A DNA stretch of 64,000 bases, from the NCBI GenBank assembly GCA_018813765.1, contig JAHJBC010000009.1, forward strand, positions 1 to 64,000. The letters run 5' to 3'. This DNA comes from Gammaproteobacteria bacterium. Lineage in GTDB: Bacteria; Pseudomonadota; Gammaproteobacteria; Burkholderiales; Gallionellaceae. The notes beneath the pieces were generated by a model that made no database searches, was not told where the DNA came from, and saw only the letters and a program-made list of their open reading frames with translations. Of this stretch, positions 1 through 64,000 are shown in pieces. How positions within the stretch are numbered: position 1 is the first letter of the stretch; each line of letters opens with the position of its first letter. Position numbers and translations under genes: made by a program.

Positions 1-187
1 CAGACTCAGCGAACACTTGGCCCAAAGCGGCAACGACGACCACTTCGATTCCGGCATTGGTCATGGGGAGTCCAACTTGTTCGGTGCGGGCGGCCATCAT
101 GGCTTGCCGCAACCGGGCAGGGGCGAGGGCGCGCAGATGAAGGCGTTTGCCGGACTTAAGGAGGGGTTGGAGAGGCTGGGATGTTGA
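1..187 (+). CDS. C-terminal fragment of an unidentified protein
   Basis: An open frame enters from the left edge (first whole codon at base 2) and stops at TGA 185-187, giving about 61 residues. The visible tail is Gly/His/Asp-rich, then a short amphipathic stretch ending in Leu-Glu-Arg-Leu-Gly-Cys. I do not recognise a family. It lies upstream of and in the same direction as a type I secretion ATPase, so it could belong to a secretion locus, but nothing in the fragment proves that. Confidence 0.5.
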   Translation, partial: RLSEHLAQSGNDDHFDSGIGHGESNLFGAGGHHGLPQPGRGEGAQMKAFAGLKEGLERLGC

Positions 188-207
188 TTCCTTGCTCATC
201 CGTCATT

Positions 208-262
208 GATGAAACTACTAGCCAATCCACTAAGCCAGCAAGCTGGCAAGTGGCTGGTTATC
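208..262 (+). repeat. Short imperfect palindrome, copy A
   Basis: A roughly 55-base segment centred on the hairpin GCCAGCAAGCTGGC. A diverged copy lies at 746-802 inside the next gene. The two share a CTAGCC start, the ACTAAGCC block and a GCTGGTTATCC end. The hairpin core also resembles the REP core seen near 52.5 and 53.1 kb. Confidence 0.6.
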
Positions 263-380
263 CGGCGGAGGCCGGAATCCAGTGTAAGAAAACGGCCTGC
301 GAAGCAGACAAGAAGCTTGTTGCCCCCGCTTGCGCGGGGAATTGTTGATCATCTGGATTCCGGCCTCCGCCGGAATGACG
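261..380 (+). repeat. About 120-bp palindromic repeat, copy 1 of 3
   Basis: The ends are inverted (CCGGCGGAGGCCGGAATCCAG at the left, CTGGATTCCGGCCTCCGCCGG at the right) and the interior holds two smaller hairpins (around GCGAAGC and CCGCTTGCGCGG). Related copies lie at 14779-14909 (opposite orientation) and 49987-50110. No ORF fits inside, so it looks like a non-autonomous MITE-like or structured repeat. It fills most of the gap before the ABC exporter gene. Confidence 0.75.
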
Positions 381-439
381 GTTAGTTGGCAGGCATCTGC
401 CTTGAACGAAGATTAGAACGGAAACTGAAAGGTTCAATC

Positions 440-2767
440 ATGCACTACACCGGCCAGGACATGCTGTGGTTGATCGGCAGTCTGTCGCGCGTGTTCCGCA
501 TCCCCTTCGATGCGCAACTCGTGCGCCAGCAATTCCCGCCGCCTTATTCGCGCACCACGCTGCTCAATGCCTTGCAGGCGCTGGAGTTCAAGGTCGGTGA
601 GTTGGAACTGGAGGATGGCGGCATCGCTGCGCTGGAGCGGATGCCGTTTCCGGTGGTGGCGTTTGTGCGGGAGGATGAAGAGGCTGTAATTCCTGATAGT
701 GAGTTGCAAAAAACCGCCCTCACCCGCGCTATCGCGCACCCCTCTGATGAAGCCCCTAGCCATTCGACTAAGCCCGCAAGCGGGCAAGTCGCTGGTTATC
801 CCGCTTGCGGGAGAGGGGCTGGGGGAGAGGGGGGCGCCATATCAATTGATGAGCCAGACGCACCGCCGCCTCTCAAACCCGCAATCCCCGTCCTGCTCAT
901 CAAGGCCGACGAAGAGAATGTGCTGTTCTTCCGCGCCGGGGCCGAGCAGCCGGAGACGGTGCCGTTCGCCGAATTCGGCAAGCACTTCCGCAACGACATC
1001 CTGCTGGTCGCGCGCGATACGGTACCGACGACCGCCGATCTGGAAGCGGAGCAATCTTCACCCGCAGCGTCTTCGCAGCCCGGCCACAAGCCGTTCGGCT
1101 TCCGCTGGTTCGTGCCGGAACTGCTGAAGCACAAGCGCGTCTGGCGCGACATCCTCATTGCTTCGCTCGCCATCCAGCTCGTCGGTCTGGTCACGCCGCT
1201 GTTCACGCAGGTCATCATCGACAAGGTCATCGTGCACCAGACGCAGAGTACGCTGATCGCCCTCGCGGTCGGGCTGGTGATGTTCATGCTGTTCAACAGC
1301 GCCATGACCTGGCTGCGCCAGTATTTCGTGCTGCACACCGGCAACCGCATCGACGCCGTACTCGGCAGCCAGGTGTTCCGCCATCTGCTGCATCTGCCGC
1401 TGCCGTATTTCGAGCATCGCCCAACCGGTACACTGGTGGCGCGGCTGCACGGCGTGGAGACGGTGCGCGAGTTCATCTCCGGCGCGGCGGTCTCGCTGCT
1501 GCTTGATCTGCCTTTCCTGTTCATCTTCATTGCCGTGATGTTCTGGTATAGCTGGCAGCTCACGCTGGTCGCGTTGCTGCTGTTGTCGCTCATCACCGCG
1601 CTGAGTTTCGCCGTCACCCCGGCCTTGCGCGACAAACTCAACCACCAGTTCCTGCTCGGCGCGAAGAACCAGGCTTTCGTCACCGAATACGTGGCAGGCA
1701 TGGAGACCGTCAAATCGCTGCAGATGGAACCCGTGCTGGAACACAAGTACGGCGACCTGCTATCGAATTACCTCGCGGCCGGGTTCGCCACGCGCCAGTT
1801 GTCCAACAGCTACAACGTCGTCGCCAACGCGCTGGAGCAGGTCATGACGCTTTCGATCCTCGTGATAGGGGCAATGCTGGTGATGCGCAACGACGGATTC
1901 ACCATCGGCATGCTGGTCGCGTTCCAGATGTTCGCCGGGCGCATGAGTCAGCCGATGTTGCGGCTGGCCGGCCTATGGCAGGAATTCCAGCAGGCGGATA
2001 TCGCGGTCAAGCGCCTGGGCGACCTGATGGACGCGCCCGCCGAACCGCATGCGCTGGTGCCGGCGCGTGCCCGCAGCGGGGCGGGGGGCAAGGTCGAACT
2101 CCGTGATGTGAGCTTCCGCTACAGCGACAAGCATCCTTACCTGTACCGCAACCTCGATCTGACCCTGGCTTCCGGCAAGCTCACCGTGCTGATGGGGCCG
2201 TCCGGCTGCGGCAAGAGTACGCTGGGCAAGATGCTGCAAGGTTTCTACTGGCCCAGCGACGGCAGCATCCTGCTCGACGGTTACGACATCCGCCACCTCG
2301 CCGCCAACGAGCTGCGTGCCAACTTCGGCGTGGTGCCGCAGGAGACGCGCTTGTTTGCCGGCACGTTGTACGAAAACCTGCAACTGGCCAACCCGCACGC
2401 GAGCTTCGAAGAGATCGTGCATGCCTGCAAGCTGGCCGAGATCCATGCCGTCATCGAGCAACTGCCGCAGGGCTACCAGACGCCAGTGGGCGAGAACGGC
2501 ATCGGACTTTCCGGCGGGCAACGCCAGCGCATCGCCATCGCCCGTGCGCTGCTCAAGCATCCGCGCGTGCTGATTTTCGACGAAGCGGTGAGCAACCTCG
2601 ACCACACCACCGCCGAGCATTTCGCGCACACGGTCAACAAGTTGAAAGGCAAGGTAACCATGCTGTTCATCACCCACCAGTTGCCCAAGGCGTTGCAGGT
2701 GGATGAGGTGATCAGGTTCGGGGATCGAGAAGCGGCAGCAGAGTCAGTGGGCAAAGCTGCCGCTTGA
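440..2767 (+). CDS. Type I secretion system permease/ATPase (HlyB-like)
   Basis: Inner-membrane ABC exporter that would energise secretion of a C-terminally signalled protein through a HlyD/TolC-type channel. An N-terminal C39-peptidase-like domain (about residues 1-75) lacks the catalytic-Cys motif, as in HlyB. A six-helix transmembrane domain spans about 235-480. The nucleotide-binding domain has Walker A GPSGCGKST near residue 586, signature LSGGQRQRIA, Walker B VLIFDEAVSNLD and an H-loop THQ. ATG 440 is chosen because AAAGG lies 7 bases upstream; the frame is also open from a TTG at 386 inside the preceding repeat. Residues about 93-131 are translated repeat DNA inserted between the peptidase-like and membrane domains. 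No HlyD or TolC partner lies in the window. Confidence 0.88.
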   Translation: MHYTGQDMLWLIGSLSRVFRIPFDAQLVRQQFPPPYSRTTLLNALQALEFKVGELELEDGGIAALERMPFPVVAFVREDEEAVIPDSELQKTALTRAIAHPSDEAPSHSTKPASGQVAGYPACGRGAGGEGGAISIDEPDAPPPLKPAIPVLLIKADEENVLFFRAGAEQPETVPFAEFGKHFRNDILLVARDTVPTTADLEAEQSSPAASSQPGHKPFGFRWFVPELLKHKRVWRDILIASLAIQLVGLVTPLFTQVIIDKVIVHQTQSTLIALAVGLVMFMLFNSAMTWLRQYFVLHTGNRIDAVLGSQVFRHLLHLPLPYFEHRPTGTLVARLHGVETVREFISGAAVSLLLDLPFLFIFIAVMFWYSWQLTLVALLLLSLITALSFAVTPALRDKLNHQFLLGAKNQAFVTEYVAGMETVKSLQMEPVLEHKYGDLLSNYLAAGFATRQLSNSYNVVANALEQVMTLSILVIGAMLVMRNDGFTIGMLVAFQMFAGRMSQPMLRLAGLWQEFQQADIAVKRLGDLMDAPAEPHALVPARARSGAGGKVELRDVSFRYSDKHPYLYRNLDLTLASGKLTVLMGPSGCGKSTLGKMLQGFYWPSDGSILLDGYDIRHLAANELRANFGVVPQETRLFAGTLYENLQLANPHASFEEIVHACKLAEIHAVIEQLPQGYQTPVGENGIGLSGGQRQRIAIARALLKHPRVLIFDEAVSNLDHTTAEHFAHTVNKLKGKVTMLFITHQLPKALQVDEVIRFGDREAAAESVGKAAA
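717..832 (+). repeat. Repeat insertion translated inside the secretion ATPase
   Basis: The segment starts CCCTCACCC, contains the diverged copy (746-802) of the palindrome at 208-262, and ends in the CCCGCTTGCGGGAGAGGGG-type block also found at 17621-17662 and 55484-55524. It stays in frame and encodes a Pro/Gly/Ser-rich linker. It falls in a region where ABC exporters vary in length, so the protein probably tolerates it. Confidence 0.7.
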
Positions 2768-2809
2768 GATGTGGCTTTCGACTAACTTGGAACGGGTATT
2801 TGTTTGGCG

Positions 2810-3268
2810 CTATTCGTCGCAGTTCTCGTTTACAGCCGCCCGTGCTTCCTCCAGACGTTTTTCCCTTGCGGCATCGTCCAGATAGATGCGCTCGCCTTTG
2901 GCATCGTACGTAACGATGCGTGTACTTTCTTCCAAAGTGCGCATGTTATCGCGCGCGGATATGCAGTTGCGTTGTTTGGTCTCGGTGATGGCATCCTGTT
3001 TCGCCTTGTTTTGAGCGGCCTCGTCCTTTTCATTGCGGGCCTTCTTCATTTCGGCCTCGCGTTCTGCAACGGTTTTTTGCGAGAAGCTGGCGGGCGCTTC
3101 TGTTTGCCCTTTGCCGGTCATTGGGCGCACGGTTTGCGTCGAGGTCGCTTCGGGCGGGGCAGTATCCGAGTAATGGACTTGCCCTTCCGCATCCACCCAT
3201 TTGACCAGCCCGGCATGCGCATTCAGCCCGGTCAGTGACAGCACGATGATCGCAAAATAGAGCCTCAT
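2810..3268 (-). CDS. DUF4124-domain secreted protein
   Basis: A 152-residue protein with a signal peptide (hydrophobic residues 3-17, cleavage expected after Ala-His-Ala near residue 19). A short DUF4124 module follows (GLVKWVDAEGQVHYSDTAPP), the usual mark of this family of periplasmic proteins of unknown function. The rest is charged and helical, rich in Lys, Glu and Ala, with two Cys in the mature part. The start is supported by AGGAGG about 6 bases upstream. It is convergent with the ABC exporter and divergent from the next gene. Role unknown. Confidence 0.8.
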   Translation of the reverse strand: MRLYFAIIVLSLTGLNAHAGLVKWVDAEGQVHYSDTAPPEATSTQTVRPMTGKGQTEAPASFSQKTVAEREAEMKKARNEKDEAAQNKAKQDAITETKQRNCISARDNMRTLEESTRIVTYDAKGERIYLDDAAREKRLEEARAAVNENCDE

Positions 3269-3405
3269 TGCTTCCTCCTTGAGTGTTTGGATGCAAAACT
3301 AGCTGTTAATTTGATCCGCGTCAATTTATCATGGCGGCCTTGACTGTACCTTCCGCCTGCTTTTGCGGATGGAACGACTAACCGAACCGGGTAATACAAT
3401 TGAAG

Positions 3406-4071
3406 ATGTCGGAATCGCAATTACCGGAAACCACCAGCCAGGAATTCTATCTGGTAAACAAGAACCAGGACCTGGTGCTTCGGCTGTTCCGTTCCTATTA
3501 CCGAGCGCACCTCAATTCGGGCAAGCTGTTCGACGATTTCCCCGATTTCTTCCTGGTCAAGCCCATCGTGCTCAAGGATGCCGATCTGGTGACGCGCGCA
3601 TCCGACAAAATGATTCTGGACGATTGTGTCCATCGTGCGCAGGAGCGTCAGGGATATGTGGGGGTCAGCAAGCGGCGCAACCCCAAGCTGAAGTATTACT
3701 GGCTTGAGCTGACGGTGTTGCCGTTCATGCTGGGCGATGCGGTGTCCGAGAACAATCGCAACGAGTTCTTCTTCGTCCTGTGCCACTTCATCGAATATAC
3801 CAAGCAGCATCCCAAGGCTTATGGCGACATCACGGCCGAGATCGATTCCGACAAGGATCTGGCCCTGATGCTGAAGGAAATCAACAAGCAGGGCGACAAG
3901 CTGAAGGCGTTGTTGCCGATCTATTCCGAAGACATGCTGGTCAGGTTCAATCCGAACTGGCCGATCGGCGAAGTGAACAAGCTGCTGATGACGCTGAAGG
4001 ACAATGACCAGAGCTGGTGCGAGGTCTTTTTCGAGTATCTGATCTATGTGATGGGCAGGAAAGGGAAGTAA
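3406..4071 (+). CDS. Conserved-looking protein of unknown function
   Basis: A soluble protein of about 221 residues with no signal peptide or membrane segment. It is rich in aromatic and charged residues and looks mostly helical. I see no catalytic motif I can name. The ATG at 3406 is preferred, but an in-frame TTG at 3400 is possible because neither has a clear Shine-Dalgarno. A TACAAT (3395-3400) lies just upstream, so the transcript could have a very short leader. It precedes guaB by 65 bases in the same orientation. Confidence 0.7.
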   Translation: MSESQLPETTSQEFYLVNKNQDLVLRLFRSYYRAHLNSGKLFDDFPDFFLVKPIVLKDADLVTRASDKMILDDCVHRAQERQGYVGVSKRRNPKLKYYWLELTVLPFMLGDAVSENNRNEFFFVLCHFIEYTKQHPKAYGDITAEIDSDKDLALMLKEINKQGDKLKALLPIYSEDMLVRFNPNWPIGEVNKLLMTLKDNDQSWCEVFFEYLIYVMGRKGK

Positions 4072-4079
4072 GGGGATAG

Positions 4080-5594
<1,515 letters not shown>

Positions 5595-5597
<3 letters not shown>

Positions 5598-5628
5598 CTG
5601 GTAGCTCGTGGCGGGTAGCTGGTAGCCA
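5595..5628 (+). repeat. GTAGC-type repeat, left flank of four-helix gene
   Basis: TAGCTGGTAGC followed by a GCGGGTAGC and a second GGTAGCC block. It begins exactly at the guaB stop codon. Matching blocks occur at 6018-6070 and, without any gene inside, at 22683-22750 after rbfA. Confidence 0.7.
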
Positions 5629-5644
5629 ACGACGGGGGGTGCCA

Positions 5645-6010
5645 ATGCCGATGGAGTCGTATCGTTCATTGCTGGTTTGGCAGAAGGCAGTCGATTTTGC
5701 TGTTTTGATCTACCAGCTTACGGCTGCTTTTCCCAAGCACGAGGTGTATGGCATCGTCAGTCAGATGCAGCGAGCAGTGGTTTCTATTCCTTCGAATATC
5801 GCTGAAGGAAAAGAGCGCCAATCGGACCGGGATTTTGCCAGGTTCTTGGCGATTGCATTGGGTTCTCTGGCAGAGCTGGAAACGCAATTATTGATTGCTC
5901 AGAGACTCGGTTATCTGGACGAGTTCGATTGGCAAGAAGCAACGGCACAAGCCGACGAAATAGGAAAGATGTTACGCAGCTTGCACAAGAAACTGAATAA
6001 TTCCAATTAA
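5645..6010 (+). CDS. Four-helix bundle protein (S23 / 23S intervening-sequence type)
   Basis: A helical protein of about 121 residues with the family landmarks: an aromatic start (YRSLLVWQKAVDF), the central SIPSNIAEGKER block and a helix with LGSLAELETQL. Relatives are encoded in 23S rRNA intervening sequences and in diversity-generating retroelements (Avd), where they bind nucleic acid or reverse transcriptase; here there is neither rRNA nor reverse transcriptase nearby. The start at 5645 has a G-rich Shine-Dalgarno 5 bases upstream; ATG 5651 is an alternative. It splits guaB from guaA and is flanked by GTAGC repeats, suggesting it arrived as cargo. Cellular role not known. Confidence 0.85.
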   Translation: MPMESYRSLLVWQKAVDFAVLIYQLTAAFPKHEVYGIVSQMQRAVVSIPSNIAEGKERQSDRDFARFLAIALGSLAELETQLLIAQRLGYLDEFDWQEATAQADEIGKMLRSLHKKLNNSN

Positions 6011-6017
6011 CCAGATG

Positions 6018-6070
6018 AGCTGGTAGCTGAACCGTTTTTGCTACCAGCTACAAGCCACCAGCTACAAGCT
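6018..6070 (+). repeat. GTAGC-type inverted repeat, right flank of four-helix gene
   Basis: AGCTGGTAGC, an AACCGTTTTTG centre, then GCTACCAGCTACAAGCC and GCTACAAGCT. The two arms can pair into a hairpin. It ends 5 bases before the guaA ATG, so it occupies the guaA ribosome-binding region, where no good Shine-Dalgarno is visible. Confidence 0.7.
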
Positions 6071-6075
6071 AAATA

Positions 6076-7656
6076 ATGCACAAAAAAATCCTCATCCTCG
6101 ATTTCGGTTCCCAGTACACCCAACTCATCGCCCGCCGCGTGCGCGAGACGCATGTCTATTGCGAACTGCATCCATGGGACATGAGCGAGGCGGATATCCG
6201 CGCGTTCGAACCGGCTGGCATCATCCTGTCCGGCGGGCCGAACTCGGTTTACGAGGAAGAGACGCCGAAGGCACCGCAGGTCGTGTTCGACCTGAAAGTG
6301 CCGGTGTTTGGCATTTGCTATGGCATGCAGACCATGGCGGCGCAACTGGGCGGCAAGGTCGAGAGCGGAAAAGTGCGGGAGTTCGGTTATGCCGAGATCC
6401 GCGCGCAGGGACATTCGAAGCTGTTCGACGGCATCCAGGACAAGACCAACACACAGGGACACGGCCTGCTCGATGTGTGGATGAGTCACGGCGACAAGGT
6501 CACGGCATTGCCACCCGGATTCACGGCCATCGCTTCCAACGAGGCCACGCCGTTCGCCGCGATGGCGGACGAGTCGCGCGGCTATTACGCGGTGCAGTTC
6601 CACCCCGAAGTCACCCATACCCATCAGGGTAAGGCCATCATCGCCCGCTTCGTACACGACATCTGCGGCTGCGGCCAGGACTGGAACATGCCGGACTATA
6701 TCGCTGAGGCGGTGGCGAAGATCAAGGCGCAGGTCGGCAGCGAAGAAGTCATCCTCGGCCTGTCCGGCGGTGTGGATTCTTCCGTCGCGGCAGCGTTGAT
6801 CCACCGCGCCATCGGCGACCAACTGACTTGCGTGTTCGTGGACAACGGCCTGTTGCGCCTGAAGGAGGGCGAGCAGGTGATGGAGACCTTCGGCAAGAAC
6901 ATGCACATGAAGGTCATCCATGTGGATGCCAGCGGCGAATTCATGAAGCACCTGGCAGGCGTGACCGATCCCGAGCAGAAGCGCAAGGTCATCGGGCGCG
7001 AGTTCGTCGAAGTGTTCCAGCGCGAATCCGCCAAGCTCAAGCAGGCCAAGTGGCTGGCGCAGGGCACCATCTATCCGGACGTGATCGAGTCGGCCGGGGC
7101 CAAAACCAAGAAGGCACATGCGATCAAATCGCATCACAACGTCGGCGGTCTGCCGGAATCCATGCACCTCAAGCTGCTGGAGCCCTTGCGCGAGCTGTTC
7201 AAGGATGAAGTGAGAGAATTGGGCGTTGCATTGGGTCTGCCGCCCGACATGGTCTATCGCCATCCCTTCCCCGGCCCCGGCCTGGGCGTGCGTATTCTGG
7301 GCGAAGTGAAGCGCGAATATGCCGAACTGCTGCGCCGTGCCGATGCCATCTTCATCGAAGAGTTGCGCAACACGACGGATGCCGACGGCAAGAGCTGGTA
7401 CGACAAGACCTCGCAGGCTTTCACCGTTTTCCTGCCGGTCAAATCGGTCGGCGTGATGGGCGACGGGCGCACCTACGAATGGGTGGTGTCATTGCGCGCG
7501 GTGCAGACGCAGGACTTCATGACCGCGCACTGGGCGCACCTGCCTTACGAGTTGCTGGGCAAGGTTTCCAACCGCATCATCAACGAAGTGCGCGGCATCA
7601 ACCGCGTGGTCTATGACATCTCCGGCAAGCCGCCCGCGACCATCGAGTGGGAATAA
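6076..7656 (+). CDS. guaA: GMP synthase (glutamine-hydrolysing)
   Basis: Converts XMP to GMP using glutamine and ATP. The N-terminal class I amidotransferase carries the nucleophile Cys81 in GICYGMQ and the His176/Glu178 pair in QFHPEV. The ATP-pyrophosphatase has the PP-loop LSGGVDSS at 229-236. The C-terminal dimerisation domain ends in KPPATIEWE. The length, 526 residues, is normal. It follows guaB in the same direction, separated by the four-helix element. The ATG has no strong Shine-Dalgarno because the preceding repeat supplies the leader; translation may depend on that sequence. Confidence 0.97.
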
Positions 7657-7680
7657 CGACACGCGTCCCCGGCTCCATAT

Positions 7681-7710
7681 AGGTCGTCAGCGCCAAGCCG
7701 CTGACGACCT
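7681..7710. other. Perfect 12-bp hairpin after guaA
   Basis: AGGTCGTCAGCG at 7681-7692 pairs with CGCTGACGACCT at 7699-7710 across a 6-base loop. No T-tract follows, so it is not a standard intrinsic terminator. It may stabilise the guaA 3' end or be a protein site. The rest of the gap 7657-7834 shows nothing I recognise apart from the AGAGGTGG ribosome-binding site of the next gene. Confidence 0.55.
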
Positions 7711-7834
7711 GCAACCCTCCCGATGGGCAAAATAGCCCGTTTTCCCGCCTTTATTCCACCCTTAAGTCCTGCGCTCGCCTGTTAACTTAGCGTCGAGCCG
7801 ATGCCTGTGCATCCCCGAACGAAAGAGGTGGAAC

Positions 7835-10252
7835 ATGTCAGCACTGAAAAAGAACATCCGATTGGTCTCTTCCCGCGACGAGGAAAGTCCCGTCGAATCC
7901 GAGGCGATACTCGAATCGCGCGGCCGCATCGAGGCCGAGATCGAGGCGCAACTGGCGGCACAGGCGCGGGCCCGTGCCGAAGCCCATGCCCGCGCCATTG
8001 CGCAGGGCAAGGCGCGCCAGGAGAGCGACCTCGCCGAACAGATTGAATCGCGCAGCCGCGCGGAATCCATGCTGGTGCAGGAAGTGCAGGGGCGTCTGGA
8101 ACTGGAGCGCGAACTGGCGGCATCGGCCCATGCCAAGCTCAAGGCCGAGGAACGACTGGCCGAAGCGGTGCGCGCAAAGATGGAAGTCGAAAGACGGGCG
8201 CAGGCAGAGTTGGCGCAACGCCTGGCTGCCGAGCAGCGTTTGCGCGACGAGATCGAGGAGCAGGCACGGCTGGATCGCGAAGCGGCACTGCTGGCGCAGG
8301 AAAAGGCTCACGCTGAAGAGCTGGTGACGCAGACCGCGCAACAAAAACTCAAGGCGGAAAAGGAAGCCGTGGCCATGGTCAGCGCCCGCCTGGCTGCCGA
8401 AGCTTCCGCTCAGGAAGCGATGAATGCACGCGTGCGCACCGAGAATCTGGCACTGGCCGAGACACAGGCCCGCGTTGCCGCCGAACTGGAGGCAGAGCGC
8501 GCGGCCATGGCGCGCGCAGAAGAGGAGCGCAAGGTCGCCGAAGAGATCGAACTGCGCATCAGGATCGAACAGCAGACCCAGGCAGAGGCATCCGCCCGCG
8601 CCGCAGCGGAACTGAAGGCCGTCGAGGTGGCAAGGAAGGCTGCCGAAAAGGAACAGGAAGAGCGTCTGGCAGCGGAACGCAAGTTGCAGGCTGAGCAGGA
8701 GATGCTGAAGCTGCTGGAAGAGCGCGTGATGATCGAGCAGCAGGCCGTGAAGGAACGCGAGGAAGGCAATGCGCTGCTGCAGCAACTGGAACTGGAAGCG
8801 CGCGACCTGCTGGCTGCCGAAGAGCAGGCCAAGCGGGCCGCAGATGCCAAGTTGCAGGCGCAGCGCGATCTGGTCGTCGCAGCGCAACAGCGTGCCGAGG
8901 CCGATATGCGCGCTTCGCATGCCACTGAAATGCAGTTGCAGGCCGAAGGCGACTTGGTCGCGGCCGCGCAGGAACGCAGCGAGATGGCCGAATACGCGCA
9001 AGCGATGGCCGCAGAGAAGGCTTCGTACGAGGCAAGGTTGCTGGCGGACGAACAGGCGCTGGCCCAGGCCGATACTCTGGCGGTCCAGGAACTCGCCAAA
9101 AAGCTCGAAGCCATCAACGCATCTCTGGGGTTGGCCGAGCAACGCGCCCAACTGATGGTGGAATCCTGTCTGGCCGAGGAAGCCAGGCTGGCGGCGGAGA
9201 GCGCGGCCATCGTCGCCCTGCAGCAGCGCACCGAGGCGGACCGGCGTGCAGCCGAGATCGCCCTCCAGCGCCAGGCCCAGGACGAAGAGGCGGCGCGTGT
9301 TGCGCAGGCAAGGGCAATCGCGGAGAATGAGGTCATCGACAAGATAACCCTGCGTATGGATACCGAACTGCGCGCCATCGAGGCCGACAACGAATGCATC
9401 GCCGCCGAGGTTCGCGCGCAGGAGATCGCCGCGGCCAAGGCGGCGCTTGCCGAAGAGATCGCGACGGCGGCGAAGACGAAGGAAGAACTCGAGATCCGCG
9501 CGCTCAACATGGCCAAAATGCATGCAGAATCGCTGGCACGTGCCGTCAAGATCGAAGAGGAAGCGATCCAGGCCGATGCGCGCGCCACTGTGTTGGCACG
9601 TCAGCGCATCGCCGCAGCAGAGCAGGCCAGGAAACTGGCCGAAGAGCGCGAAAAGATCGAGGCTGCGCAGCTCGAACTGGAGCAACAGAATCTGGAAACC
9701 GAAGAACGTGTCGCCGCAGCACACAGGGAACGTCTGGAAGCGGAACACCTGAGCGCGGAAGCAGCCGAGGCTCGCATCGCGGCCGAAAAACAGGCCGCCG
9801 AAGCTGCCCGTCTGCGCAGCGAAGCCGAGTTGCTGGCACGACAGGCGGCCAACGAAGCCCTCGATGCGCAGGAACAGGCGATCACTGCTGCCCGCTCGCG
9901 CGAGGAGATGGAACGCAACCTAGGCGAAACGGCGCGCGCCGAATTCCAGCGCGCCCATGCCGAGATCGAGACCGGGCAGTTGCTGCAAAAGCTGCGCAAG
10001 ACCCATCGCATCAACCGCTACTCCCAGTTTGCGCTGGCGGCCTCGCTGTTGCTGGCGGTGGGGCTGTGGTTCAGCGGCATGGGATCGAGCGTTCCGGTGG
10101 AAAACGCTGCAAAGGAAAGCTCCGGCATCATGGTCGCGCAGTTCGCGCCGGGATCGCAGGACAACGAGGCAGTCATTCTGGCCGGCCTGAAACTGTCCAC
10201 CGAGCTGGGAGCGTCGTCCCAAGCGGCGATCGAGGTGGAAAAGGAATTCTGA
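7835..10252 (+). CDS. Giant coiled-coil protein with C-terminal membrane anchor
   Basis: 805 residues. Residues about 20-720 are almost uninterrupted Ala/Glu/Arg/Gln-rich helix with no Pro or Gly breaks worth noting, typical of a long coiled coil. One hydrophobic segment at about 732-750 (FALAASLLLAVGLWFSG) is followed by a tail of about 55 residues. The expected layout is a long cytoplasmic rod anchored near its C terminus, with a short periplasmic tail. A GAGGTGG site lies 5-6 bases before ATG 7835, and a strong terminator follows, so it is probably monocistronic. I recognise no family. The low-complexity composition also produces long antisense open frames, which I treat as artefacts. Confidence 0.85.
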   Translation: MSALKKNIRLVSSRDEESPVESEAILESRGRIEAEIEAQLAAQARARAEAHARAIAQGKARQESDLAEQIESRSRAESMLVQEVQGRLELERELAASAHAKLKAEERLAEAVRAKMEVERRAQAELAQRLAAEQRLRDEIEEQARLDREAALLAQEKAHAEELVTQTAQQKLKAEKEAVAMVSARLAAEASAQEAMNARVRTENLALAETQARVAAELEAERAAMARAEEERKVAEEIELRIRIEQQTQAEASARAAAELKAVEVARKAAEKEQEERLAAERKLQAEQEMLKLLEERVMIEQQAVKEREEGNALLQQLELEARDLLAAEEQAKRAADAKLQAQRDLVVAAQQRAEADMRASHATEMQLQAEGDLVAAAQERSEMAEYAQAMAAEKASYEARLLADEQALAQADTLAVQELAKKLEAINASLGLAEQRAQLMVESCLAEEARLAAESAAIVALQQRTEADRRAAEIALQRQAQDEEAARVAQARAIAENEVIDKITLRMDTELRAIEADNECIAAEVRAQEIAAAKAALAEEIATAAKTKEELEIRALNMAKMHAESLARAVKIEEEAIQADARATVLARQRIAAAEQARKLAEEREKIEAAQLELEQQNLETEERVAAAHRERLEAEHLSAEAAEARIAAEKQAAEAARLRSEAELLARQAANEALDAQEQAITAARSREEMERNLGETARAEFQRAHAEIETGQLLQKLRKTHRINRYSQFALAASLLLAVGLWFSGMGSSVPVENAAKESSGIMVAQFAPGSQDNEAVILAGLKLSTELGASSQAAIEVEKEF

Positions 10253-10274
10253 GGAAGTCAGAAAGGGAACGATA

Positions 10275-10304
10275 AAACGGGGGCGTCAGCCCCCGTTTCT
10301 TTTG
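10275..10304 (+). terminator. Intrinsic terminator after the coiled-coil gene
   Basis: AAACGGGGGC (10275-10284), loop GTCA, GCCCCCGTTT (10289-10298), then CTTTT. Strong GC stem with a T-run on the plus strand. The A-run on the left side could also help stop the convergent lipoprotein gene. Confidence 0.9.
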
Positions 10305-10319
10305 AACAGAATGTCCGGC

Positions 10320-10775
10320 TCAGAACTTGGTTACGCGTGCCACGCCGGCGTTCTCGATCACCCGCACCTTGTCCCCGGCCACGATCTCTTCTTCTCCCAG
10401 CGCCTGCACCACCGAGATATAGCTGCCGTCTTCCAGCTTGATCGAATATTCAGCGCCGTCTTCGCGGGTATAACCCTCTTCCGCTGCCGCGCCCACCACG
10501 CCGCCGACCACGGCGCCCAACACCCGACCGACATCGCTTGCCTTGCCTTGGCCGACCGTGCTGCCGGCGATGCCGCCGACAATGGTGCCGGCGGCAGTGC
10601 CGACCGGTGACTCGGTGCCTTCAATCTGCACCTTGTGCACGCTTTCGACCACGCCGACGCGGAAGGTCTGTACCTGGCGCACCTGGTCGCGGGTATAGAT
10701 GTCGCCGCCTTTCTCGCTCGCGCAACCGCCCAGCAGCAGGGCGCAGCCGAGCACAAGCAGATGGTTGGTTTTCAT
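10320..10775 (-). CDS. Glycine-zipper outer-membrane lipoprotein (SlyB/17-kDa-antigen type)
   Basis: A lipoprotein of 151 residues with signal peptide and lipobox LLGGC (Cys at about residue 18). A Gly-rich region, GTAAGTIVGGIAGSTVGQG and then GAVVGGVVGAAA, forms the double glycine zipper of the Rick_17kDa/SlyB group. A short beta-rich C-terminal domain follows. ATG 10775 is preferred over GTG 10784 because GAGGAG lies 8 bases upstream. It starts 12 bases after the copA stop and is probably in the same transcript, which would suggest envelope homeostasis under metal stress, though that is only contextual. Confidence 0.85.
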   Translation of the reverse strand: MKTNHLLVLGCALLLGGCASEKGGDIYTRDQVRQVQTFRVGVVESVHKVQIEGTESPVGTAAGTIVGGIAGSTVGQGKASDVGRVLGAVVGGVVGAAAEEGYTREDGAEYSIKLEDGSYISVVQALGEEEIVAGDKVRVIENAGVARVTKF

Positions 10776-10787
10776 GAGAGTCACTCC

Positions 10788-13019
10788 TCAGTTTGGGGTA
10801 TTGGAAGTCACTTGCGATTCGACGGAAGGTTTGTCCTCCATGTCCGGCGCAGGTTCCCCTGGGCGCCACTGTCTGAGCAGCAGGGCGTTACTGACCACCG
10901 AGACCGAACTCATCGCCATCGCGCCGCCCGCGATCATCGGGTTGAGCAGGCCCATCGCGGCCAGCGGGATGCCAAGCACGTTGTAGGCGAAAGCGAAGAA
11001 CAGGTTCTGGCGTATCTTGGAGAGCGTGACCTTGGACAGATCGATGGCGTCCGCCACGCTGTTGAGGTCGTTGCGCATCAGCGTGATGTCCGCGGCCTCG
11101 ATGGCGATATCGCTGCCACTCTTCATGGCGAAGCTCACGTCGGCAGCGGCCAGCGCGGGCGCATCGTTGATGCCGTCGCCGACCATTCCGACCAGCGCAT
11201 CCGGGCCTTTCAGCGAGGCGACGTATTGCGCCTTGTCCTGCGGCGACACTTCGGCGATGAAGTCGTCTATGCCCGCCTGTTGCGCAATGGCTTGCGCGGT
11301 GACCTGGTTGTCTCCGCTCAGCATCACCACGCGTATGCCCATCTCGCGCAGGCGCGCCACGGCGATGCGGCTGCTCGGACGTATCCTGTCGGCGAAGGCG
11401 ATGTAGCCGAGCAGCACCTGTCCGCGCGCGACCGCGATGACGCTTTTGCCTTGTTGTTGCAGGGCAAGAACGGAGTGATCGTCCAGCGCGACACCTTGCT
11501 GACTGACAAAGGCGGGGGAACCGAGCTGGTATGCGACACCGTCAAGTTCTGCGCTCAGTCCGCCGCCGGGCGATTCGACGAAAGCGCCGACCGGCAGCGG
11601 CATGACCGCGTGCGATCGGGCATATTCCACGATGGCGGCGGACAGCGGATGGGTGGAATGCTGTGCCAGGCTGGCCGCGATGCGCGTCAATTCGCCCACG
11701 CCGCTGGCGGCGCTGGGGCGCAGGTCGGTGAGGGCGGGCTTGCCCTCGGTCAGGGTGCCGGTCTTGTCCAGCACCAGCACGGAAAGTTTGTTCGCGCGTT
11801 CCAGCGCAGCCGCATCTTTCACCAATATTCCTTCGCGTGCGGCCAGTCCGCTGGCCACGACCACGGTGATCGGCGTCGCCAGACCCAGCGCGCAGGGGCA
11901 GGCGATGACCAGCACCGAGACCGCGTTGATGAGCGCATCGGAGAAGTTGCCTTCGCCGCTGAACCAGACGAAGAAGGTGATGGTGGCCAGCACCAGCACG
12001 ATGGGCACGAAGATGCCCGAGATCTTGTCGGCCAGACGCTGGATCGGCGCCTTGGAGCCCTGCGCCTGTTCCACCAGCCGGATCACAGCGGCCAGTTGCG
12101 TGTGGCTGCCGACGGCGGTGGCGCGGCACTTGATCATGCCCTGCTGGTTGAGCGTGGCGGTGTATACCTTGTCGTCCGCTTGCTTGGTCTGCGGCATGCT
12201 TTCGCCGGTGAGCATGCTCTCGTCCAGCGATGAAGAGCCTTCGATGATGACACCGTCCACCGGCACGTTCTCGCCGGGACGCACGATGAAGATGTCGTCC
12301 GGGCGCAGCGAACCGGCCGAGACATCCAGCACCTGACCGTCGCGTTCCACATGTGCCACCTTGGGCTGCAACTGGATCAGTTTTTCGATGGCATCGGTGG
12401 CCTTGGCCTTGGCGCGTATCTCCAGCAGTTTGCCCATCAGCACCAGCGTGATCAGCACCGCGCTGGCCTCGAAATACACCGGCTGGTGGAGGTCGAGCAG
12501 AATGATGGCGACGCTCAGGAAATAGGCCGCACTGGTGCCCAGTGCAACCAGCAGGTCCATGTTGCCGCTGCCGTGCTTGATGCTGGCCCAGGCGCCGCGA
12601 TAGAAGCGCGCACCGATCCAGAATTGCACCGGCGTCGCCAGCAGCCACTGACCCCAGGCCGGGATCATCAGGTGCACGCCGAACAGCATCAGCACCATCT
12701 CCAGCAACATCGGGGTGACGAGTCCGACCGAGATGAAGAAACGCAGTTTTTCCTGCTGGTAGGACTTGGTGCGGTCGGCCTTCTCGGCGGCGAAGTCGCG
12801 CGACACATGCGCATCGAAGCCGGTGTCGCGCACCGCCTTGATCAGCGCGTCCACATCGGTGAGTGTGGGATTGAAGGACAGGCTGGCCTTCTCGGTGGCG
12901 AGGTTCACCACCGCGGTGACTTCAGGCAATTGATTCAATGCCTTTTCCAGGCGGGATGAACAGGAGGCGCAACGCATGCCGACGATCTGCAGGTCGGCGT
13001 GATTTTCTGCTTGGGACAT
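10788..13019 (-). CDS. copA: Copper-exporting P1B-type ATPase
   Basis: Inner-membrane pump that exports Cu(I) from the cytoplasm. One N-terminal heavy-metal domain carries MRCASC (Cys17, Cys20). The transmembrane metal site is ACPCALGLATP; the phosphorylation loop is DKTGTLTEG, with STHPLSAA and GDGINDAPAL further on. The C-terminal helices carry YN and MSSVSVVSNALLL, the P1B-1 copper pattern. Length is 743 residues from ATG 13019, which lacks a clear Shine-Dalgarno. An upstream in-frame ATG at 13079 has AAGG at 5 bases and would add 20 residues, so the true start is open. Divergent from mtnP. Confidence 0.95.
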   Translation of the reverse strand: MSQAENHADLQIVGMRCASCSSRLEKALNQLPEVTAVVNLATEKASLSFNPTLTDVDALIKAVRDTGFDAHVSRDFAAEKADRTKSYQQEKLRFFISVGLVTPMLLEMVLMLFGVHLMIPAWGQWLLATPVQFWIGARFYRGAWASIKHGSGNMDLLVALGTSAAYFLSVAIILLDLHQPVYFEASAVLITLVLMGKLLEIRAKAKATDAIEKLIQLQPKVAHVERDGQVLDVSAGSLRPDDIFIVRPGENVPVDGVIIEGSSSLDESMLTGESMPQTKQADDKVYTATLNQQGMIKCRATAVGSHTQLAAVIRLVEQAQGSKAPIQRLADKISGIFVPIVLVLATITFFVWFSGEGNFSDALINAVSVLVIACPCALGLATPITVVVASGLAAREGILVKDAAALERANKLSVLVLDKTGTLTEGKPALTDLRPSAASGVGELTRIAASLAQHSTHPLSAAIVEYARSHAVMPLPVGAFVESPGGGLSAELDGVAYQLGSPAFVSQQGVALDDHSVLALQQQGKSVIAVARGQVLLGYIAFADRIRPSSRIAVARLREMGIRVVMLSGDNQVTAQAIAQQAGIDDFIAEVSPQDKAQYVASLKGPDALVGMVGDGINDAPALAAADVSFAMKSGSDIAIEAADITLMRNDLNSVADAIDLSKVTLSKIRQNLFFAFAYNVLGIPLAAMGLLNPMIAGGAMAMSSVSVVSNALLLRQWRPGEPAPDMEDKPSVESQVTSNTPN

Positions 13020-13144
13020 GGGGGAGATACTCGTGATTAGAACAGGCAAAAGATACGCCCGGGCGTCTTCCTTGTCCATCTTGACCTTGAGCAAAACGGG
13101 GTTTCCTGTTTCAATCCTGCTTCATTCAAAAAGCAGGGAAGAAC

Positions 13145-14014
13145 ATGGCTCAGGCAAGCATCGGCATCATCGGCGGCAGCGGCGTGTACGACATTGAAGG
13201 GCTTGTGAACAAGCGCTGGGAAAAGGTCGAATCGTCTTTTGGTGAACCGTCGGACGAACTGCTGTTCGGCGAGCTCAACGGCGTCAAGCTGGCCTTTTTG
13301 CCCAGACACGGCCGAGGCCACAAGATACCGCCGTCCGAGATCAACTTCCGCGCCAACATCGACGTACTGAAAAGGGTAGGGGTGACGGATGTCATCTCGG
13401 TCAGCGCGGTCGGCTCCCTGCGCGAACACTTGCCGCCCGGCACCTTCGTCATCGTCGACCAGTTCATCGACCGCACCTTCGCGCGCGAAAAATCCTTCTT
13501 CGGTACCGGCCTCGTAGCGCATGTCTCAATGGCGCATCCGGTGTGCAAGCGTTTGGGCGACCACATCGAAGCAGCGGCGAAGGAAGCCAACATCAATGCC
13601 CTGCGCGGCGGCACCTACCTGGTCATGGAAGGCCCGCAGTTCAGCAGCCTCGCCGAGTCCGAGCTGTACCGCCAATGGGGCTGCGACGTGATCGGCATGA
13701 CCAACATGCCCGAAGCCAAACTCGCCCGCGAAGCCGAGCTGTGTTACGCCACCGTCGCCATGGTCACCGACTACGACTGCTGGCACCCCGACCACGACGA
13801 CGTGACTGTGGAGCAGATCATCAAGGTGCTGCTGGCCAACGCCGACAAGGCCAAGACGCTGGTGAAACACCTCGTGCCGCATGTCGGCCACGATGCCAAG
13901 GCTTGCGACTGCGGCTGCCGCAGCGCGCTGCAATATGCCCTCATCACCGCGCCGGAAGCGCGCGATGCGGCGATGAAGAAGAAGCTGCAAGCGATAGCTG
14001 GGCGGGTGTTGTAA
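13145..14014 (+). CDS. mtnP: S-methyl-5'-thioadenosine phosphorylase
   Basis: Phosphorolyses methylthioadenosine, a by-product of polyamine and related SAM chemistry, to adenine and methylthioribose-1-phosphate. The 289-residue protein shows the family's phosphate and nucleoside-binding blocks: GGSGVYDIEG near the start, RHGRGHKIPPSEINFRANI, MEGPQFSSLAESELYR and MTNMPEAKLAREAE. The related methylthioinosine phosphorylases cannot be excluded. A GGGAAG site precedes the ATG. It is followed by a FucA-like aldolase and apt (which would recapture the adenine), and mtnA lies 2.6 kb downstream, consistent with a complete salvage route. Confidence 0.93.
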   Translation: MAQASIGIIGGSGVYDIEGLVNKRWEKVESSFGEPSDELLFGELNGVKLAFLPRHGRGHKIPPSEINFRANIDVLKRVGVTDVISVSAVGSLREHLPPGTFVIVDQFIDRTFAREKSFFGTGLVAHVSMAHPVCKRLGDHIEAAAKEANINALRGGTYLVMEGPQFSSLAESELYRQWGCDVIGMTNMPEAKLAREAELCYATVAMVTDYDCWHPDHDDVTVEQIIKVLLANADKAKTLVKHLVPHVGHDAKACDCGCRSALQYALITAPEARDAAMKKKLQAIAGRVL

Positions 14015-14019
14015 CGATT

Positions 14020-14101
14020 CACCCCCATCCTGACCTTCCCCCTGCGAGGGGGAAGGAACATTCCCTCCCCCTCGCAGGGGGAGGGCTTAGGGTGGGGGTA
14101 G
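14020..14101. repeat. C/G-rich palindromic repeat between mtnP and the aldolase
   Basis: The outer arms CACCCCCATCC and GGGTGGGGGT enclose two hairpins, CTTCCCCCTGCGAGGGGGAAG and CCCTCCCCCTCGCAGGGGGAGGG. It belongs to the same loose family as 17621-17662, 55484-55524 and the right part of 717-832. It sits within the apparent mtnP operon. Confidence 0.7.
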
Positions 14102-14118
14102 AAATTAAAGGGTATCGA

Positions 14119-14757
14119 ATGACCGAACAACAATTACGTACAGAGTTGCTGCAAACCTCCCGCCGCATGGTCGACCTCGGCCTCAATCGCGGCACGGCAG
14201 GCAATGCCTCGGTGCGCTGCGGCAACGACATCCTCATCACCCCCTCCGCCTTGCCGGTCGCCGAGATGATCGAGCAGGACCTGGTGCTGATCGACAAGGA
14301 AGGGAAAGTACTGCAAGGCCGCAAACCCTCCAGCGAGTGGCGCTTCCACTGCGACATCTTCAATGCCCGCCCCGAGATCGGCGCCGTGCTGCACATGCAT
14401 TCCACCTACGCCACCACCATCGCCTGCCTGGGCAAAGACGTGCCCGCCGTCCACTACCACATCGCCATCGCGGGTGGCGACACTATCCGCTGCACGCCTT
14501 ACACCATCTTCGGCGAACAGAACCTCTCCGACCTTGCGCTGGAAGCGCTGCGTGACCGCAAGGCCTGCCTGCTCGGCAACCACGGCATGATCGCACTGGG
14601 CAAAGACCTCAACGATGCGCTGTCTGTTGCGCACGAGGTCGAGTACCTGTGCGAGATCTACTGGCGGGCGTTGGCGGTGGGGGAACCAAAGATACTCACC
14701 GCGCAGCAGATGCACGAGGTGAAAGCGAAGTTCGTGGAGTACAAGAAACGCAGCTAA
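14119..14757 (+). CDS. Class II aldolase, FucA type; likely methylthioribulose-1-P aldolase
   Basis: 212 residues, closely patterned on L-fuculose-1-phosphate aldolase. Catalytic Glu73 lies in PSSEWRFH, and the zinc ligands His92, His94 (HMH) and His155 (NHG) fall at the same numbers as in E. coli FucA. Having the catalytic Glu argues for an aldolase rather than the MtnB dehydratase. Between mtnP and mtnA, the likely substrate is 5-methylthioribulose-1-phosphate (or the 5-deoxy analogue), split to DHAP and an aldehyde as in the DHAP shunt of Rhodospirillum rubrum (Ald2). ATG 14119 has AAAGGG 6 bases upstream. The substrate is inferred from context only. Confidence 0.85.
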   Translation: MTEQQLRTELLQTSRRMVDLGLNRGTAGNASVRCGNDILITPSALPVAEMIEQDLVLIDKEGKVLQGRKPSSEWRFHCDIFNARPEIGAVLHMHSTYATTIACLGKDVPAVHYHIAIAGGDTIRCTPYTIFGEQNLSDLALEALRDRKACLLGNHGMIALGKDLNDALSVAHEVEYLCEIYWRALAVGEPKILTAQQMHEVKAKFVEYKKRS

Positions 14758-14778
14758 GAGCGCAGTCTGAAAATTTTC

Positions 14779-14909
14779 GTCATTCCCGCGCAGGCGGGAA
14801 TCCAGCGAAACAAATGTCCCGCGAAGCGGGCAACATTCTAAGAATTGTTTCGACCTGCTTCGCAGGAAGTGTTCGATTGCCTGGATTCCCGCCTGCGCGG
14901 GAATGACGG
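14779..14909 (-). repeat. About 120-bp palindromic repeat, copy 2 of 3
   Basis: GTCATTCCCGCGCAGGCGGG at the left and the matching inverted end at the right, with inner hairpins GTCCCGCGAAGCGGG and CCTGCTTCGCAGG. The order of the inner hairpins is inverted relative to copies 1 and 3. It fills the aldolase-apt gap. Confidence 0.75.
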
Positions 14910-14951
14910 GTTTAGAGAAAGTGCATTTGTAATTAAATACAGGAAACCACC

Positions 14952-15479
14952 ATGCCCATCAAATCCCGAGTCCGCACCGTCCCCCATTACCCCAAGCAGG
15001 GCATCATGTTCCGCGACATCACCACGGTGCTCAAAGACCCCGTCGGCCTGCGCGCCACCATCGATGAACTGGTGCGCCGCTACAAGGACGTGAAGATAGA
15101 CAAGATCGCCGGCATCGAATCGCGCGGCTTCATCCTCGGCGCACCGCTGGCCTACGCGCTCGGCATCGGCTTCGTGCCCATCCGCAAAAAAGGCAAACTG
15201 CCCGCCGAAGTCATTGGTCACGACTACGAACTCGAATACGGCACCGACCGCATCGAGATCCACACCGACGCCATCGCCAAAGGCGAGAAGGTGCTGCTGG
15301 TCGACGACCTCATCGCCACCGGCGGCACTGCCGAAGCCGCCTGCATCCTCATCGAGAAGATGGGCGGCCACGTCATCGAATGCAGTTTCATGATCGACCT
15401 GCCGGACATCGGCGGTCGCGCGCGGCTGGAGAAGCGCGGGCACAAGGTGTTTGCGTTGTGCGAGTTTGAGGGGGATTAG
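14952..15479 (+). CDS. apt: Adenine phosphoribosyltransferase
   Basis: Salvages adenine with PRPP to AMP in the cytosol. 175 residues, the normal length. The PRPP-binding motif VLLVDDLIATGGTA lies at about residues 116-129, and IAGIESRGFILGAPLA is the characteristic substrate loop region. A Shine-Dalgarno AGGAAAC precedes the ATG. Its position after mtnP fits recycling of the adenine that MtnP releases. The stop codon abuts the ATG of the following DUF4424 gene without a gap. Confidence 0.96.
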   Translation: MPIKSRVRTVPHYPKQGIMFRDITTVLKDPVGLRATIDELVRRYKDVKIDKIAGIESRGFILGAPLAYALGIGFVPIRKKGKLPAEVIGHDYELEYGTDRIEIHTDAIAKGEKVLLVDDLIATGGTAEAACILIEKMGGHVIECSFMIDLPDIGGRARLEKRGHKVFALCEFEGD

Positions 15480-16586
15480 ATGAAATACGTTTTGCTGTTC
15501 ATTTCGTTGCTTGTAGCTAATCCTTGTGTTGCGAATGACAGCATTGGCTATTTGGGTGCCGGAGGGGTCGAATTCAAAAAGACAGCGGATATTTCCATGG
15601 ATAAGGAGGTATTGACCATCTCCCGAAATCTAATTCGAGTGGAATATGAGTTTCTGAATACATCCTCAGTGCCAACTAAGGAAACCATCATTTTTCCCAT
15701 GCCCTTTTACGGGTTTGATGAGGGATGCAGTCCTCAGCACTCAGGCCAATTGGAAGGATTCAAGTTGTGGGTGGATGGAATTCCACAGGGCACATCACGT
15801 ACGGTTCGCGCAATGTTGAATGACAAAGACGTAACAAATCGATTGCGGGAACTTGGTTTTGCCGACCAAGACATCGCTGAATATCGTGGAGTGGAAGGAA
15901 ATTGCTATTCCGGTGAAACGATTTCTTCGAAAGGCGCTTTTTCAGAAAATATGCAAGTTCTAAGCAAGGAAGGGTTGGCAAATTTCGACAAGGAGGGAAG
16001 TTTTGTCTTGGCGACACCTATGTGGAAAGTGGCCTATTTCTACTCTTGGGATCAGGTGTTTCCACCAAAGACCAAGGTGCGTATCGCGCATGAATATGTA
16101 CCGTTCCAAGGTTCAATAAATGTTGGGTATGACTTTGCCAAGCCAGCCAAACTCAAGTCAACATATAGTGATCTAGTGAAAGAGTTTTGTATAACGGAGG
16201 GCACGCTTCGCGCCGGTGCTGAAATTCAGGGGAGGATTACAACAGGGTCATCCAAGATGCCTTTGGGAGGGTTGTCTGGTAGAACAGTTAAATATATTTT
16301 GACCACTGGTGCAAATTGGGCAGGGCCGATCAAGGACTTCACATTAAATTTGAAGAAGGAAAGCAAGGATGAGATTGTTTCGTTGTGCCTTGATGGAAAA
16401 CTAAAAAAACAAGATGACTTGACTATCACGTCGCACGAAAAAAACTTCACACCACGAAAAGACATTACTGCGATCTTCTTTTATGCTCCATTGAGTCACC
16501 CAATAAGCTCCGATGCATCGGGCTATAAGCCTGGTTACCGAAAGATAAAGAACCTGCCAACTGAATCAATGGGGGGTAGTAAATGA
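15480..16586 (+). CDS. Secreted DUF4424-family protein, AT-rich
   Basis: 368 residues with a signal peptide (cleavage near Ala-Asn after residue 18). The mature N terminus shows the DUF4424 pattern: GAGGVEFKKTADISMDKEVL, then an immunoglobulin-like strand set with EYEFLN and FPMPF. Cysteines are scattered through the mature protein. The gene is clearly richer in A+T than apt and mtnA on either side, which suggests acquisition. Yet it is fused into the operon: its ATG directly follows the apt stop, and its TGA overlaps the mtnA ATG (ATGA). Function unknown; no link to methionine salvage is evident. Confidence 0.8.
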   Translation: MKYVLLFISLLVANPCVANDSIGYLGAGGVEFKKTADISMDKEVLTISRNLIRVEYEFLNTSSVPTKETIIFPMPFYGFDEGCSPQHSGQLEGFKLWVDGIPQGTSRTVRAMLNDKDVTNRLRELGFADQDIAEYRGVEGNCYSGETISSKGAFSENMQVLSKEGLANFDKEGSFVLATPMWKVAYFYSWDQVFPPKTKVRIAHEYVPFQGSINVGYDFAKPAKLKSTYSDLVKEFCITEGTLRAGAEIQGRITTGSSKMPLGGLSGRTVKYILTTGANWAGPIKDFTLNLKKESKDEIVSLCLDGKLKKQDDLTITSHEKNFTPRKDITAIFFYAPLSHPISSDASGYKPGYRKIKNLPTESMGGSK

Positions 16587-17620
16587 AAGTCGAAACCCTA
16601 CGCTGGTTCAACAACCGGCTGGAAATGATAGACCAGCGCATCCTGCCCGCTGCGTTTGAATACCTGAGTTACTACACCGCGCATTCCGTGGCCGAAGGTA
16701 TTCGCAGCATGGTGGTGCGCGGTGCGCCGGCCATCGGTGTGGCGGCGGCGTATGGGGTGGCACTGGAGGCGCAGCATCTGCAGGAGAAATCTGCGGCAGA
16801 TTTCAAGACGGGCATGGAGACAGGCTTTACCGTTCTGGCTGCCAGCCGCCCTACAGCGGTGAACCTGTTCTGGGCCTTGCAGCGCATGCGCAAGGTTTGG
16901 GAAAGCGTGACGACACAGTCGCCGCAGCAGGTCGCGCAGCGCCTGCTGGCCGAGGCACACGAGATACTGGCCGAGGACATCCGCATCAACAAGGCGATGG
17001 GCGCGAACGGTGCGGCTTTGCTGAAGGACGGGGCGCGGGTGTTGACGCATTGCAATGCGGGCGCGCTGGCGACGGCGGGGTGGGGGACGGCGCTGGGGGT
17101 GTTCCGTTCTGCCGTTGAGGCGGGCAAGAAGATATCGGTCATCGTCGACGAGACGCGGCCTTTCCTGCAAGGGGCGCGACTGACAGCGTGGGAGATGGTG
17201 CAGGAGAACATCCCGGTGACGCTGATCACCGACAACATGGCCGGTCACCTGATGGCGCACGGCGAGATCGACGCGGTGGTGGTGGGTACGGACCGGGTGG
17301 CGGCCAACGGCGATGTGGCGAACAAGATCGGCACTTATATGGTGGCGGTGCTGGCCAGGCGGCACAACATCCCGTTCTATGTGGCGTGTCCGCTCTCGAC
17401 CATCGACCTCAATATCGCCTCGGGCAAGGACATCCCCATCGAGGAGCGTTCGGTAGAGGAGGTGAAAGGCTTCCGCGACTACCACTGGGCGGCGGAGGGG
17501 GTTAAGATCCGCAATCCGGCCTTCGATGTGACGCCTGCGGAGCTGGTGACGGGGTTGATCACGGAAAAGGGCGTGGTTCTGCAGCCGGATGGGCAAGGCA
17601 TCCGGAAGTTGTTCGGCTGA
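16583..17620 (+). CDS. mtnA: Methylthioribose-1-phosphate isomerase
   Basis: Isomerises 5-methylthioribose-1-phosphate to 5-methylthioribulose-1-phosphate. The 345-residue protein has the eIF2B-alpha/MtnA fold motifs: RGAPAIGVAAAYG near the start, the catalytic Cys in LTHCNAGALATAGWGTALG, VDETRPFLQGARLTAWE, the catalytic Asp in GTDRVAANGDVANKIGTY, and the conserved PSS-like segment near the end. Its ATG overlaps the stop of the DUF4424 gene. It completes the mtnP-mtnA-aldolase set. Confidence 0.95.
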   Translation: MKVETLRWFNNRLEMIDQRILPAAFEYLSYYTAHSVAEGIRSMVVRGAPAIGVAAAYGVALEAQHLQEKSAADFKTGMETGFTVLAASRPTAVNLFWALQRMRKVWESVTTQSPQQVAQRLLAEAHEILAEDIRINKAMGANGAALLKDGARVLTHCNAGALATAGWGTALGVFRSAVEAGKKISVIVDETRPFLQGARLTAWEMVQENIPVTLITDNMAGHLMAHGEIDAVVVGTDRVAANGDVANKIGTYMVAVLARRHNIPFYVACPLSTIDLNIASGKDIPIEERSVEEVKGFRDYHWAAEGVKIRNPAFDVTPAELVTGLITEKGVVLQPDGQGIRKLFG

Positions 17621-17662
17621 TTCCCCTCTCCCCAGCCCCCTCCCGCAAGGGGAGAGGGGGTG
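17621..17662. repeat. CCCCTCTCC/GGAGAGGGG inverted repeat after mtnA
   Basis: CCCCTCTCCCCAGCCCCCTC at the left, a GCAAG turn and GGGGAGAGGGGGTGG at the right. It directly follows the mtnA stop. There is no T-tract, so termination is uncertain. Related to 55484-55524 and the right end of 717-832. Confidence 0.65.
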
Positions 17663-17711
17663 GAAGCGGGCCATTCCTTAAATAGCTGTTTCCCTTAATC
17701 AAACCTTTTGG

Positions 17712-17717
17712 TACAAT
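17712..17717 (+). promoter_or_regulatory. Extended -10 promoter for the rimP-nusA-infB operon
   Basis: TACAAT preceded by TGG, which gives an extended -10 (TGnTACAAT). The -35 is weak. Transcription would start just before the attenuator-like hairpin at 17735. Confidence 0.6.
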
Positions 17718-17734
17718 CCGCGCCGTTTTCAGAT

Positions 17735-17758
17735 GGGCTTCGAGCCCGTTTTTTATTT
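17735..17758 (+). promoter_or_regulatory. rimP leader attenuator-like hairpin
   Basis: GGGCT, loop TCG, AGCCC, then GTTTTTTATTT, forming a small intrinsic terminator between the promoter and the rimP ATG. Leaders with a premature terminator are known before rimP (yhbC) in other proteobacteria. Here it would allow control of the whole nusA-infB transcript, possibly by NusA itself; that is inference. Confidence 0.7.
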
Positions 17759-17770
17759 GTGGGTACGGAT

Positions 17771-18196
17771 ATGGATGTGGCGAAGCTGGTAGAGACGACG
17801 CTGGCCGGCATGGGTTACGAGCTGGTCGATCTGGAGTTGTCCGGTCGCGGGCTGATGCGCGTGTTCATGGACAAGCCGGACGGTATCTCGGTGGAAGACT
17901 GCGAGCGTGTGAGCAACCAGCTGGTGCGTCTGTTCACGGTGGAAGGTGTTGATTATGAACGCCTTGAGGTGTCTTCGCCGGGACTGGACCGGGTCGTCAA
18001 GAAGGAAGCCGATTTCGAGCGATTTGCCGGGCAGAAGGTGCAGATCAAGGTGCGCGTGCCCATGAACGGTCGCAAGAACTTCGTCGGTATCATCGGCGAG
18101 TTGAAGGACGGAATATTGCAGTTGGATGTGGATGGCAGCCCGGTGGCAATCGAGCTGTCGAATATGGATAAGGCACGTTTGGTGCCAACGTTTTAG
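17771..18196 (+). CDS. rimP: Ribosome maturation factor RimP
   Basis: A 141-residue protein that helps mature the 30S subunit. The N-terminal domain ([20 protein letters not shown]) and the C-terminal SH3-like domain (about residues 95-140) match the family, including the central VSSPGLDR motif. ATG 17771 is chosen because the family begins just before this segment; upstream in-frame codons lie in the leader hairpin. First gene of the nusA-infB operon, ending 15 bases before nusA. Confidence 0.93.
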
Positions 18197-18211
18197 TTGC
18201 TGGAGATAGCG

Positions 18212-19687
18212 ATGAGTCGTGAAGTTCTGTTGTTGGTTGATGCCCTGGCGCGTGAGAAGAACGTGGACAAGGAGATTGTGTTCGGTGCGCTGGAATCGGC
18301 TTTGGCCTCCGCAACCAAGAAGCGTTTCGTGGACGAAGAGGCGGATGTGCGCGTGAGCATCGACCGCCAGTCCGGCGAATATGAATCCTTCCGCCGCTGG
18401 CAGGTGATGGACGACGAGACATTCGAGACGCCCGAACTGCACATCAAGCTGGAAGAAGCGCGCAAGCAGAATCCCGACATCCAACTGGAAGAGTTCATCG
18501 AAGAGCCGCTGGAGAACATCGACTTCGGCCGTATCGGCGCGCAGGCCGCCAAGCAGGTCATCTTCCAGAAGATTCGCGACGCCGAGCGCGAACAAATTCT
18601 GGCCGACTTCATGGAGCGTAACGAACACCTGGTGTCCGGCACCATCAAGCGCATCGAGCGCGGCAATGCCATCATCGAGTTCGGCAAGATCGAAGCGCTG
18701 CTGCCGCGCGACCAGATGATCCCGAAAGAGAACCTGCGCGTCGGCGACCGCGTGCGTGCCTATCTGTTGCGCGTCGACCGCACCGTGCGCGGCCCGCAGA
18801 TCATCCTGTCGCGTATCACCACCGAGTTCCTGAAGAAACTGTTCGAGCTGGAAGTGCCCGAGATCGAGGAAGGCATCCTGGAGATCGTCAGCGCGGCACG
18901 CGATCCCGGTTCGCGCGCCAAGATCGCGGTGCGCAGCCATGACCAGCGTCTCGACCCCATCGGCACCTGTGTCGGCATGCGCGGTTCGCGCGTGCAGGCC
19001 GTGACCAACGAACTGGCGGGCGAGCGCGTGGATATCATCCTGTGGTCGGACGATGCGGCCACCTTCGTCATCAACGGGCTGGCGCCTGCCGAAGTCAGCA
19101 GTATCGTGGTGGACGAGGACAAGCACAGCATGGACGTGGTGGTCGAGGAAGAGAATCTGGCACAGGCCATCGGCCGCGGTGGCCAGAACGTGCGCCTGGC
19201 TTCCGAACTGACCGGCTGGGAAATCAACCTGATGACGGTGGAGCAATCCGCCGAGAAGAACGAGCAGGAGTTCGCGGTGATTCGCGACCTGTTCGTGAGC
19301 AAGCTGGACGTGGACGAGGAAGTCGCCGACATCCTGGTGCAGGAAGGTTTCAACACGCTGGAAGAAGTGGCTTATGTGGAGCTGGACGAGATGCTGAGCA
19401 TCGAGGCTCTCGATGAGGCTACGGTGAACGAGTTGCGCAGCCGTGCCCGCAATGCCCTGTTGACGGAGGCGATCGCCAACGAGGAGCAGGTCGAGCACAA
19501 CATCGAGGACTTGCTGAAGATTGATGGTATGGATGAAGAGACCGCGCGCACGCTGGCCGGCAAGGGTGTCGGTACGCAGGAGCAATTGGCCGATCTGGAC
19601 GGCGACGAGCTCGTGGAAATGACCGGGATGGACGCCGAGCGCGCCAACCAGTTGATCATGACGGCGCGTGCGCCGTGGTTCGTTTAA
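18212..19687 (+). CDS. nusA: Transcription termination/antitermination factor NusA
   Basis: Binds RNA polymerase and nascent RNA, modulating pausing, termination and rRNA antitermination. 491 residues. The N-terminal polymerase-binding domain starts [16 protein letters not shown]; an S1 domain covers about 135-200, and two KH domains about 230-345 ([17 protein letters not shown] in the second). Two C-terminal acidic helix-hairpin-helix repeats (about 360-490) are present, as in E. coli. GGAG lies 7 bases before ATG 18212. Confidence 0.97.
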
Positions 19688-19734
19688 GCAACAGCAACAG
19701 TTCGTCCTGCTCGTAGCGGGACCAAGGGATGACA

Positions 19735-22323
19735 ATGGGAAAGTTGAACGTCGCGCAATTTGCCGGGGAGTTGGGACTGCCGGTTGAGCTGCTACTGGAA
19801 CAGTTGCAGTCGGCCGGTGTCATCAAGAAAAAGGACACCGACAGCATATCGGAGCAGGACAAGGCCCAGTTGCTGGAGCACCTGCGTAGTGCCCACGGCA
19901 GCGGCAAGAACAAGATCACGCTGGTGCGCCGCGAGACTACGGCGATCAAGAAAGCCGACAGTACCGGCAAGTCGCGCACCATCCAGGTTGAAGTGCGCAA
20001 GAAGCGCACCGTTGCTCCTGCCGCGGCGCCTGTAGCGGAAGTGCCCGAGGTCGGCACGGTTGCGGAAGAGGTCAAACCCAAGAAAGCGGTCAAGAAGGTT
20101 CTGGACGAGCAGGAACTGAAGGCGCGCGAGGAAGAAGCGCGCTTGCAGGCCGAACTGGCCGCACGCCAGGCTGCCGAACTTGAAGCCAAACAGGCTCGCA
20201 CCAGCAAGCGCAAGGCTGCCGCTGCGGAGCCCGCGCCCGAACCCGTGGTCGAGGCAAAGCCGGCAGTAGCAGAGGCAGCCGCACCCGCAGCAGCCGCCGC
20301 AGCCGCAGCCACGCCCGAAGGAACGTTGCACAAGCCTGCGCTCAAGCCGGGCGACAAGGTGGCGCGTCCCGCCAAGAAGGCGGCCGTAGTCAAGGACAGT
20401 CCCTGGGATGAAGCCGGGCACAAGAAGCGCCCGCCTTCGCGCAGCATGGATACGCGGGCAGGATTGGGCGGACGAACCGGCGGTAACGCACTGCGCGTGC
20501 CGCGCCATGAGAAACACAGCAAACAGGATGCCGCTCAGCATGCATTCTCGCTGCCGACAGAGCCTATCGTTCAGGAGGTGATGGTTCCCGAGACCATCTC
20601 GGTGGCCGAACTGGCGCAGAAGATGTCGATCAAGGCGGCCGAGATCATCAAGACGCTGATGAAGATGGGCTCCATGGTCACCATCAACCAGGTGCTGGAC
20701 CAGGAGACCGCGATGATCGTGGTCGAGGAACTGGGTCACAAGGCGGTGCCGGCCAAGCCGGACGATCCCGATGCCTTCCTGCTGGAAGCGGTGGATCACG
20801 ACGATCTGGTGATGGAGCCGCGCGCGCCGGTGGTGACCGTGATGGGGCACGTCGACCACGGTAAAACCTCCCTGCTGGACTACATCCGCCGCACCCGCGT
20901 GGCGAGCGGCGAAGCGGGCGGCATCACGCAGCACATCGGTGCGTATCACGTCGACACCCCGCGCGGCATGATCACCTTCCTCGACACGCCCGGCCACGAA
21001 GCCTTTACGGCGATGCGTGCACGCGGCGCGAAAGCGACCGACATCGTGATTCTGGTGGTGGCGGCCGACGACGGTGTGATGCCGCAGACCAAGGAAGCGA
21101 TCCACCACGCCAGAGCGGCGGAAGTGCCTATCGTGGTCGCGGTCACCAAGATCGACAAACCGGATGCCAATTCCGAGCGCGTGCGCCAGGAACTGGTGGC
21201 GGAAGGCGTGGTGCCTGAGGATTGGGGCGGCGACTGCATGTTCGTCGAAGTGTCCGCCAAGACCGGTCAGGGCATCGATACCCTGCTCGAAGGCATCCTG
21301 CTGCAGGCCGAAGTGCTGGAACTGAAAGCGCCGAAGAACACCAGCGCCAAGGGCGTGGTGGTCGAAGCGCGTCTGGACAAGGGCAAGGGCGCGGTAGCGA
21401 CGCTGCTGGTGCAGTCCGGCACGCTGAAGCGCGGCGACGCCGTGCTGGTCGGTTCCGTTTCCGGCCGCGTGCGCGCCATGCTGGATGAGAACGGCAAGGT
21501 GATCAACGAAGCCGGTCCCTCGATTCCGGTCGAGATACAGGGCTTGTCCGAAGTGCCGGTCGCCGGTGCCGATTTCCTCGTGCTGGCCGACGAGAAGAAG
21601 GCGCGCGAGATCGCGCTGTTCCGCCAGGGCAAGTTCCGCGACGTGAAACTGGCCAAGCAGCAGGCGGCCAAGCTGGAAAATATGTTCGAGCAGATGGGCG
21701 AGGGCGAAGTGCGTACCTTGTCTGTGATTGTGAAGGCGGACGTGCAGGGTTCGCTGGAGGCGATTGCCGGTTCGTTGCAGAAGATTTCCACCGCCGAGGT
21801 CAAGGTCAACCTGATCCACAGCGGTGTGGGGGCCATCACCGAGTCCGACGTCAACCTGGCGCTGGCTTCCAAGGCGATTGTCATCGGCTTCAACTCGCGT
21901 GCCGACGCGGCCGCGCGCAAGCTGGCCGAATCCTCCGGCGTGGATATCCGCTACTACAACATCATCTATGCGATGGTGGACGAGATCAAAGCCGCGCTGT
22001 CCGGCATGCTGGCTCCAGAGAAGCGGGAAAGCATCATCGGCATGGTCGAAGTACGCCAGGTGTTCCACATCTCCAAGGTCGGCACGATCGCGGGTTGCTA
22101 CGTCACCGAGGGCATGATCAAGCGCGGCTCCAGCGTGCGTGTGCTGCGCAACAACGTGGTGATCCATACCGGCGATCTGGATTCGCTGAAGCGCTTCAAG
22201 GATGACGCCAAGGAAGTGAAATCGAACTTCGAGTGCGGCCTGTCGCTGAAGGGTTATAACGACCTGGAAGTGGGCGACCAGCTGGAGGTGTTCGAGATCG
22301 TCGAGGTCGCCAGAGCGCTGTAA
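19735..22323 (+). CDS. infB: Translation initiation factor IF-2
   Basis: GTPase that brings fMet-tRNA to the 30S subunit. 862 residues. An N-terminal IF2 helix domain is followed by a long Ala/Lys/Glu/Pro linker (about 75-270), a second IF2-N module, and the G domain. The G domain has GHVDHGKTS (G1), DTPGH (G3) and TKID (G4; Thr replaces the more common Asn, an accepted variant). Domains II-IV follow. ATG 19735 is preferred over ATG 19729 because AAGGG lies 6 bases upstream of the former. The stop overlaps the rbfA start by one base. Confidence 0.97.
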
Positions 22324-22685
22324 TGGCAAAGGACTTTGCGCGCACCGACCGTATCGCCGAGCAGATCCAGCGCGAACTGGCCGAGTTGATCCGGCTGGAA
22401 GTGAAGGATCCGCGCGTGAAGAAGGTCACGCTGACGGGGGTGGAAGTGACCAACGACCACGCCCACGCCAAAGTGTTCTACACCTCGCTGGACGGCGACA
22501 GCCCGGAACTGTTCAAGGGGCTGGAGCGCGCCGCCGGTTTCCTGCGCAGCCAACTGGCGCATGCCATGAAGCTGCGCATCACCCCGCAGTTGCATTTCGT
22601 CTACGACGCCTCGATCGAGCGCGGCGCTCATCTTTCGCAGTTGATCGACCAGGCGGTCGCGAGTGACAAAGGGGGCAGCGAGTAG
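22323..22685 (+). CDS. rbfA: 30S ribosome-binding factor A
   Basis: Binds the 30S subunit and assists 16S rRNA 5'-end maturation. 120 residues with the KH-like fold signature ([33 protein letters not shown]). Its ATG shares a base with the infB stop, so it is translationally coupled. The TAG stop is the first three bases of a GTAGC-type repeat, the same arrangement as at the end of guaB. Confidence 0.95.
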
Positions 22686-22750
22686 CTGGTAGCCCGTAGC
22701 GGGTAGCCAAACCGGGTTTGCTACAAGCTACAAGCCACCCGCTACGAGCT
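22683..22750 (+). repeat. GTAGC-type inverted repeat without cargo
   Basis: TAGCTGGTAGCCCGTAGCGG at the left, an AAACCGGGTTTG centre, and GCTACAAGCTACAAGCC plus GCTACGAGCT at the right. The arms are complementary. It corresponds to the two flanks of the four-helix gene at 5595-6070 joined together. It starts at the rbfA stop codon and ends 7 bases before truB. Confidence 0.7.
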
Positions 22751-22756
22751 CTTCTT

Positions 22757-23677
22757 ATGGCAAAGACCAAACGCCCGCTTGACGGCGTCCTGCTATTCGA
22801 CAAGCCGCTGGAACTCAGCTCCAACATCGCGCTGCAGAAAGTACGTCGCCTGTTCCATGCCGAGAAGGCCGGACATACCGGCACGCTCGACCCGCTCGCT
22901 ACCGGCTTGCTGCCGGTGTGTTTTGGCGAGGCCACCAAATTCACCATCGCTTTGCTCGATGCCGACAAGGGCTATCGCGCGACCATACGTCTGGGGCAGC
23001 GCACGACCACGGGCGATGCGGAAGGGGAGGTGATCGAGACTCGCCCAGTCGATGTGGATGAAGCGAAAGTACAGGCGGTGCTGGCGCAGTTCATGGGCGA
23101 GAGTCGCCAGCTTCCGCCCATGCACAGTGCCATCAAGCATCAGGGCAAGCCGCTGTACGAGTACATCCGCAAGGGCGAGACGGTGGAGCGCGAGTTGCGC
23201 ACGGTGTTCATTCGTGAACTGACGCTGGAACGGTTGCAGGGTGACGAGCTGGAATTCAGTGTGCTGTGCAGCAAAGGCACTTATGTCCGTACTCTGGCTG
23301 AGGATATTGCTGCAGAGCTGGGTTGTGGCGGGCACCTGATCGCCTTGCGGCGTACGCGCATCGGCGAGTTCAGGCTTGAAGATGCGCATACGCTGCAACA
23401 GCTTGAGTCCATGACCGAAGCGCAGCGGGATGCCTGCCTGATGTCGCTGGACCGGCTGGTACAGGCGTTGCCGGCCCTGGAACTGGATGCTGTCCAAGCC
23501 AACCGGCTGGCCCAGGGGCAGAGACTGGGTCTGACGGATGGTTTTCCGGACGGGAAACGCCGTTTGTATGCCGATGGCCGCTTTATCGGGCTGGGCGAGC
23601 TGGTGGGCGGAAGGCTGAGCCCCAGCAGGTTGCTGTCCGGCGTGGCAAAAGCCGCCGCCGGGGCTAATTCAGCTTGA
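22757..23677 (+). CDS. truB: tRNA pseudouridine-55 synthase
   Basis: Makes pseudouridine 55 in the tRNA T-loop. 306 residues. The catalytic Asp lies in GHTGTLDPLATG, the family signature; KGYRATIRLG and CSKGTYVRTLAEDI are further conserved blocks, and a small PUA-like tail ends the protein. The start is ATG 22757 (MAKTKRPLDG), where the family begins. The Shine-Dalgarno is weak (GAG in the repeat end). Upstream open frame is repeat DNA. Confidence 0.96.
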   Translation: MAKTKRPLDGVLLFDKPLELSSNIALQKVRRLFHAEKAGHTGTLDPLATGLLPVCFGEATKFTIALLDADKGYRATIRLGQRTTTGDAEGEVIETRPVDVDEAKVQAVLAQFMGESRQLPPMHSAIKHQGKPLYEYIRKGETVERELRTVFIRELTLERLQGDELEFSVLCSKGTYVRTLAEDIAAELGCGGHLIALRRTRIGEFRLEDAHTLQQLESMTEAQRDACLMSLDRLVQALPALELDAVQANRLAQGQRLGLTDGFPDGKRRLYADGRFIGLGELVGGRLSPSRLLSGVAKAAAGANSA

Positions 23678-23703
23678 GCGCCCCACCCAATAAAGGGTAG
23701 AAT
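23674..23703 (+). promoter_or_regulatory. rpsO promoter
   Basis: TTGAGC (23674-23679), an 18-base spacer, TAGAAT (23698-23703), then a GCCGC discriminator. It overlaps the 3' end of truB and would give rpsO-pnp its own transcript, as in other proteobacteria. Confidence 0.65.
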
Positions 23704-23733
23704 GCCGCACTTTTTTAATGGAGAGAGAAGTCA

Positions 23734-24003
23734 ATGTCTATTACCGCCGCACAAAAATCGCAGATCGTGACTGACTATCAGCGCGCCAAGGGCGATACCG
23801 GCTCCCCCGAAGTTCAAGTCGCACTGATGACGGCGCGTATCAACTACCTGACCGAGCACTTCAAGGAACACAACAAGGATCACCACTCCCGCCGTGGTCT
23901 GCTGCGTCTGGTGAGCCGCCGCCGCAAGCTGCTGGATTATCTGAAGAGCAAGAATGAAGCGGGTTACAAAGAACTGATCCAGCGTCTGGAACTGCGCAAG
24001 TAA
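23734..24003 (+). CDS. rpsO: 30S ribosomal protein S15
   Basis: 89-residue primary 16S-binding protein. The sequence has [17 protein letters not shown], the [20 protein letters not shown] helix and the LR C terminus characteristic of S15. A GGAGAG site precedes the ATG. It sits between truB and pnp in the usual order. Confidence 0.98.
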
Positions 24004-24014
24004 CAAGTTTTAGC

Positions 24015-24046
24015 AAGCGGGTCGCGAATGCGGCCCGCTTCGTTTT
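24015..24046 (+). terminator. rpsO-pnp intercistronic terminator-like hairpin
   Basis: AAGCGGG (24015-24021) pairs with CCCGCTT (24034-24040), with a further CGC/GCG inner pairing, then CGTTTT. In E. coli this gap holds the rpsO terminator and an RNase III site for PNPase autoregulation; the same role is plausible here. Confidence 0.65.
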
Positions 24047-24104
24047 GGATGTCGAAGCAATTCGCTGGCTGCCCGGTCACGCACATATCTATTGGAGAGC
24101 TATC

Positions 24105-26216
24105 TTGAGTCACTATAAAAAAACCCTGAGCTACGGCAATCATCAATTGACCCTGGAGACCGGCGAGATCGCGCGCCAGGCCAGCGGCGCAGTCATCGTC
24201 AGCCTGGACGACACCGTGGTGCTGGTCACCGTGGTTGGCCGCAAGGATGCGAAACCCGACCAGGATTTTTTCCCGCTGACCGTGGATTACCAGGAGCGCA
24301 CCTATGCCGCAGGCAAGATCCCCGGCAGCTTCTTCAAGCGTGAAGGCCGCCCCAGCGAAAAAGAGATCCTGACCTCGCGCCTGATCGACCGTCCGCTACG
24401 TCCGCTGTTCCCCGAGAGTTTCTACAACGAAGTGCAGATCGTGGCGACCGTGATGTCCTCCGATTCGCAGATCGATGCCGATATTCCCGCCATGATCGGC
24501 GCTTCCGCCGCGCTGGCCATCTCCGGCATCCCGTTCGACGGCCCCATCGGTGCTGCGCGTGTGGGCTATGCCAATGGCCAGTACCTGCTGAACCCGACCA
24601 AGGACGAACTGGTGACTTCGCAGATGGACCTGGTCGTCGCCGGTACCTCCAAGGCGGTGCTGATGGTGGAATCAGAAGCGCAACAACTTTCCGAAGAAGT
24701 CATGCTGGGCGCAGTGGTGTTCGGCCATGAGCAGATGCAGACCGTGATCAACGCCATCATCGAGATGGCGAACGAAGTCGGCCAGGACGACTGGGACTGG
24801 ACGCCTGCCGCAAAGAACGAAGCGCTGATCGCCAGGATCAATGCGCTGGCCGAAAGCGATCTGAAGGCTGCTTACGCCGTGCGTGAAAAACAGGCGCGCA
24901 CCCATCAAGTCGAAGCGATCCGTGCCAAGGTATCCGAAGCATTGGCGACGCCGGAATTCGAGAACGTCTCCAAGAACGAGATCGGCGAACTGTTCAGCGC
25001 ACTGGAAGCCAAGATCGTGCGCGGCCAGATCCTCAGCGGCGAACCGCGCATCGACGGTCGCGACACCCGCACTGTGCGCCCGATCACCATCCGTACCGGC
25101 GTGCTGCCGCGTACCCACGGTTCGGTGCTGTTCACGCGCGGCGAGACACAGGCGCTGGTGATTGCAACGCTGGGTTCCATGCGCGATTCGCAGAAGATCG
25201 ATGCGCTGGAAGGCGAATATATCGACCGCTTCATGCTGCACTACAACTTCCCGCCGTATTCCACCGGTGAGACCGGTCGCGTGGGTACGCCCAAGCGCCG
25301 CGAGATCGGCCACGGCCGTCTGGCCAAGCGCGCACTGGTCGCGGTATTGCCGGGCGAGGAAGATTTCGGCTACGCCATCCGCGTGGTCTCCGAAATCACT
25401 GAATCCAACGGTTCCAGTTCCATGGCATCGGTCTGCGGCGGCTGCCTGTCGCTGATGGATGCGGGTGTGCCGGTGAAGACGCATGTGGCTGGTATCGCCA
25501 TGGGCCTGATCAAGGACGGCGGTCGTTTCGCCGTGCTGACCGACATCCTGGGCGACGAGGATCACCTCGGCGACATGGACTTCAAGGTGGCCGGTTCCGA
25601 GCACGGCATCACCGCCCTGCAGATGGACATCAAGATCAACGGCATCACCAAGGAGATCATGCAGGTCGCGCTGAGCCAGGCCAAGGAAGGCCGCCTGCAT
25701 ATCCTCGGCATCATGAAGCAGGCGATGCCCGATGTGCGTCCGGAAGTCTCCGACTTCGCGCCGCGCATGATCAAGATGAAGATCAATCCGGAAAAGATCC
25801 GCGACGTGATCGGCAAGGGCGGTGCGGTCATCCGCGCCATCACCGAAGAGACTGCTACCACCATCGACATCGACGATGCCGGCAACATCACCATCGCCTG
25901 CGTGAGCGGCGATGCTGGCGAAGCGGCGAAGAAGCGTATCGAGGACATCGTGGCCGAAGTCGAAGTGGGCAAGATCTACGAAGGCCCGGTGGTCAAGCTG
26001 CTGGACTTCGGCGCCCTGGTCAATGTGCTGCCGGGCAAGGACGGTTTGCTGCATATCTCGCAGATCTCGCACGAGCGCATCGCCAACGTGTCCGACCACC
26101 TGAAAGAAGGCCAGGTGGTCAAGGTCAAGGTGCTGGAAGTGGACGACAAGGGCCGCATGCGTCTCTCCATGAAGGCGCTGCAACCGCATCCGGAAGCCGC
26201 ACCCGCAGCCGAGTGA
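24105..26216 (+). CDS. pnp: Polyribonucleotide nucleotidyltransferase (PNPase)
   Basis: 3'-5' phosphorolytic exoribonuclease of the degradosome. The start is TTG 24105, with GGAGAG 8 bases upstream; the product then begins [19 protein letters not shown], aligned with the known PNPase N terminus (E. coli pnp also starts with TTG). Two RNase PH domains (about 10-215 and 320-545), a KH domain with [14 protein letters not shown] and a C-terminal S1 domain give 703 residues. The frame is open further upstream only through the intercistronic hairpin. Confidence 0.96.
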
Positions 26217-26236
26217 TCCTGCATCACCGCTGACCA

Positions 26237-26261
26237 AGCCCCGCCGCTGGCGGGGCTTTTC
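26237..26261 (+). terminator. Intrinsic terminator after pnp
   Basis: AGCCCCGCC (26237-26245), loop GCT, GGCGGGGCT (26249-26257), then TTT. It ends the rimP-pnp transcription block. Confidence 0.9.
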
Positions 26262-26309
26262 ATTTAGTATTCCGATTCAGGTAACCCAAGCAAGGAATCG
26301 AAGGCGGGC

Positions 26310-26948
26310 ATGGACGCATCCACCCTCTCATTGGCCAGCAATCTGGTCGCCACCCTGCCGAGCGGCAAGCCCGGCTTGTTCAACCCGTGGGCCGATCATT
26401 GCCCGCATGACGCGGCAGGCAACGGACCGCAGGCCAAACTCGAACGGCTTGCGCTGCATCTGGATTGCGAGCCCGAGTTCATCCTGGCCGGCGAGGCACC
26501 GGGCTACCAGGGCTGCCGCTACAGCGGCATCGCCTTCACCAGCGAGCGTCTGCTGGGCGAGGGCGCCATTCCGCGCATCGCTGCCTTACCCAACCGTCTG
26601 TCGACGCGCCGCCTGCCGTTCTCCGAACCTTCCGCCACCATCGTCTGGAAGACACTGTACCGGCTCGGCATCGCCGAGCGCACCATCCTGTGGAACGCGA
26701 TGCAACTGCACCCGCATCGCCGGGATGAGCTCTGGTCGAACCGAACGCCGACACCGGAGGAGATCAGGCTGGGCGAGCCCGCCCTGCGCCTGTTGATCGA
26801 AGCGTTCCCCAAGGCGAAGATCGTCGCGGTCGGCAAGAAGGCGGAAGGTTTGCTGGGCGAGATGGGCATCCGCGTGACCGGTTCGGTCCGTCATCCGGCG
26901 AACGGCGGCGCGACCGAGTTCGCCAGCGGGCTCAATGCACTGATCTAG
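26310..26948 (+). CDS. Uracil-DNA-glycosylase-superfamily protein
   Basis: 212 residues. A GEAPGYQGCRYSGIAFTSE block at about 55-73 resembles the motif 1 loop of UDG-superfamily enzymes, and a late SVRHPANGG segment takes the place of motif 2. The typical catalytic Asp is not obvious, so activity on uracil is uncertain. AAGG lies about 7 bases before the ATG. It ends 3 bases before uvrC, so the two are probably cotranscribed, which fits a DNA-repair role. Confidence 0.75.
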   Translation: MDASTLSLASNLVATLPSGKPGLFNPWADHCPHDAAGNGPQAKLERLALHLDCEPEFILAGEAPGYQGCRYSGIAFTSERLLGEGAIPRIAALPNRLSTRRLPFSEPSATIVWKTLYRLGIAERTILWNAMQLHPHRRDELWSNRTPTPEEIRLGEPALRLLIEAFPKAKIVAVGKKAEGLLGEMGIRVTGSVRHPANGGATEFASGLNALI

Positions 26949-26951
26949 ACG

Positions 26952-28784
26952 ATGGCAGACAGCACATTCGATTCCAAATCGTTCCTGGCCAGCCTGCCTT
27001 TGCAGCCGGGCGTGTACCGCATGCTGGATGAGGCCGGGCAGGTGTTGTACGTCGGCAAGGCCAACCAATTGAAGAAGCGCGTCGGCTCTTATTTCCAGAA
27101 GAGCAACCTGTCGCCGCGCATCCAGTTGATGGTGTCGCACATCGCGAAGATCGAAGTCACGGTGACGCGCTCCGAGGCCGAGGCGCTGCTGCTGGAGAAC
27201 AACCTCATCAAGACGCTCAAGCCGCGCTACAACATCCTGTTCCGCGACGACAAGTCCTACCCATATATCGTACTCACCGGCAGCCCCTCTCCGAGGTTGA
27301 CCTACTATCGCGGCGCGGCTGACAGGCGCAACCAGTACTTCGGCCCCTATCCCAATGCGCAGGCGGCGAAGGAAACCATCAATCTGTTGCAGAAGGTGTT
27401 CAAGCTGCGCACCTGCGAGGAGGGCGTATTCAACAACCGCACGCGCCCCTGTCTGCTGCACCAGATCCACCGCTGCAGTGCGCCCTGTGTCGGTCTGATC
27501 AGTTCGGAGGATTACGCCACCGATGTGCGCAACGCAGGGCTGCTGCTGCAGGGCAAGTTCGACGAAGTGGAGAAGCGTCTGCGTGAAGCGATGGAACAGG
27601 CATCCGAGACGATGCAGTATGAGCATGCTGCCGCCTTGCGAGACCAGTTGCAGGCGCTGCACACTGTGCAGCAGAAACAGTTCGTCGAGAGCGGGCGCGA
27701 CACCGATGCCGACATCGTCGCCGTGGTCGAGGCGGAAGGCGCGCTGTGCCTGAACCTCGCCGTGGTGCGCGGCGGTCGTCATCTGGGGGACAAGCCGTTC
27801 TTCCCGCAGAACGTGCAGGGGCAGGACAGTATCGAGGTGCTGGAAGCCTTTCTGGCGCAGCATTATCTCGAGCGCACGGTACCGCCGCTGATCGTCACCA
27901 GCATCGAGATCGCCGACGAGGCGCTCGAACAGTTGCTGGGCGAGCAGGCCGGGCACAAGGTTCAGATACGCCATGCGGTGACCGGCGAGCGGCGGCAATG
28001 GCTGGAGATGGCGCAGGCCAACGCGCTGCTGGCGCTGAAGCAGCAGGCAGGTTTGCAGGCCGGGCAGTCGTTGCGTCTGGATGCTTTGCGCAGTGACCTC
28101 GAGTTGCCAGACCTGAAGCGCATCGAGTGCTTCGACATCAGCCATACCATGGGCGAAGCGACCGTCGCCTCCTGCGTGGTGTACGACGATCTGGCGATCC
28201 GGCCGCAGGAATACCGGCGTTACAACATCTCCGGCATCACGCCAGGCGACGATTACGCCGCGATGAAGCAGGCTTTGCAACGGCGCTATCAGAAGCTACA
28301 GCAGGCCTGTCCTGAGCCTGGTCGAAGGGGGGAGGGCAAACGCCCGGATCTGGTGCTGATCGACGGTGGTGCCGGACAACTGGGCATGGCGGTCGAGGTG
28401 ATGACCGAGCTGGGTTTGTCGGATATCGCGCTGGTCGGCGTCGCCAAAGGCGTGGAGCGCAAGCCGGGAATGGAACAATTGTTACGACCCGGCGTGGAAA
28501 AATCGCTACAATTGCCGCCAGACAGTCCTGCCCTGCATCTGATCCAGCAAGTGCGCGACGAGGCTCACCGTTTCGCCATCAGTGGTCATCGTGCCCGGCG
28601 CGGCAAGGCGCGCACCGCCTCCTCGCTGGAAGATATCGAGGGCGTGGGCGAGAAGCGCAGGCGCAACCTGCTGACGCATTTTGGCGGCTTGAAGGGCGTG
28701 CAACAGGCCAGTATCGAGGAGTTGTCGCGCGTGGAAGGAATCAGTCCCGCACTGGCAGAGAAAATTTATCAGCATTTACATTGA
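26952..28784 (+). CDS. uvrC: Excinuclease ABC subunit C
   Basis: Makes both incisions in nucleotide excision repair with UvrAB. The N-terminal GIY-YIG nuclease shows PGVYRMLDEAGQVLYVGKA; a UVR domain lies at about 205-240. The C-terminal RNase H-like nuclease shows ECFDISHTMGE and VLIDGGAGQL, and tandem helix-hairpin-helix motifs end the protein. 610 residues. At about residues 452-460, between conserved blocks of the C-terminal nuclease, the reading frame includes a translated dispersed-repeat sequence (ACPEPGRRGEG). This lies in a normally variable loop, so the protein is probably active. Confidence 0.95.
   Translation: MADSTFDSKSFLASLPLQPGVYRMLDEAGQVLYVGKANQLKKRVGSYFQKSNLSPRIQLMVSHIAKIEVTVTRSEAEALLLENNLIKTLKPRYNILFRDDKSYPYIVLTGSPSPRLTYYRGAADRRNQYFGPYPNAQAAKETINLLQKVFKLRTCEEGVFNNRTRPCLLHQIHRCSAPCVGLISSEDYATDVRNAGLLLQGKFDEVEKRLREAMEQASETMQYEHAAALRDQLQALHTVQQKQFVESGRDTDADIVAVVEAEGALCLNLAVVRGGRHLGDKPFFPQNVQGQDSIEVLEAFLAQHYLERTVPPLIVTSIEIADEALEQLLGEQAGHKVQIRHAVTGERRQWLEMAQANALLALKQQAGLQAGQSLRLDALRSDLELPDLKRIECFDISHTMGEATVASCVVYDDLAIRPQEYRRYNISGITPGDDYAAMKQALQRRYQKLQQACPEPGRRGEGKRPDLVLIDGGAGQLGMAVEVMTELGLSDIALVGVAKGVERKPGMEQLLRPGVEKSLQLPPDSPALHLIQQVRDEAHRFAISGHRARRGKARTASSLEDIEGVGEKRRRNLLTHFGGLKGVQQASIEELSRVEGISPALAEKIYQHLH
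28306..28330 (+). repeat. Dispersed-repeat fragment inside uvrC
   Basis: CCTGTCCTGAGCCTGGTCG followed by AAGGGG. This is nearly the common bacterial repeat arm CCTGTCCTGAGCCTGTCGAA, with one extra G. It is in frame and coded as Pro-Glu-Pro-Gly-Arg-Arg-Gly. Confidence 0.65.
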
Positions 28785-28786
28785 AA

Positions 28787-29368
28787 ATGCCGCTCAACAT
28801 ACCGAATCTGCTGACCTGGTTCCGCATCCTGATGATCCCCGTGTTCGTCGCCCTGTTCTATGTGCCGGACGACATGCTCAGCCTGCATCACCGGCATCAG
28901 CTTGCCACTTTCATCTTCTGGCTGGCCGCCATCACCGATTGGCTGGACGGCTACCTGGCGCGCAGCCTGAATCAGGGCTCGGCCTTCGGCGCTTTCCTCG
29001 ATCCGGTGGCCGACAAGCTGATGGTGGCGGCGGCGCTGATTGTGCTGGTCAAGCTGGAACTTGTGGATGTGATCATCGCCTTCATCATCATCGGGCGCGA
29101 GATCACCATCTCCGCCCTGCGCGAGTGGATGGCGCAACTCGGCGAGAGCAAGAGCGTGGCCGTTTCCATGCTGGGCAAGTTCAAGACCGCCTTCCAGATG
29201 GTGGCCATCCTGTTCCTGTTATACCAGGAGCCGATCTTCGGCATCTCGACGTTGTGGTGGGGAACCTTGCTGATCTATCTGGCCGCCGTGCTGACCCTGT
29301 GGTCCATGGTCTACTACATGATGCTGGCGATGCCGCAGATACGGAAAAAAACAAGCGGGCAAAATTGA
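28787..29368 (+). CDS. pgsA: CDP-diacylglycerol-glycerol-3-phosphate 3-phosphatidyltransferase
   Basis: Inner-membrane enzyme making phosphatidylglycerophosphate, the precursor of phosphatidylglycerol. 193 residues and about four to five membrane helices. The CDP-alcohol phosphotransferase motif reads DWLDGYLAR...GAFLDPVADK. ATG 28787 (MPLNIPNLLTWFRIL) lies 2 bases after the uvrC stop with no clear Shine-Dalgarno, so coupling is likely; a TTG at 28781 is possible. The uvrC-pgsA pairing is conserved in proteobacteria. Confidence 0.95.
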   Translation: MPLNIPNLLTWFRILMIPVFVALFYVPDDMLSLHHRHQLATFIFWLAAITDWLDGYLARSLNQGSAFGAFLDPVADKLMVAAALIVLVKLELVDVIIAFIIIGREITISALREWMAQLGESKSVAVSMLGKFKTAFQMVAILFLLYQEPIFGISTLWWGTLLIYLAAVLTLWSMVYYMMLAMPQIRKKTSGQN

Positions 29369-29392
29369 TTTTTGGCCGTCGGCCTGTATAAT
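29365..29392 (+). promoter_or_regulatory. Promoter of the tRNA-Pro-Arg-His cluster
   Basis: TTGATT (29365-29370), a 16-base spacer, TATAAT (29387-29392), and a GCCGCGC discriminator just before the first tRNA. Confidence 0.75.
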
Positions 29393-29402
29393 GCCGCGCT
29401 CT

Positions 29403-29479
29403 CGGGGTGTAGCGTAGCCTGGTAGCGCGCCTGGTTTGGGACCAGGATGTCGGGAGTTCGAATCTCTCCACCCCGACCA
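29403..29479 (+). tRNA. tRNA-Pro (TGG)
   Basis: Acceptor CGGGGTG pairs with CACCCCG. The anticodon stem CCTGG/CCAGG holds loop TTTGGGA (anticodon TGG), the T-arm has GTTCGAATC, and CCA is encoded. Confidence 0.97.
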
Positions 29480-29518
29480 AGTTAAAGTAGCAGAAGTTTG
29501 TTGGTTGCCGAATGAATT

Positions 29519-29595
29519 GTGCCCGTAGCTCAACTGGATAGAGCACCGCCCTTCTAAGGCGGGGGTTACAGGTTCGATTCCTGTCGGGCACACCA
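29519..29595 (+). tRNA. tRNA-Arg (TCT)
   Basis: Acceptor GTGCCCG pairs with CGGGCAC. The anticodon stem CCGCC/GGCGG holds loop CTTCTAA (anticodon TCT), the T-loop is GTTCGATTC, and CCA is encoded. Confidence 0.97.
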
Positions 29596-29613
29596 ATGAC
29601 CAGACCGTTCAAC

Positions 29614-29690
29614 GGTGGCTGTAGCTCAGCTGGTAGAGCCCTGGATTGTGATTCCAGTTGTCGTGGGTTCGAGCCCCATCAGCCACCCCA
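29614..29690 (+). tRNA. tRNA-His (GTG)
   Basis: Acceptor GTGGCTG pairs with CAGCCAC, with the extra G(-1) at 29614 opposite C that marks tRNA-His. The anticodon loop is TTGTGAT (GTG) and CCA is encoded. Confidence 0.97.
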
Positions 29691-29733
29691 TATTCAAATA
29701 AGAAGAAACACCAACCGGCTTGTTCGAGGTGTC

Positions 29734-31809
29734 ATGCATAGCTGCAACACTTGTCTGAAGAGCGCTCTGCTTGCGTCGCTGTTTGGCGCAAGTTGTCTCG
29801 TTCAGGTTGGAGCGATGGCCGAGCAGGATCTGTCCGAGCAGGCCTACCTACAGGATCTTCCCGTCGTTCTCAGCGCTTCGCGCCTGTTGCAACCCCTTTC
29901 CGATGCCCCCAACGCCATGACGGTGATCGACCGGCAGATGATCGAGGCATCCGGCTTTCGTTCGATAGCCGACTTGTTCCGACTCGTTCCCGGCATGTAT
30001 GTGGGCAATGCCGGCGCGAATACGCCCATCGTGTCTTTGAACGGCGTCACCGACCAGTATTCGCGCCGCATGCAGGTGCTGATCGACGGGAGAAGCATCT
30101 ACCTGCCCCCGTTCGGCGGGGTGGCCTGGCAGGAGTTGCCCCTGCTGATCGAAGACATCGAGCGCATCGAGGTGGTGCGCGGACCCGCCGCCGCTTCGCA
30201 CGGCTCCAATTCATTCTACGGCGTCATCAACATCATCACGCGCGATGCCTCTGGCGGGAGCGGCGGCACTGTCTCTGCGAGCAGGGGCGAGATGGGCATT
30301 GTCGATGCTTCCGCCAGATTCGGCGGTGGCGGAGATGATTTCGATTACCGGCTCTCTTTCGGTTATCGCGCCGACGACGGCGATAACCCGCAGGTGCTGA
30401 ACGACGGCAGCGCCAACCGGCTGATGAACCTGCGCAGCAATTACCGGGTGGACGGCGACAACACACTTGAATTCATGCTCGGTCTGGGCGAGGGAACGAG
30501 CGGCCAGGGAACGGCAGGACGTTTGCAGGAGCCTTTCAGGGATACGTCGACGCAAAACGATTTCCAGCAACTGATCTGGCTGCATACCTGGCCCGGCAGG
30601 GACGAATCGAAGCTGACCCTGTCGCGGACCGCCAGGCAATATACCGATCCGTACAAGTGCATCGACAACCAGGAATGCATTTCCACCGGAGCGCCGCAGG
30701 CATTTGTGGCAGATGATGCCAGCAGCCGCAGGCAGGAACTGGAATTCCAGAACACGACACAACTGGGCGAAAACAACCGGGCGGTGTGGGGAGGCGGGAT
30801 ACGCAGCGATTATGTCAATCAGCCCCTGCTGTTTCCGGGTCCGATCACGCTGCATCAGTCGCGCATCTTCGCGCACGACGAATGGCGGGCCTCGGAATCG
30901 CTCCTGCTGAATATCGGCGCGATGTACGAGGACGACGGCGCCGGGCACAAGAGCACTTCTCCCAGGGCCGCGCTGAACTACCACCTGTATCCGCAGCACA
31001 CCCTGCGCGCCTCGATCTCGTCCGCGACGCGGAACCCGATGATGGTCGAGATGTACATGAGTACCGCGCCCCAGACTTACTGGTCAAACGGATATATTCC
31101 GCCCGCCGAAAACCTCAGGCCAGAAAAGATACTGGCGAAAGAGATCGGCTATGTCGGACAATTCGGCGCCCTCAGCGTGGACGGACGCGCCTATTACGAC
31201 AAGGTGCGCGACATCATCATGATCGACGGCTTCGTCAATTACATCGACGGTTCCTACACCCTCAGCAACCGGGCGGACAGCTTCAAGAACCTGTTCGACG
31301 CGACCTACAAGGGAGTGGATCTGTCGGCGAAATACCGCTGGACCGACGGCAGCGTCACGGCAAGCTACTCGCACCAGCAGGCCAGTTGCGCATTCAGTTC
31401 GTACCCGACCCAGTATTTCAACCCGGATATCGGACAACTGGTCGTGCAGCCCGGCTACCAGTCGGAATACCTGGATCTGTGCAGTCAGTCCGTTCCGGCG
31501 GACAGCGGCAGCCTGCTGTTCGAGCAGCAGATGTACGAGACTTACCGGTTCAGCCTCGGGTACTATGCGCGGAGCAAGATCAGAGTCACCGATGTATCTT
31601 CCGGGTTCCCGCCTGAATCGCCGATGCGCAGGGTGGATTTGCGCTTGGTAAGGCAGCTCGGGAAGGCGGAAAGGACGGGAGGAGGGGAAATTGCTGTGGT
31701 GTTGCAGAACGCATTCCAGGATAACTATACGGGATATGGCAACGTAACTCAGCGAATAGGACTTACTTTCAAGCGACGTGCCTATATCACTGCGACCTTC
31801 AATTTATAG
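29734..31809 (+). CDS. TonB-dependent outer-membrane receptor
   Basis: 691 residues. A signal peptide covers about 1-30. The plug domain (about 45-165) has VVLSASRLLQPLSDAPNAMTVID, an LFRLVPGMYVG segment and VLIDGRSIYLPPFGG, and ends VRGPAAASHGSNSFYGVINI. A 22-strand-type barrel follows and ends in a Phe-rich strand (YITATFNL). ATG 29734 has GAGG 6 bases upstream. The substrate is unknown. It starts an apparent three-gene unit with a periplasmic binding protein and a hybrid histidine kinase, suggesting sensing of the imported ligand or of its uptake. Confidence 0.9.
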   Translation: MHSCNTCLKSALLASLFGASCLVQVGAMAEQDLSEQAYLQDLPVVLSASRLLQPLSDAPNAMTVIDRQMIEASGFRSIADLFRLVPGMYVGNAGANTPIVSLNGVTDQYSRRMQVLIDGRSIYLPPFGGVAWQELPLLIEDIERIEVVRGPAAASHGSNSFYGVINIITRDASGGSGGTVSASRGEMGIVDASARFGGGGDDFDYRLSFGYRADDGDNPQVLNDGSANRLMNLRSNYRVDGDNTLEFMLGLGEGTSGQGTAGRLQEPFRDTSTQNDFQQLIWLHTWPGRDESKLTLSRTARQYTDPYKCIDNQECISTGAPQAFVADDASSRRQELEFQNTTQLGENNRAVWGGGIRSDYVNQPLLFPGPITLHQSRIFAHDEWRASESLLLNIGAMYEDDGAGHKSTSPRAALNYHLYPQHTLRASISSATRNPMMVEMYMSTAPQTYWSNGYIPPAENLRPEKILAKEIGYVGQFGALSVDGRAYYDKVRDIIMIDGFVNYIDGSYTLSNRADSFKNLFDATYKGVDLSAKYRWTDGSVTASYSHQQASCAFSSYPTQYFNPDIGQLVVQPGYQSEYLDLCSQSVPADSGSLLFEQQMYETYRFSLGYYARSKIRVTDVSSGFPPESPMRRVDLRLVRQLGKAERTGGGEIAVVLQNAFQDNYTGYGNVTQRIGLTFKRRAYITATFNL

Positions 31810-32725
31810 CCGGGCGATCCTTTGCCGCCCGCTACGCCAATGGGCCAGCCGGATGCTCTCCGCGCTGGTATTTGTGCTTCTGGGCCTGACTTCCGCCATG
31901 GCCGAACCGCAGCGCGTGACGGTGGTATTGAGCGAGACGGGCGGATCCTATCAGGCTTTCGGCGACTTGCTGCGCGACAAACTACAGGCATCCGGTTCCG
32001 AACTCAGCATTGGCCACGTCGGCGACTTGCTCAGGCAGGGCGACCTGTACATCGCGGTCGGCATGAAGGCCGCCGTGGAGCTGGCCGACAGAGAAGCCCC
32101 CGTGTTGAACGTGTTCATCCCCAAGTCCGGCCATGACAGGCTGCTGCTGGAGTCACGGCGGCGCGGTACATCCTATTCGGCCATCTATCTCGATCAGCCG
32201 CCCGAGCGTCAGGTTGCCCTGCTGCGAGCTGTCCTGCCGCATGTCAGGAAGGTGGGAGTGCTTTACAGCGATCCGCCACCGGAACTGCCCAGCGTACGCA
32301 AACTGCTGGCAGATTCCGGTCTGGAACTGAACGAACGCAAACTCGATCAGCGTCCGCTTAACGACGCACTTGAAAGCGTGCTGGAGGAAAGCGACGTGCT
32401 GATGGTGCTGCCCGATGCCTCGGTCTACAACCCGGGAACGATACGCAACATCCTGTTGACGGCATACCGCAAGCAGATACCGCTGGTCGGCATCTCGCAG
32501 GCCTATGTCAGGGCCGGCGCACTGTGCGCCGTGTATTCCAAGCCGGAGCAGATTGCCGAACAGGCGGCAGCCATGATCCGGCGCTATGCCGAATCCGGCA
32601 GGCTGTCGGCGGCGCAATACCCGGCCGAGTTCGAGGTGTCCGTCAACATGCAGGTGGCTCGCTCGCTCGACCTGCGTATCAAGGATGCAGCAATGCTTCG
32701 CGCTGAAGTTCGGGGGAAGCCATGA
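31778..32725 (+). CDS. Periplasmic ABC-type substrate-binding protein (PF04392-like)
   Basis: About 315 residues. A signal-type hydrophobic segment (LSALVFVLLGLTSAMA) precedes two alpha/beta lobes. The family pattern includes a VGVLYSDPP-type strand, a DVLMVLPDASVYNP segment and the closing VNMQVARSLDLRI. The start is uncertain. GTG 31778 overlaps the TonB gene by 32 bases and gives a positively charged signal N-region; ATG 31853 leaves an unusually short N-region. No ABC permease or ATPase is adjacent. Its stop overlaps the kinase ATG (ATGA), so it probably acts as the kinase's ligand-binding partner. Confidence 0.75.
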   Translation: MPISLRPSIYSRAILCRPLRQWASRMLSALVFVLLGLTSAMAEPQRVTVVLSETGGSYQAFGDLLRDKLQASGSELSIGHVGDLLRQGDLYIAVGMKAAVELADREAPVLNVFIPKSGHDRLLLESRRRGTSYSAIYLDQPPERQVALLRAVLPHVRKVGVLYSDPPPELPSVRKLLADSGLELNERKLDQRPLNDALESVLEESDVLMVLPDASVYNPGTIRNILLTAYRKQIPLVGISQAYVRAGALCAVYSKPEQIAEQAAAMIRRYAESGRLSAAQYPAEFEVSVNMQVARSLDLRIKDAAMLRAEVRGKP

Positions 32726-34668
32726 AACAGCACGGGATAGAAAGACAGACGCTGGCGGTCGCCATCATCCCCATCCTGGTGCTGGCGCTGCTGCTGGAGA
32801 GTTTTTTTACCTATACGCGTTTCGCCGACCTGGATCGCGCACTGTTCGAACGCGGCAAGCTCATCCTGCGGCAACTGGCCTCGTCCAGCGAATACCCGGT
32901 GTTTTCCGGCAACCAGGGGCTGTTGCAGCAGCAGGTTGATATCGCTTTCTCGCAACAGGACGTCAACTCCATCATCGTGCTGAGTGCCGACATGAAATAC
33001 CTGGCCGGTGCGGGCGGGGCGCGCCGATCCTTCAAGCGCGAAACCATCGAGGCCAGACTGTCGCATGCGAGCGACTTCGACACCCTGCAAGAGAACCGCA
33101 ATGCACTGTGGCTTTACCAGCCCATCGTCGCGACGCAGATCGAGCTGGACGAGTTAAGCGGCGAAAAACCCGTCACGGGCGGTAGCAAACCGCTGGGCAG
33201 CGTCATCGTCGAGATCGGCAAGGACAGGGTGAATCAGCAAAAAGTGGAGATGTTGGGATTCAACCTGGTGCTGCTGCTGGCCGTGCTGCTCTCGACCATG
33301 ATGATCGCCATGCGCATGGCGCGCCGCATCACGCAGCCGGTGCTGGAGATGAAGAATGCCATACGCCGTATCGGCGAAGGCAGACTCGACACGCATATCG
33401 GCGAATCCAGGGTGATGGAACTGGACGTGCTCGCTGCCGGCATCAACGACATGGCGGCGCAATTGCTGCGGGACCGCAATACGCTGCAGCAGCGCATCGA
33501 CGATGCGACGCAGGAACTGCGCCGCAAGAAGGAGGAGGCCGAGAAGGCCAACTTCGACAAGAGCCGCTTCCTGGCTGCGGCTAGCCATGACCTGCGCCAG
33601 CCCATGCACGCGCTGGGCCTGTTCATCGGCGAACTGCACAGCAGGCTGGAAACACCGGAACAACGCAAGATCGCCGAAAAGGTGGAGGAGTCGGTGGAGG
33701 CGATGTCCAGCCTGCTGGATGCGTTGCTGGACATCTCCAAACTGGATGCCGGAGTGGTGATCCCGCAGGTGAGGGAAGTGCATCTGGATACGATGATGCG
33801 GCGCTTGGCGCAGGATTTCGCACCGCTCGCGAAGCGCAAGCACATCACGCTGCGATTCCACTGCCTTAATGCCATGGCGCTGAGCGACCCGGTGCTGCTC
33901 GAGCGCATCCTGCTCAACCTGCTCGGCAACGCGATCCGCTATACCCCGCAGAATGGCACGGTACTGATGGCATGCCGCCGCCGTGGCGAGAATCTGCGCA
34001 TCGAGGTGCGCGATAACGGCATCGGCATCCCCGAACCGGAACAACAGAACATCTTCCGCGAATTCGTGCAACTGGCGAACAGCGCGCGCGACCGCAGCAA
34101 GGGACTGGGGCTCGGACTCGCCATCGTGGACAGGCTGGCCAGGCTGTTGCGTCATCCGCTCAGCCTGCGATCGGTGCCGAAGCGCGGCTCCGTTTTTGCG
34201 ATCACCGTACCGCGCATCTTCGGGGTGGACGAACTGCTGGCCGAGCCGGCGCAAACGCCGGCCGCTATGCTGCCGAGGCATGACCAGTTGGAGAACCTGC
34301 GGGTGCTGGTGGTGGATGACGACATGCTGGTGCGCACCAGCACCGCCGGCATCCTCGAATCGTGGGGTTGCAACGTATCGGTCGCCGAATGCCTGCAGGA
34401 GGTCTACGACAAATTCACCGACGCCAACTTCGATCTGGTGATCTGCGACTATCGACTGCCGGACGGCGACGGACTGATGCTGGCAGAGCGCATCCGTCAG
34501 CAGGGCCAGATACAGCCCGCTTTCATCCTCGTCAGCGGCGATACGGCGCCGGAGATACTGCAAACCGTGAACGAGCGCGGCGGCCACCTGCTGCACAAGC
34601 CGGTGCGTCCGGCCAAACTGCGTTCGCTGATGTTGTTCCTGTTGAAGAAACGCGGCGACCCGGCGTAA
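32722..34668 (+). CDS. Hybrid sensor histidine kinase with C-terminal receiver
   Basis: 648 residues. Helices at about 11-30 and 176-198 flank a periplasmic sensor. A HAMP domain (about 195-250) and coiled coil lead to HisKA with His289 in SHDLRQPMHALG. The HATPase has LLNLLGNAIRYTP, DNGIGIP and GLGLGLAIV. A receiver domain carries the phosphoacceptor Asp576 in VICDYRLPDGDG and a late Lys in HKPVRP. No DNA-binding output gene is adjacent; the next genes run convergently. It is probably coupled in translation to the binding-protein gene. The stimulus is unknown. Confidence 0.92.
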   Translation: MKQHGIERQTLAVAIIPILVLALLLESFFTYTRFADLDRALFERGKLILRQLASSSEYPVFSGNQGLLQQQVDIAFSQQDVNSIIVLSADMKYLAGAGGARRSFKRETIEARLSHASDFDTLQENRNALWLYQPIVATQIELDELSGEKPVTGGSKPLGSVIVEIGKDRVNQQKVEMLGFNLVLLLAVLLSTMMIAMRMARRITQPVLEMKNAIRRIGEGRLDTHIGESRVMELDVLAAGINDMAAQLLRDRNTLQQRIDDATQELRRKKEEAEKANFDKSRFLAAASHDLRQPMHALGLFIGELHSRLETPEQRKIAEKVEESVEAMSSLLDALLDISKLDAGVVIPQVREVHLDTMMRRLAQDFAPLAKRKHITLRFHCLNAMALSDPVLLERILLNLLGNAIRYTPQNGTVLMACRRRGENLRIEVRDNGIGIPEPEQQNIFREFVQLANSARDRSKGLGLGLAIVDRLARLLRHPLSLRSVPKRGSVFAITVPRIFGVDELLAEPAQTPAAMLPRHDQLENLRVLVVDDDMLVRTSTAGILESWGCNVSVAECLQEVYDKFTDANFDLVICDYRLPDGDGLMLAERIRQQGQIQPAFILVSGDTAPEILQTVNERGGHLLHKPVRPAKLRSLMLFLLKKRGDPA

Positions 34669-34683
34669 ACCTGCCCTGTCACC

Positions 34684-36531
34684 TCAGGAGGGAAGTGCCG
34701 TCCCGGCAGGGCTGAGCCGGTTCATCAGGGTTATGCAAGCCGAAGGCGGGAGCGGCTTGCCGAACATGTAACCCTGCGCATCGTTGCATTGTTCGGTGCG
34801 GAAGAAATTGAGTTGTTCCTGAGTTTCCACCCCCTCCGCCAGCCCCTTGATGTTGAGCACGCGCGCCACCGCGATGACCGCCTTGGCGACGGCCGCATGG
34901 TTGGCATCGGTGGCGACATCGGTGACGATGGCGCGGTCGATCTTGATGGCATGGATGGGGAAGCGCGTGAGGAAACTCAGCGGGATGTGGCTGTGGCCGA
35001 GGTTGTCCAGCGCGATACGCACGCCGAGTGCGTTGATCTCGCTCAGGCGGGCGAGTGCCATGCCCTCGTCCTCCTCGATGCTCTGTTCGCGTATCTCCAG
35101 TTCCAGCCACTTCGGGTCGAGGCCGCTTTCCGCCAGCGCGGCCTTTACGCTCTCGACAAAACCGGCATGGCGCAATTCCTGGCCGGAGATGTTCACGGCG
35201 ACCACGACGGGTGCATTCCCCGCATCCTGCCAGGCCCTGTTTTGCTTGCAGGCCTCGTTCATCACCCAGCGGCCGATGTGGACGATGGTGCCGGAATCCT
35301 CCAGCGACTGCAGGAACTGCCCCGGCATCAGCAGCCCGCGCTGCGGGTGCTGCCAGCGCAGCAGCGCCTCCATACCGATCAGTTTGCCGTGGTGGATGTC
35401 CACCTGCGGCTGGTAATAGACGAGGAACTCCTCGTTCTCCAGCGCGCGCTGCAGGGCGGCTTCCAGTTCGATCATCTCGGCGGTCTTGCTGTTGAAGCCG
35501 GTGGCATAGAACCAGAAACGGCTGGTCTGCGGGCTTTCAGACTTGGCGCGGTACATGGCCATGTCCGCATTGCGGATCAGGCTCTCCATGTCCTCGCCGT
35601 CGGAAGGATAGACGCTGATGCCGATGCTGATGCGGGCCTGGATGGACTGGCCCTCGATGACGAACGGCGCGCTGAAGGCATCCACAATCTTGTTGGCGGC
35701 GACGTTGGCGTCTTCCGGGTGGTTGATGGCGAACGCGATGATGAACTCGTCCCCGCCCATGCGCGCGAGGCAGTCGGTCTCGCGCACGCAGCCGACCAGG
35801 CGCTTGCCGACCATCTGCAGCAGCATGTCGCCGAAATGGTGGCCGTAGTTGTCGTTGATCTTCTTGAAATCCCCCAGGTCGAGGAACATCACGGCCAGCA
35901 GATGGCCCTGCCGCCTGGCCATCCCCAGCGCCTGCTTGAGCTGGTCGTAGAAATACTTGCGGTTGGGCAGGCCGGTGAGGCTGTCATGATGTGCGAGATG
36001 GTGCAGATGTTCTTCCGCCTGCTTGCGCTCCAGCGCGTACTGTACGGCGCGCACCAGCAGGTGCTCGTTGGTGTGCCACTTCACCAGAAAATCCTGCGCC
36101 CCCAGCTTGAGCGCCTTGATCGCCAGCGATTCATCCTCCACCTCGCTGAGCACGACGACGGGAATGCCGGGTGCCGCCGCGCGTATCCTGGTGAGCGATT
36201 CGAGTTCGGTGCAATCCGGCAACTGCAGGTCGAGCAGGATGACGGAGATCTTGTGCTGGTTCAGCCGCTGCAGCGCCTCGCGCGCGGTCTCGGCAAAAAA
36301 AAGCTGGAATAAGCCGTTGTGCTGGCTTCCCAGTCGTTCCGCGACCAGCCTGCGATCCGCCGGGTTGTCTTCCACCAGCAGGATGTTGATCGGATCGGGC
36401 AGGGCGCCATGCATCCGCTCATCGCTGATGGCAGGGTCTTCTGTCCCTGCGCCTTGCTCGGGCGCGGTGTCGCCGCTCGAGTCCGAGTGGATGAGGGTCA
36501 GATGATGGAAACTCTTCCGATGCATGTTCAT
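34684..36531 (-). CDS. REC-GGDEF-EAL protein; intact GGDEF, altered EAL
   Basis: 615 residues. The receiver (about 48-165) has VEDNPADRRL and the phosphoacceptor in LLDLQLPD. The GGDEF domain is intact (GGDEF at 259-263, metal-site LDLGDFKKIND) with an inhibitory RxxD site (RETD) five residues before it, so diguanylate cyclase activity is likely. The EAL motif is present at 388-390. However, the usual DDFGTGYSS metal/loop-6 segment reads D509-NLGHSHIP, losing the second Asp, and LEITES reads LEIREQ, so phosphodiesterase activity is doubtful. It is the last of three genes with a PAS kinase and a receiver. GGGAG precedes the ATG. Confidence 0.93.
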   Translation of the reverse strand: MNMHRKSFHHLTLIHSDSSGDTAPEQGAGTEDPAISDERMHGALPDPINILLVEDNPADRRLVAERLGSQHNGLFQLFFAETAREALQRLNQHKISVILLDLQLPDCTELESLTRIRAAAPGIPVVVLSEVEDESLAIKALKLGAQDFLVKWHTNEHLLVRAVQYALERKQAEEHLHHLAHHDSLTGLPNRKYFYDQLKQALGMARRQGHLLAVMFLDLGDFKKINDNYGHHFGDMLLQMVGKRLVGCVRETDCLARMGGDEFIIAFAINHPEDANVAANKIVDAFSAPFVIEGQSIQARISIGISVYPSDGEDMESLIRNADMAMYRAKSESPQTSRFWFYATGFNSKTAEMIELEAALQRALENEEFLVYYQPQVDIHHGKLIGMEALLRWQHPQRGLLMPGQFLQSLEDSGTIVHIGRWVMNEACKQNRAWQDAGNAPVVVAVNISGQELRHAGFVESVKAALAESGLDPKWLELEIREQSIEEDEGMALARLSEINALGVRIALDNLGHSHIPLSFLTRFPIHAIKIDRAIVTDVATDANHAAVAKAVIAVARVLNIKGLAEGVETQEQLNFFRTEQCNDAQGYMFGKPLPPSACITLMNRLSPAGTALPS

Positions 36532-36572
36532 GACGCGCTCCCTGCCTGTTCTTGTTGGCTGTCTGATGCGGT

Positions 36573-37025
36573 TCAGTCCGGATTGCCGGGCAACTTGACG
36601 ATAGTGAGCCAGAAATCATTGATCGACTGCACCACCTTGATGAACTGGTCCAGGTTCACCGGCTTGGTCACATAGCAATTTGCGTTGAGGTTATAGGATT
36701 TGATCACGTCCTGCTCGGCTTCCGACGAGGTGATGATCACCACCGGGATGGTCTTCAGTGCGGGATCGGACTTGATCTCGGCCAATACCTCGCGCCCGTC
36801 TTTCTTGGGCAGGTTGAGGTCGAGCAGGATGATGTCCGGGCGCGGCGCATCCTTGTACTTGCCCTGTTTGTGCAGGAAGGCCATGGCTTCCTCGCCGTCG
36901 GTCACGACGTGCAGATTGTTCTGCACCTTGTGGCTCTTCAGCGCCTCCTGCGTCAGGCGCACGTCTCCGGGGTTGTCTTCCACCAGCAAGAAATCTGCCG
37001 GTCTGCCCAATCTGTCGATATCCAT
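36573..37025 (-). CDS. Single-domain response regulator (Rcp1-like)
   Basis: 150 residues, receiver only. It has the acidic pair VEDNPGD, the phosphoacceptor Asp69 in [11 protein letters not shown], Thr/Ser in [12 protein letters not shown] and Lys in YVTKPVN. The [19 protein letters not shown] wording is that of the Rcp1 group that partners phytochrome-like or PAS kinases. AGGAGG lies 8 bases before the ATG. It is encoded between the PAS histidine kinase and the REC-GGDEF-EAL gene and probably relays phosphate in that pathway. Confidence 0.92.
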
Positions 37026-37040
37026 GTTGTGTCCTCCTGC

Positions 37041-38171
37041 TTATTCTGCTTGTTGTATTGGTATGGTGAAAAGGAACGTCGTGCCTTTGCCCGCTTCGGA
37101 CTCGATCCAGATCCTGCCGCCGTGGCGCTCCACGATCTTCTTGCAGATGGTGAGGCCGATGCCGGTTCCCGGATATTCGCGCTTGCCGTGCAGGCGCTGG
37201 AACATCAGGAAGATGCGCTCGAAATGCTCGGGCGCGATGCCGATGCCGTTGTCGCGCACATGGAACTGCCAGTCGCCGTCCTGCTGTACTGCGCCGATTT
37301 TTATCTGCGGCGCGCGGTCGCCGCGGAACTTGAGTGCGTTGCCGATCAGGTTCTGGAACAACTGGGTGAGTTGCGAGCCGTCCGCATCCAGCACGAGCAG
37401 TGCTTCGCACACGATGTCCGCGCCGCTCTCGGCGATCACCAGGCGCAGGTTGGCCAGCGCCTTGTCCAGCGACTGCTTCACATCGGTGCGCGTGAAGGCG
37501 ACATTGCGCGTGCCGACGCGCGACAGCATCAGCAGGTCATTGATGATGGCCTGCATGCGCGTGGCGCCGTCGACCGCGAACTCGATGAACTCGTCGGCAT
37601 CCTTGTCCAGCTTGCCGCGATAGCGCTGGGCGATGAGCTGGGTATAGCTGGCCACCATGCGCAGCGGTTCCTGCAAGTCGTGCGAGGCCACGTAGGCGAA
37701 CTGCTCCAGTTCCTGGTTGGAGCGGCTCAGTTCGCGGGTGCGCTGCTGCAGCTCGTCCTGCGCATGCTTGAATTCGGTGATGTCGGAGAACTCCAGCACA
37801 TAGTGGGTGATCATGTCCGCGCTGCTGCGCACCGCGCTGAGCGTCACGTTTGCGGGAAACTTGCTGCCGTCCTTGCGGAACATGTGCGTTTCGGCGACAT
37901 GGTGGTTGACTTCGCCGAGCTTGGGATAGAGGGCGGCATATTCGTTGTTGCCGCCGGCGAACAGGAATCCGAGATTGCGGTCCAGCGCTTCGCTTTCCGG
38001 GTAGCCGGTGATCGCGGTAAAGGTGTTGTTGACCCACTCGATGTCGCCGCGCGTGTCGGTGATGAGGATGGCCTCGACGTTGCCTTTCAGTATCTTCTCG
38101 AACACCTGCAGCTTGGCCAGATCGTCTGTGGAACAGGCGTTGACTGCGAGCGGGATGTCGAAGTTGTTCAT
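37041..38171 (-). CDS. PAS-domain sensor histidine kinase, cytoplasmic
   Basis: 376 residues from ATG 38171; the frame is open further upstream but is not protein-like. One PAS/PAC domain (about 25-140; ILITDTRGDIEWVNNTFTAI, then FSDITEFKHAQDEL) is followed by HisKA with His164 in ASHDLQEPLRMV. The HATPase has LFQNLIGNALKF, DNGIGIAPEH and GTGIGLTICKKIVERHGG. There are no membrane helices. The start has a weak Shine-Dalgarno. First of three genes with an Rcp1-like regulator and a c-di-GMP protein, which suggests a signal-to-c-di-GMP pathway. Confidence 0.88.
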   Translation of the reverse strand: MNNFDIPLAVNACSTDDLAKLQVFEKILKGNVEAILITDTRGDIEWVNNTFTAITGYPESEALDRNLGFLFAGGNNEYAALYPKLGEVNHHVAETHMFRKDGSKFPANVTLSAVRSSADMITHYVLEFSDITEFKHAQDELQQRTRELSRSNQELEQFAYVASHDLQEPLRMVASYTQLIAQRYRGKLDKDADEFIEFAVDGATRMQAIINDLLMLSRVGTRNVAFTRTDVKQSLDKALANLRLVIAESGADIVCEALLVLDADGSQLTQLFQNLIGNALKFRGDRAPQIKIGAVQQDGDWQFHVRDNGIGIAPEHFERIFLMFQRLHGKREYPGTGIGLTICKKIVERHGGRIWIESEAGKGTTFLFTIPIQQAE

Positions 38172-38295
38172 CGTTCGGCTGGCCGTGTTTCCGGCGGCTG
38201 CCGGGAAGGCGCTAAAGATACCGCCGACAGGGCATCTTGTCCATGCAGCCGAGTGCCGAAACCGTGTTTTCCGGGTCGGGTTTCCCTTGCTTGAA

Positions 38296-39624
38296 TCAGG
38301 GAGGTCCCGGGCGGTCGTTTGTGACAGAGTCGCTTGCCAGGTTGGCGATGCGTGCCAGCGTGCGCCGGAACACCGCGATGCCGGCATACATCGCGTAAGC
38401 CAGCAACATTCCCTGCAACAGCAGGCCGAGTGCCAGCGGCCAGACGGCCACATCCCACCATGGCGCAGGCAATGCCGCCAGCAGCGTGAAGACATGCAGG
38501 CGCAGATGCCACCAGATCAGGCGCTCCGCAATTACTTCCTTCATGTTCGGAATGCCGGCCCTGAGGGCATTGCTGCCGCCGCGAAACAGATGGAACCACA
38601 CCAGGAAGGGGACGATCTTGTACAGCATCCCCTGGATCAGCGACATGGCGAAGCCGCCGATGAAAGCGATGATCGACAGCATGCGCAGCGGCGCTGCTGC
38701 GGCAGGCAGGGCCAGCGCGGCGAACGAGCAGGCGGCGGCGAACATCAGCGCGAACATGCCCAGCCTGAAGAAACTCAGCGTCGCATCGCTGATCTTGCGG
38801 CGGCGATGATGTTGCAGCCACAGGGTCGTCACTGCGAAAGAAATGGCCAGCAGCCAGAACACGGATTCTGCCACGGCGTTGCGCAAGGGCGCCTCGCCGA
38901 GCGACAGCGACGCCAGGTTCAGCAGCAGGGCGGCGAACAGGGACGGCGCGAGCAGATCGCCCAGCCATTTCGGATAACCGGGCGTGATCTGGAACATCGG
39001 CACCACCTGATAGGACACGCCGACGATCAGCAGCAGCACCCAGCCGCCCAATGCCAGGCCGATATGCATGGCGGACAGGCGCGCATAGTCCAGCGCCATT
39101 CCGGCGGCGTAGCCCCGGTCCAGCAGCGTGCCCAGCGTCACCGCCCCCGCGAGCGCGAGCAGGGCGAGCAGGATCGCGATCCAGGTCAGGTTGTGTGTAC
39201 GGGCGCGCCACAGGCTGACGAGGGCGGCGGCGATGAACACCGCGAATGCCGTCGCCAGCAATGGCCAGGCGAGACCGAGCAGGCGCGCATCGCTGCGCAG
39301 GAAACCGGCGGTCAGCAGCAGCGTTCCCGCAGCGAGCGGCAGCAGGGTGAACCAGGCCACCAGACGCGAGGCGGGCACCGGGCTGCCGACCACCACCGGC
39401 AGGATCTGCTGCGTCGCCCCCATCATCACCGTCGCCATGAATCCCAGCGTGATGCAATGCGTTGCCGCCAGCAGGGCGGGGGAATGCGCATCGGCGAAGG
39501 GGGCTGCATCGCCCGCCAGCAGTATCAGCGCGGCCACTATCAGGAACAGCGGCGCCACGGCGAAGAAACGTAACGGTATCGAGATCGGCGGCGCCTGGTC
39601 GGGGCTGAGCGAGGCGATATTCAT
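38296..39624 (-). CDS. Polytopic membrane protein in the NO-type cluster
   Basis: 442 residues with about 12 hydrophobic helices. His residues in helices (ATHCITLGFMATVMMGATQQ, and AMHIGLALGGW) recall the layout of NnrS or haem-copper-oxidase-like proteins, but I cannot place the family. The C-terminal segment has IQGMLYKIVPFLVWFHLF. Its ATG overlaps the stop of the DUF2249 gene (ATGA), and the hemerythrin gene lies just upstream, so the three form one operon divergent from nsrR-nnrS. That context suggests nitric oxide or redox stress. Confidence 0.65.
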   Translation of the reverse strand: MNIASLSPDQAPPISIPLRFFAVAPLFLIVAALILLAGDAAPFADAHSPALLAATHCITLGFMATVMMGATQQILPVVVGSPVPASRLVAWFTLLPLAAGTLLLTAGFLRSDARLLGLAWPLLATAFAVFIAAALVSLWRARTHNLTWIAILLALLALAGAVTLGTLLDRGYAAGMALDYARLSAMHIGLALGGWVLLLIVGVSYQVVPMFQITPGYPKWLGDLLAPSLFAALLLNLASLSLGEAPLRNAVAESVFWLLAISFAVTTLWLQHHRRRKISDATLSFFRLGMFALMFAAACSFAALALPAAAAPLRMLSIIAFIGGFAMSLIQGMLYKIVPFLVWFHLFRGGSNALRAGIPNMKEVIAERLIWWHLRLHVFTLLAALPAPWWDVAVWPLALGLLLQGMLLAYAMYAGIAVFRRTLARIANLASDSVTNDRPGPP

Positions 39625-39851
39625 GTCGCGCGTGTGATGCGGATGTCGAAGTTGCCGTCGTCCAGCGCGACGGTCTGCCAGGCGTAGCCTTCGTCGTGCA
39701 GCACATCGTAAAGCGGAAATGGTTCGCGGTGGATATGGACCATCAGCGCCGTATCCGGCGGAAGTTGCTGCAGGGCGCGCATGATGTGCTCGAACGGTTC
39801 CGGCGGCGGTAGCCAGCGCACATCGAGGTGTTGCGTCGCCTGAGCTTCCAT
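39621..39851 (-). CDS. DUF2249-domain small protein
   Basis: 76 residues from ATG 39851. It has the DUF2249 landmarks: an early LDVRWLPPPEPFEHIM, a middle LMVHIHREPFPLYDVL and a WQTVALDDGNFDIRI end. The fold is TusA-like. DUF2249 proteins are often encoded with hemerythrins and nitric-oxide-related genes; the biochemical role is not known. It starts 4 bases after the hemerythrin stop and overlaps the start of the membrane-protein gene. Confidence 0.85.
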   Translation of the reverse strand: MEAQATQHLDVRWLPPPEPFEHIMRALQQLPPDTALMVHIHREPFPLYDVLHDEGYAWQTVALDDGNFDIRITRAT

Positions 39852-39855
39852 CGTC

Positions 39856-40287
39856 TCAGACTTGTTGCATGCGACCGAGAACGGCTGCGCTTTCGCTCGC
39901 CAGGATGCGGTCGGCAATGGGATAGAGGATCTGCTCCTCCTTGAGGTTGTGCTGCTGCATCACGATCAGCAGCGTCTCGGACAGGCCGCCATAGCGCTGG
40001 GCGTCATGTCCATCCAGCGCTGTCTTCATCTGCCCGAGCAGGTCGTTCATCTGTTCGTGCTCCATCAGCATGATCTGCACCGGTCCGCCGGGGCCGCCGG
40101 CGGCGAGCAGGGTGGGGAACAGCTGATCTTCTTCCATGCGGAAATGCTGCGCCATGTCGTGGTGGAATGTTTCGAATGCGGGGCCGGCCTTATCCCAGTC
40201 GGCGGAGAGTGCGTAGTCTTCCGCGCGCGCGAATTCGGTGTCGCAGGCCTTGTGCTTGTCGGTCATGAATGCGGCGATGGAGGGCAT
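39856..40287 (-). CDS. Hemerythrin-like cation-binding protein
   Basis: 143 residues, a four-helix HHE-cation-binding domain. Diiron ligand positions are visible in DKHKACD, FHHDMAQHFRMEEDQLFP, EHEQMNDLL and QQHNLKEEQILYP. It could bind oxygen or nitric oxide, or act in repair of Fe-S clusters like RIC/YtfE; the sequence does not decide. ATG 40287 is preferred because AAAGGA lies about 8 bases upstream. It begins an operon with DUF2249 and a membrane protein, divergent from nsrR. Confidence 0.88.
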   Translation of the reverse strand: MPSIAAFMTDKHKACDTEFARAEDYALSADWDKAGPAFETFHHDMAQHFRMEEDQLFPTLLAAGGPGGPVQIMLMEHEQMNDLLGQMKTALDGHDAQRYGGLSETLLIVMQQHNLKEEQILYPIADRILASESAAVLGRMQQV

Positions 40288-40339
40288 TGGGCTGTTCCTT
40301 TGAGAGGTGGTGGCAGAATTTTTCAAACTATACAATAAA

Positions 40340-40360
40340 ACATGTATCATTTGTACATAT
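40340..40360. promoter_or_regulatory. Candidate NsrR operator between hemerythrin and nsrR
   Basis: Inverted half-sites ATGTAT (40342-40347) and GTACAT (40353-40358) in an A/T-rich setting, close to the ATGYAT half-sites of NsrR boxes. It lies in the divergent promoter region, so one site could repress both operons. Confidence 0.55.
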
Positions 40361-40391
40361 TAAAACCCGGGAGCCTTTAGGCTGAACAGAC

Positions 40392-40856
40392 ATGAAGCTG
40401 ACCAAGTATTCCGATCTCGGCCTGCGCCTTCTGATGTACCTGGCCATGCGCAGGGACGAGCCGGTCACGATCCAGGAAGTGAGCGAGCGTTTTGCGATCT
40501 CGAAGAACCACCTGGTCAAGATATCCCACCGCCTGAGCCTCATCGGACTGGTGGAGAGCAGCAAGGGACGCAACGGCGGCATCCGCCTCGCGCGCGCGCC
40601 GGAAAGCATCAGTGTCGAAGAAGCGCTGCGCGCGACCGAGGACAACTTCGACCTGGTCGAATGTTTTGCGGCGGCGCAGAACCAGTGCGTGATTTCCGGC
40701 GCATGCAAGCTGACCGGCGTGCTGCTGTCCGCGCGCGCCGCGTTCTTCGACGTGCTGGCGCAGGTGACGCTGGCCGACCTGGTGGGTAACGGCAGGATGC
40801 TGGAGCGCGCGTTGTTGCCCATGCCCGGCAAAACGGCAGGAGGGCGCAAAGCATGA
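40392..40856 (+). CDS. nsrR: Rrf2-family NO-sensing repressor NsrR
   Basis: 154 residues. An N-terminal winged helix (MKLTKYSDLGLRLLMYLA, then VTIQEVSERFAISKNHLVKI) is followed by three clustered cysteines in VECFAAAQNQCVISGACKL, which ligate the Fe-S cluster that nitric oxide destroys. The next gene is nnrS, overlapping by 4 bases, and the divergent operon encodes hemerythrin, which is the expected NsrR regulon. A small hairpin (AGCCTTTAGGCT) lies just before the start, and the Shine-Dalgarno is poor. Confidence 0.9.
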   Translation: MKLTKYSDLGLRLLMYLAMRRDEPVTIQEVSERFAISKNHLVKISHRLSLIGLVESSKGRNGGIRLARAPESISVEEALRATEDNFDLVECFAAAQNQCVISGACKLTGVLLSARAAFFDVLAQVTLADLVGNGRMLERALLPMPGKTAGGRKA

Positions 40857-42079
40857 ACATGACAAAACACTGGCAGGTGTTCACCGCCGCGCCGCATCGC
40901 GTCATGTTCTTCGGCGGCGCGTTGCAGGCCGTCGCCGTGATGCTGTGGTGGCTGGCCGAACTGGCGACGCGCTACGGCGTCGTCGGCGAAGCTGTCGACT
41001 GGCCGCTCGCGCCGGTCGCCATCCACAGCTACCTGATGATCTTTGGCCTGTTCCCGATGTTCATGTTCGGTTTCCTGATGACCACATTCCCGCGCTGGAT
41101 GAGCGGGTTCGAGATACCCGCGCGCCGGTATGTGCCGGCCTTCGTGCTGCTGATGCTGGGGACGCTGCTGTTCTATGCCGGACTGGCGGGCGGACGCGGC
41201 ATGCTGGTCGCCGCCGCGCTTGCCATGCTGGCTGGGTGGGGCACGGCTTTGTATGCGTTGCTGCGCGTGTTGCTGGATACCAAACCTCAGGACAAACGCC
41301 ACCCGCGCATCGTCTTCGTCGCCTTGCTCATGGGCTGGGGCAGCCTGGGCAGCTATCTGGTCTGGCTGCTCAACGATGGCGCGATCTGGCTGCGCATCGC
41401 CCAACTGGGCGGGATATGGCTGTTCCTGACGCCGCTGTTCGCCAGCGTCGCGCACCGCATGCTTCCCTTCTTCACCGGCAGCGCATTGAATCTGCAGGAC
41501 GTGCCGCGGCCGACATGGCCGTGGTGGGTGATGCTGGCCGGCAGCACAGCGCATGGCCTGCTGCAACTCGCAGGGGCAAGCGCCATGTTGTGGTTGGCCG
41601 ATGTGCCGCTGGCCATGGCCGCGCTGTACCTGAGTCATGTCTGGGGGCTGTGGCGCAGTCTGCGCATCCCGCTGCTGGCCGTGCTGCACGTCGGTTTTGC
41701 CTGGCTGGGCATCGCCATGCTGCTGTCAGCCGTGCAGAGCTTCGCGCTGTTCGACAGTCATGGGGCGACACATATATTGGGTCTCGCACCGCTGCATGCG
41801 CTGACCATCGGCTGCTTCAGCACCCTGCTGATCGGCATGGCCACGCGCGTAACGCTGGGACATTCCGGCCTGCCGATGCGCATCGACGGCAAGGTCACCG
41901 CGATGTTCGTCGCGATACAGGTGGTGGCCGTGCTGCGCGTGCTGGCCGATATGTTGCCTGCACTTGCCTTGTGGATGTATGTGGCCGCCGCCGCACTCTG
42001 GCTGCTGGTTTTCGCGGCCTGGACGACGCGCTACCTGCCGGTATATCTGAAGCCGCGCGCGGATGGATTCGAGGGGTGA
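40853..42079 (+). CDS. nnrS: NnrS family haem/copper membrane protein
   Basis: 408 residues and about 12 membrane helices. NnrS landmarks include FTAAPHRVMFFGGALQA near the start, HSYLMIFGLFPMFMFGF, RMLPFFTGSALN and the late HALTIGCFSTLLIGMATRVT with LGHSG. NnrS proteins protect against nitrosative stress, notably of the low-molecular-weight iron pool. Translation is coupled to nsrR by the ATGA overlap. Confidence 0.92.
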   Translation: MNMTKHWQVFTAAPHRVMFFGGALQAVAVMLWWLAELATRYGVVGEAVDWPLAPVAIHSYLMIFGLFPMFMFGFLMTTFPRWMSGFEIPARRYVPAFVLLMLGTLLFYAGLAGGRGMLVAAALAMLAGWGTALYALLRVLLDTKPQDKRHPRIVFVALLMGWGSLGSYLVWLLNDGAIWLRIAQLGGIWLFLTPLFASVAHRMLPFFTGSALNLQDVPRPTWPWWVMLAGSTAHGLLQLAGASAMLWLADVPLAMAALYLSHVWGLWRSLRIPLLAVLHVGFAWLGIAMLLSAVQSFALFDSHGATHILGLAPLHALTIGCFSTLLIGMATRVTLGHSGLPMRIDGKVTAMFVAIQVVAVLRVLADMLPALALWMYVAAAALWLLVFAAWTTRYLPVYLKPRADGFEG

Positions 42080-42090
42080 GCGGAAAGTAA

Positions 42091-42118
42091 AACGCCCGAT
42101 CCGTTCGGATCGGGCGTT
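42091..42118. terminator. Strong hairpin between convergent nnrS and haem protein genes
   Basis: AACGCCCGATCC (42091-42102), loop GTTC, GGATCGGGCGTT (42107-42118). On the minus strand the stem is followed by TTTTAC, and on the plus strand by little T. It probably terminates the minus-strand gene and perhaps both. Confidence 0.8.
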
Positions 42119-42186
42119 CCATGAAGCACAGCTTGTCGGACTGAACCCCAGCATGCCCGGCGCATCGGCTGCACCGGGCCGGGATA

Positions 42187-42759
42187 TCACAATGGACGCT
42201 TGATGCTCACGCCGCCTCGTACCTGTCCGGCGACATAACCGGTGGCCTGATCATGCGGATAGTCTTCCTTCAGGCGAGCAGCTACACTCGCCTCGACATC
42301 ATCGGCAGTGCCATGACAGGCGGTGCAGCCAGATTGCAGCACGATGCCCTTCATGTAGCGGAAATACTTTCCGGCGGGCTCGTTCACGATCTCGGCCGCT
42401 TCCAGCGTCTCGGGCTTCTCACCCTTGGCGATACGTTCCTCGAACTGTTTCAGCGTCTTCTGTTCCCACTCGTCGGCAGTGCCCAGCAAAGGATTGCGTA
42501 CCTTCAGGCTGACGCGGGTGAGCTTGATGCCGTGCTGGCGCGAAAGGTCGCCGGCCATTTTCGGCGCGATGTCCTTGCATACCTTGATCGCGGAATCGGG
42601 GCCGCCTTCCTTGATGGCCTTCTTGTTCTCTTCGAGCAGTTGCTTCACGAAGGGGCCGATCACGGCGCGGCTTTCGCCCTGGTATTTGGCGATATCGTCG
42701 GCCAGGACCGGGGTGGCAGAAAGGACGAGCAAAGCGGACAGGATGGATTTTTTCAACAT
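42187..42759 (-). CDS. DUF3365 (Tll0287-like) periplasmic c-type haem protein
   Basis: 190 residues. The signal peptide ends near VLA-DD at residue 20. A helical DUF3365 domain follows, with one haem motif CTACH at about residue 147, between KYFRYMKGIVLQSG and the DDVEASVAARLKEDYPHDQATGY segment typical of the family. The expected role is a haem-based periplasmic sensor or small electron carrier; the partner is unknown. GAGGAA lies about 9 bases before the ATG. The upstream hairpin (42774-42804) separates it from the DUF2892 gene. Confidence 0.88.
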   Translation of the reverse strand: MLKKSILSALLVLSATPVLADDIAKYQGESRAVIGPFVKQLLEENKKAIKEGGPDSAIKVCKDIAPKMAGDLSRQHGIKLTRVSLKVRNPLLGTADEWEQKTLKQFEERIAKGEKPETLEAAEIVNEPAGKYFRYMKGIVLQSGCTACHGTADDVEASVAARLKEDYPHDQATGYVAGQVRGGVSIKRPL

Positions 42760-42773
42760 GGATATATTCCTCG

Positions 42774-42804
42774 AAAAAAAACGCCCGGCCGCGAGGCCGG
42801 GCGT
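42774..42804 (-). terminator. Intrinsic terminator after the DUF2892 gene
   Basis: ACGCCCGGCC (42781-42790), loop GCGA, GGCCGGGCGT (42795-42804). On the minus strand a run of T follows (42774-42780). Confidence 0.9.
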
Positions 42805-42822
42805 GATTTGATTGTTCCAGAC

Positions 42823-43017
42823 TTATTTCTTTTCCATCGGGCAGGTGTTCATGCCGAAGATGGCATAGGCCGGGCAGAACTTGAACAGGCCGGTCACCAG
42901 CGGGACCACGCCGATCCAGCCCCAGACGGGAAGCATGCCGGCCAGTGTTGCGCCGATGAGCGCCAGACCGACGACGATTCGCAGAATGCGATCGATACCA
43001 CCAACGTTGAGTTTCAT
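42823..43017 (-). CDS. Small DUF2892 inner-membrane protein
   Basis: 64 residues from ATG 43017 (AGGAG 7 bases upstream). Two membrane helices follow MKLNVGGIDRILRIVVG, and the end is the family-typical CPAYAIFGMNTC with two Cys. The YgaP-type membrane module (DUF2892) is often fused or adjacent to sulfurtransferases, but none is next to it here. It lies 85 bases downstream of a Crp/Fnr regulator and is probably cotranscribed. Confidence 0.88.
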   Translation of the reverse strand: MKLNVGGIDRILRIVVGLALIGATLAGMLPVWGWIGVVPLVTGLFKFCPAYAIFGMNTCPMEKK

Positions 43018-43102
43018 GTATTTCTCCTGAGAGGGGTTAGGGGAGGCGTCAGGATAGGTGCAAAGACGCTGCCTGTCTGTGATAAATCTCACAGACGCTG
43101 CT

Positions 43103-43768
43103 TTATAGTTCCGCGAAGCGTTTAAGTGCTGATTTATCAGTGACTTCGATCTGTTCGCGTGCCAGCTTCACCCAGCCCTGTTCGGCAAATCCCTTGAGCA
43201 ATCGGCTGACCATCTCGCGCGCGCTGCCGAGTTCGTCGGCCAGCGCCTGGTGGGTGGTGTGCAGCGGACTGGGCTTGGCGATCAACAGGACGGCAAGGCG
43301 CTGGTCGAGTTTCTGGAAAGCGACCGCCGAGACCAGTTGCATCAGGTCGGTGAGGCGGTCGGAGAACAGGTGGAAGACGTAATTGCGGAACGCTTCGTGT
43401 TTGCCCAGCAGGGTGTGGAAGGACGGCGCGGGCAGCAGCACCATCTCCAGGGCACTTTCCGCGATGCCGCGCGCATGGTAGCGCGTGTGCCCGAGCAGGC
43501 AACTGCTGGTGAGGATGCAGCTCTCGCCGGGCGAGACGCGGTAGAGCTGCAACTCGCGCCCGTTCGGCGAAGCCTTGAGCACCCGGATGCTGCCGGAGAC
43601 CAGCAGCGGAAAACCCTGGCAGGGCTGGTCCTCGTCGAAGATCACCGTCCCGTCCGGGATGACCATCACCATCGCATTCGCCAGCAGCGTATCCAGCTCT
43701 GCCGCAGGCAGTGTCGCCAGTGCTGGGTAGAACTGCAACAAACGGGTGCGAATGTCGCCGCTGAGCAT
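43103..43768 (-). CDS. Crp/Fnr family transcription regulator
   Basis: 221 residues. A cyclic-nucleotide-binding-fold sensor (about 20-140) is followed by a helix-turn-helix with TTHQALADELGSAREMVSRLLKGF. The recognition helix has the E..SR pattern of Fnr-like proteins, which would read TTGAT-type half-sites. There is no Fnr-style N-terminal Cys cluster; two Cys in SCILTSSC lie in the sensor. Starts 2 bases after the lysS stop, so it is cotranscribed. The effector (redox, nitric oxide or another) cannot be told from sequence. Confidence 0.88.
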   Translation of the reverse strand: MLSGDIRTRLLQFYPALATLPAAELDTLLANAMVMVIPDGTVIFDEDQPCQGFPLLVSGSIRVLKASPNGRELQLYRVSPGESCILTSSCLLGHTRYHARGIAESALEMVLLPAPSFHTLLGKHEAFRNYVFHLFSDRLTDLMQLVSAVAFQKLDQRLAVLLIAKPSPLHTTHQALADELGSAREMVSRLLKGFAEQGWVKLAREQIEVTDKSALKRFAEL

Positions 43769-43770
43769 GG

Positions 43771-45273
43771 TTACTCTGGCCGCATGTGCGGGAACAGGAT
43801 CACGTCGCGGATGCTGGCGCTGTCGGTCAGCAGCATCACCAGGCGGTCGATGCCGATGCCTTCGCCCGCCGTCGGCGGCAGGCCGTATTCCAGCGCGCGC
43901 ACATAGTCGCTGTCCTTGAACATCGCCTCCTCGTCGCCCGCATCCTTGGCGGCAACCTGCGCATCGAAGCGGCGTTCCTGGTCTTCGGCATCGTTCAGCT
44001 CGGAGAAACCGTTGGCGATCTCGCGTCCCACCATGAACAGTTCGAAACGTTCGGTGATCTCGGGGTGCGCGTCGGAAGCGCGCGCCAGCGGCGAGACTTC
44101 GACCGGATAATCGACGATGAAGGTCGGTTCGAACAGGTGCGCCTCGGCCAACTCTTCGAACAGCGACAGTTGCAATCCGCCAACGGCATCCTTGGGATTG
44201 TATTTGGCCTTCAGGTCTTTCAACTGGGTGACGAGGAAATCGCGGCTGGCCAGTTGCGCGTCAGTGAACTGAGGATGGAATTTCTGGATCGCCTGCACCA
44301 TGGTCAGGCGGTGAAAGGGTTTGCCCAGATCGAGTTCGCGCCCCTGATAGCTGACCACGGTGGTACCCAGCACCTTGCGCGCCACCTCGGCGAACAGTTC
44401 TTCGGTGAAGTCCATCAGGTATTTATAGTCGCGGTACGCCTCATAGAATTCGATCATGGTGAATTCCGGGTTATGGCGCGTCGAGACACCTTCGTTGCGG
44501 AAGTTGCGGTTCACCTCGAACACCTTCTCGAAACCGCCCACCACCAGACGCTTCAGGTAGAGTTCCGGTGCGATGCGCAGGTACATCTTCATGTCCAGCG
44601 CATTGTGATGCGTCTCGAACGGCTTGGCCGATGCGCCGCCGGGGATGGGATGCATCATCGGCGTCTCGACTTCCAGATAATCGTGGCGCACGAAGAAATC
44701 GCGGATCGCCTGGATGATTTTGGTGCGGGTGATGAACACCTTGCGCGAAGCGTCGTTGGTGATGAGGTCGAGGTAGCGCTGGCGGTATTTCTGTTCCTGG
44801 TCGGTCAGGCCGTGGAACTTCTCCGGCAACGGGCGCAGCGCCTTGGTCAGCAGGCGCACCTGTGTCACGCGCACGGAAAGTTCGCCGGTCTTGGTCTTGA
44901 ACAGCACGCCGACCGCGCCGAGGATGTCGCCCATGTCGAAATGCTTGAACTCGGCGTGTGCCGCCTCGCCGGTAATGTCGTTGCTGACGAACAGCTGGAT
45001 GCGGCCGCTCATGTCCTGCACCGTGGCAAAGCTGGCCTTGCCCATCACGCGCTTGAGCATCATGCGCCCGGCCACGGCGACGTGGACTTGCAGCGCTTCC
45101 AGCTCGTCGTGCGTCTTCTCGCCGTATTCCGAGTGCAGATCGGCGGCCATGTGCTCGCGCTTGAAGTCGTTGGGGAAGGCGACACCTTTCTCGCGGATCG
45201 CGTTCAGTTTGGCGCGGCGCTCCGCGATGATCTGGTTCTCGTCTTGGGCGGGAATGATTGGTTCGTTGCTCAT
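43771..45273 (-). CDS. lysS: Lysyl-tRNA synthetase, class II
   Basis: 500 residues, cytosolic. An N-terminal OB-fold anticodon domain (about 60-170) precedes the class II core. Motif 2 reads [11 protein letters not shown]...[14 protein letters not shown], and motif 3 is [12 protein letters not shown] near the end. [17 protein letters not shown] is the lysine-pocket block. In most betaproteobacteria this gene follows prfB directly; here the jet genes lie between. An extended -10 (45313-45321) suggests its own promoter. Followed by the Crp/Fnr gene. Confidence 0.97.
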
Positions 45274-45312
45274 GGTGTTCTTAGTGATTGAATTGAAATT
45301 TTAGCGGCGTGA

Positions 45313-45321
45313 AATATAGCA
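45313..45321 (-). promoter_or_regulatory. Extended -10 promoter for lysS
   Basis: On the minus strand the sequence reads TGCTATATT, an extended -10 40 bases before the lysS ATG, with a GCCGC discriminator. No clear -35. It lies in the 68-base gap between jetD and lysS. Confidence 0.5.
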
Positions 45322-45341
45322 CAGCGACGGGGTATTCAGGG

Positions 45342-46520
45342 CTACAGATACCCTTCCTGCTCGCCCTTCTCACCATGTTCCAGCATCCATTCCAGCAATT
45401 CGGAAAACGGGGCGGGGAGTGCGGTTTTTTTGCGCAAGGCGGCCAGTTGCAGCTTGTCGCCTTCGGTCAACTGCTTGCGCACGCGCAAGGCGGCGAGGTC
45501 GCCGACGGACATCCGCCACGGCTGCCAGTCCAGTTTGCGGTCGTGCCACAGTTCGGCGGCTTTTAGCGCGATGGCGATGCCCGCTGGATCGGGATCGCAA
45601 GCGATATAGACGGGCGCCGGGGCGAGATCGAGCAAGCGGCCGACAGCGTCGCGCCACCAGGTCGGCGGGAAGCCGGGCAACCAGATTACGCCTGCGTCCG
45701 CATCGCGTTGTTGGGCGACGCGCTCGAAGCTGGTGCGGTTCTCTACCAGTTGCCAACGGCTGACTGTTCCGGATGCCGCCGTCACGGCTTGCACGGTGGC
45801 GGGTGTGAGTGCGGCAAAATCAGGGCTGGCAGCGAGGTCGATCTGCCCATGTGGCAGGTGCAGCCGCAGTGGCGCGACGATCAGCAACAGCGGCGTATGA
45901 CGCTCGATGCCGAAATCGGCAAGGTCGATCACGGATTCCAGCCAGTTCCATTCGCCCTCGCTGACGGCCTTGGTGTCGCCGCGCGCAAACCAGGCAAAAT
46001 CGCGGCGCGTGCCGCCTTGCTGCTGTGTTTGCCATTCCTGCAATTTGAAAATCAGCTCCTGTCGTGCCAGCGCGCGTTGCACCGGCAATTCGTCAAGGGA
46101 GAGCACGGAAGGGGAGAGAGCCGGGTTATCCAGCGTAAGCAACGCGGCGCGAATCTCCTGCCAGCGCTGCGCATCGTCATCCTTGTCGCGCAGACCGAGG
46201 GCGGCGCGCAGTTGCGGCAGGTGCAGCAGTTCCACCTGTTGCGGCCACCATGCGCCGAGTTTCCAGTTCTCGGTGGTTGCGGCCCAGCCTGCACGCTGCA
46301 GCCAATCGAGCAGCGCATCGGCCATCTGCACGCGGTTCGTTCCCGCATCATTGCGCAGCGTCTCCCAGCGGCTGTTGCCACCGCGCCGCACCCAGCGGGC
46401 AAGCAGTTCGCGCCATTCGGCGGGGAGGGTGTCGAGCGGCTGTGGCGAACAAGTCGCCGTGCGTCGCCGCTTCTGGCAGACGCGGCGATTGTCCAGCGGC
46501 TCGTCGTTCCACTCAGCCAT
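45342..46520 (-). CDS. jetD: Wadjet JetD-like Toprim nuclease subunit (MksG)
   Basis: 392 residues. The N-terminal helical/winged part (to about 190) is DUF3322-like. The C-terminal half is a Toprim domain with a conserved Glu in VENRTSF near residue 257 and the DxD pair in YIACDPDPAGIAIAL near 307, as in topoisomerase VI/DUF2220-type proteins. In Wadjet systems JetD cuts plasmid DNA trapped by the JetABC condensin. Its start overlaps the jetC stop by 8 bases. Last gene of the set, 68 bases before lysS. The family is assigned from motifs and operon context. Confidence 0.8.
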   Translation of the reverse strand: MAEWNDEPLDNRRVCQKRRRTATCSPQPLDTLPAEWRELLARWVRRGGNSRWETLRNDAGTNRVQMADALLDWLQRAGWAATTENWKLGAWWPQQVELLHLPQLRAALGLRDKDDDAQRWQEIRAALLTLDNPALSPSVLSLDELPVQRALARQELIFKLQEWQTQQQGGTRRDFAWFARGDTKAVSEGEWNWLESVIDLADFGIERHTPLLLIVAPLRLHLPHGQIDLAASPDFAALTPATVQAVTAASGTVSRWQLVENRTSFERVAQQRDADAGVIWLPGFPPTWWRDAVGRLLDLAPAPVYIACDPDPAGIAIALKAAELWHDRKLDWQPWRMSVGDLAALRVRKQLTEGDKLQLAALRKKTALPAPFSELLEWMLEHGEKGEQEGYL

Positions 46521-49281
46521 TGCGCTCGCGCACCAACACTTTCACACCCGGCGCCCAGGCATCCGTCGGCTTCTTCTTGAAAGTCACCAGTGTGAGCATC
46601 GACGGGTCGTACACGCCGACGTTGTGGGTGACCGGCGTAGTCAGCAGGTATTGGGCGCGGGTGGCCTTGAGGAATTTTGCCACGCGCTCGATGTTGGCGA
46701 TGTCGAGGTGGGCGAAGGGCTCGTCGATGAACACGAAGCCGCCGGGGCGCGATTCCTCCATCATCAGCGCCACCAGCAGGATCAGCGACTTCATCACCTG
46801 CTGGCCGCCGGAGGCGTCGCCGTCGTTCATGCCCATGAAGCCCTTGTCGTCGAAGTTGAAGCGCACGGCAAGGCCCGCCTGTGCCAGCGACAGGTCGTTG
46901 CTGTCGAGCAGGACCGGTTCGTGTTCGACCTTGATCCCGGCCAGATCGCCCAACACCTTGAGGTTCTTCACGTAGCGGCCGACGGTATGGCGCAGCACGG
47001 CGATGTATTGCTCGCGCGCCGTGTCGGTCTGGCTGCGCGCCATTTCGTTGTCGCGGCGGCGCGTGGCGAGGTCGTTCTCCATGCGCTGGTAGTCGTCCTT
47101 GATCTTGTCGCGCAGGGCAACCACGGAGTCGTCGGTCTCCCATGACTCATCTTTGAATCGAGCTTCGATCTCTTCGATGCGGCGGTCGATGTTGGTGGTG
47201 TCGCGGTATTTTTCGGCGATCTGCTGGTTGGCCGCTTCGTCGCACCAGCCCGCCGGAAACTGCCTGCGGTTGTGGCGCAGGGTTTGCAGGCGGCGGATCT
47301 GTTCTTCGCGAGCGGTACGGTTTTCCTTGCCGGAGATTTCCTTTTCCAGTGTTCCCAGTGCAGACTTGATCTTCTCTTGAGCTATGGAGGATGCGCTGAC
47401 AGCCTTGTCGGCCTGTTCGCGTTCCTGCTGCGCTTGCAAAACGGTGTTGTCGCGGCGGCGCAGCACCAGAGCGTCATACTCTTTGCGTGCCTCGGCGAAC
47501 TCCCCCGCGCGGGCCGCGAGTTGCGCACTGGCGCTGACCCCGGCCAGTTGCGCCTGCTGGTTGCGGATGCGGGAAGTCAGGTCGTCGCGCTGCTCGCGCA
47601 ACGGGGCGATGCTTTTCTCGATGCAACTGCGTTGTTCGCGCAACGCTTCCAAGCGCGCCTTGCCGAAACGAGCCTGATCCTGTGCAGCGTAGCGACCGCC
47701 GCGCCGTTCGCGCAGATAGCCTTGGCGCGTGATCCAGTCTTCGCCGCGCGGCAGCTTGGCACCGGCCACGGCATCTTCCACGCGACGTGTGCGTTCCAGC
47801 GTGCGCAGCAGCCATTCCGGAACCGGCTTGGTGAAGCGCACGACTTCGAGAAGAGAACCCTTGGGCGGCAAACCAGCAGGCATGCAGTCCGGCACGATGA
47901 AGTGCCGGTAGCGCAGCTTCTCGCCCAGCGCCATCGCTGCTTCCGTGTCCTTCTCTTTGGCGAGCAGCACGATGTGCGCGGACGGTGCCAGCACAGCTTC
48001 CACGGCAGCCTGCCAAGAGGGATCGGCGATCTCCACCACGTCGGCCAGCAGGTCATGCGCGATACCGGCCTGCGTCAACGCTTGGCGAAAGGCTGCCACA
48101 TCCAGCGGATCGGCGCGGCGACCTGCCGCGAGGTTCTCCAGCATCTCGTCGAGCTGGCGCAGCTTCTGCTCCTGTTCGGCGATGCGCACCAGCAGGTTGG
48201 CACGCTCGCTTTCCATGTGTTCGATCTCTCGCGCGTCGGCGAGCTTGCCGCCTTCGCTGGCCTGCGCCTGTTGTTCCAGGCGCTTTTGCTGTTCGACGAT
48301 GGTTTCCCAGCGCCCGAGTTCGCGGTTGAGTTCGTTCAGCGCGCGTTGCTGGTTCTGTTCGCTGTCGGTGGCGGCTTGACGGCGCAGTTGCGCGGCTTCC
48401 AGCGCCTGTTGCTGCATCTGCAATTCGAGCTGCAACTCCTTGCGCTCGACGCGTTTGGCGCGCCATTCCTTGCGCATGGATTGCAGGGTGCGCCGTGCGT
48501 TGTCGGTCTCGCGTTGCAGCAGGTAATGCTCAAGGCGCGGGCGCGTTTCCGAAACCAGCGAAGTGCGCTCCTGGTTGAGGCGGTGCCACTCTAGGTAGCG
48601 GTTCACTTTCTGTTCGTGCTTTTCCAGATTGTTGCCCAGCGCTTCCAGTTGGTTTTGCGCCGCATCCAGTTCGCGTCCAGTGTGTTCCTGATGGTGGCGT
48701 GCTTCCTGGTAGCGCTCCAGCACTTCCTTGTCGCCGAACACCTGGAACACCAGGTCGAGCAAGTCCTTGTGCGACAGTTCGCACAGCTTGTCGGTCTGCC
48801 CCTGTTCCAGCGACAGCACGCGGGCGATGGCGGGCGACAATCCGGCGCTGTGCAGGATGCGCTGGTAATCGCGCACGCCGAACTCTTCGCCTTTCTGTTC
48901 GATCTCCTGCAGGCTCACTTCGCCGTCGGCGATCCAGTATTTGCGCGACCAGTCGCCGCCTTTCTTGTCGATGCGGCAGGCGAGCGTGATCTTGTCCTGC
49001 TGGTAGGGCAGGCGGAACGGGCGGTAGCTCGCTCCGGGAGGGCAGCGGTTGTCCACCACACCGCGCAGCCAGCAGAAGTCCTCGCCGTTGCGGCGCACGT
49101 AGCGTTTGTAATCGCGTTTCTTCGAGCATTCCAGCGCCAGCAGCGTGCGCATGGCGTCGAGCAGGGTGGTCTTGCCGGAACCGTTGGGGCCGGAGATGGT
49201 GATGATGGGCGCATCCAGCGGCAGTTTGAAATTGCGCCAGTAGTCCCAGTGGACGGTTTCCAGTTCCATCAACCTAAACAT
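46513..49281 (-). CDS. jetC: Wadjet JetC-like SMC ATPase (MksB)
   Basis: 922 residues, shorter than typical MukB/JetC proteins. Walker A GPNGSGKTT is at 31-39. A first coiled-coil arm runs to about 390. A hinge-like domain (about 395-520; AVEAVLAPSAHIVLLAKE, then RFTKPVPEWLLRTLERT) is followed by the returning arm, an ABC signature SGGQQVMKS near 822 and Walker B GGFVFIDEPFAHLD near 850. It should dimerise and extrude DNA loops with JetA and JetB. It overlaps jetB by 8 bases and jetD by 8, so the operon is tightly packed. Confidence 0.85.
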   Translation of the reverse strand: MFRLMELETVHWDYWRNFKLPLDAPIITISGPNGSGKTTLLDAMRTLLALECSKKRDYKRYVRRNGEDFCWLRGVVDNRCPPGASYRPFRLPYQQDKITLACRIDKKGGDWSRKYWIADGEVSLQEIEQKGEEFGVRDYQRILHSAGLSPAIARVLSLEQGQTDKLCELSHKDLLDLVFQVFGDKEVLERYQEARHHQEHTGRELDAAQNQLEALGNNLEKHEQKVNRYLEWHRLNQERTSLVSETRPRLEHYLLQRETDNARRTLQSMRKEWRAKRVERKELQLELQMQQQALEAAQLRRQAATDSEQNQQRALNELNRELGRWETIVEQQKRLEQQAQASEGGKLADAREIEHMESERANLLVRIAEQEQKLRQLDEMLENLAAGRRADPLDVAAFRQALTQAGIAHDLLADVVEIADPSWQAAVEAVLAPSAHIVLLAKEKDTEAAMALGEKLRYRHFIVPDCMPAGLPPKGSLLEVVRFTKPVPEWLLRTLERTRRVEDAVAGAKLPRGEDWITRQGYLRERRGGRYAAQDQARFGKARLEALREQRSCIEKSIAPLREQRDDLTSRIRNQQAQLAGVSASAQLAARAGEFAEARKEYDALVLRRRDNTVLQAQQEREQADKAVSASSIAQEKIKSALGTLEKEISGKENRTAREEQIRRLQTLRHNRRQFPAGWCDEAANQQIAEKYRDTTNIDRRIEEIEARFKDESWETDDSVVALRDKIKDDYQRMENDLATRRRDNEMARSQTDTAREQYIAVLRHTVGRYVKNLKVLGDLAGIKVEHEPVLLDSNDLSLAQAGLAVRFNFDDKGFMGMNDGDASGGQQVMKSLILLVALMMEESRPGGFVFIDEPFAHLDIANIERVAKFLKATRAQYLLTTPVTHNVGVYDPSMLTLVTFKKKPTDAWAPGVKVLVRERNG

Positions 49282-49948
49282 TGTGCAGCTCCCCCAGCGT
49301 TACATCGCGCAATATGCCGCGTTCCTTCAACAGGTCGGACAAGGCGCCGTTGAGAATGCGCGGCGCCATTTCGGCGTAATCGAAGGCGAGGTCGAGCAGC
49401 GGGCCTTCGTGGATGACCTTGTTCTTGCGCTCGATGAAACCGAGGCGCGACAACTGCGGCAGCGCGAACTGCTGCAGGCGCGCCTTGCCGCCTAACAATT
49501 TGCCGTAGTCTTCCAGCAGCAGATTCTCAGCGATGCCGCGCGAGGCTTCGTGCGCCAGCGGCGTGAGCTTTACGGTCTCGAACATCTCGGTTTGCTCTTC
49601 CTGCTGCGTCGCTTCGCCCGATAACTGGCGTTCGCGTTTGGGCAAAATGATCAGCGCCCACAGGATCACCAGCAGCGCCACGGCATCCTTGGGCAGGCCG
49701 AGGTTGCTGGATTGCCAGGTGTCGTTCTGTTCGAACACGGCGCTTTCGCATTCGCGCGTGAGGGCAATGCCGACATGGGCGGAGAAGGGGTGGGCCAGCA
49801 GGCGCAGACCGCTGGCGGCGAGGCGCTGTTCCACTTCGTCGCGGAAACCGGCATCGACCAGCAGGCGGCGCACTTCCTTGTCTTCGCGCGGCAGGTAGCG
49901 CAGCGCCAGCAGGCGTGCGATCAGGCGGGCGGCGTGGTCCTGGTTCAT
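49274..49948 (-). CDS. jetB: Wadjet JetB-like KITE subunit (MksE)
   Basis: 224 residues, mostly winged-helix in character and without enzyme motifs, as expected for the MukE/MksE-type subunit that links kleisin and SMC heads. Hydrophobic and charged helices such as AVALLVILWALIILPKRE resemble the DUF4194/MksE block. A perfect Shine-Dalgarno (AAGGAG) precedes the ATG, giving it strong independent translation after the repeat that separates it from jetA. Assignment rests mainly on position between kleisin-like and SMC-like genes. Confidence 0.78.
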   Translation of the reverse strand: MNQDHAARLIARLLALRYLPREDKEVRRLLVDAGFRDEVEQRLAASGLRLLAHPFSAHVGIALTRECESAVFEQNDTWQSSNLGLPKDAVALLVILWALIILPKRERQLSGEATQQEEQTEMFETVKLTPLAHEASRGIAENLLLEDYGKLLGGKARLQQFALPQLSRLGFIERKNKVIHEGPLLDLAFDYAEMAPRILNGALSDLLKERGILRDVTLGELHNV

Positions 49949-49986
49949 TCAGACTCCTTATTTCTAATCGAGCAATTCATTCGATT

Positions 49987-50110
49987 GTCATTCCGGCGCA
50001 GGCCGGAATCCAGTCAATAAAAACAGGCTGCGAAGCAGACCAAAAAGAATTGGTCTCGCTTGCGCGAGAAATATTCAATCATCTGGATTCCGGCCTGCGC
50101 CGGAATGACG
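49987..50110 (+). repeat. About 120-bp palindromic repeat, copy 3 of 3, between jetA and jetB
   Basis: GTCATTCCGGCGCAGGCCGG at the left, an inverted end at the right (CCGGCCTGCGCCGGAATGAC), and inner hairpins GCTGCGAAGCAG and TCGCTTGCGCGA. It fills the 175-base jetA-jetB gap, the only loose junction in that operon. Confidence 0.8.
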
Positions 50111-50123
50111 TCGTTTTGAAGCG

Positions 50124-51380
50124 TTAGCCAGATTGGGGCTCGATGTGGCCATCGCTCATCGCGGCGATCTCATCTCGTCCTATGGTTTTCAGTTCCAGGC
50201 TTTCATTCCAGCGCAGTTGCAGCGGCAGTGTAGCCAAGGGAGCCAGTTCGGGATCGACGTTCTGCTCGCCGAGGAAAGACAGCAGCGACAGGCGATAAGA
50301 GGCATCGCTGAAGTTGCCGCCGACGATGCCATCGGCGAGGTTCATCGGCTCTTCCAGGCCGGACAGCAGGCGCGTCAGCGCGGCCAGTTGATACGGCGGC
50401 TCATGCTCGACGTCATCCACGTATTCGACTTCGGCGGGCGCGGGCATGGCGGAGACGTGGCGGTTGGGTTGTTCGCGCGCAACGAACTCCTCGGTGTTAT
50501 CCAGCATCACGTCGGGCAGTATGAAGGTGCATTCCGGCGTGATCGAAAGCTGCGCGGCGGCGAGCCCGACCAGTTCGTCCACGTTGCGCTGCTTGAGCCA
50601 GGCGGCAAGTTCTGAAGAGCTGAGTCCGCCATGCGACAGGTGCACCTGCTGGCGCGAGATTTCGGCCAGTTCGCGCTGGAACACCGACGACATGCGCATG
50701 ATGCGCGACTGGCGCGAACCGATCTCCTGCGCCAGCCGCCAGCTCGCATCATCGGCAAAACCATCGGCGGAGAGGTTGCGCAACACTTCGTTGGCTTTTT
50801 CCATCCACTGCCACACCGAGGCCAGTTTGCTTTGCGCGGCGCGCAGGCGGAATTCGGAGCCGGAGGCGACGGCTTGCGAGAACTCTTCTTCCAGTTCGGC
50901 CAGCCGCGCCAGCAGGTGTGCCAGCGCTTCCGGGGACAGCTTGCCGACGGCGGCGCCTGCGGCAATCTGCGCGGCGAAGAATTCGCCGTCCTGTTCGGGG
51001 CTGAACGACAGCAGGCTGGACAGGGCGGAAAGCACCATGCGACCGGCAGAAGATATCTGGTAAACGTGACGTTCGGCATCCCACAGCAGCAACTCGTGCT
51101 CGCGCAAACGACCGAGCACTGTGTTGAGCTTGGACTGGTTGATGAAGGCGAAGTGACTTTGCAGGTCGCGCGGCGACCATTCCGGCGCACTGGCGCGCAA
51201 GCCGATCTCGCGCAGCACCATCAGGCGCACCATCACCTCGTCGTCGCCGCCGCGGAACAGCGCGATCATTGCGCCGATCAGCGGTTTGGCTTCAAACAGG
51301 GGAAAGAATTGCGGCACATCGGCGGGCTCGACGCCGTCGACGAAGAACTCGGAGAGTCCTTTGTTTTCCTCCACGGACAT
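50124..51380 (-). CDS. jetA: Wadjet JetA-like kleisin subunit (MksF)
   Basis: 418 residues. The N-terminal winged-helix region (about 15-120) includes WSPRDLQSHFAFINQSKLN. A helical middle holds LLARLAELEEEFSQAV and VWQWMEKANEVLRNLS. The C-terminal winged-helix part is more acidic. This is the layout of MukF/MksF kleisins that bridge the SMC heads. The ATG lies 3 bases after the prfB stop, with AAGG within the prfB end acting as a possible Shine-Dalgarno, so it is probably read through from prfB. First gene of the four-gene system. Confidence 0.78.
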   Translation of the reverse strand: MSVEENKGLSEFFVDGVEPADVPQFFPLFEAKPLIGAMIALFRGGDDEVMVRLMVLREIGLRASAPEWSPRDLQSHFAFINQSKLNTVLGRLREHELLLWDAERHVYQISSAGRMVLSALSSLLSFSPEQDGEFFAAQIAAGAAVGKLSPEALAHLLARLAELEEEFSQAVASGSEFRLRAAQSKLASVWQWMEKANEVLRNLSADGFADDASWRLAQEIGSRQSRIMRMSSVFQRELAEISRQQVHLSHGGLSSSELAAWLKQRNVDELVGLAAAQLSITPECTFILPDVMLDNTEEFVAREQPNRHVSAMPAPAEVEYVDDVEHEPPYQLAALTRLLSGLEEPMNLADGIVGGNFSDASYRLSLLSFLGEQNVDPELAPLATLPLQLRWNESLELKTIGRDEIAAMSDGHIEPQSG

Positions 51381-51383
51381 CGA

Positions 51384-52488
51384 TTACACGCCTTGCTTCA
51401 GGCTGGCCTCGATAAAGGGATCGAGATCGCCGTCGAGCACCTTTTGCGTATTGGAGATCTCGACGTTGGTGCGCAGGTCCTTGATGCGCGACTGGTCGAG
51501 CACGTAGGAGCGGATCTGGTGGCCCCAGCCCACGTCGGACTTGGTGGCTTCCAGCTTGTCGGCCTCGGCCCGGCGTTTGCGCATCTCTTCTTCGTACATG
51601 CGCGATTTCAGCATGGACATGGCTTCGGCGCGGTTCTTGTGCTGCGAGCGGTCGTTCTGGCACTGCACCACGATGCCGGTCGGGATGTGGGTGATGCGGA
51701 TCGCCGAGTCGGTCTTGTTGATGTGCTGGCCGCCCGCACCGCTTGCGCGGAAAGTGTCGATGCGCAGGTCGGCAGGATTGATGTCGATCTCGATCGAGTC
51801 GTCCACTTCCGGGTAGACGAACAGGCTGGCGAAGGAGGTGTGGCGGCCACCCGAGGAATCGAACGGCGACTTGCGCACCAGGCGGTGCACACCGGTCTCG
51901 CTACGCAGGTGGCCGTAGGCGTATTCGCCCTCGACCTTGAGCGAGGCGCTGCGGATGCCTGCCACGTCACCCGCCGTTTCTTCCAGCACTTCGACCTTGA
52001 AGCCCTTGCGTTCGCAATATTTCAGGTATTGGCGCAACAGCATCGAGGCCCAGTCGCAAGCCTCGGTGCCGCCGGCGCCGGCCTGGATGTCGATGAAGCA
52101 GTTGTTGGGGTCGGCCGGATTGGAGAACATGCGGCGGAATTCGAGCGCGGCGACGCGCTGCTCGATGTCCTGTACGTCCTCGGCGATGCTCAACAGGCTG
52201 TCGTCGTCGTTCTCGGCCTGCGCCATCTCGAACAGTTCGGCGGCATCGTCGAGATTCTGGGTGATGCTGGTGAGGCCGAGCACCACGTCTTCCAGCGATT
52301 TGCGTTCGCGGCCCAGGTCCTGGGCGCGCTTCGCATCGTTCCAGATGGCGGGATCTTCGGCGAGCTGGTTGACTTCGGCTAAACGGTCCTGCTTGCCATC
52401 GAAGTCAAAGAAACCTCCGTAATTCGTTGCTGCGGTTGCGCAAGTCTTGCAGGGAATTGGAGAGGGCGTTGAGTTGTTCGGCTTCCAT
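51384..52488 (-). CDS. prfB: Peptide chain release factor 2, with programmed +1 frameshift
   Basis: Releases peptides at UGA and UAA. Translation starts at ATG 52488 ([16 protein letters not shown]), reaches the in-frame TGA at 52405-52407 after 27 residues, shifts +1 at CTT-TGA-C, and continues to TAA 51384-51386, about 367 residues in all. The second frame carries SPF (RKSPFDSSG), the anticodon-mimic tripeptide, and GGQ ([10 protein letters not shown]), the catalytic motif. The gene therefore appears as two open frames but is intact. jetA follows at once; lysS, its usual neighbour, is 6 kb downstream. Confidence 0.95.
52404..52418 (-). promoter_or_regulatory. prfB programmed frameshift site
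   Basis: On the minus strand it reads GGAGGTTTCTTTGAC. The internal Shine-Dalgarno GGAGG (52414-52418) precedes the slippery CTT and the in-frame TGA. This is the standard autoregulatory site: low RF2 promotes the +1 shift that makes more RF2. Confidence 0.95.
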
Positions 52489-52524
52489 GATTATGTCTTT
52501 TAGTCGCTGCTTGGAAAGGCCGCG

Positions 52525-52530
52525 ATTATA
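52525..52530 (-). promoter_or_regulatory. Candidate prfB -10 element
   Basis: TATAAT on the minus strand, preceded by TG, about 37 bases before the prfB ATG. The expected -35 position falls inside a REP sequence and shows no TTGACA-like hexamer, so promoter strength may depend on the REP DNA. Confidence 0.55.
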
Positions 52531-52538
52531 CATGCAAT

Positions 52539-52597
52539 CGCCAGCAAGCTGGCTCCTACAGGGGGGAGCCAGCTGTAGGAGCCAGCTTGCTGGCGAA
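52539..52597. repeat. REP pair (BIME) downstream of the RAYT gene
   Basis: Two inverted REPs: CGCCAGCAAGCTGGCTCCTAC and its reverse GTAGGAGCCAGCTTGCTGGCG (the latter from 52575). They are separated by about 15 bases and have the conserved GTAG foot. The pair lies between prfB and the RAYT gene. Confidence 0.9.
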
Positions 52598-52610
52598 GGA
52601 ATTTGTGCAA

Positions 52611-53099
52611 TCAAAGCCAGACTGCATTCCATAGCGGATAGTCGCCTATCTGTTCCACCAATCCAGCACGGAGCGGATTGGCGACGATGTACCGAGCGAC
52701 TGTTTGCACATCCTCATCTTTGCGCAAGGCGTGGTCATGAAAACCTTTCTGCCAGATTTGCCCCCGGCTACCCAGCGCGCGATTGATGGAAATGGCACTG
52801 TGTCCTTTGACGCGCCGGATGAGAGTGGGCAAGTCGCCAGATTGAAGGGTGACCAGCCAATGCAGATGGTCCGGCATCACCACCCAAGCCAGAGATTGAG
52901 CCAGCCCGATTTTCTCCGATGCTTGCAGTTCTGCTACCAGTAGGCGGCCGATTTGCCAGTCGGCAAATATGGGGCGGCGGTCTTGAACGACGGTGGTGAT
53001 CATGTAGGTACGGCCATGTTCCGAAAAGCGGCCCTTGCGTAAATCTCGAGTGTGCTTGTGTATTTGCGAAATTGCTTCACTCATGGAGTCGTCACTCAT
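52611..53099 (-). CDS. REP-associated tyrosine transposase (RAYT, Y1 family)
   Basis: About 162 residues. It carries the HUH motif in VVMPDHLHWLVTL and the catalytic Tyr in VARYIVANPLRAGLV, as in IS200/IS605-like RAYT proteins that nick single-stranded REP DNA. The start is ATG 53099 or ATG 53084; no clear Shine-Dalgarno decides. Inverted REP pairs flank it on both sides (52539-52597 and 53118-53169), a complete RAYT-REP unit. It sits between prfB and a DUF4010 gene, all in the same orientation. The frame is intact, so it may still act. Confidence 0.93.
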   Translation of the reverse strand: MSDDSMSEAISQIHKHTRDLRKGRFSEHGRTYMITTVVQDRRPIFADWQIGRLLVAELQASEKIGLAQSLAWVVMPDHLHWLVTLQSGDLPTLIRRVKGHSAISINRALGSRGQIWQKGFHDHALRKDEDVQTVARYIVANPLRAGLVEQIGDYPLWNAVWL

Positions 53100-53117
53100 T
53101 CTGCAAGAGAACAACCT

Positions 53118-53169
53118 GTAGGAGCCAGCTTGCTGGCGAAAGCCAATTCGCCAGCAAGCTGGCTCCTAC
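53118..53169. repeat. REP pair (BIME) upstream of the RAYT gene
   Basis: GTAGGAGCCAGCTTGCTGGC and its inverted copy GCCAGCAAGCTGGCTCCTAC, separated by a few bases. The right copy's GTAG foot on the minus strand supplies the TAG stop of the DUF4010 gene. Confidence 0.9.
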
Positions 53170-54431
53170 AGGATGAGCAGACCGAACAGCATGCCGCAGG
53201 CGATGGCGCCGAAGCCTATGGCGACTTGGCGGGCCAAGGCCCAGCCGCCGATGAATACGACCATGCCGTATTTGAACGCGAGGTTGGAGAGGAAAGCGAG
53301 CGCGATGGCGATGACGGTCTGGTGTTCGTTCAGTTGCCCGAGGTTGAACAGGCGCAGGCTGGACAGGACGATGGCATCCACGTCGGTCAGTCCGGACGCG
53401 ACGGCCACGGCATACAGGCCCTGGCTGCCGGCGACATCTACCATCCACGCGGAAATGAGCAATACGGCGACATACAGCAAGCCGAAGCCGACGGCGGTAT
53501 GCAATTCGGCCGGGTTGGTGGTCTCGGGGATGAAGAGTTCGGTCGCCTTGTCCATCTTGTGCCAGTTGTACAAGGCGACGACCAGCCCGAACAGCAAACC
53601 GATCGCCAGTACGGGAATCAGACTGGGCAAGATGCCGCGCGCTACGACGGCGCTGACCGCCATCAGGCGCAGCGGCAATACCATGCTGGCGATCACGATC
53701 ACCGAGGCGGCAAGGTTGAGTGCTGCCAGATTGCTCTTGCCGTGCCTGGCATAGATCAGGGTGGTGGCGGTGCTGGAGGTCAGCCCCCCGAACATCCCCA
53801 GCAGCGGCGCGCCGTAACGGGTGCCAACCACATGCAGCGCGGCGTAACCGGCAAGGCTGATACCGGAGATCAATACCACCATCAGCCATGCTTGATGCGG
53901 GTTGAATGCATCATAGGGGCCGTAGTTCTGATTGGGCAGGATGGGCAATACGATGAAGGTCAGCACTGCAAATTGCAGCACGGCCACCAGGTCGCGCCGC
54001 ATCAGCTTCTGCGATATCCCGCGCAGCTCGGGTTTGAAATAGAGCAGGGCGGTGACGCCGATGGCCAGCATCACGGCGAGCTTGGAAAGTTCGAACCAGA
54101 CCATCACGCCCAGGCAGTAACTGAGCAGCAGGGCGACCACGGTGGTGGTGCCGGGATCGTCGTCTTCGTCGGGCGTATCGTTGAGATAGGCCGCGATGAT
54201 GGTGGCGGCGATAGCGGCCAGTCCGGCGATTACCAGCCAGGGTGATCCGGTCTTGTCGGAGAGCAAAGCCAGCAGGGTGCCGAGTACCGCGACCAATGCA
54301 AAGGTGCGCAGCCCGGCCTTGGCGGAAGGATTGCGTTCGCGTTCCAGTCCGATCAGCAGGCCGATGGCCAGACTGGTCAGAAACTGTGGCAGGGCTTCGA
54401 TGCCGTTGCCTTGCAGGAAACCGGTTTCCAT
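53166..54431 (-). CDS. MgtC/SapB-DUF4010 membrane protein
   Basis: 421 residues with about 12 hydrophobic helices. The N-terminal MgtC-like part has LTSLAIGLLIGLERER and AGLRTFALVAVLGTL; the remainder is DUF4010 (GGLTSSTATTLIYARHGK, ASGLTDVDAIVLSSLRL). Such proteins are thought to affect magnesium or membrane-potential homeostasis; no biochemical activity can be inferred. It starts 12 bases after the recJ stop with TAAGGGGG as Shine-Dalgarno, so it is probably cotranscribed with recJ. Its TAG stop lies within a REP, suggesting that the C terminus was redefined by REP insertion. Confidence 0.88.
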   Translation of the reverse strand: METGFLQGNGIEALPQFLTSLAIGLLIGLERERNPSAKAGLRTFALVAVLGTLLALLSDKTGSPWLVIAGLAAIAATIIAAYLNDTPDEDDDPGTTTVVALLLSYCLGVMVWFELSKLAVMLAIGVTALLYFKPELRGISQKLMRRDLVAVLQFAVLTFIVLPILPNQNYGPYDAFNPHQAWLMVVLISGISLAGYAALHVVGTRYGAPLLGMFGGLTSSTATTLIYARHGKSNLAALNLAASVIVIASMVLPLRLMAVSAVVARGILPSLIPVLAIGLLFGLVVALYNWHKMDKATELFIPETTNPAELHTAVGFGLLYVAVLLISAWMVDVAGSQGLYAVAVASGLTDVDAIVLSSLRLFNLGQLNEHQTVIAIALAFLSNLAFKYGMVVFIGGWALARQVAIGFGAIACGMLFGLLIL

Positions 54432-54443
54432 TGCTTCGCCCCC

Positions 54444-56159
54444 TTACCAGTGCCGCACGATAAGTTGCAGCGTCTCGTTTCCATTGTATTCATTGACACT
54501 CAGGCTGTATACCGCGCGCACGGTGTCGGGTGCGGCGTCGGCGTGGAAGAAGCGGATGGCGTCGTAGCTGCCGACGGGAGAAGATAATTTTAGTTTGAGG
54601 TGTTTCTCGCCAACCACGCGCTGGGATTGCACGCGGAACTCGCCCTCGAACAGCGGCTCGGGGAAACCCTGACCCCACACCTGGCGTTGCAGGTCGCGGG
54701 CGATGGCGAGGGAGAATTCTTTCGCGTCGAGGTCGCCGTCGGTGCTGATGGTCTTGACCAGGGCGTTGGCATCGAGAAGTTCCTCCGCGACGGATTCAAA
54801 CGCCTGGCGGAACTCGTCGAGATGTTCCGCGCGGATGCTGAGACCCGCCGCCATGGCATGCCCGCCGAATTTGATGATCAGGTGCGGATGGCGCTTGGAC
54901 ACCAGATCGAGCGCGTCGCGCAGATGCAGTCCGGCGATGCTGCGGCCGGAGCCTTTCAGTTCGCCCTCATTGCCGTGGGCGAAGGCGATCACCGGACGGT
55001 GGAACTTGTCTTTGAGGCGAGAGGCGAGGATGCCGATCACGCCCTGATGCCAGTCCTCGTTGAACAGTGCAAGCGAGAAACTGTCCGCCGGATCGAAGGC
55101 ATGCAGCGTCGCCAGCGCGCTGTCCTGCATATCGGCCTCGATGCTGCGCCGCTCGTGGTTGAGCGCATCCAGTCTGGCCGCGATCTCATTGGCCTCGGCG
55201 GCATCGTCGGTCAGCAGGCAGCGGATGCCCAAGCCCATGTCTTCCAGCCGTCCAGCCGCGTTCAGGCGCGGGCCGACGATGAAGCCGAGCTCGTAGGAAG
55301 AGGCCTGCGACGCTTGACGGCGCGCGATGCGCAGCAAGGCCTGGATGCCCGCACAACTGCGTCCGGCGCGGATGCGTTGCAAGCCTTGATGGACGAGGAT
55401 GCGGTTGTTGTCGTCGAGCTTGACCACATCGGCCACGGTGCCAAGCGCGACGAGGTCGAGCAGGTTGCCGAGGTTGGGTTCGGCCCTCACCCCCTGCCCC
55501 TCTCCCGCTTGCGGGCGAGGGGAGTTAAACACGCCTTGCGCGCGCATTTCCGCGCGCAAGGCCATCAGCACATAGAACATTACCCCCACACCGGCCAGGT
55601 TTTTACTGGGAAATTCGCAGCCGGGCTGGTTCGGATTCACGATGCATTCCGCGTCCGGCAGCATATCGCCGGGCAGGTGGTGGTCGGTCACCAGTACCTG
55701 CATGCCCAGCCGGTGGGCTTCGGCTACGCCTTCCACGCTGGCGATGCCGTTGTCGACGGTGAGCAGGATGTCTGGTTTGCTTTTAGCGGCGAGTTGCACG
55801 ATCTCCGGCGTCAGACCATAGCCGTACTCGAAACGGTTGGGGACGATGAAATCCACCCGTGCGCCAAGCAAGGTCAAGCCGCGCATGGCTACGGCGCAGG
55901 CGGTGGCGCCGTCGGCGTCGTAGTCGGCCACGATCAGGATCTTCTTGTGGGCGGCGATGGCATCGGCCAGCAGGCGGGCCATCTTTTCGGCATTCTTCAG
56001 CAGGGAAAAAGGCAGCAGCCGTTTGATATCGGTATCCAGTTGCGCGGCCGCGGCGATGCCGCGCGCAGCGTAGATACGTGCCAGCAGGGGGGCGATACCG
56101 GATTCGGCAAGCCGGGCAGCGATTTCTGCGGGATAAGGACGTCGGACGATTTTGCTCAT
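54444..56159 (-). CDS. recJ: Single-stranded-DNA-specific exonuclease RecJ
   Basis: 5'-3' ssDNA exonuclease of recombination and mismatch repair. 571 residues. DHH-family motifs are ADYDADGATA near residue 78, a TVDNG strand, TDHHLPGD near 160, and GTVADVV. The DHHA1 part has GSGRSIAGLHLRDAL and KFGGHAMAAGLSI, and an OB-like C terminus follows. At about residues 212-225 a translated repeat (NSPRPQAGEGQGVRA) is inserted between LRAEMRAQG and EPNLGNLLDLVALG. The Shine-Dalgarno is poor. Divergent from lysC. Confidence 0.95.
   Translation of the reverse strand: MSKIVRRPYPAEIAARLAESGIAPLLARIYAARGIAAAAQLDTDIKRLLPFSLLKNAEKMARLLADAIAAHKKILIVADYDADGATACAVAMRGLTLLGARVDFIVPNRFEYGYGLTPEIVQLAAKSKPDILLTVDNGIASVEGVAEAHRLGMQVLVTDHHLPGDMLPDAECIVNPNQPGCEFPSKNLAGVGVMFYVLMALRAEMRAQGVFNSPRPQAGEGQGVRAEPNLGNLLDLVALGTVADVVKLDDNNRILVHQGLQRIRAGRSCAGIQALLRIARRQASQASSYELGFIVGPRLNAAGRLEDMGLGIRCLLTDDAAEANEIAARLDALNHERRSIEADMQDSALATLHAFDPADSFSLALFNEDWHQGVIGILASRLKDKFHRPVIAFAHGNEGELKGSGRSIAGLHLRDALDLVSKRHPHLIIKFGGHAMAAGLSIRAEHLDEFRQAFESVAEELLDANALVKTISTDGDLDAKEFSLAIARDLQRQVWGQGFPEPLFEGEFRVQSQRVVGEKHLKLKLSSPVGSYDAIRFFHADAAPDTVRAVYSLSVNEYNGNETLQLIVRHW
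55484..55524. repeat. CCCTCACCCC/CTCTCCCGC repeat inside recJ
   Basis: CCCTCACCCCCTGCCCCTCT, then CCCGCTTGCGGGCGAGGGG. It matches the repeat family at 17621-17662 and 717-832. The reading frame is kept on the recJ strand. Confidence 0.7.
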
Positions 56160-56248
56160 TGGGACGCTTGTATTGGTTTTGCCATGGTCTAGTATTTGTT
56201 TTGCCGGAGTGTAGCAGAGCGCTAATCGTCTTTTGGCGGGAGTTCGGT

Positions 56249-56254
56249 TAGAAT
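56249..56254 (+). promoter_or_regulatory. Candidate -10 element for lysC
   Basis: TAGAAT followed by a GCCGCC discriminator, 32 bases before the GTG start. The same TAGAATGCCGC string lies before rpsO. The -35 is unclear. Confidence 0.5.
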
Positions 56255-56285
56255 GCCGCCCTCACAAAAAAGGCACAGGCATATC

Positions 56286-57518
56286 GTGGCATTGATCGTT
56301 CAGAAATACGGCGGCACCTCAATGGGCAGTCCGGAGCGCATCAGGAACGTTGCGCAACGCGTAGCAAAATACAAGGCACAAGGACATCAGGTCGTGGTGG
56401 TGGTTTCCGCGATGAGCGGCGAGACCAATCGCCTGATCGCGCTGGCCAAGGAGATACAGAAGAATCCAGACCCGCGCGAGCTGGACGTGGTCATCTCCAC
56501 CGGCGAGCAGGTCACCATCGGCCTGCTGTGCATGGCGCTCAAAGACATCGGCCTGCAGGCGAAGAGCTACACGGGCGGGCAGGTCAGGATACTCACCGAC
56601 GATGCCCATACCAAGGCGCGCATCCTCAGCATCGACGAGCAGAACATCCGCGCCGACCTCGACAACGGCAGCGTCATCGTTGTGGCCGGATTCCAGGGCG
56701 TGGACGAACACGGCAACATCACCACGCTGGGACGCGGCGGTTCCGATACCACCGGTGTCGCCATCGCGGCCGCTCTGCGTGCCGACGAGTGCCAGATCTA
56801 CACCGACGTGGACGGCGTCTATACCACCGACCCGCGCGTGGTGCCGGAAGCGCGTCGCCTGAAAACCATCACCTTCGAAGAGATGCTGGAGATGGCGAGC
56901 TTGGGCTCCAAGGTGCTGCAGATCCGCTCGGTCGAGTTCGCCGGCAAATACAAAGTCAAACTGCGTGTGCTCTCCAGCTTTACCGATGAGGGCGAAGGAA
57001 CGCTGATCACATTCGAGGAAGAAAACAAAATGGAAAAGGCCATCATCTCAGGGATCGCGTTCAACCGCGATGAAGCCAAGATCACCGTGCTGGGCGTGCC
57101 CGACAAACCCGGCATCGCTTACCAGATCCTCGGCCCGGTCTCCGACGCCAACATCGACGTGGACATGATCATCCAGAACGTCGGTGTGGACGGCACCACC
57201 GACTTCTCGTTCACCGTGCATCGCAACGAGTTCGCCAAGACGATGGACATCCTCAAGAACAAGGTGCAACCGCACATCGGCGCGCGCGACGTGGTCGGCG
57301 ACAACAAGGCGGCCAAGGTCTCCGTGGTCGGCGTCGGCATGCGTTCGCACGTGGGCATCGCCAGCCAGATGTTCCGCACCCTGGCGGAAGAGGGCATCAA
57401 CATCCAGATGATCTCAACCTCCGAGATCAAGATATCCGTGGTCATCGACGAGAAATACCTGGAACTGGCCGTGCGCGTGCTGCACAAGGCCTTCGATCTG
57501 GACCAGGAGACCGCATAA
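56286..57518 (+). CDS. lysC: Aspartate kinase
   Basis: Phosphorylates aspartate, opening the lysine/threonine/methionine pathway. 410 residues. The kinase domain begins (V/M)ALIVQKYGGTS and has VVVSAMSGETN and TTLGRGGSDTTGVAIAAAL. Two ACT domains (about 265-335 and 345-405) carry feedback regulation. The start is GTG 56286 by alignment with the family N terminus; an in-frame ATG at 56253 lies in the promoter. Followed by tRNA-Ser and tRNA-Arg, as in many betaproteobacteria. Confidence 0.95.
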   Translation: MALIVQKYGGTSMGSPERIRNVAQRVAKYKAQGHQVVVVVSAMSGETNRLIALAKEIQKNPDPRELDVVISTGEQVTIGLLCMALKDIGLQAKSYTGGQVRILTDDAHTKARILSIDEQNIRADLDNGSVIVVAGFQGVDEHGNITTLGRGGSDTTGVAIAAALRADECQIYTDVDGVYTTDPRVVPEARRLKTITFEEMLEMASLGSKVLQIRSVEFAGKYKVKLRVLSSFTDEGEGTLITFEEENKMEKAIISGIAFNRDEAKITVLGVPDKPGIAYQILGPVSDANIDVDMIIQNVGVDGTTDFSFTVHRNEFAKTMDILKNKVQPHIGARDVVGDNKAAKVSVVGVGMRSHVGIASQMFRTLAEEGINIQMISTSEIKISVVIDEKYLELAVRVLHKAFDLDQETA

Positions 57519-57523
57519 ACCGT

Positions 57524-57552
57524 TTGACCGCCTAAGCTCTAATCAGTATCAT
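57524..57552 (+). promoter_or_regulatory. Promoter of the tRNA-Ser/tRNA-Arg pair
   Basis: TTGACC (57524-57529), a 17-base spacer, TATCAT (57547-57552), 11 bases before tRNA-Ser. Confidence 0.8.
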
Positions 57553-57563
57553 TCGCGGCCTTC

Positions 57564-57657
57564 GGAGAGGTGGCCGAGTGGTCGAAGGCACGCCCCTGCT
57601 AAGGGCGCATACGAGCTTAAACTTGTATCGAGGGTTCGAATCCCTCCTTCTCCGCCA
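57564..57657 (+). tRNA. tRNA-Ser (GCT)
   Basis: Class II tRNA. Acceptor GGAGAGG pairs with CTTCTCC (one G-T pair), the anticodon loop CTGCTAA sits between GCCCC and GGGC arms, a long variable arm follows (ATACGAGCTTAAACTTGTAT), and CCA is encoded. Confidence 0.96.
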
Positions 57658-57684
57658 CAGAAACATGTAACAACGCAGCAAAAT

Positions 57685-57761
57685 GCGCCGGTAGCTCAGC
57701 TGGATAGAGTACTTGGCTACGAACCAAGGGGTCAGGAGTTCGAATCTCTTCCGGCGCACCA
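57685..57761 (+). tRNA. tRNA-Arg (ACG)
   Basis: Acceptor GCGCCGG pairs with CCGGCGC. The anticodon stem CTTGG/CCAAG has loop CTACGAA (ACG, to be modified to ICG), the T-arm is GAGTTCGAATCTC, and CCA is encoded. Confidence 0.97.
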
Positions 57762-57771
57762 TATCCATAAG

Positions 57772-57806
57772 ACGGACATCCGCAACCCGGATGTCCGTTT
57801 TTCTTT
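57772..57806 (+). terminator. Intrinsic terminator after tRNA-Arg
   Basis: ACGGACATCCG (57772-57782), loop CAACC, CGGATGTCCGT (57788-57798), then TTTTCTTT. Confidence 0.92.
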
Positions 57807-57879
57807 GTTGTCTGTTCGCAGCTCGCGCTGATCTGAGTCGCTTCTGTTGCAAAAAATCATTTGGGCGAATCGCGCTGTC

Positions 57880-57915
57880 TCGCAAATTGCAAATTTCATT
57901 GCAGCCAAATTGCGA
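57880..57915. promoter_or_regulatory. Inverted repeat upstream of sigma-54 promoter 1
   Basis: TCGCAA (57880-57885) and TTGCGA (57910-57915) flank an A/T-rich segment containing further TTGCA words; TTGCAAAAAATC and TTGCGAAAAAATC form direct repeats nearby. It lies about 40 bases upstream of the -24 element, a position suited to an enhancer-binding protein or IHF. Confidence 0.45.
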
Positions 57916-57953
57916 AAAAATCCTATCCATCTGTTATGTAATGAAGTTATTGC

Positions 57954-57972
57954 TTGGCACAGTCCCTGCTTT
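57954..57972 (+). promoter_or_regulatory. Sigma-54 promoter 1 (TusA-YeeE operon)
   Basis: TTGGCAC-AGTCC-CTGCTTT. It has the invariant GG-N10-GC spacing, with one mismatch (CTGC for TTGC). The predicted transcript starts about 25 bases before ATG 58005, leaving just enough room for its GAGGGG site. Confidence 0.7.
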
Positions 57973-58004
57973 GTACCTGATGAGTGAATGCGAGGGGTCG
58001 GACG

Positions 58005-58319
58005 ATGGGGCTGATGAGTCTTATATTTTCTAAGGGTAGAAAAGAAGGCTTGTACGTCGTGCGAGAGGCCGATGTGCCCGGATACGGTTTGCTGGCGATC
58101 ATGAAGTCGCTGGATTGTATTGGAGCGGTTTGCCCGCGACCGCAACTGTTCGTGACAAAAGTGCTGGAGGAACTCAAGGCGGGAGATGTGATTGAGGTGA
58201 TTTCCGATAATCCAACTTCAGTCGAAGGGTTCCCGTTTCTGGCCCAGGCCTTGAATTGCGATTTCCTGGTGTCGGTTCGGGAAGAAGGATTCTGGCGCGT
58301 TTATCTGCGCAAGAGTTAG
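58005..58319 (+). CDS. TusA-like sulfur-carrier protein with N-terminal extension
   Basis: 104 residues. The TusA domain starts at MKSLDCIGAVCPRPQ (residue 33), with the sulfur-carrying Cys in the CPxP motif, and continues VLEELKAGDVIEVISDNP. A 32-residue extension (MGLMSLIFSKGRKEG...) precedes it. GAGGGG lies 7 bases before ATG 58005 and none lies before the internal ATG 58101, so the extension is probably real. First gene of the sigma-54-controlled operon, 33 bases before yeeE. Confidence 0.85.
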   Translation: MGLMSLIFSKGRKEGLYVVREADVPGYGLLAIMKSLDCIGAVCPRPQLFVTKVLEELKAGDVIEVISDNPTSVEGFPFLAQALNCDFLVSVREEGFWRVYLRKS

Positions 58320-58352
58320 CGGCATGAAGAAGTTAATTTGATCGGGGAATAT

Positions 58353-59795
58353 ATGTTGGGTACGCAAACTGAAAATACATCCTGGTTGTCGAAAAGCAAT
58401 AACCGATATGCGGCAGGCGTGGTGTCGTTTGTGATCGTCTGCTCGCTTATGGCGCTTTCGCTGGATTCGCGCTTTTTATATCTATTGGTTTATGCGTGGT
58501 TCGGGGTGATCTACGGCGTGCTGCTTCAGTACGGGAGATTTTGCATGGCTTCGGCTGTGCGGGATCTGTTCGCGGTGAAAGTTCCCCGCATGGCGGTCGG
58601 CATGATGATCGCGGTCGCCTTGTACTCCGTCGTGGCGACTGTCGTCACACTGGCCGGTTTCAGCACATTCCACCCCAACGCGCTGGGGTGGCACATCATG
58701 ATCGGCGGAGCGATCTTCGGTTTTGGCATCGTGTTTACCGGGGGCTGCGCATCGGGATCGCTGTACAAGGCAGGCGAGGGCAACATGAGTTCCATGCTGG
58801 TGATCCTGGCGATCTCGTTCTCGCAGGCCATCGTTGTTTCCGCCAGCGGCTGGTGGGACAACATGGTGCCCCAGTCCTGGGTGAGTTCGGCGGTGGCCAA
58901 GGATATGCCGTCGGAGTTGAGTGTGACTCAAGGCTGGTTCGATATCTTTACGGCAGGTTATGTCTGGGATCTGAAGGGAACCACGATGGCTGAACTGCTC
59001 GGCATGGGTGGAACTGCTTCAGGCGCCATATTTGCCAATGCGTTCCTTACCGCGATTTTGCCGGTCACTGTCATCCTTGTGCTGCTCTACAAGTTCTATT
59101 TCAGAAAAGGCTATGTCAGGCGTACGGGCAAGACGGCGATGTCCATGAAGGATGAACTCGCCGGTTTGTGGGCGATGTGCACTTCATCGAAGAACACTGC
59201 GCTTGCCGGCATCGGTCTGGGGATTTTTGCGGGCCTGCACATGTACGTGACGGGTGCGCTTCGCGATCATTATGACATCCTGAATTTCGGCGACCTGCTC
59301 GCGGCGATGGGATACCAGAGCGGCCTGTCGATCCAGGACACGGTTTTCGATCCCGGATACTGGTACATCACCACGCAGGAGGCCCAATGGGGCGGGTGGG
59401 TGTTGCACCAGCTCGGGGTGGAAAACATGGGCAACATCTACTTCGGTCTCGAAAACGGTTTGCCCAACCCGCTTCTCAATGCCCCCGGTTTCATGTCGAT
59501 CGGCATCATCCTGGGTGCATCCGTGATGGCGCTGACGCGCGGTGAATTCAAATGGAAGAAGCCCAGTATCGAATCTGCGATCTTTGCGGTCGTGGGCGGC
59601 ACCCTGATGGGCATCGGCGCCCGTATCGGCATGGGCTGCAATATCGGGGCTTTCTTCGCCACGGTCACGAATGGCGACCCCAGTGGATGGATATATTTGC
59701 TCGGCATGGTGATCGGATCATATGTCGGCGTGAAAGTGTTTGCCTGGTGGATGGACTGGAGCGTGGCTCGAAATCAGAGTGAGTGCGCTTTGTGA
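58353..59795 (+). CDS. YeeE/YedE family sulfur-compound transporter
   Basis: 480 residues. Two fused YeeE modules, roughly 10 to 12 helices, have the conserved Cys sites QYGRFCMASAVRDLF, FTGGCASGSLYKAGEGN and GARIGMGCNIGAFFA, the thiosulfate path Cys of the TsuA type. It probably moves thiosulfate or a related sulfur species across the inner membrane. ATG 58353 is preferred, with GGGGA upstream. TusA-type proteins lie on both sides, so imported sulfur is likely handed to them. Confidence 0.9.
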   Translation: MLGTQTENTSWLSKSNNRYAAGVVSFVIVCSLMALSLDSRFLYLLVYAWFGVIYGVLLQYGRFCMASAVRDLFAVKVPRMAVGMMIAVALYSVVATVVTLAGFSTFHPNALGWHIMIGGAIFGFGIVFTGGCASGSLYKAGEGNMSSMLVILAISFSQAIVVSASGWWDNMVPQSWVSSAVAKDMPSELSVTQGWFDIFTAGYVWDLKGTTMAELLGMGGTASGAIFANAFLTAILPVTVILVLLYKFYFRKGYVRRTGKTAMSMKDELAGLWAMCTSSKNTALAGIGLGIFAGLHMYVTGALRDHYDILNFGDLLAAMGYQSGLSIQDTVFDPGYWYITTQEAQWGGWVLHQLGVENMGNIYFGLENGLPNPLLNAPGFMSIGIILGASVMALTRGEFKWKKPSIESAIFAVVGGTLMGIGARIGMGCNIGAFFATVTNGDPSGWIYLLGMVIGSYVGVKVFAWWMDWSVARNQSECAL

Positions 59796-59832
59796 AACAG
59801 GCGGTGATTCGCAATAGTATGAGGAGATAGAT

Positions 59833-60084
59833 ATGGCAATGACATTTAACAAGATCGGCGATGGCGAGTGGAAATTGAACGTGTGCGGATATACCTGTCC
59901 GCATCCGCAGATGTACACCAAGAAGGCGTTGCAGAAGATGGAAGGCGGGGATGTGCTGATACTGGAATTCGATAATCCATCCTCCGGCGAATCCATCCTG
60001 GCCATGTGCGAAGCAGAAGGCAACGATCTGTTCGACAAGCAGGATTTGGGCGGCTCGTTTTCCTGGAAGATCAGGAAAGCATAA
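59833..60084 (+). CDS. tusA: TusA family sulfurtransferase
   Basis: 83 residues. The active Cys lies in GYTCPHPQMYTKKAL, the CPxP carrier motif. The family helix/strand pattern continues GGDVLILEFDNPSSGESI, and a second Cys is in LAMCEAEG. GAGGAG lies 6 bases before the ATG. It follows the YeeE transporter and precedes DsrE-like genes; in other bacteria such sets relay persulfide sulfur. Confidence 0.9.
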   Translation: MAMTFNKIGDGEWKLNVCGYTCPHPQMYTKKALQKMEGGDVLILEFDNPSSGESILAMCEAEGNDLFDKQDLGGSFSWKIRKA

Positions 60085-60087
60085 GCC

Positions 60088-60399
60088 ATGCGCATCGGCA
60101 TCGTGGTGACTGACCAGGCATGTTGTGCCCATGCCATCGGCCTGATAGATGGCGCAACAGCAAGGGGCTGGGAATTCCGGTGTTTTCTCACGGATACGGG
60201 GGTGAATCTTCTGGCAGACCCGGATTTCGTGGAACGCGCAAGGAGACATCCCAATAGCATTTCGCTATGTGAGCATAGTGCCGAGCGTTATGCGCTGGGG
60301 CAATACGACGTGAAAGCGCTTTCCGAGATCGTGGTGGTCGGCGGGCAATATCAGGATGCCGAGCTCGTGCGCAAATGCGACAGAGTGCTGGTTTTTTAG
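60088..60399 (+). CDS. DsrE-family protein
   Basis: 103 residues. An alpha/beta fold starts MRIGIVVTDQACCAHAIGL, with paired Cys at 12-13, then FLTDTGVNLLADPDF and a late IVVVGGQYQDAELV. The overall pattern is that of DsrE/TusD-type sulfur-relay subunits, though motif conservation is modest. It starts 3 bases after tusA and is certainly cotranscribed with it. Confidence 0.7.
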   Translation: MRIGIVVTDQACCAHAIGLIDGATARGWEFRCFLTDTGVNLLADPDFVERARRHPNSISLCEHSAERYALGQYDVKALSEIVVVGGQYQDAELVRKCDRVLVF

Positions 60400-60407
60400 G
60401 AGGCAAA

Positions 60408-60665
60408 GTGGAAAAGAAGAATGTCTTGATGCTGGCTTCCGAAAAGAAAGTGGAAGCGTTGCGCATGGCAACGGGGCTCACCCTGCTGGACGACAGCGTG
60501 AGTGTCGCGACCTGGGGTGGGCTGCCGGATGAGGCCGATGTGCACGAGCAGCTTGAAGCGCTCGAATTCATGGAGGTTCCCGTTATTCGGCTGGATCAGG
60601 ATGGGGCTGTCATCGCCGAGTTGGCGGCGCAGATACTCAAGAGCGATGTGGTGTATTGCGTATGA
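60408..60665 (+). CDS. DsrE/DsrF-like small protein, GTG start
   Basis: 85 residues. GTG 60408 has a perfect AGGAGG 4 bases upstream; the in-frame ATG at 60375 lies inside the preceding gene and has none. The sequence VLMLASEKKVEALRMATGLTLLDDSVSVATWG follows the DsrE-superfamily N-terminal strand/helix pattern. The end, KSDVVYCV, has a C-terminal Cys of the kind used by TusE/DsrC and TusC-type proteins. Its TGA overlaps the next ATG. Confidence 0.7.
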   Translation: MEKKNVLMLASEKKVEALRMATGLTLLDDSVSVATWGGLPDEADVHEQLEALEFMEVPVIRLDQDGAVIAELAAQILKSDVVYCV

Positions 60666-60850
60666 AGAAAAGAATCTTGTTGATCGACCCGTTTGCCGGA
60701 GCCGCGCGAATGCCGGATCTGGCGGCTGCATTGAAAAATGCAGGAGCAGACGTGCGGGAACTGGATATTGCCCAAGGATATGACGCGGTGCTGGATGCAT
60801 TGGAGGATGGATTCATGCCGGTCGTGCTGAAGGTAATGCAACGTAGTTGA
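60662..60850 (+). CDS. Small alpha/beta protein at the end of the sulfur operon
   Basis: 62 residues starting MKKRILLIDPFAGAARMPDL, overlapping the preceding stop (ATGA). It looks like a short Rossmann-type alpha/beta unit with no Cys. It could be a remnant or partner of the DsrE-like proteins. I do not recognise it. Confidence 0.6.
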   Translation: MKKRILLIDPFAGAARMPDLAAALKNAGADVRELDIAQGYDAVLDALEDGFMPVVLKVMQRS

Positions 60851-61006
60851 GCATAGTGTTTTGGGAGATGCTGTTTCGAAGTGGCAGAAGTGGGGTGTGG
60901 CCTGATTTCGGAGATTCGCTTCGGTCAGTTGCGTTATGGGGGGCGGTCTCGAGTATTGGGACTTGTCTGGCATGGTAGGGAGATCGGTAGATAGGGAGGA
61001 AATTAA
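60851..61006. other. Non-coding gap before the rhodanese lipoprotein
   Basis: 156 bases with no ORF, terminator or recognisable promoter. An AGGAGGAA ribosome-binding site lies just before 61007. A TCTGGCATG sequence near 60967 recalls a -24 element but lacks the matching -12. Confidence 0.4.
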
Positions 61007-62488
61007 ATGAACAAGCGGTTAAATATAAGTTGGACGAGCCTGGCTGCTCTGTCCGTTTCAATCGTCCTGCAAGGATGCGGCGGACAAGATACTTCTGCCA
61101 CTGCGAGCAATATCGTAGTAAATTCGCCCGCGCAGATCGCTCAAGTCTCCGCTGACGACTACGAAAACAATGTCAACGGCGTGATCAGTGCCGCAACACT
61201 CAAACGCTGGAAGGACGACTGGACCAATCAGCGACCCGCTGGAGTAACCGGGAAGCTGATCATTTTCCAGTCCACCATCGGCCCGGCGGCTGCTGAATAC
61301 ATCATGCCGAATGGCACGAATGTATTTACCTATTTGTCGCCATCGAGCGAGTGGGTCCAGACCCGTACCAATGGTGTGATCTCTACCCAGAGCATGGTTC
61401 CGGATGGCGCGACCATGGATGCGCTGCTGGTCAAGTACAACATTGACCCGCGCAACGACATGGTGGTCTGCGCGATGGGGACCGGCAGTGCCGGCAATGC
61501 CATGGCCCAGGGGCGCTGCTGGTATGCCTTGCGCTATTGGGGCATGGACAAGACCCACCTGGCATTGCTTAACGGCGGCAATCAATGGATCAACGCGAAC
61601 GGGATGAGCGTCGCAGATTTTCAGGCTACTCCGAGTACCGCTCCCAATACGGGCACGGTGTCGGTCAAGGCCTTGCAGGTCGACAATACCCAGCTGCAAG
61701 CGACACTCGACGATATGTTGCGGATCATGCCCGGTTCGGATGCCGATGCCAGGTCTGACGGCGTCTTCCTCTGGGATGCGCGTAACCTTGGGCAATATAG
61801 TGCCGGCGAGAAGGTCGAGCGGAATGAGGACACGGATACCGATACTGCGCTAAGCCAGGCTTGTGCAACCGCCTATTGCGATCCCGTCAATCCCAATAAC
61901 TATATGGCCTTCTTCCAGAACGGCGGCTCGCGTCAGGGCCATCCTTGGGGAGCCGTACAACTTCAGTATGCGCACTTGCTGGATTCCACCAAGGGTTATA
62001 GCTACAAACCCAAGGCCGAGTTGGCTGCGTATCTGACCGGGGCGGTCGATGCGAACGGCATGGGTTTTGTCGGTTCCAACTATGCCCTGGTCGGTACGGG
62101 AAACGCCTATCAGGAGGGTGATACCGTCTATACGTATTGCGAGACCACTTTCCGCGCCATGATAACGGGTGTTGCCAGCGCGGTGATCCTGGGCAAGCCG
62201 ACCCGGTTCTACGATGGTGCGATGGTGGAATGGAGCTCGCTGTCGTATTTGGCTGACCTGAGTGGCAATACCATCCTGCCGGTCAATTCTCCGTGGCGTA
62301 GCGATGTGAAATCGTTCTATCGCCCGGCAACCAGCAACACCGTCGTGAATGCGCGGACGATTACCGATGCCTATGCCAGCAGTGCAAATGCAATCGTCAA
62401 TGCGGACAAGGCATACAAGACCGGCGAGGCTGCTCAGTCAGGCAGCGGCGGTGGCGGCGGAGCACCGACGAATCCCTGCGGCGGTTGA
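61007..62488 (+). CDS. Tandem-rhodanese lipoprotein (ExtH/selenite-associated type)
   Basis: 493 residues. A lipoprotein signal with VLQGC (Cys at about residue 24) is followed by two rhodanese-like domains. The first (about 60-210; MVVCAMGTGSAGNAM, ALLNGGNQWI) has lost the normal active loop. The second carries a Cys in YCETTFRA, close to the CxxxxR active-site loop, then GKPTRFYDGAMVEW. The C terminus is Gly-rich (SGSGGGGGAPTN). Similar rhodanese lipoproteins occur with multihaem cytochromes in Geobacter ext loci. It is probably periplasmic or on the outer membrane, handling sulfur or selenium. Strong RBS AGGAGG. Confidence 0.78.
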   Translation: MNKRLNISWTSLAALSVSIVLQGCGGQDTSATASNIVVNSPAQIAQVSADDYENNVNGVISAATLKRWKDDWTNQRPAGVTGKLIIFQSTIGPAAAEYIMPNGTNVFTYLSPSSEWVQTRTNGVISTQSMVPDGATMDALLVKYNIDPRNDMVVCAMGTGSAGNAMAQGRCWYALRYWGMDKTHLALLNGGNQWINANGMSVADFQATPSTAPNTGTVSVKALQVDNTQLQATLDDMLRIMPGSDADARSDGVFLWDARNLGQYSAGEKVERNEDTDTDTALSQACATAYCDPVNPNNYMAFFQNGGSRQGHPWGAVQLQYAHLLDSTKGYSYKPKAELAAYLTGAVDANGMGFVGSNYALVGTGNAYQEGDTVYTYCETTFRAMITGVASAVILGKPTRFYDGAMVEWSSLSYLADLSGNTILPVNSPWRSDVKSFYRPATSNTVVNARTITDAYASSANAIVNADKAYKTGEAAQSGSGGGGGAPTNPCGG

Positions 62489-62515
62489 TGGGGGAAGCAG
62501 GTTGAACCACACTCG

Positions 62516-62544
62516 GGCCCACGTGCTGTTCGTGGGCCTTTTTT
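62516..62544 (+). terminator. Intrinsic terminator after the rhodanese gene
   Basis: GGCCCACG (62516-62523), a 7-base loop, CGTGGGCC (62531-62538), then six T. It lies only 18 bases before the cytochrome ATG, so the cytochrome gene is either expressed by read-through or has a promoter within the region. Confidence 0.9.
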
Positions 62545-62561
62545 CATGTTAGAAGGACGGC

Positions 62562-63800
62562 ATGGGCGCTTCGTTGTTTCAGCATGAGCGGCATTGGGCT
62601 GCATTGGTCATTCTTCTGTTTTTGTTCCTGCTTTCCGGTTGCGGGGATAGGCAGGAGGAAGCTGCTGTCGACTTTCTGAAGCAGCACTGGGTCGACCCGA
62701 TACCTCCGCAGGGCTTGCCCCCGGCGACGTTTACAGACCTCGATGCCTCGCTTTCCTCCGAGTCATGCGGGAAATGCCATGCTGCGCAATATGACAAATG
62801 GAAGAGCAGTCTGCATAGCCATGCAGTCGGCCCCGGCTTGTTGTGGCAGTTCAAGTTGCTGGATCAGGCCAAGGCGAATCGTTGTATGCGGTGTCATGCC
62901 CCATTGGCAGAGCAGAAGGCGCTGCTTGCCATGGAGCAAGGGTGGCAGGGAGTACCCAGCCAGCCGCCACCTGCCTACGTCAACCCCGGCCTGGGCCATG
63001 AGGGCGTCACTTGTGCGGCTTGCCATGTACGCGGACACACGCGCTTCGGGCCGGCTCCCGTCGCCCCGACACAAGGCGGCACAAGCCATGGCGGATTCGT
63101 ACCATCGTCGGCATTCGAAGACAGTCAGTTCTGTGCCTTCTGCCATCAGTTCCCGGACGATGGTCCGCGCGTGGGCGGGAAGTTGCAGGAAGATACGTAT
63201 CGGCAGTGGAAAGCGAGTCCGTTCGCTTCTGGCAAGACTTGCCAGGCATGCCACATGCCCGATCGCAAGCACCTCTGGCGCGGCATACATGATCCGGAAA
63301 TGACGCGGCAGGCCATCGAGGTGGATCTGCAGGTGGCTGTAGCGGACAACGGCAATTATGTGGCTCGCGCCCATGTGCGTAACGTCGGGGCGGGGCACGA
63401 TTTTCCGACCTATATGGTTCCCAAGGTCGATCTGATCTTCTATTTGCACGAAAGCGGGAGCAAAGCGCGCGAATTGGGGAGGCAGGTGATCGGCTGGACA
63501 GTGGATACGCAGATCACGCGCGAGATTGCCGATACGCGCATCCCCGCCGGCAAGAGCAGCGAATTCGTGCAATCGTTCGCACCACCCCCCGGAAAGAAAT
63601 GGCATGTGGAACTGGTGGTTCGGGTGCGTCCCGCCGAGCATTACGAAAGGGTGTTCCAGAACAGCCTGAATTATGCCGATCAGCTTCCTCTCGCAGCGTT
63701 GCCGCAGCTCAGGCAGGCCTTGCAAGAGGTAAAGGCTTCCGCTTATGAATTGATGCGCGTCACCGCCACCGCCCGGAAGCCTTCCGCCTCCGGCCTGTAA
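62562..63800 (+). CDS. Pentahaem c-type cytochrome lipoprotein
   Basis: 412 residues. A lipobox LLSGC at about residue 27 is followed by five CxxCH sites: CGKCH, CMRCH, CAACH, CAFCH and CQACH. This is a cytochrome-c554/NrfB-like haem domain (about 65-245) with a beta-rich C-terminal domain containing VRNVGAGHDFPTYMVPKV. It should be exported and lipid-anchored, taking part in periplasmic or outer-membrane electron transfer. AAGGACGG precedes the ATG. The neighbouring rhodanese lipoprotein suggests they act together. Confidence 0.88.
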   Translation: MGASLFQHERHWAALVILLFLFLLSGCGDRQEEAAVDFLKQHWVDPIPPQGLPPATFTDLDASLSSESCGKCHAAQYDKWKSSLHSHAVGPGLLWQFKLLDQAKANRCMRCHAPLAEQKALLAMEQGWQGVPSQPPPAYVNPGLGHEGVTCAACHVRGHTRFGPAPVAPTQGGTSHGGFVPSSAFEDSQFCAFCHQFPDDGPRVGGKLQEDTYRQWKASPFASGKTCQACHMPDRKHLWRGIHDPEMTRQAIEVDLQVAVADNGNYVARAHVRNVGAGHDFPTYMVPKVDLIFYLHESGSKARELGRQVIGWTVDTQITREIADTRIPAGKSSEFVQSFAPPPGKKWHVELVVRVRPAEHYERVFQNSLNYADQLPLAALPQLRQALQEVKASAYELMRVTATARKPSASGL

Positions 63801-63813
63801 TGCAAATTGAAAG

Positions 63814-63842
63814 ATTGCATTGCCCAATCGCCACAATGCAAT
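63814..63842. promoter_or_regulatory. Perfect inverted repeat upstream of sigma-54 promoter 2
   Basis: ATTGCATTG (63814-63822) and CAATGCAAT (63834-63842), 9-base perfect arms with an 11-base spacer, about 55 bases before the -24 element. The position and symmetry suit an enhancer-binding protein. TTGCA-rich words recall those upstream of promoter 1. Confidence 0.6.
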
Positions 63843-63895
63843 TTCACCGCACCGCCTTCAATTACCTAATTGTTTGAAGTTGCATGGAATTATTT

Positions 63896-63912
63896 TTGGC
63901 ACGCAGCTTGCT
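63896..63912 (+). promoter_or_regulatory. Sigma-54 promoter 2
   Basis: TTGGCAC-GCAGC-TTGCT, a full match to the -24/-12 consensus (TGGCAC-N5-TTGC). It directs transcription into the truncated gene at the right edge. Confidence 0.85.
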
Positions 63913-63955
63913 CAGACAAGTTTGTCTGAACGACAGATGACAAGCCGCGAATCCG

Positions 63956-64000
63956 ATGAAACTGGTATCTGCAAGTATCGCGATAGTTCTGATTTTGCTC
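63956..64000 (+). CDS. N-terminal fragment with signal-peptide-like start
   Basis: The frame opens MKLVSASIAIVLILL and runs off the window. A short positive start followed by hydrophobic residues suggests a secreted or membrane protein. There is no clear Shine-Dalgarno. An ATG at 63936 in another frame is a poorer choice because it gives no hydrophobic start. Confidence 0.45.
   Translation, partial: MKLVSASIAIVLILL

Follow-up and report, generated by a model that had tools for sequence, protein, structure and literature searches.

Among SMC complexes, MksBEF of Pseudomonas aeruginosa is a condensin that lacks a nuclease. A role in chromosome segregation is reported for this complex (PMC7485682). 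Wadjet systems restrict circular DNA through loop extrusion followed by JetD cleavage, as set out in PMC10586767 and PMC10123090, the first of which also ascribes to JetD a Toprim domain whose acidic residues are conserved. The lineage described here bears on how plasmid-killing SMC complexes and chromosomal condensins are related. The locus lies in a 64-kb stretch of DNA, the whole of which is called the window. It is probably a divergent Wadjet/MksBEFG-like SMC system guarding against plasmids, one that has occupied the prfB-lysS junction either for long or repeatedly and of which jetD is a removable module.

ORF calls in the window gave the gene order prfB > jetA-jetB-jetC-jetD > lysS, with all six genes on the minus strand. 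The upstream host gene prfB (release factor 2; 51384..52488; TIGR00020, 5e-140) was read across a +1 frameshift from an ORF start at 52488 to a stop codon at 51386-51384, and is separated from jetA by a spacer of 3 nt (TAA-TCG-ATG). The first gene of the set, jetA (50124..51380), encodes 418 aa and is a predicted kleisin-like subunit on the basis of its ORF and structure model. It is followed by jetB (49274..49948; 224 aa), a KITE-like subunit by Foldseek and structure model, by jetC (46513..49281; 922 aa), an SMC ATPase by SMC_N, PADLOC JetC1, motifs and hhalign, and by jetD (45342..46520; 392 aa), a DUF2399/Toprim nuclease-like subunit by PADLOC JetD1, Pfam DUF2399 and acidic residues. The downstream host gene is lysS (43771..45273; NF001756, 2.3e-221). 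Overlaps of 8 nt join jetB to jetC and jetC to jetD. The first-pass annotation, which had described four jet genes in one orientation between prfB and lysS with jetA starting 3 bases past the prfB stop, was thus correct in its account of the locus, and a contiguous jetA-B-C-D set in the Wadjet gene order is present. What it had missed is the loose spacing of jetA and jetB in the window strain: 175 nt lie between them, and within this gap a REP-like repeat occurs as an inverted pair (GGATTCCGGCCTGCGCCGGAATGAC; 49987..50109, unstranded). This repeat has five matches in the window (the gap pair and three elsewhere) versus 0.00 expected in shuffles. In the close relative G008, jetA and jetB overlap without the 175-nt gap. 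As relatives keep the gene order and dN/dS values lie far below 1 (0.005-0.184 for jetA, jetB and jetC in genus pairs), the jet ORFs are real genes. That jetD might be decaying in the window was considered and discarded, as its ORF is intact and its dN/dS is 0.17-0.23 against G008, G013 and G030.

The third gene product, JetC, is an intact SMC ATPase. The Walker A (GPNGSGKT, residues 31-38), signature (SGGQQ, 824-828) and Walker B (FIDEP, 851-855) motifs, all of which had been pointed out beforehand, are invariant in 10 sequences. A hinge-like domain had also been proposed, and an SMC_hinge match was indeed found at residues 409-469, but it is weak (E 0.0033, under Pfam's cut-off). Generic SMC_N/AAA matches (Pfam SMC_N, 2.8e-17) were accompanied by a match to PADLOC JetC1 (1.2e-22), and the best NCBIfam match, SMC_prok_B, fell well under its cut-off. 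JetC scored 87 bits against TIGR02168, which has a cut-off of 567, and so falls short of a canonical Smc. By hhalign, it matched type I-like JetC at 99.1% (E 3.9e-19, 853 columns) and canonical Smc at 99.4% (E 7.4e-22, 522 columns), and so is about equally close to both. Profile searches of the PDB returned generic SMC, Rad50 and P-loop chains, and in a collection of plasmids two partial Variovorax records were matched at about 39% identity, covering 52% and 48% of JetC.

For JetD, the best PADLOC matches were to JetD1 (3.6e-16), and Pfam DUF2399 was matched over its cut-off (4.4e-7). Residues E260, D309xD311 and E387-Q-E389 are invariant in 40 sequences, bearing out the Toprim Glu and DxD noted earlier; the acidic pattern formed by E260, D309, D311, E387 and E389 fits a Toprim nuclease. 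Both family and acidic residues thus point to a predicted Toprim nuclease-like subunit. A profile search of the PDB with JetD gave no useful match. By hhalign, JetD reached 0.4% against the main type I-like set and 88.1% against the JetD of locus L143. As the control JetD pair, from two fetched systems with JetC1-like proteins, was aligned successfully (89.7%), the mismatch to the main type I-like set was read as real distance.

Window JetB had no family match by sequence and was matched by no PADLOC Jet model; PADLOC JetB1 was matched by one of 10 JetB members, marginally (E 0.0098), and this was not the window protein. Its structure model (pLDDT 74, pTM 0.66) had Wadjet JetABC chains as the top three Foldseek hits in the PDB (8dk1_F, 1.5e-4; 8as8_C, 2.6e-4; 8dk1_E, 4.7e-4), followed by NSE1 and ScpAB; MukE-MukF came tenth. 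JetB is therefore modelled as a KITE-like subunit with a fold nearest that of Wadjet JetB. The JetA model (pLDDT 77, pTM 0.37) comprises an N-terminal winged helix, long helices, a low-confidence linker and a C-terminal winged domain, an outline that fits a MukF/MksF-type kleisin. No kleisin match was obtained by sequence (Pfam, PADLOC and PDB profile searches) or by a fold search with the pTM-0.37 model, and with an E limit of 1 no PADLOC Jet model matched any of 13 JetA members, three unrelated families giving the only, weak matches. Profile searches of the PDB with JetA and JetB gave nothing useful. JetA is accordingly a predicted kleisin that is kleisin-like in outline only. When compared with the main type I-like set by hhalign, JetA, JetB and JetD all scored under 1%; for JetA and JetB these failures say little, because the corresponding pairs from the two control systems failed too (0.5% and 0.3%, respectively).

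Since the PADLOC Wadjet models (PADLOC-DB 2.0.0, the source of the Wadjet types used here) miss JetA and window JetB, so that the locus lacks the model-recognised JetA and JetB of a PADLOC Wadjet type, the lineage was called divergent Wadjet/MksBEFG-like, and this classification holds in the sense of a divergent lineage that probably works like Wadjet. The first-pass label of a complete Wadjet can be kept in part: an SMC ATPase, a KITE-like protein and a Toprim-nuclease-like protein stand in Wadjet order, but no PADLOC Jet model recognises JetA or window JetB, and the nuclease is often missing in relatives. Of the checks proposed with that label, the HMM search matched JetC1 and JetD1 but no Jet model for JetA or window JetB, and structure prediction placed JetB nearest Wadjet JetB but gave no kleisin fold match for JetA. 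Current defence-system models thus miss the JetA of this lineage and nearly always its JetB.

The SMC ATPase motifs, the JetB fold nearest Wadjet JetB, the JetD family and acidic residues, the gene order and purifying selection were all seen directly, whereas JetA as a kleisin, loop extrusion, cutting and plasmid restriction are inferred. In the proposed mechanism, JetC dimers would be bridged by JetA, with JetB sitting on the bridge, and ATP hydrolysis would drive DNA loop extrusion by the JetC motor. On a small circle the motor would run out of DNA, whereupon the JetD Toprim nuclease would cut, and the window strain would thereby restrict plasmids. Wadjet-like restriction of circular DNA is the most likely function in the window strain.

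The prfB gene carries a pattern match to the RF2 programmed +1 frameshift site (GGAGGTTTCTTTGAC; 52404..52418, minus strand), which was also present in 45 of the 46 related loci with jetA and enough prfB sequence. Given the 3-nt spacing, a shared prfB-jetA transcript and coupling are plausible. Upstream of lysS, a TGTGCTATATT motif (45313..45323, minus strand) was interpreted as a possible extended -10 element, at which lysS could possibly have its own promoter. The motif occurred in all 10 occupied genus junctions displayed and, among the 19 loci of a second comparison, in L033 and L182 while being absent from 17, which limits it to the genus and its family. A strict sigma-70 scan did not call the TGTGCTATATT motif and found one promoter-like site in the region, versus a mean of 0.7 in shuffles.

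JetC was matched in 13 of 34 genomes of the genus. The match in G006 (29% identity, E 5.4e-4) probably reflects a coiled coil and was not counted, leaving 12 occupied junctions alongside 18 empty ones, with G002, G012, G019 and G027 in neither class. The operon lies between prfB and lysS on one contig in G000, G004, G008, G013, G021, G024, G029, G030 and G033; it is split over two contigs in G028, and G003 and G023 show the lysS side only. In the 18 empty junctions, and in G035 of the same family, the prfB stop and lysS start are 9-15 nt apart (the G016 contig holds only part of prfB), so the operon is not found in all relatives; its presence in all of them had been named beforehand as what would tell against an insertion. 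One of the empty junctions belongs to G007, and the prfB of G007 is the nearest to that of the window (97%). At least six changes of junction state were counted on a prfB tree (27 rows) and at least five on a lysS tree (31 rows), of which five and four, respectively, were forced by well-supported branches; a species tree from rpoB was not used, as rpoB had no match in 9 of 30 genomes, that of the window included. The jetB and jetC genes of G030 are 89-92% identical to those of the window while its prfB is 75% and its lysS 85% identical, which suggests cassette exchange between strains. Within the genus, the junction therefore appears to be dynamic, the cassette having been lost, exchanged and regained.

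Among the 12 occupied junctions, jetD is present in six (G000, G008, G013, G021, G030 and G033) and absent from six (G003, G004, G023, G024, G028 and G029). A 40-row JetD profile used to search 11 genomes matched two, that of the window and G024, where the match lies in a second copy of the system; there was no match elsewhere in G003, G004, G023, G028 or G029, of which G004 and G029 are single-contig assemblies at least 99% complete, G003 is 89% complete and G023 69%. As a short stretch matching the 3' end of jetD in relatives stays before lysS in G024, a deletion of jetD in that junction is favoured. At the jetD position G003 has instead a 'conflict system' gene coding for a 1454-aa LRR-Roc-COR-glycosyltransferase protein. 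In the JetD-less pair G004-G029, dN/dS was 0.10 for jetA, 0.055 for jetB and 0.175 for jetC, inside the range of other pairs. These comparisons suggest that jetD is dispensable and that jetABC stays under selection without it. With six of the 12 occupied junctions lacking jetD, the retention of jetABC must in some strains have a reason other than plasmid cutting.

The first-pass annotation had regarded the system as most likely having arrived at the junction and its tie to prfB as unusual. Scanning with an alignment of JetC sequences gave 244 matching coding stretches; the best 80 of these were retained, and the following counts therefore favour near relatives. Within these 80, prfB lay upstream of jetA on the same strand in 47 of the 61 loci with at least 1.5 kb of upstream sequence (within 60 nt in 22 and within 1.2 kb in 39). 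Also among the best 80, the linkage extended down to about 44% JetC identity, with labels from the Gallionellaceae, Thiobacillaceae, Methylophilaceae, Sulfuricellaceae, Zoogloeaceae, Rhodocyclaceae and Sterolibacteriaceae. In the titles and abstract openings of open-access papers listed on Wadjet, Mks and condensins, a jet-prfB linkage is not described. A more even sample of 399 genomes of the order with completeness of at least 90% contained the JetC family in 64; in the 63 loci tallied (the window's being the 64th), the gene within 2.1 kb upstream of jetA was obgE in 33, proA in four, prfB in four and none of these in 22, which makes obgE, and not prfB, the commonest neighbour. Of the four loci labelled prfB, L183 has no more than a relic tail. 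The tie to prfB is common in the lineage rather than unusual, and an old or recurring, dynamic residence at prfB-lysS seems to replace a one-off insertion. An ORF beyond lysS in locus L131 was read as integrase-like.

Some copies have left the junction. In the second copy of G024 (L028), a short ORF just before jetA matches the last 73 residues of prfB, and in G332 (L183), from another family, a homologous prfB tail lacks a start codon. A Gallionella copy (L091), which by our own reading of the sequences lies between purA-like and ribonuclease R-like genes, has a weak prfB-like remnant of 19 residues (E 0.015). From these pieces, two clear and one weak, it follows that cassettes left prfB taking a piece along. 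The relocated tail was not taken to be a functional leader protein, the start codon being lost in G332 and the piece in L091 short and weak. ORFs read as transposase-like flank L028.

The prfB 3' end could be a recurrent capture site that related cassettes entered independently in several families, in place of one insertion followed by losses, and we hold this to be possible though somewhat doubtful. It is favoured by the JetC tree (74 rows; a quick method, with long branches flagged), in which the two mainly prfB-linked sets (39 rows, 31 with prfB; 22 rows, 18 with prfB) form two clades as rooted in the drawing, split by obgE, proA and Geobacter copies, and on which 12 label changes occur, 11 of them forced by well-supported branches. 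VapBC-like pairs and AAA ATPase, PIN, SNF2 and LRR-Roc-COR genes also gather in the junction, cassettes with prfB pieces have moved, and the G030 cassette is far closer to the window's than its prfB. Against these points, the clades largely follow bacterial families, the exceptions being Gallionellaceae that surround Thiobacillaceae, four Rhodocyclaceae within the set of 39 rows and two seemingly misplaced MAG labels. A single clade of prfB linkage (61 rows versus 13, including rows nested among prfB-linked ones, a group partly defined after the tree was seen) was not rejected (p-AU 0.384). JetC and prfB distances also correlate (Spearman 0.63 over 39 loci and 0.55 over 24 loci; 0 of 999 permutations each), although shared ancestry inflates such tests.

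With regard to function, a repair operon of the RecN/Rad50 type, mistaken for Wadjet, would account for the generic SMC_N/AAA and sub-threshold SMC_prok_B matches of JetC but not for the KITE-like JetB fold nearest Wadjet JetB, the DUF2399 JetD with its JetD1 matches or the jetA-B-C-D order, and is very improbable. An auxiliary, MksBEF-like chromosomal condensin, in which JetABC would serve to organise or segregate the chromosome, with JetD as a facultative effector that some strains gain or lose, has more in its favour, and we consider it unlikely yet far from negligible. The segregation role of P. aeruginosa MksBEF (PMC7485682, as above) offers a precedent, and the jetD-less loci make up half of those occupied in the genus, five of the genomes concerned having no JetD match elsewhere, with jetABC under purifying selection all the same. 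When JetD was sought in the fetched stretch around each copy from the order, it was found in 0 of 33 obgE-linked, four of four proA-linked, two of four prfB-linked and five of 22 other loci. G040, G341 and G407, which belong to one genus and are 99-100% complete (two being single-contig), carry obgE-linked JetABC with no jetD nearby and gave no match to Smc at E 1e-60 (15 first-look candidates scored per genome, 31 for G040) or to ScpB; the other 29 of the 32 genomes searched for Smc and the other 12 of the 15 searched for ScpB matched. Pairs of these three genomes had jetABC dN/dS of 0.014-0.039. Of three other pairs from the order, two were higher (0.08-0.30) and one, barely diverged, was at 0.011-0.037 (L192-L193); low values are therefore not peculiar to the G040/G341/G407 genus, as the L192-L193 pair is equally low, and G217, one genome of that pair, has an Smc match. 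The genome behind L089, of unstated completeness, had no Smc match, and Smc is split in two pieces in G274. Opposed to the condensin reading are the canonical Smc and ScpB of the window genome, the patchy presence of the system, which occurs in 12 of 34 genomes of the genus and so does not look like an essential condensin, and the intact jetD of the window. The lineage may serve both immunity and chromosome organisation. In a more speculative form, which we judge improbable but worth stating, one SMC lineage would switch between them, JetABCD at prfB or proA restricting plasmids and JetABC at obgE being a condensin that replaced Smc-ScpAB in the G040/G341/G407 genus; expression from translation-gene operons, at prfB behind an RF2 frameshift autoregulator, may then contribute to its dosing. 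Plasmid restriction by a divergent Wadjet-like system is still the preferred reading for the window, and the existence of relatives that differ in having the nuclease, together with a genus that retains the motor but apparently has neither Smc nor ScpB, makes the gain and loss of an immune function directly testable.

Compared with known systems, the locus resembles Wadjet type I/MksBEFG in its four genes ordered kleisin-like, KITE-like, SMC and Toprim nuclease-like, in its JetB fold, in its JetC and JetD families and in its short gene overlaps. It differs from Wadjet type I in a JetA unrecognised by PADLOC and Pfam, in a JetC of 922 aa versus 1,123-1,234 aa in the type I-like loci fetched, and in a lineage that sits behind housekeeping genes and whose relatives often lack jetD. 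With MksBEF condensins without a nuclease it shares the three-gene jetABC versions common in its wider family, a likeness drawn from gene content, whereas the window copy itself retains jetD. Its JetC is of the SMC type, with a head and a hinge-like region, and by hhalign is about as close to the Smc of Smc-ScpAB as to type I-like JetC; however, the operon architecture is unlike that of Smc-ScpAB, and the window genome encodes, apart from JetC, a full-length Smc as well as a ScpB.

No match to Smc or ScpB was found in three near-complete genomes of a single genus (G040, G341 and G407), in which JetABC, an SMC complex of the divergent Wadjet/MksBEFG-like lineage, is linked to obgE and jetD is absent nearby (loci L034, L184 and L185, respectively). 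The jetABC genes of these same three loci were found to be under strong purifying selection. A search with the rpoB family returned zero candidates in the window's own genome, which is 99.8% complete, and no match in 8 of the 29 other genomes searched, an absence that is possibly an artefact of the search or the effect of a stretch left out of the searched sequence. Among the JetC proteins, the exact Walker A string GPNGSGKT was not kept in ten members of one family, f8 (loci L230-L239).

Within the window, five matches to REP-like palindromic repeats were located (355-379, 14779-14907 and 49987-50109), and one inverted pair of these repeats (49987-50109) separates jetA from jetB. Other genes were also observed in the prfB-lysS junction of related genomes. 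In G003, which belongs to the same genus as the window, a 1454-aa LRR-Roc-COR-glycosyltransferase conflict-system gene (L033:2343-6704) lies between jetC and lysS, the place expected for jetD. Small gene pairs were seen alongside the jet operon in the jetD-lysS interval of loci L061, L081, L082 and L089 and in the prfB-jetA interval of L032. A PIN domain was recognized by Pfam only in L061 and in one separate L032 gene near lysS; judged from their sequences, the small pairs at all of these loci are read as putative VapBC-like toxin-antitoxin modules.
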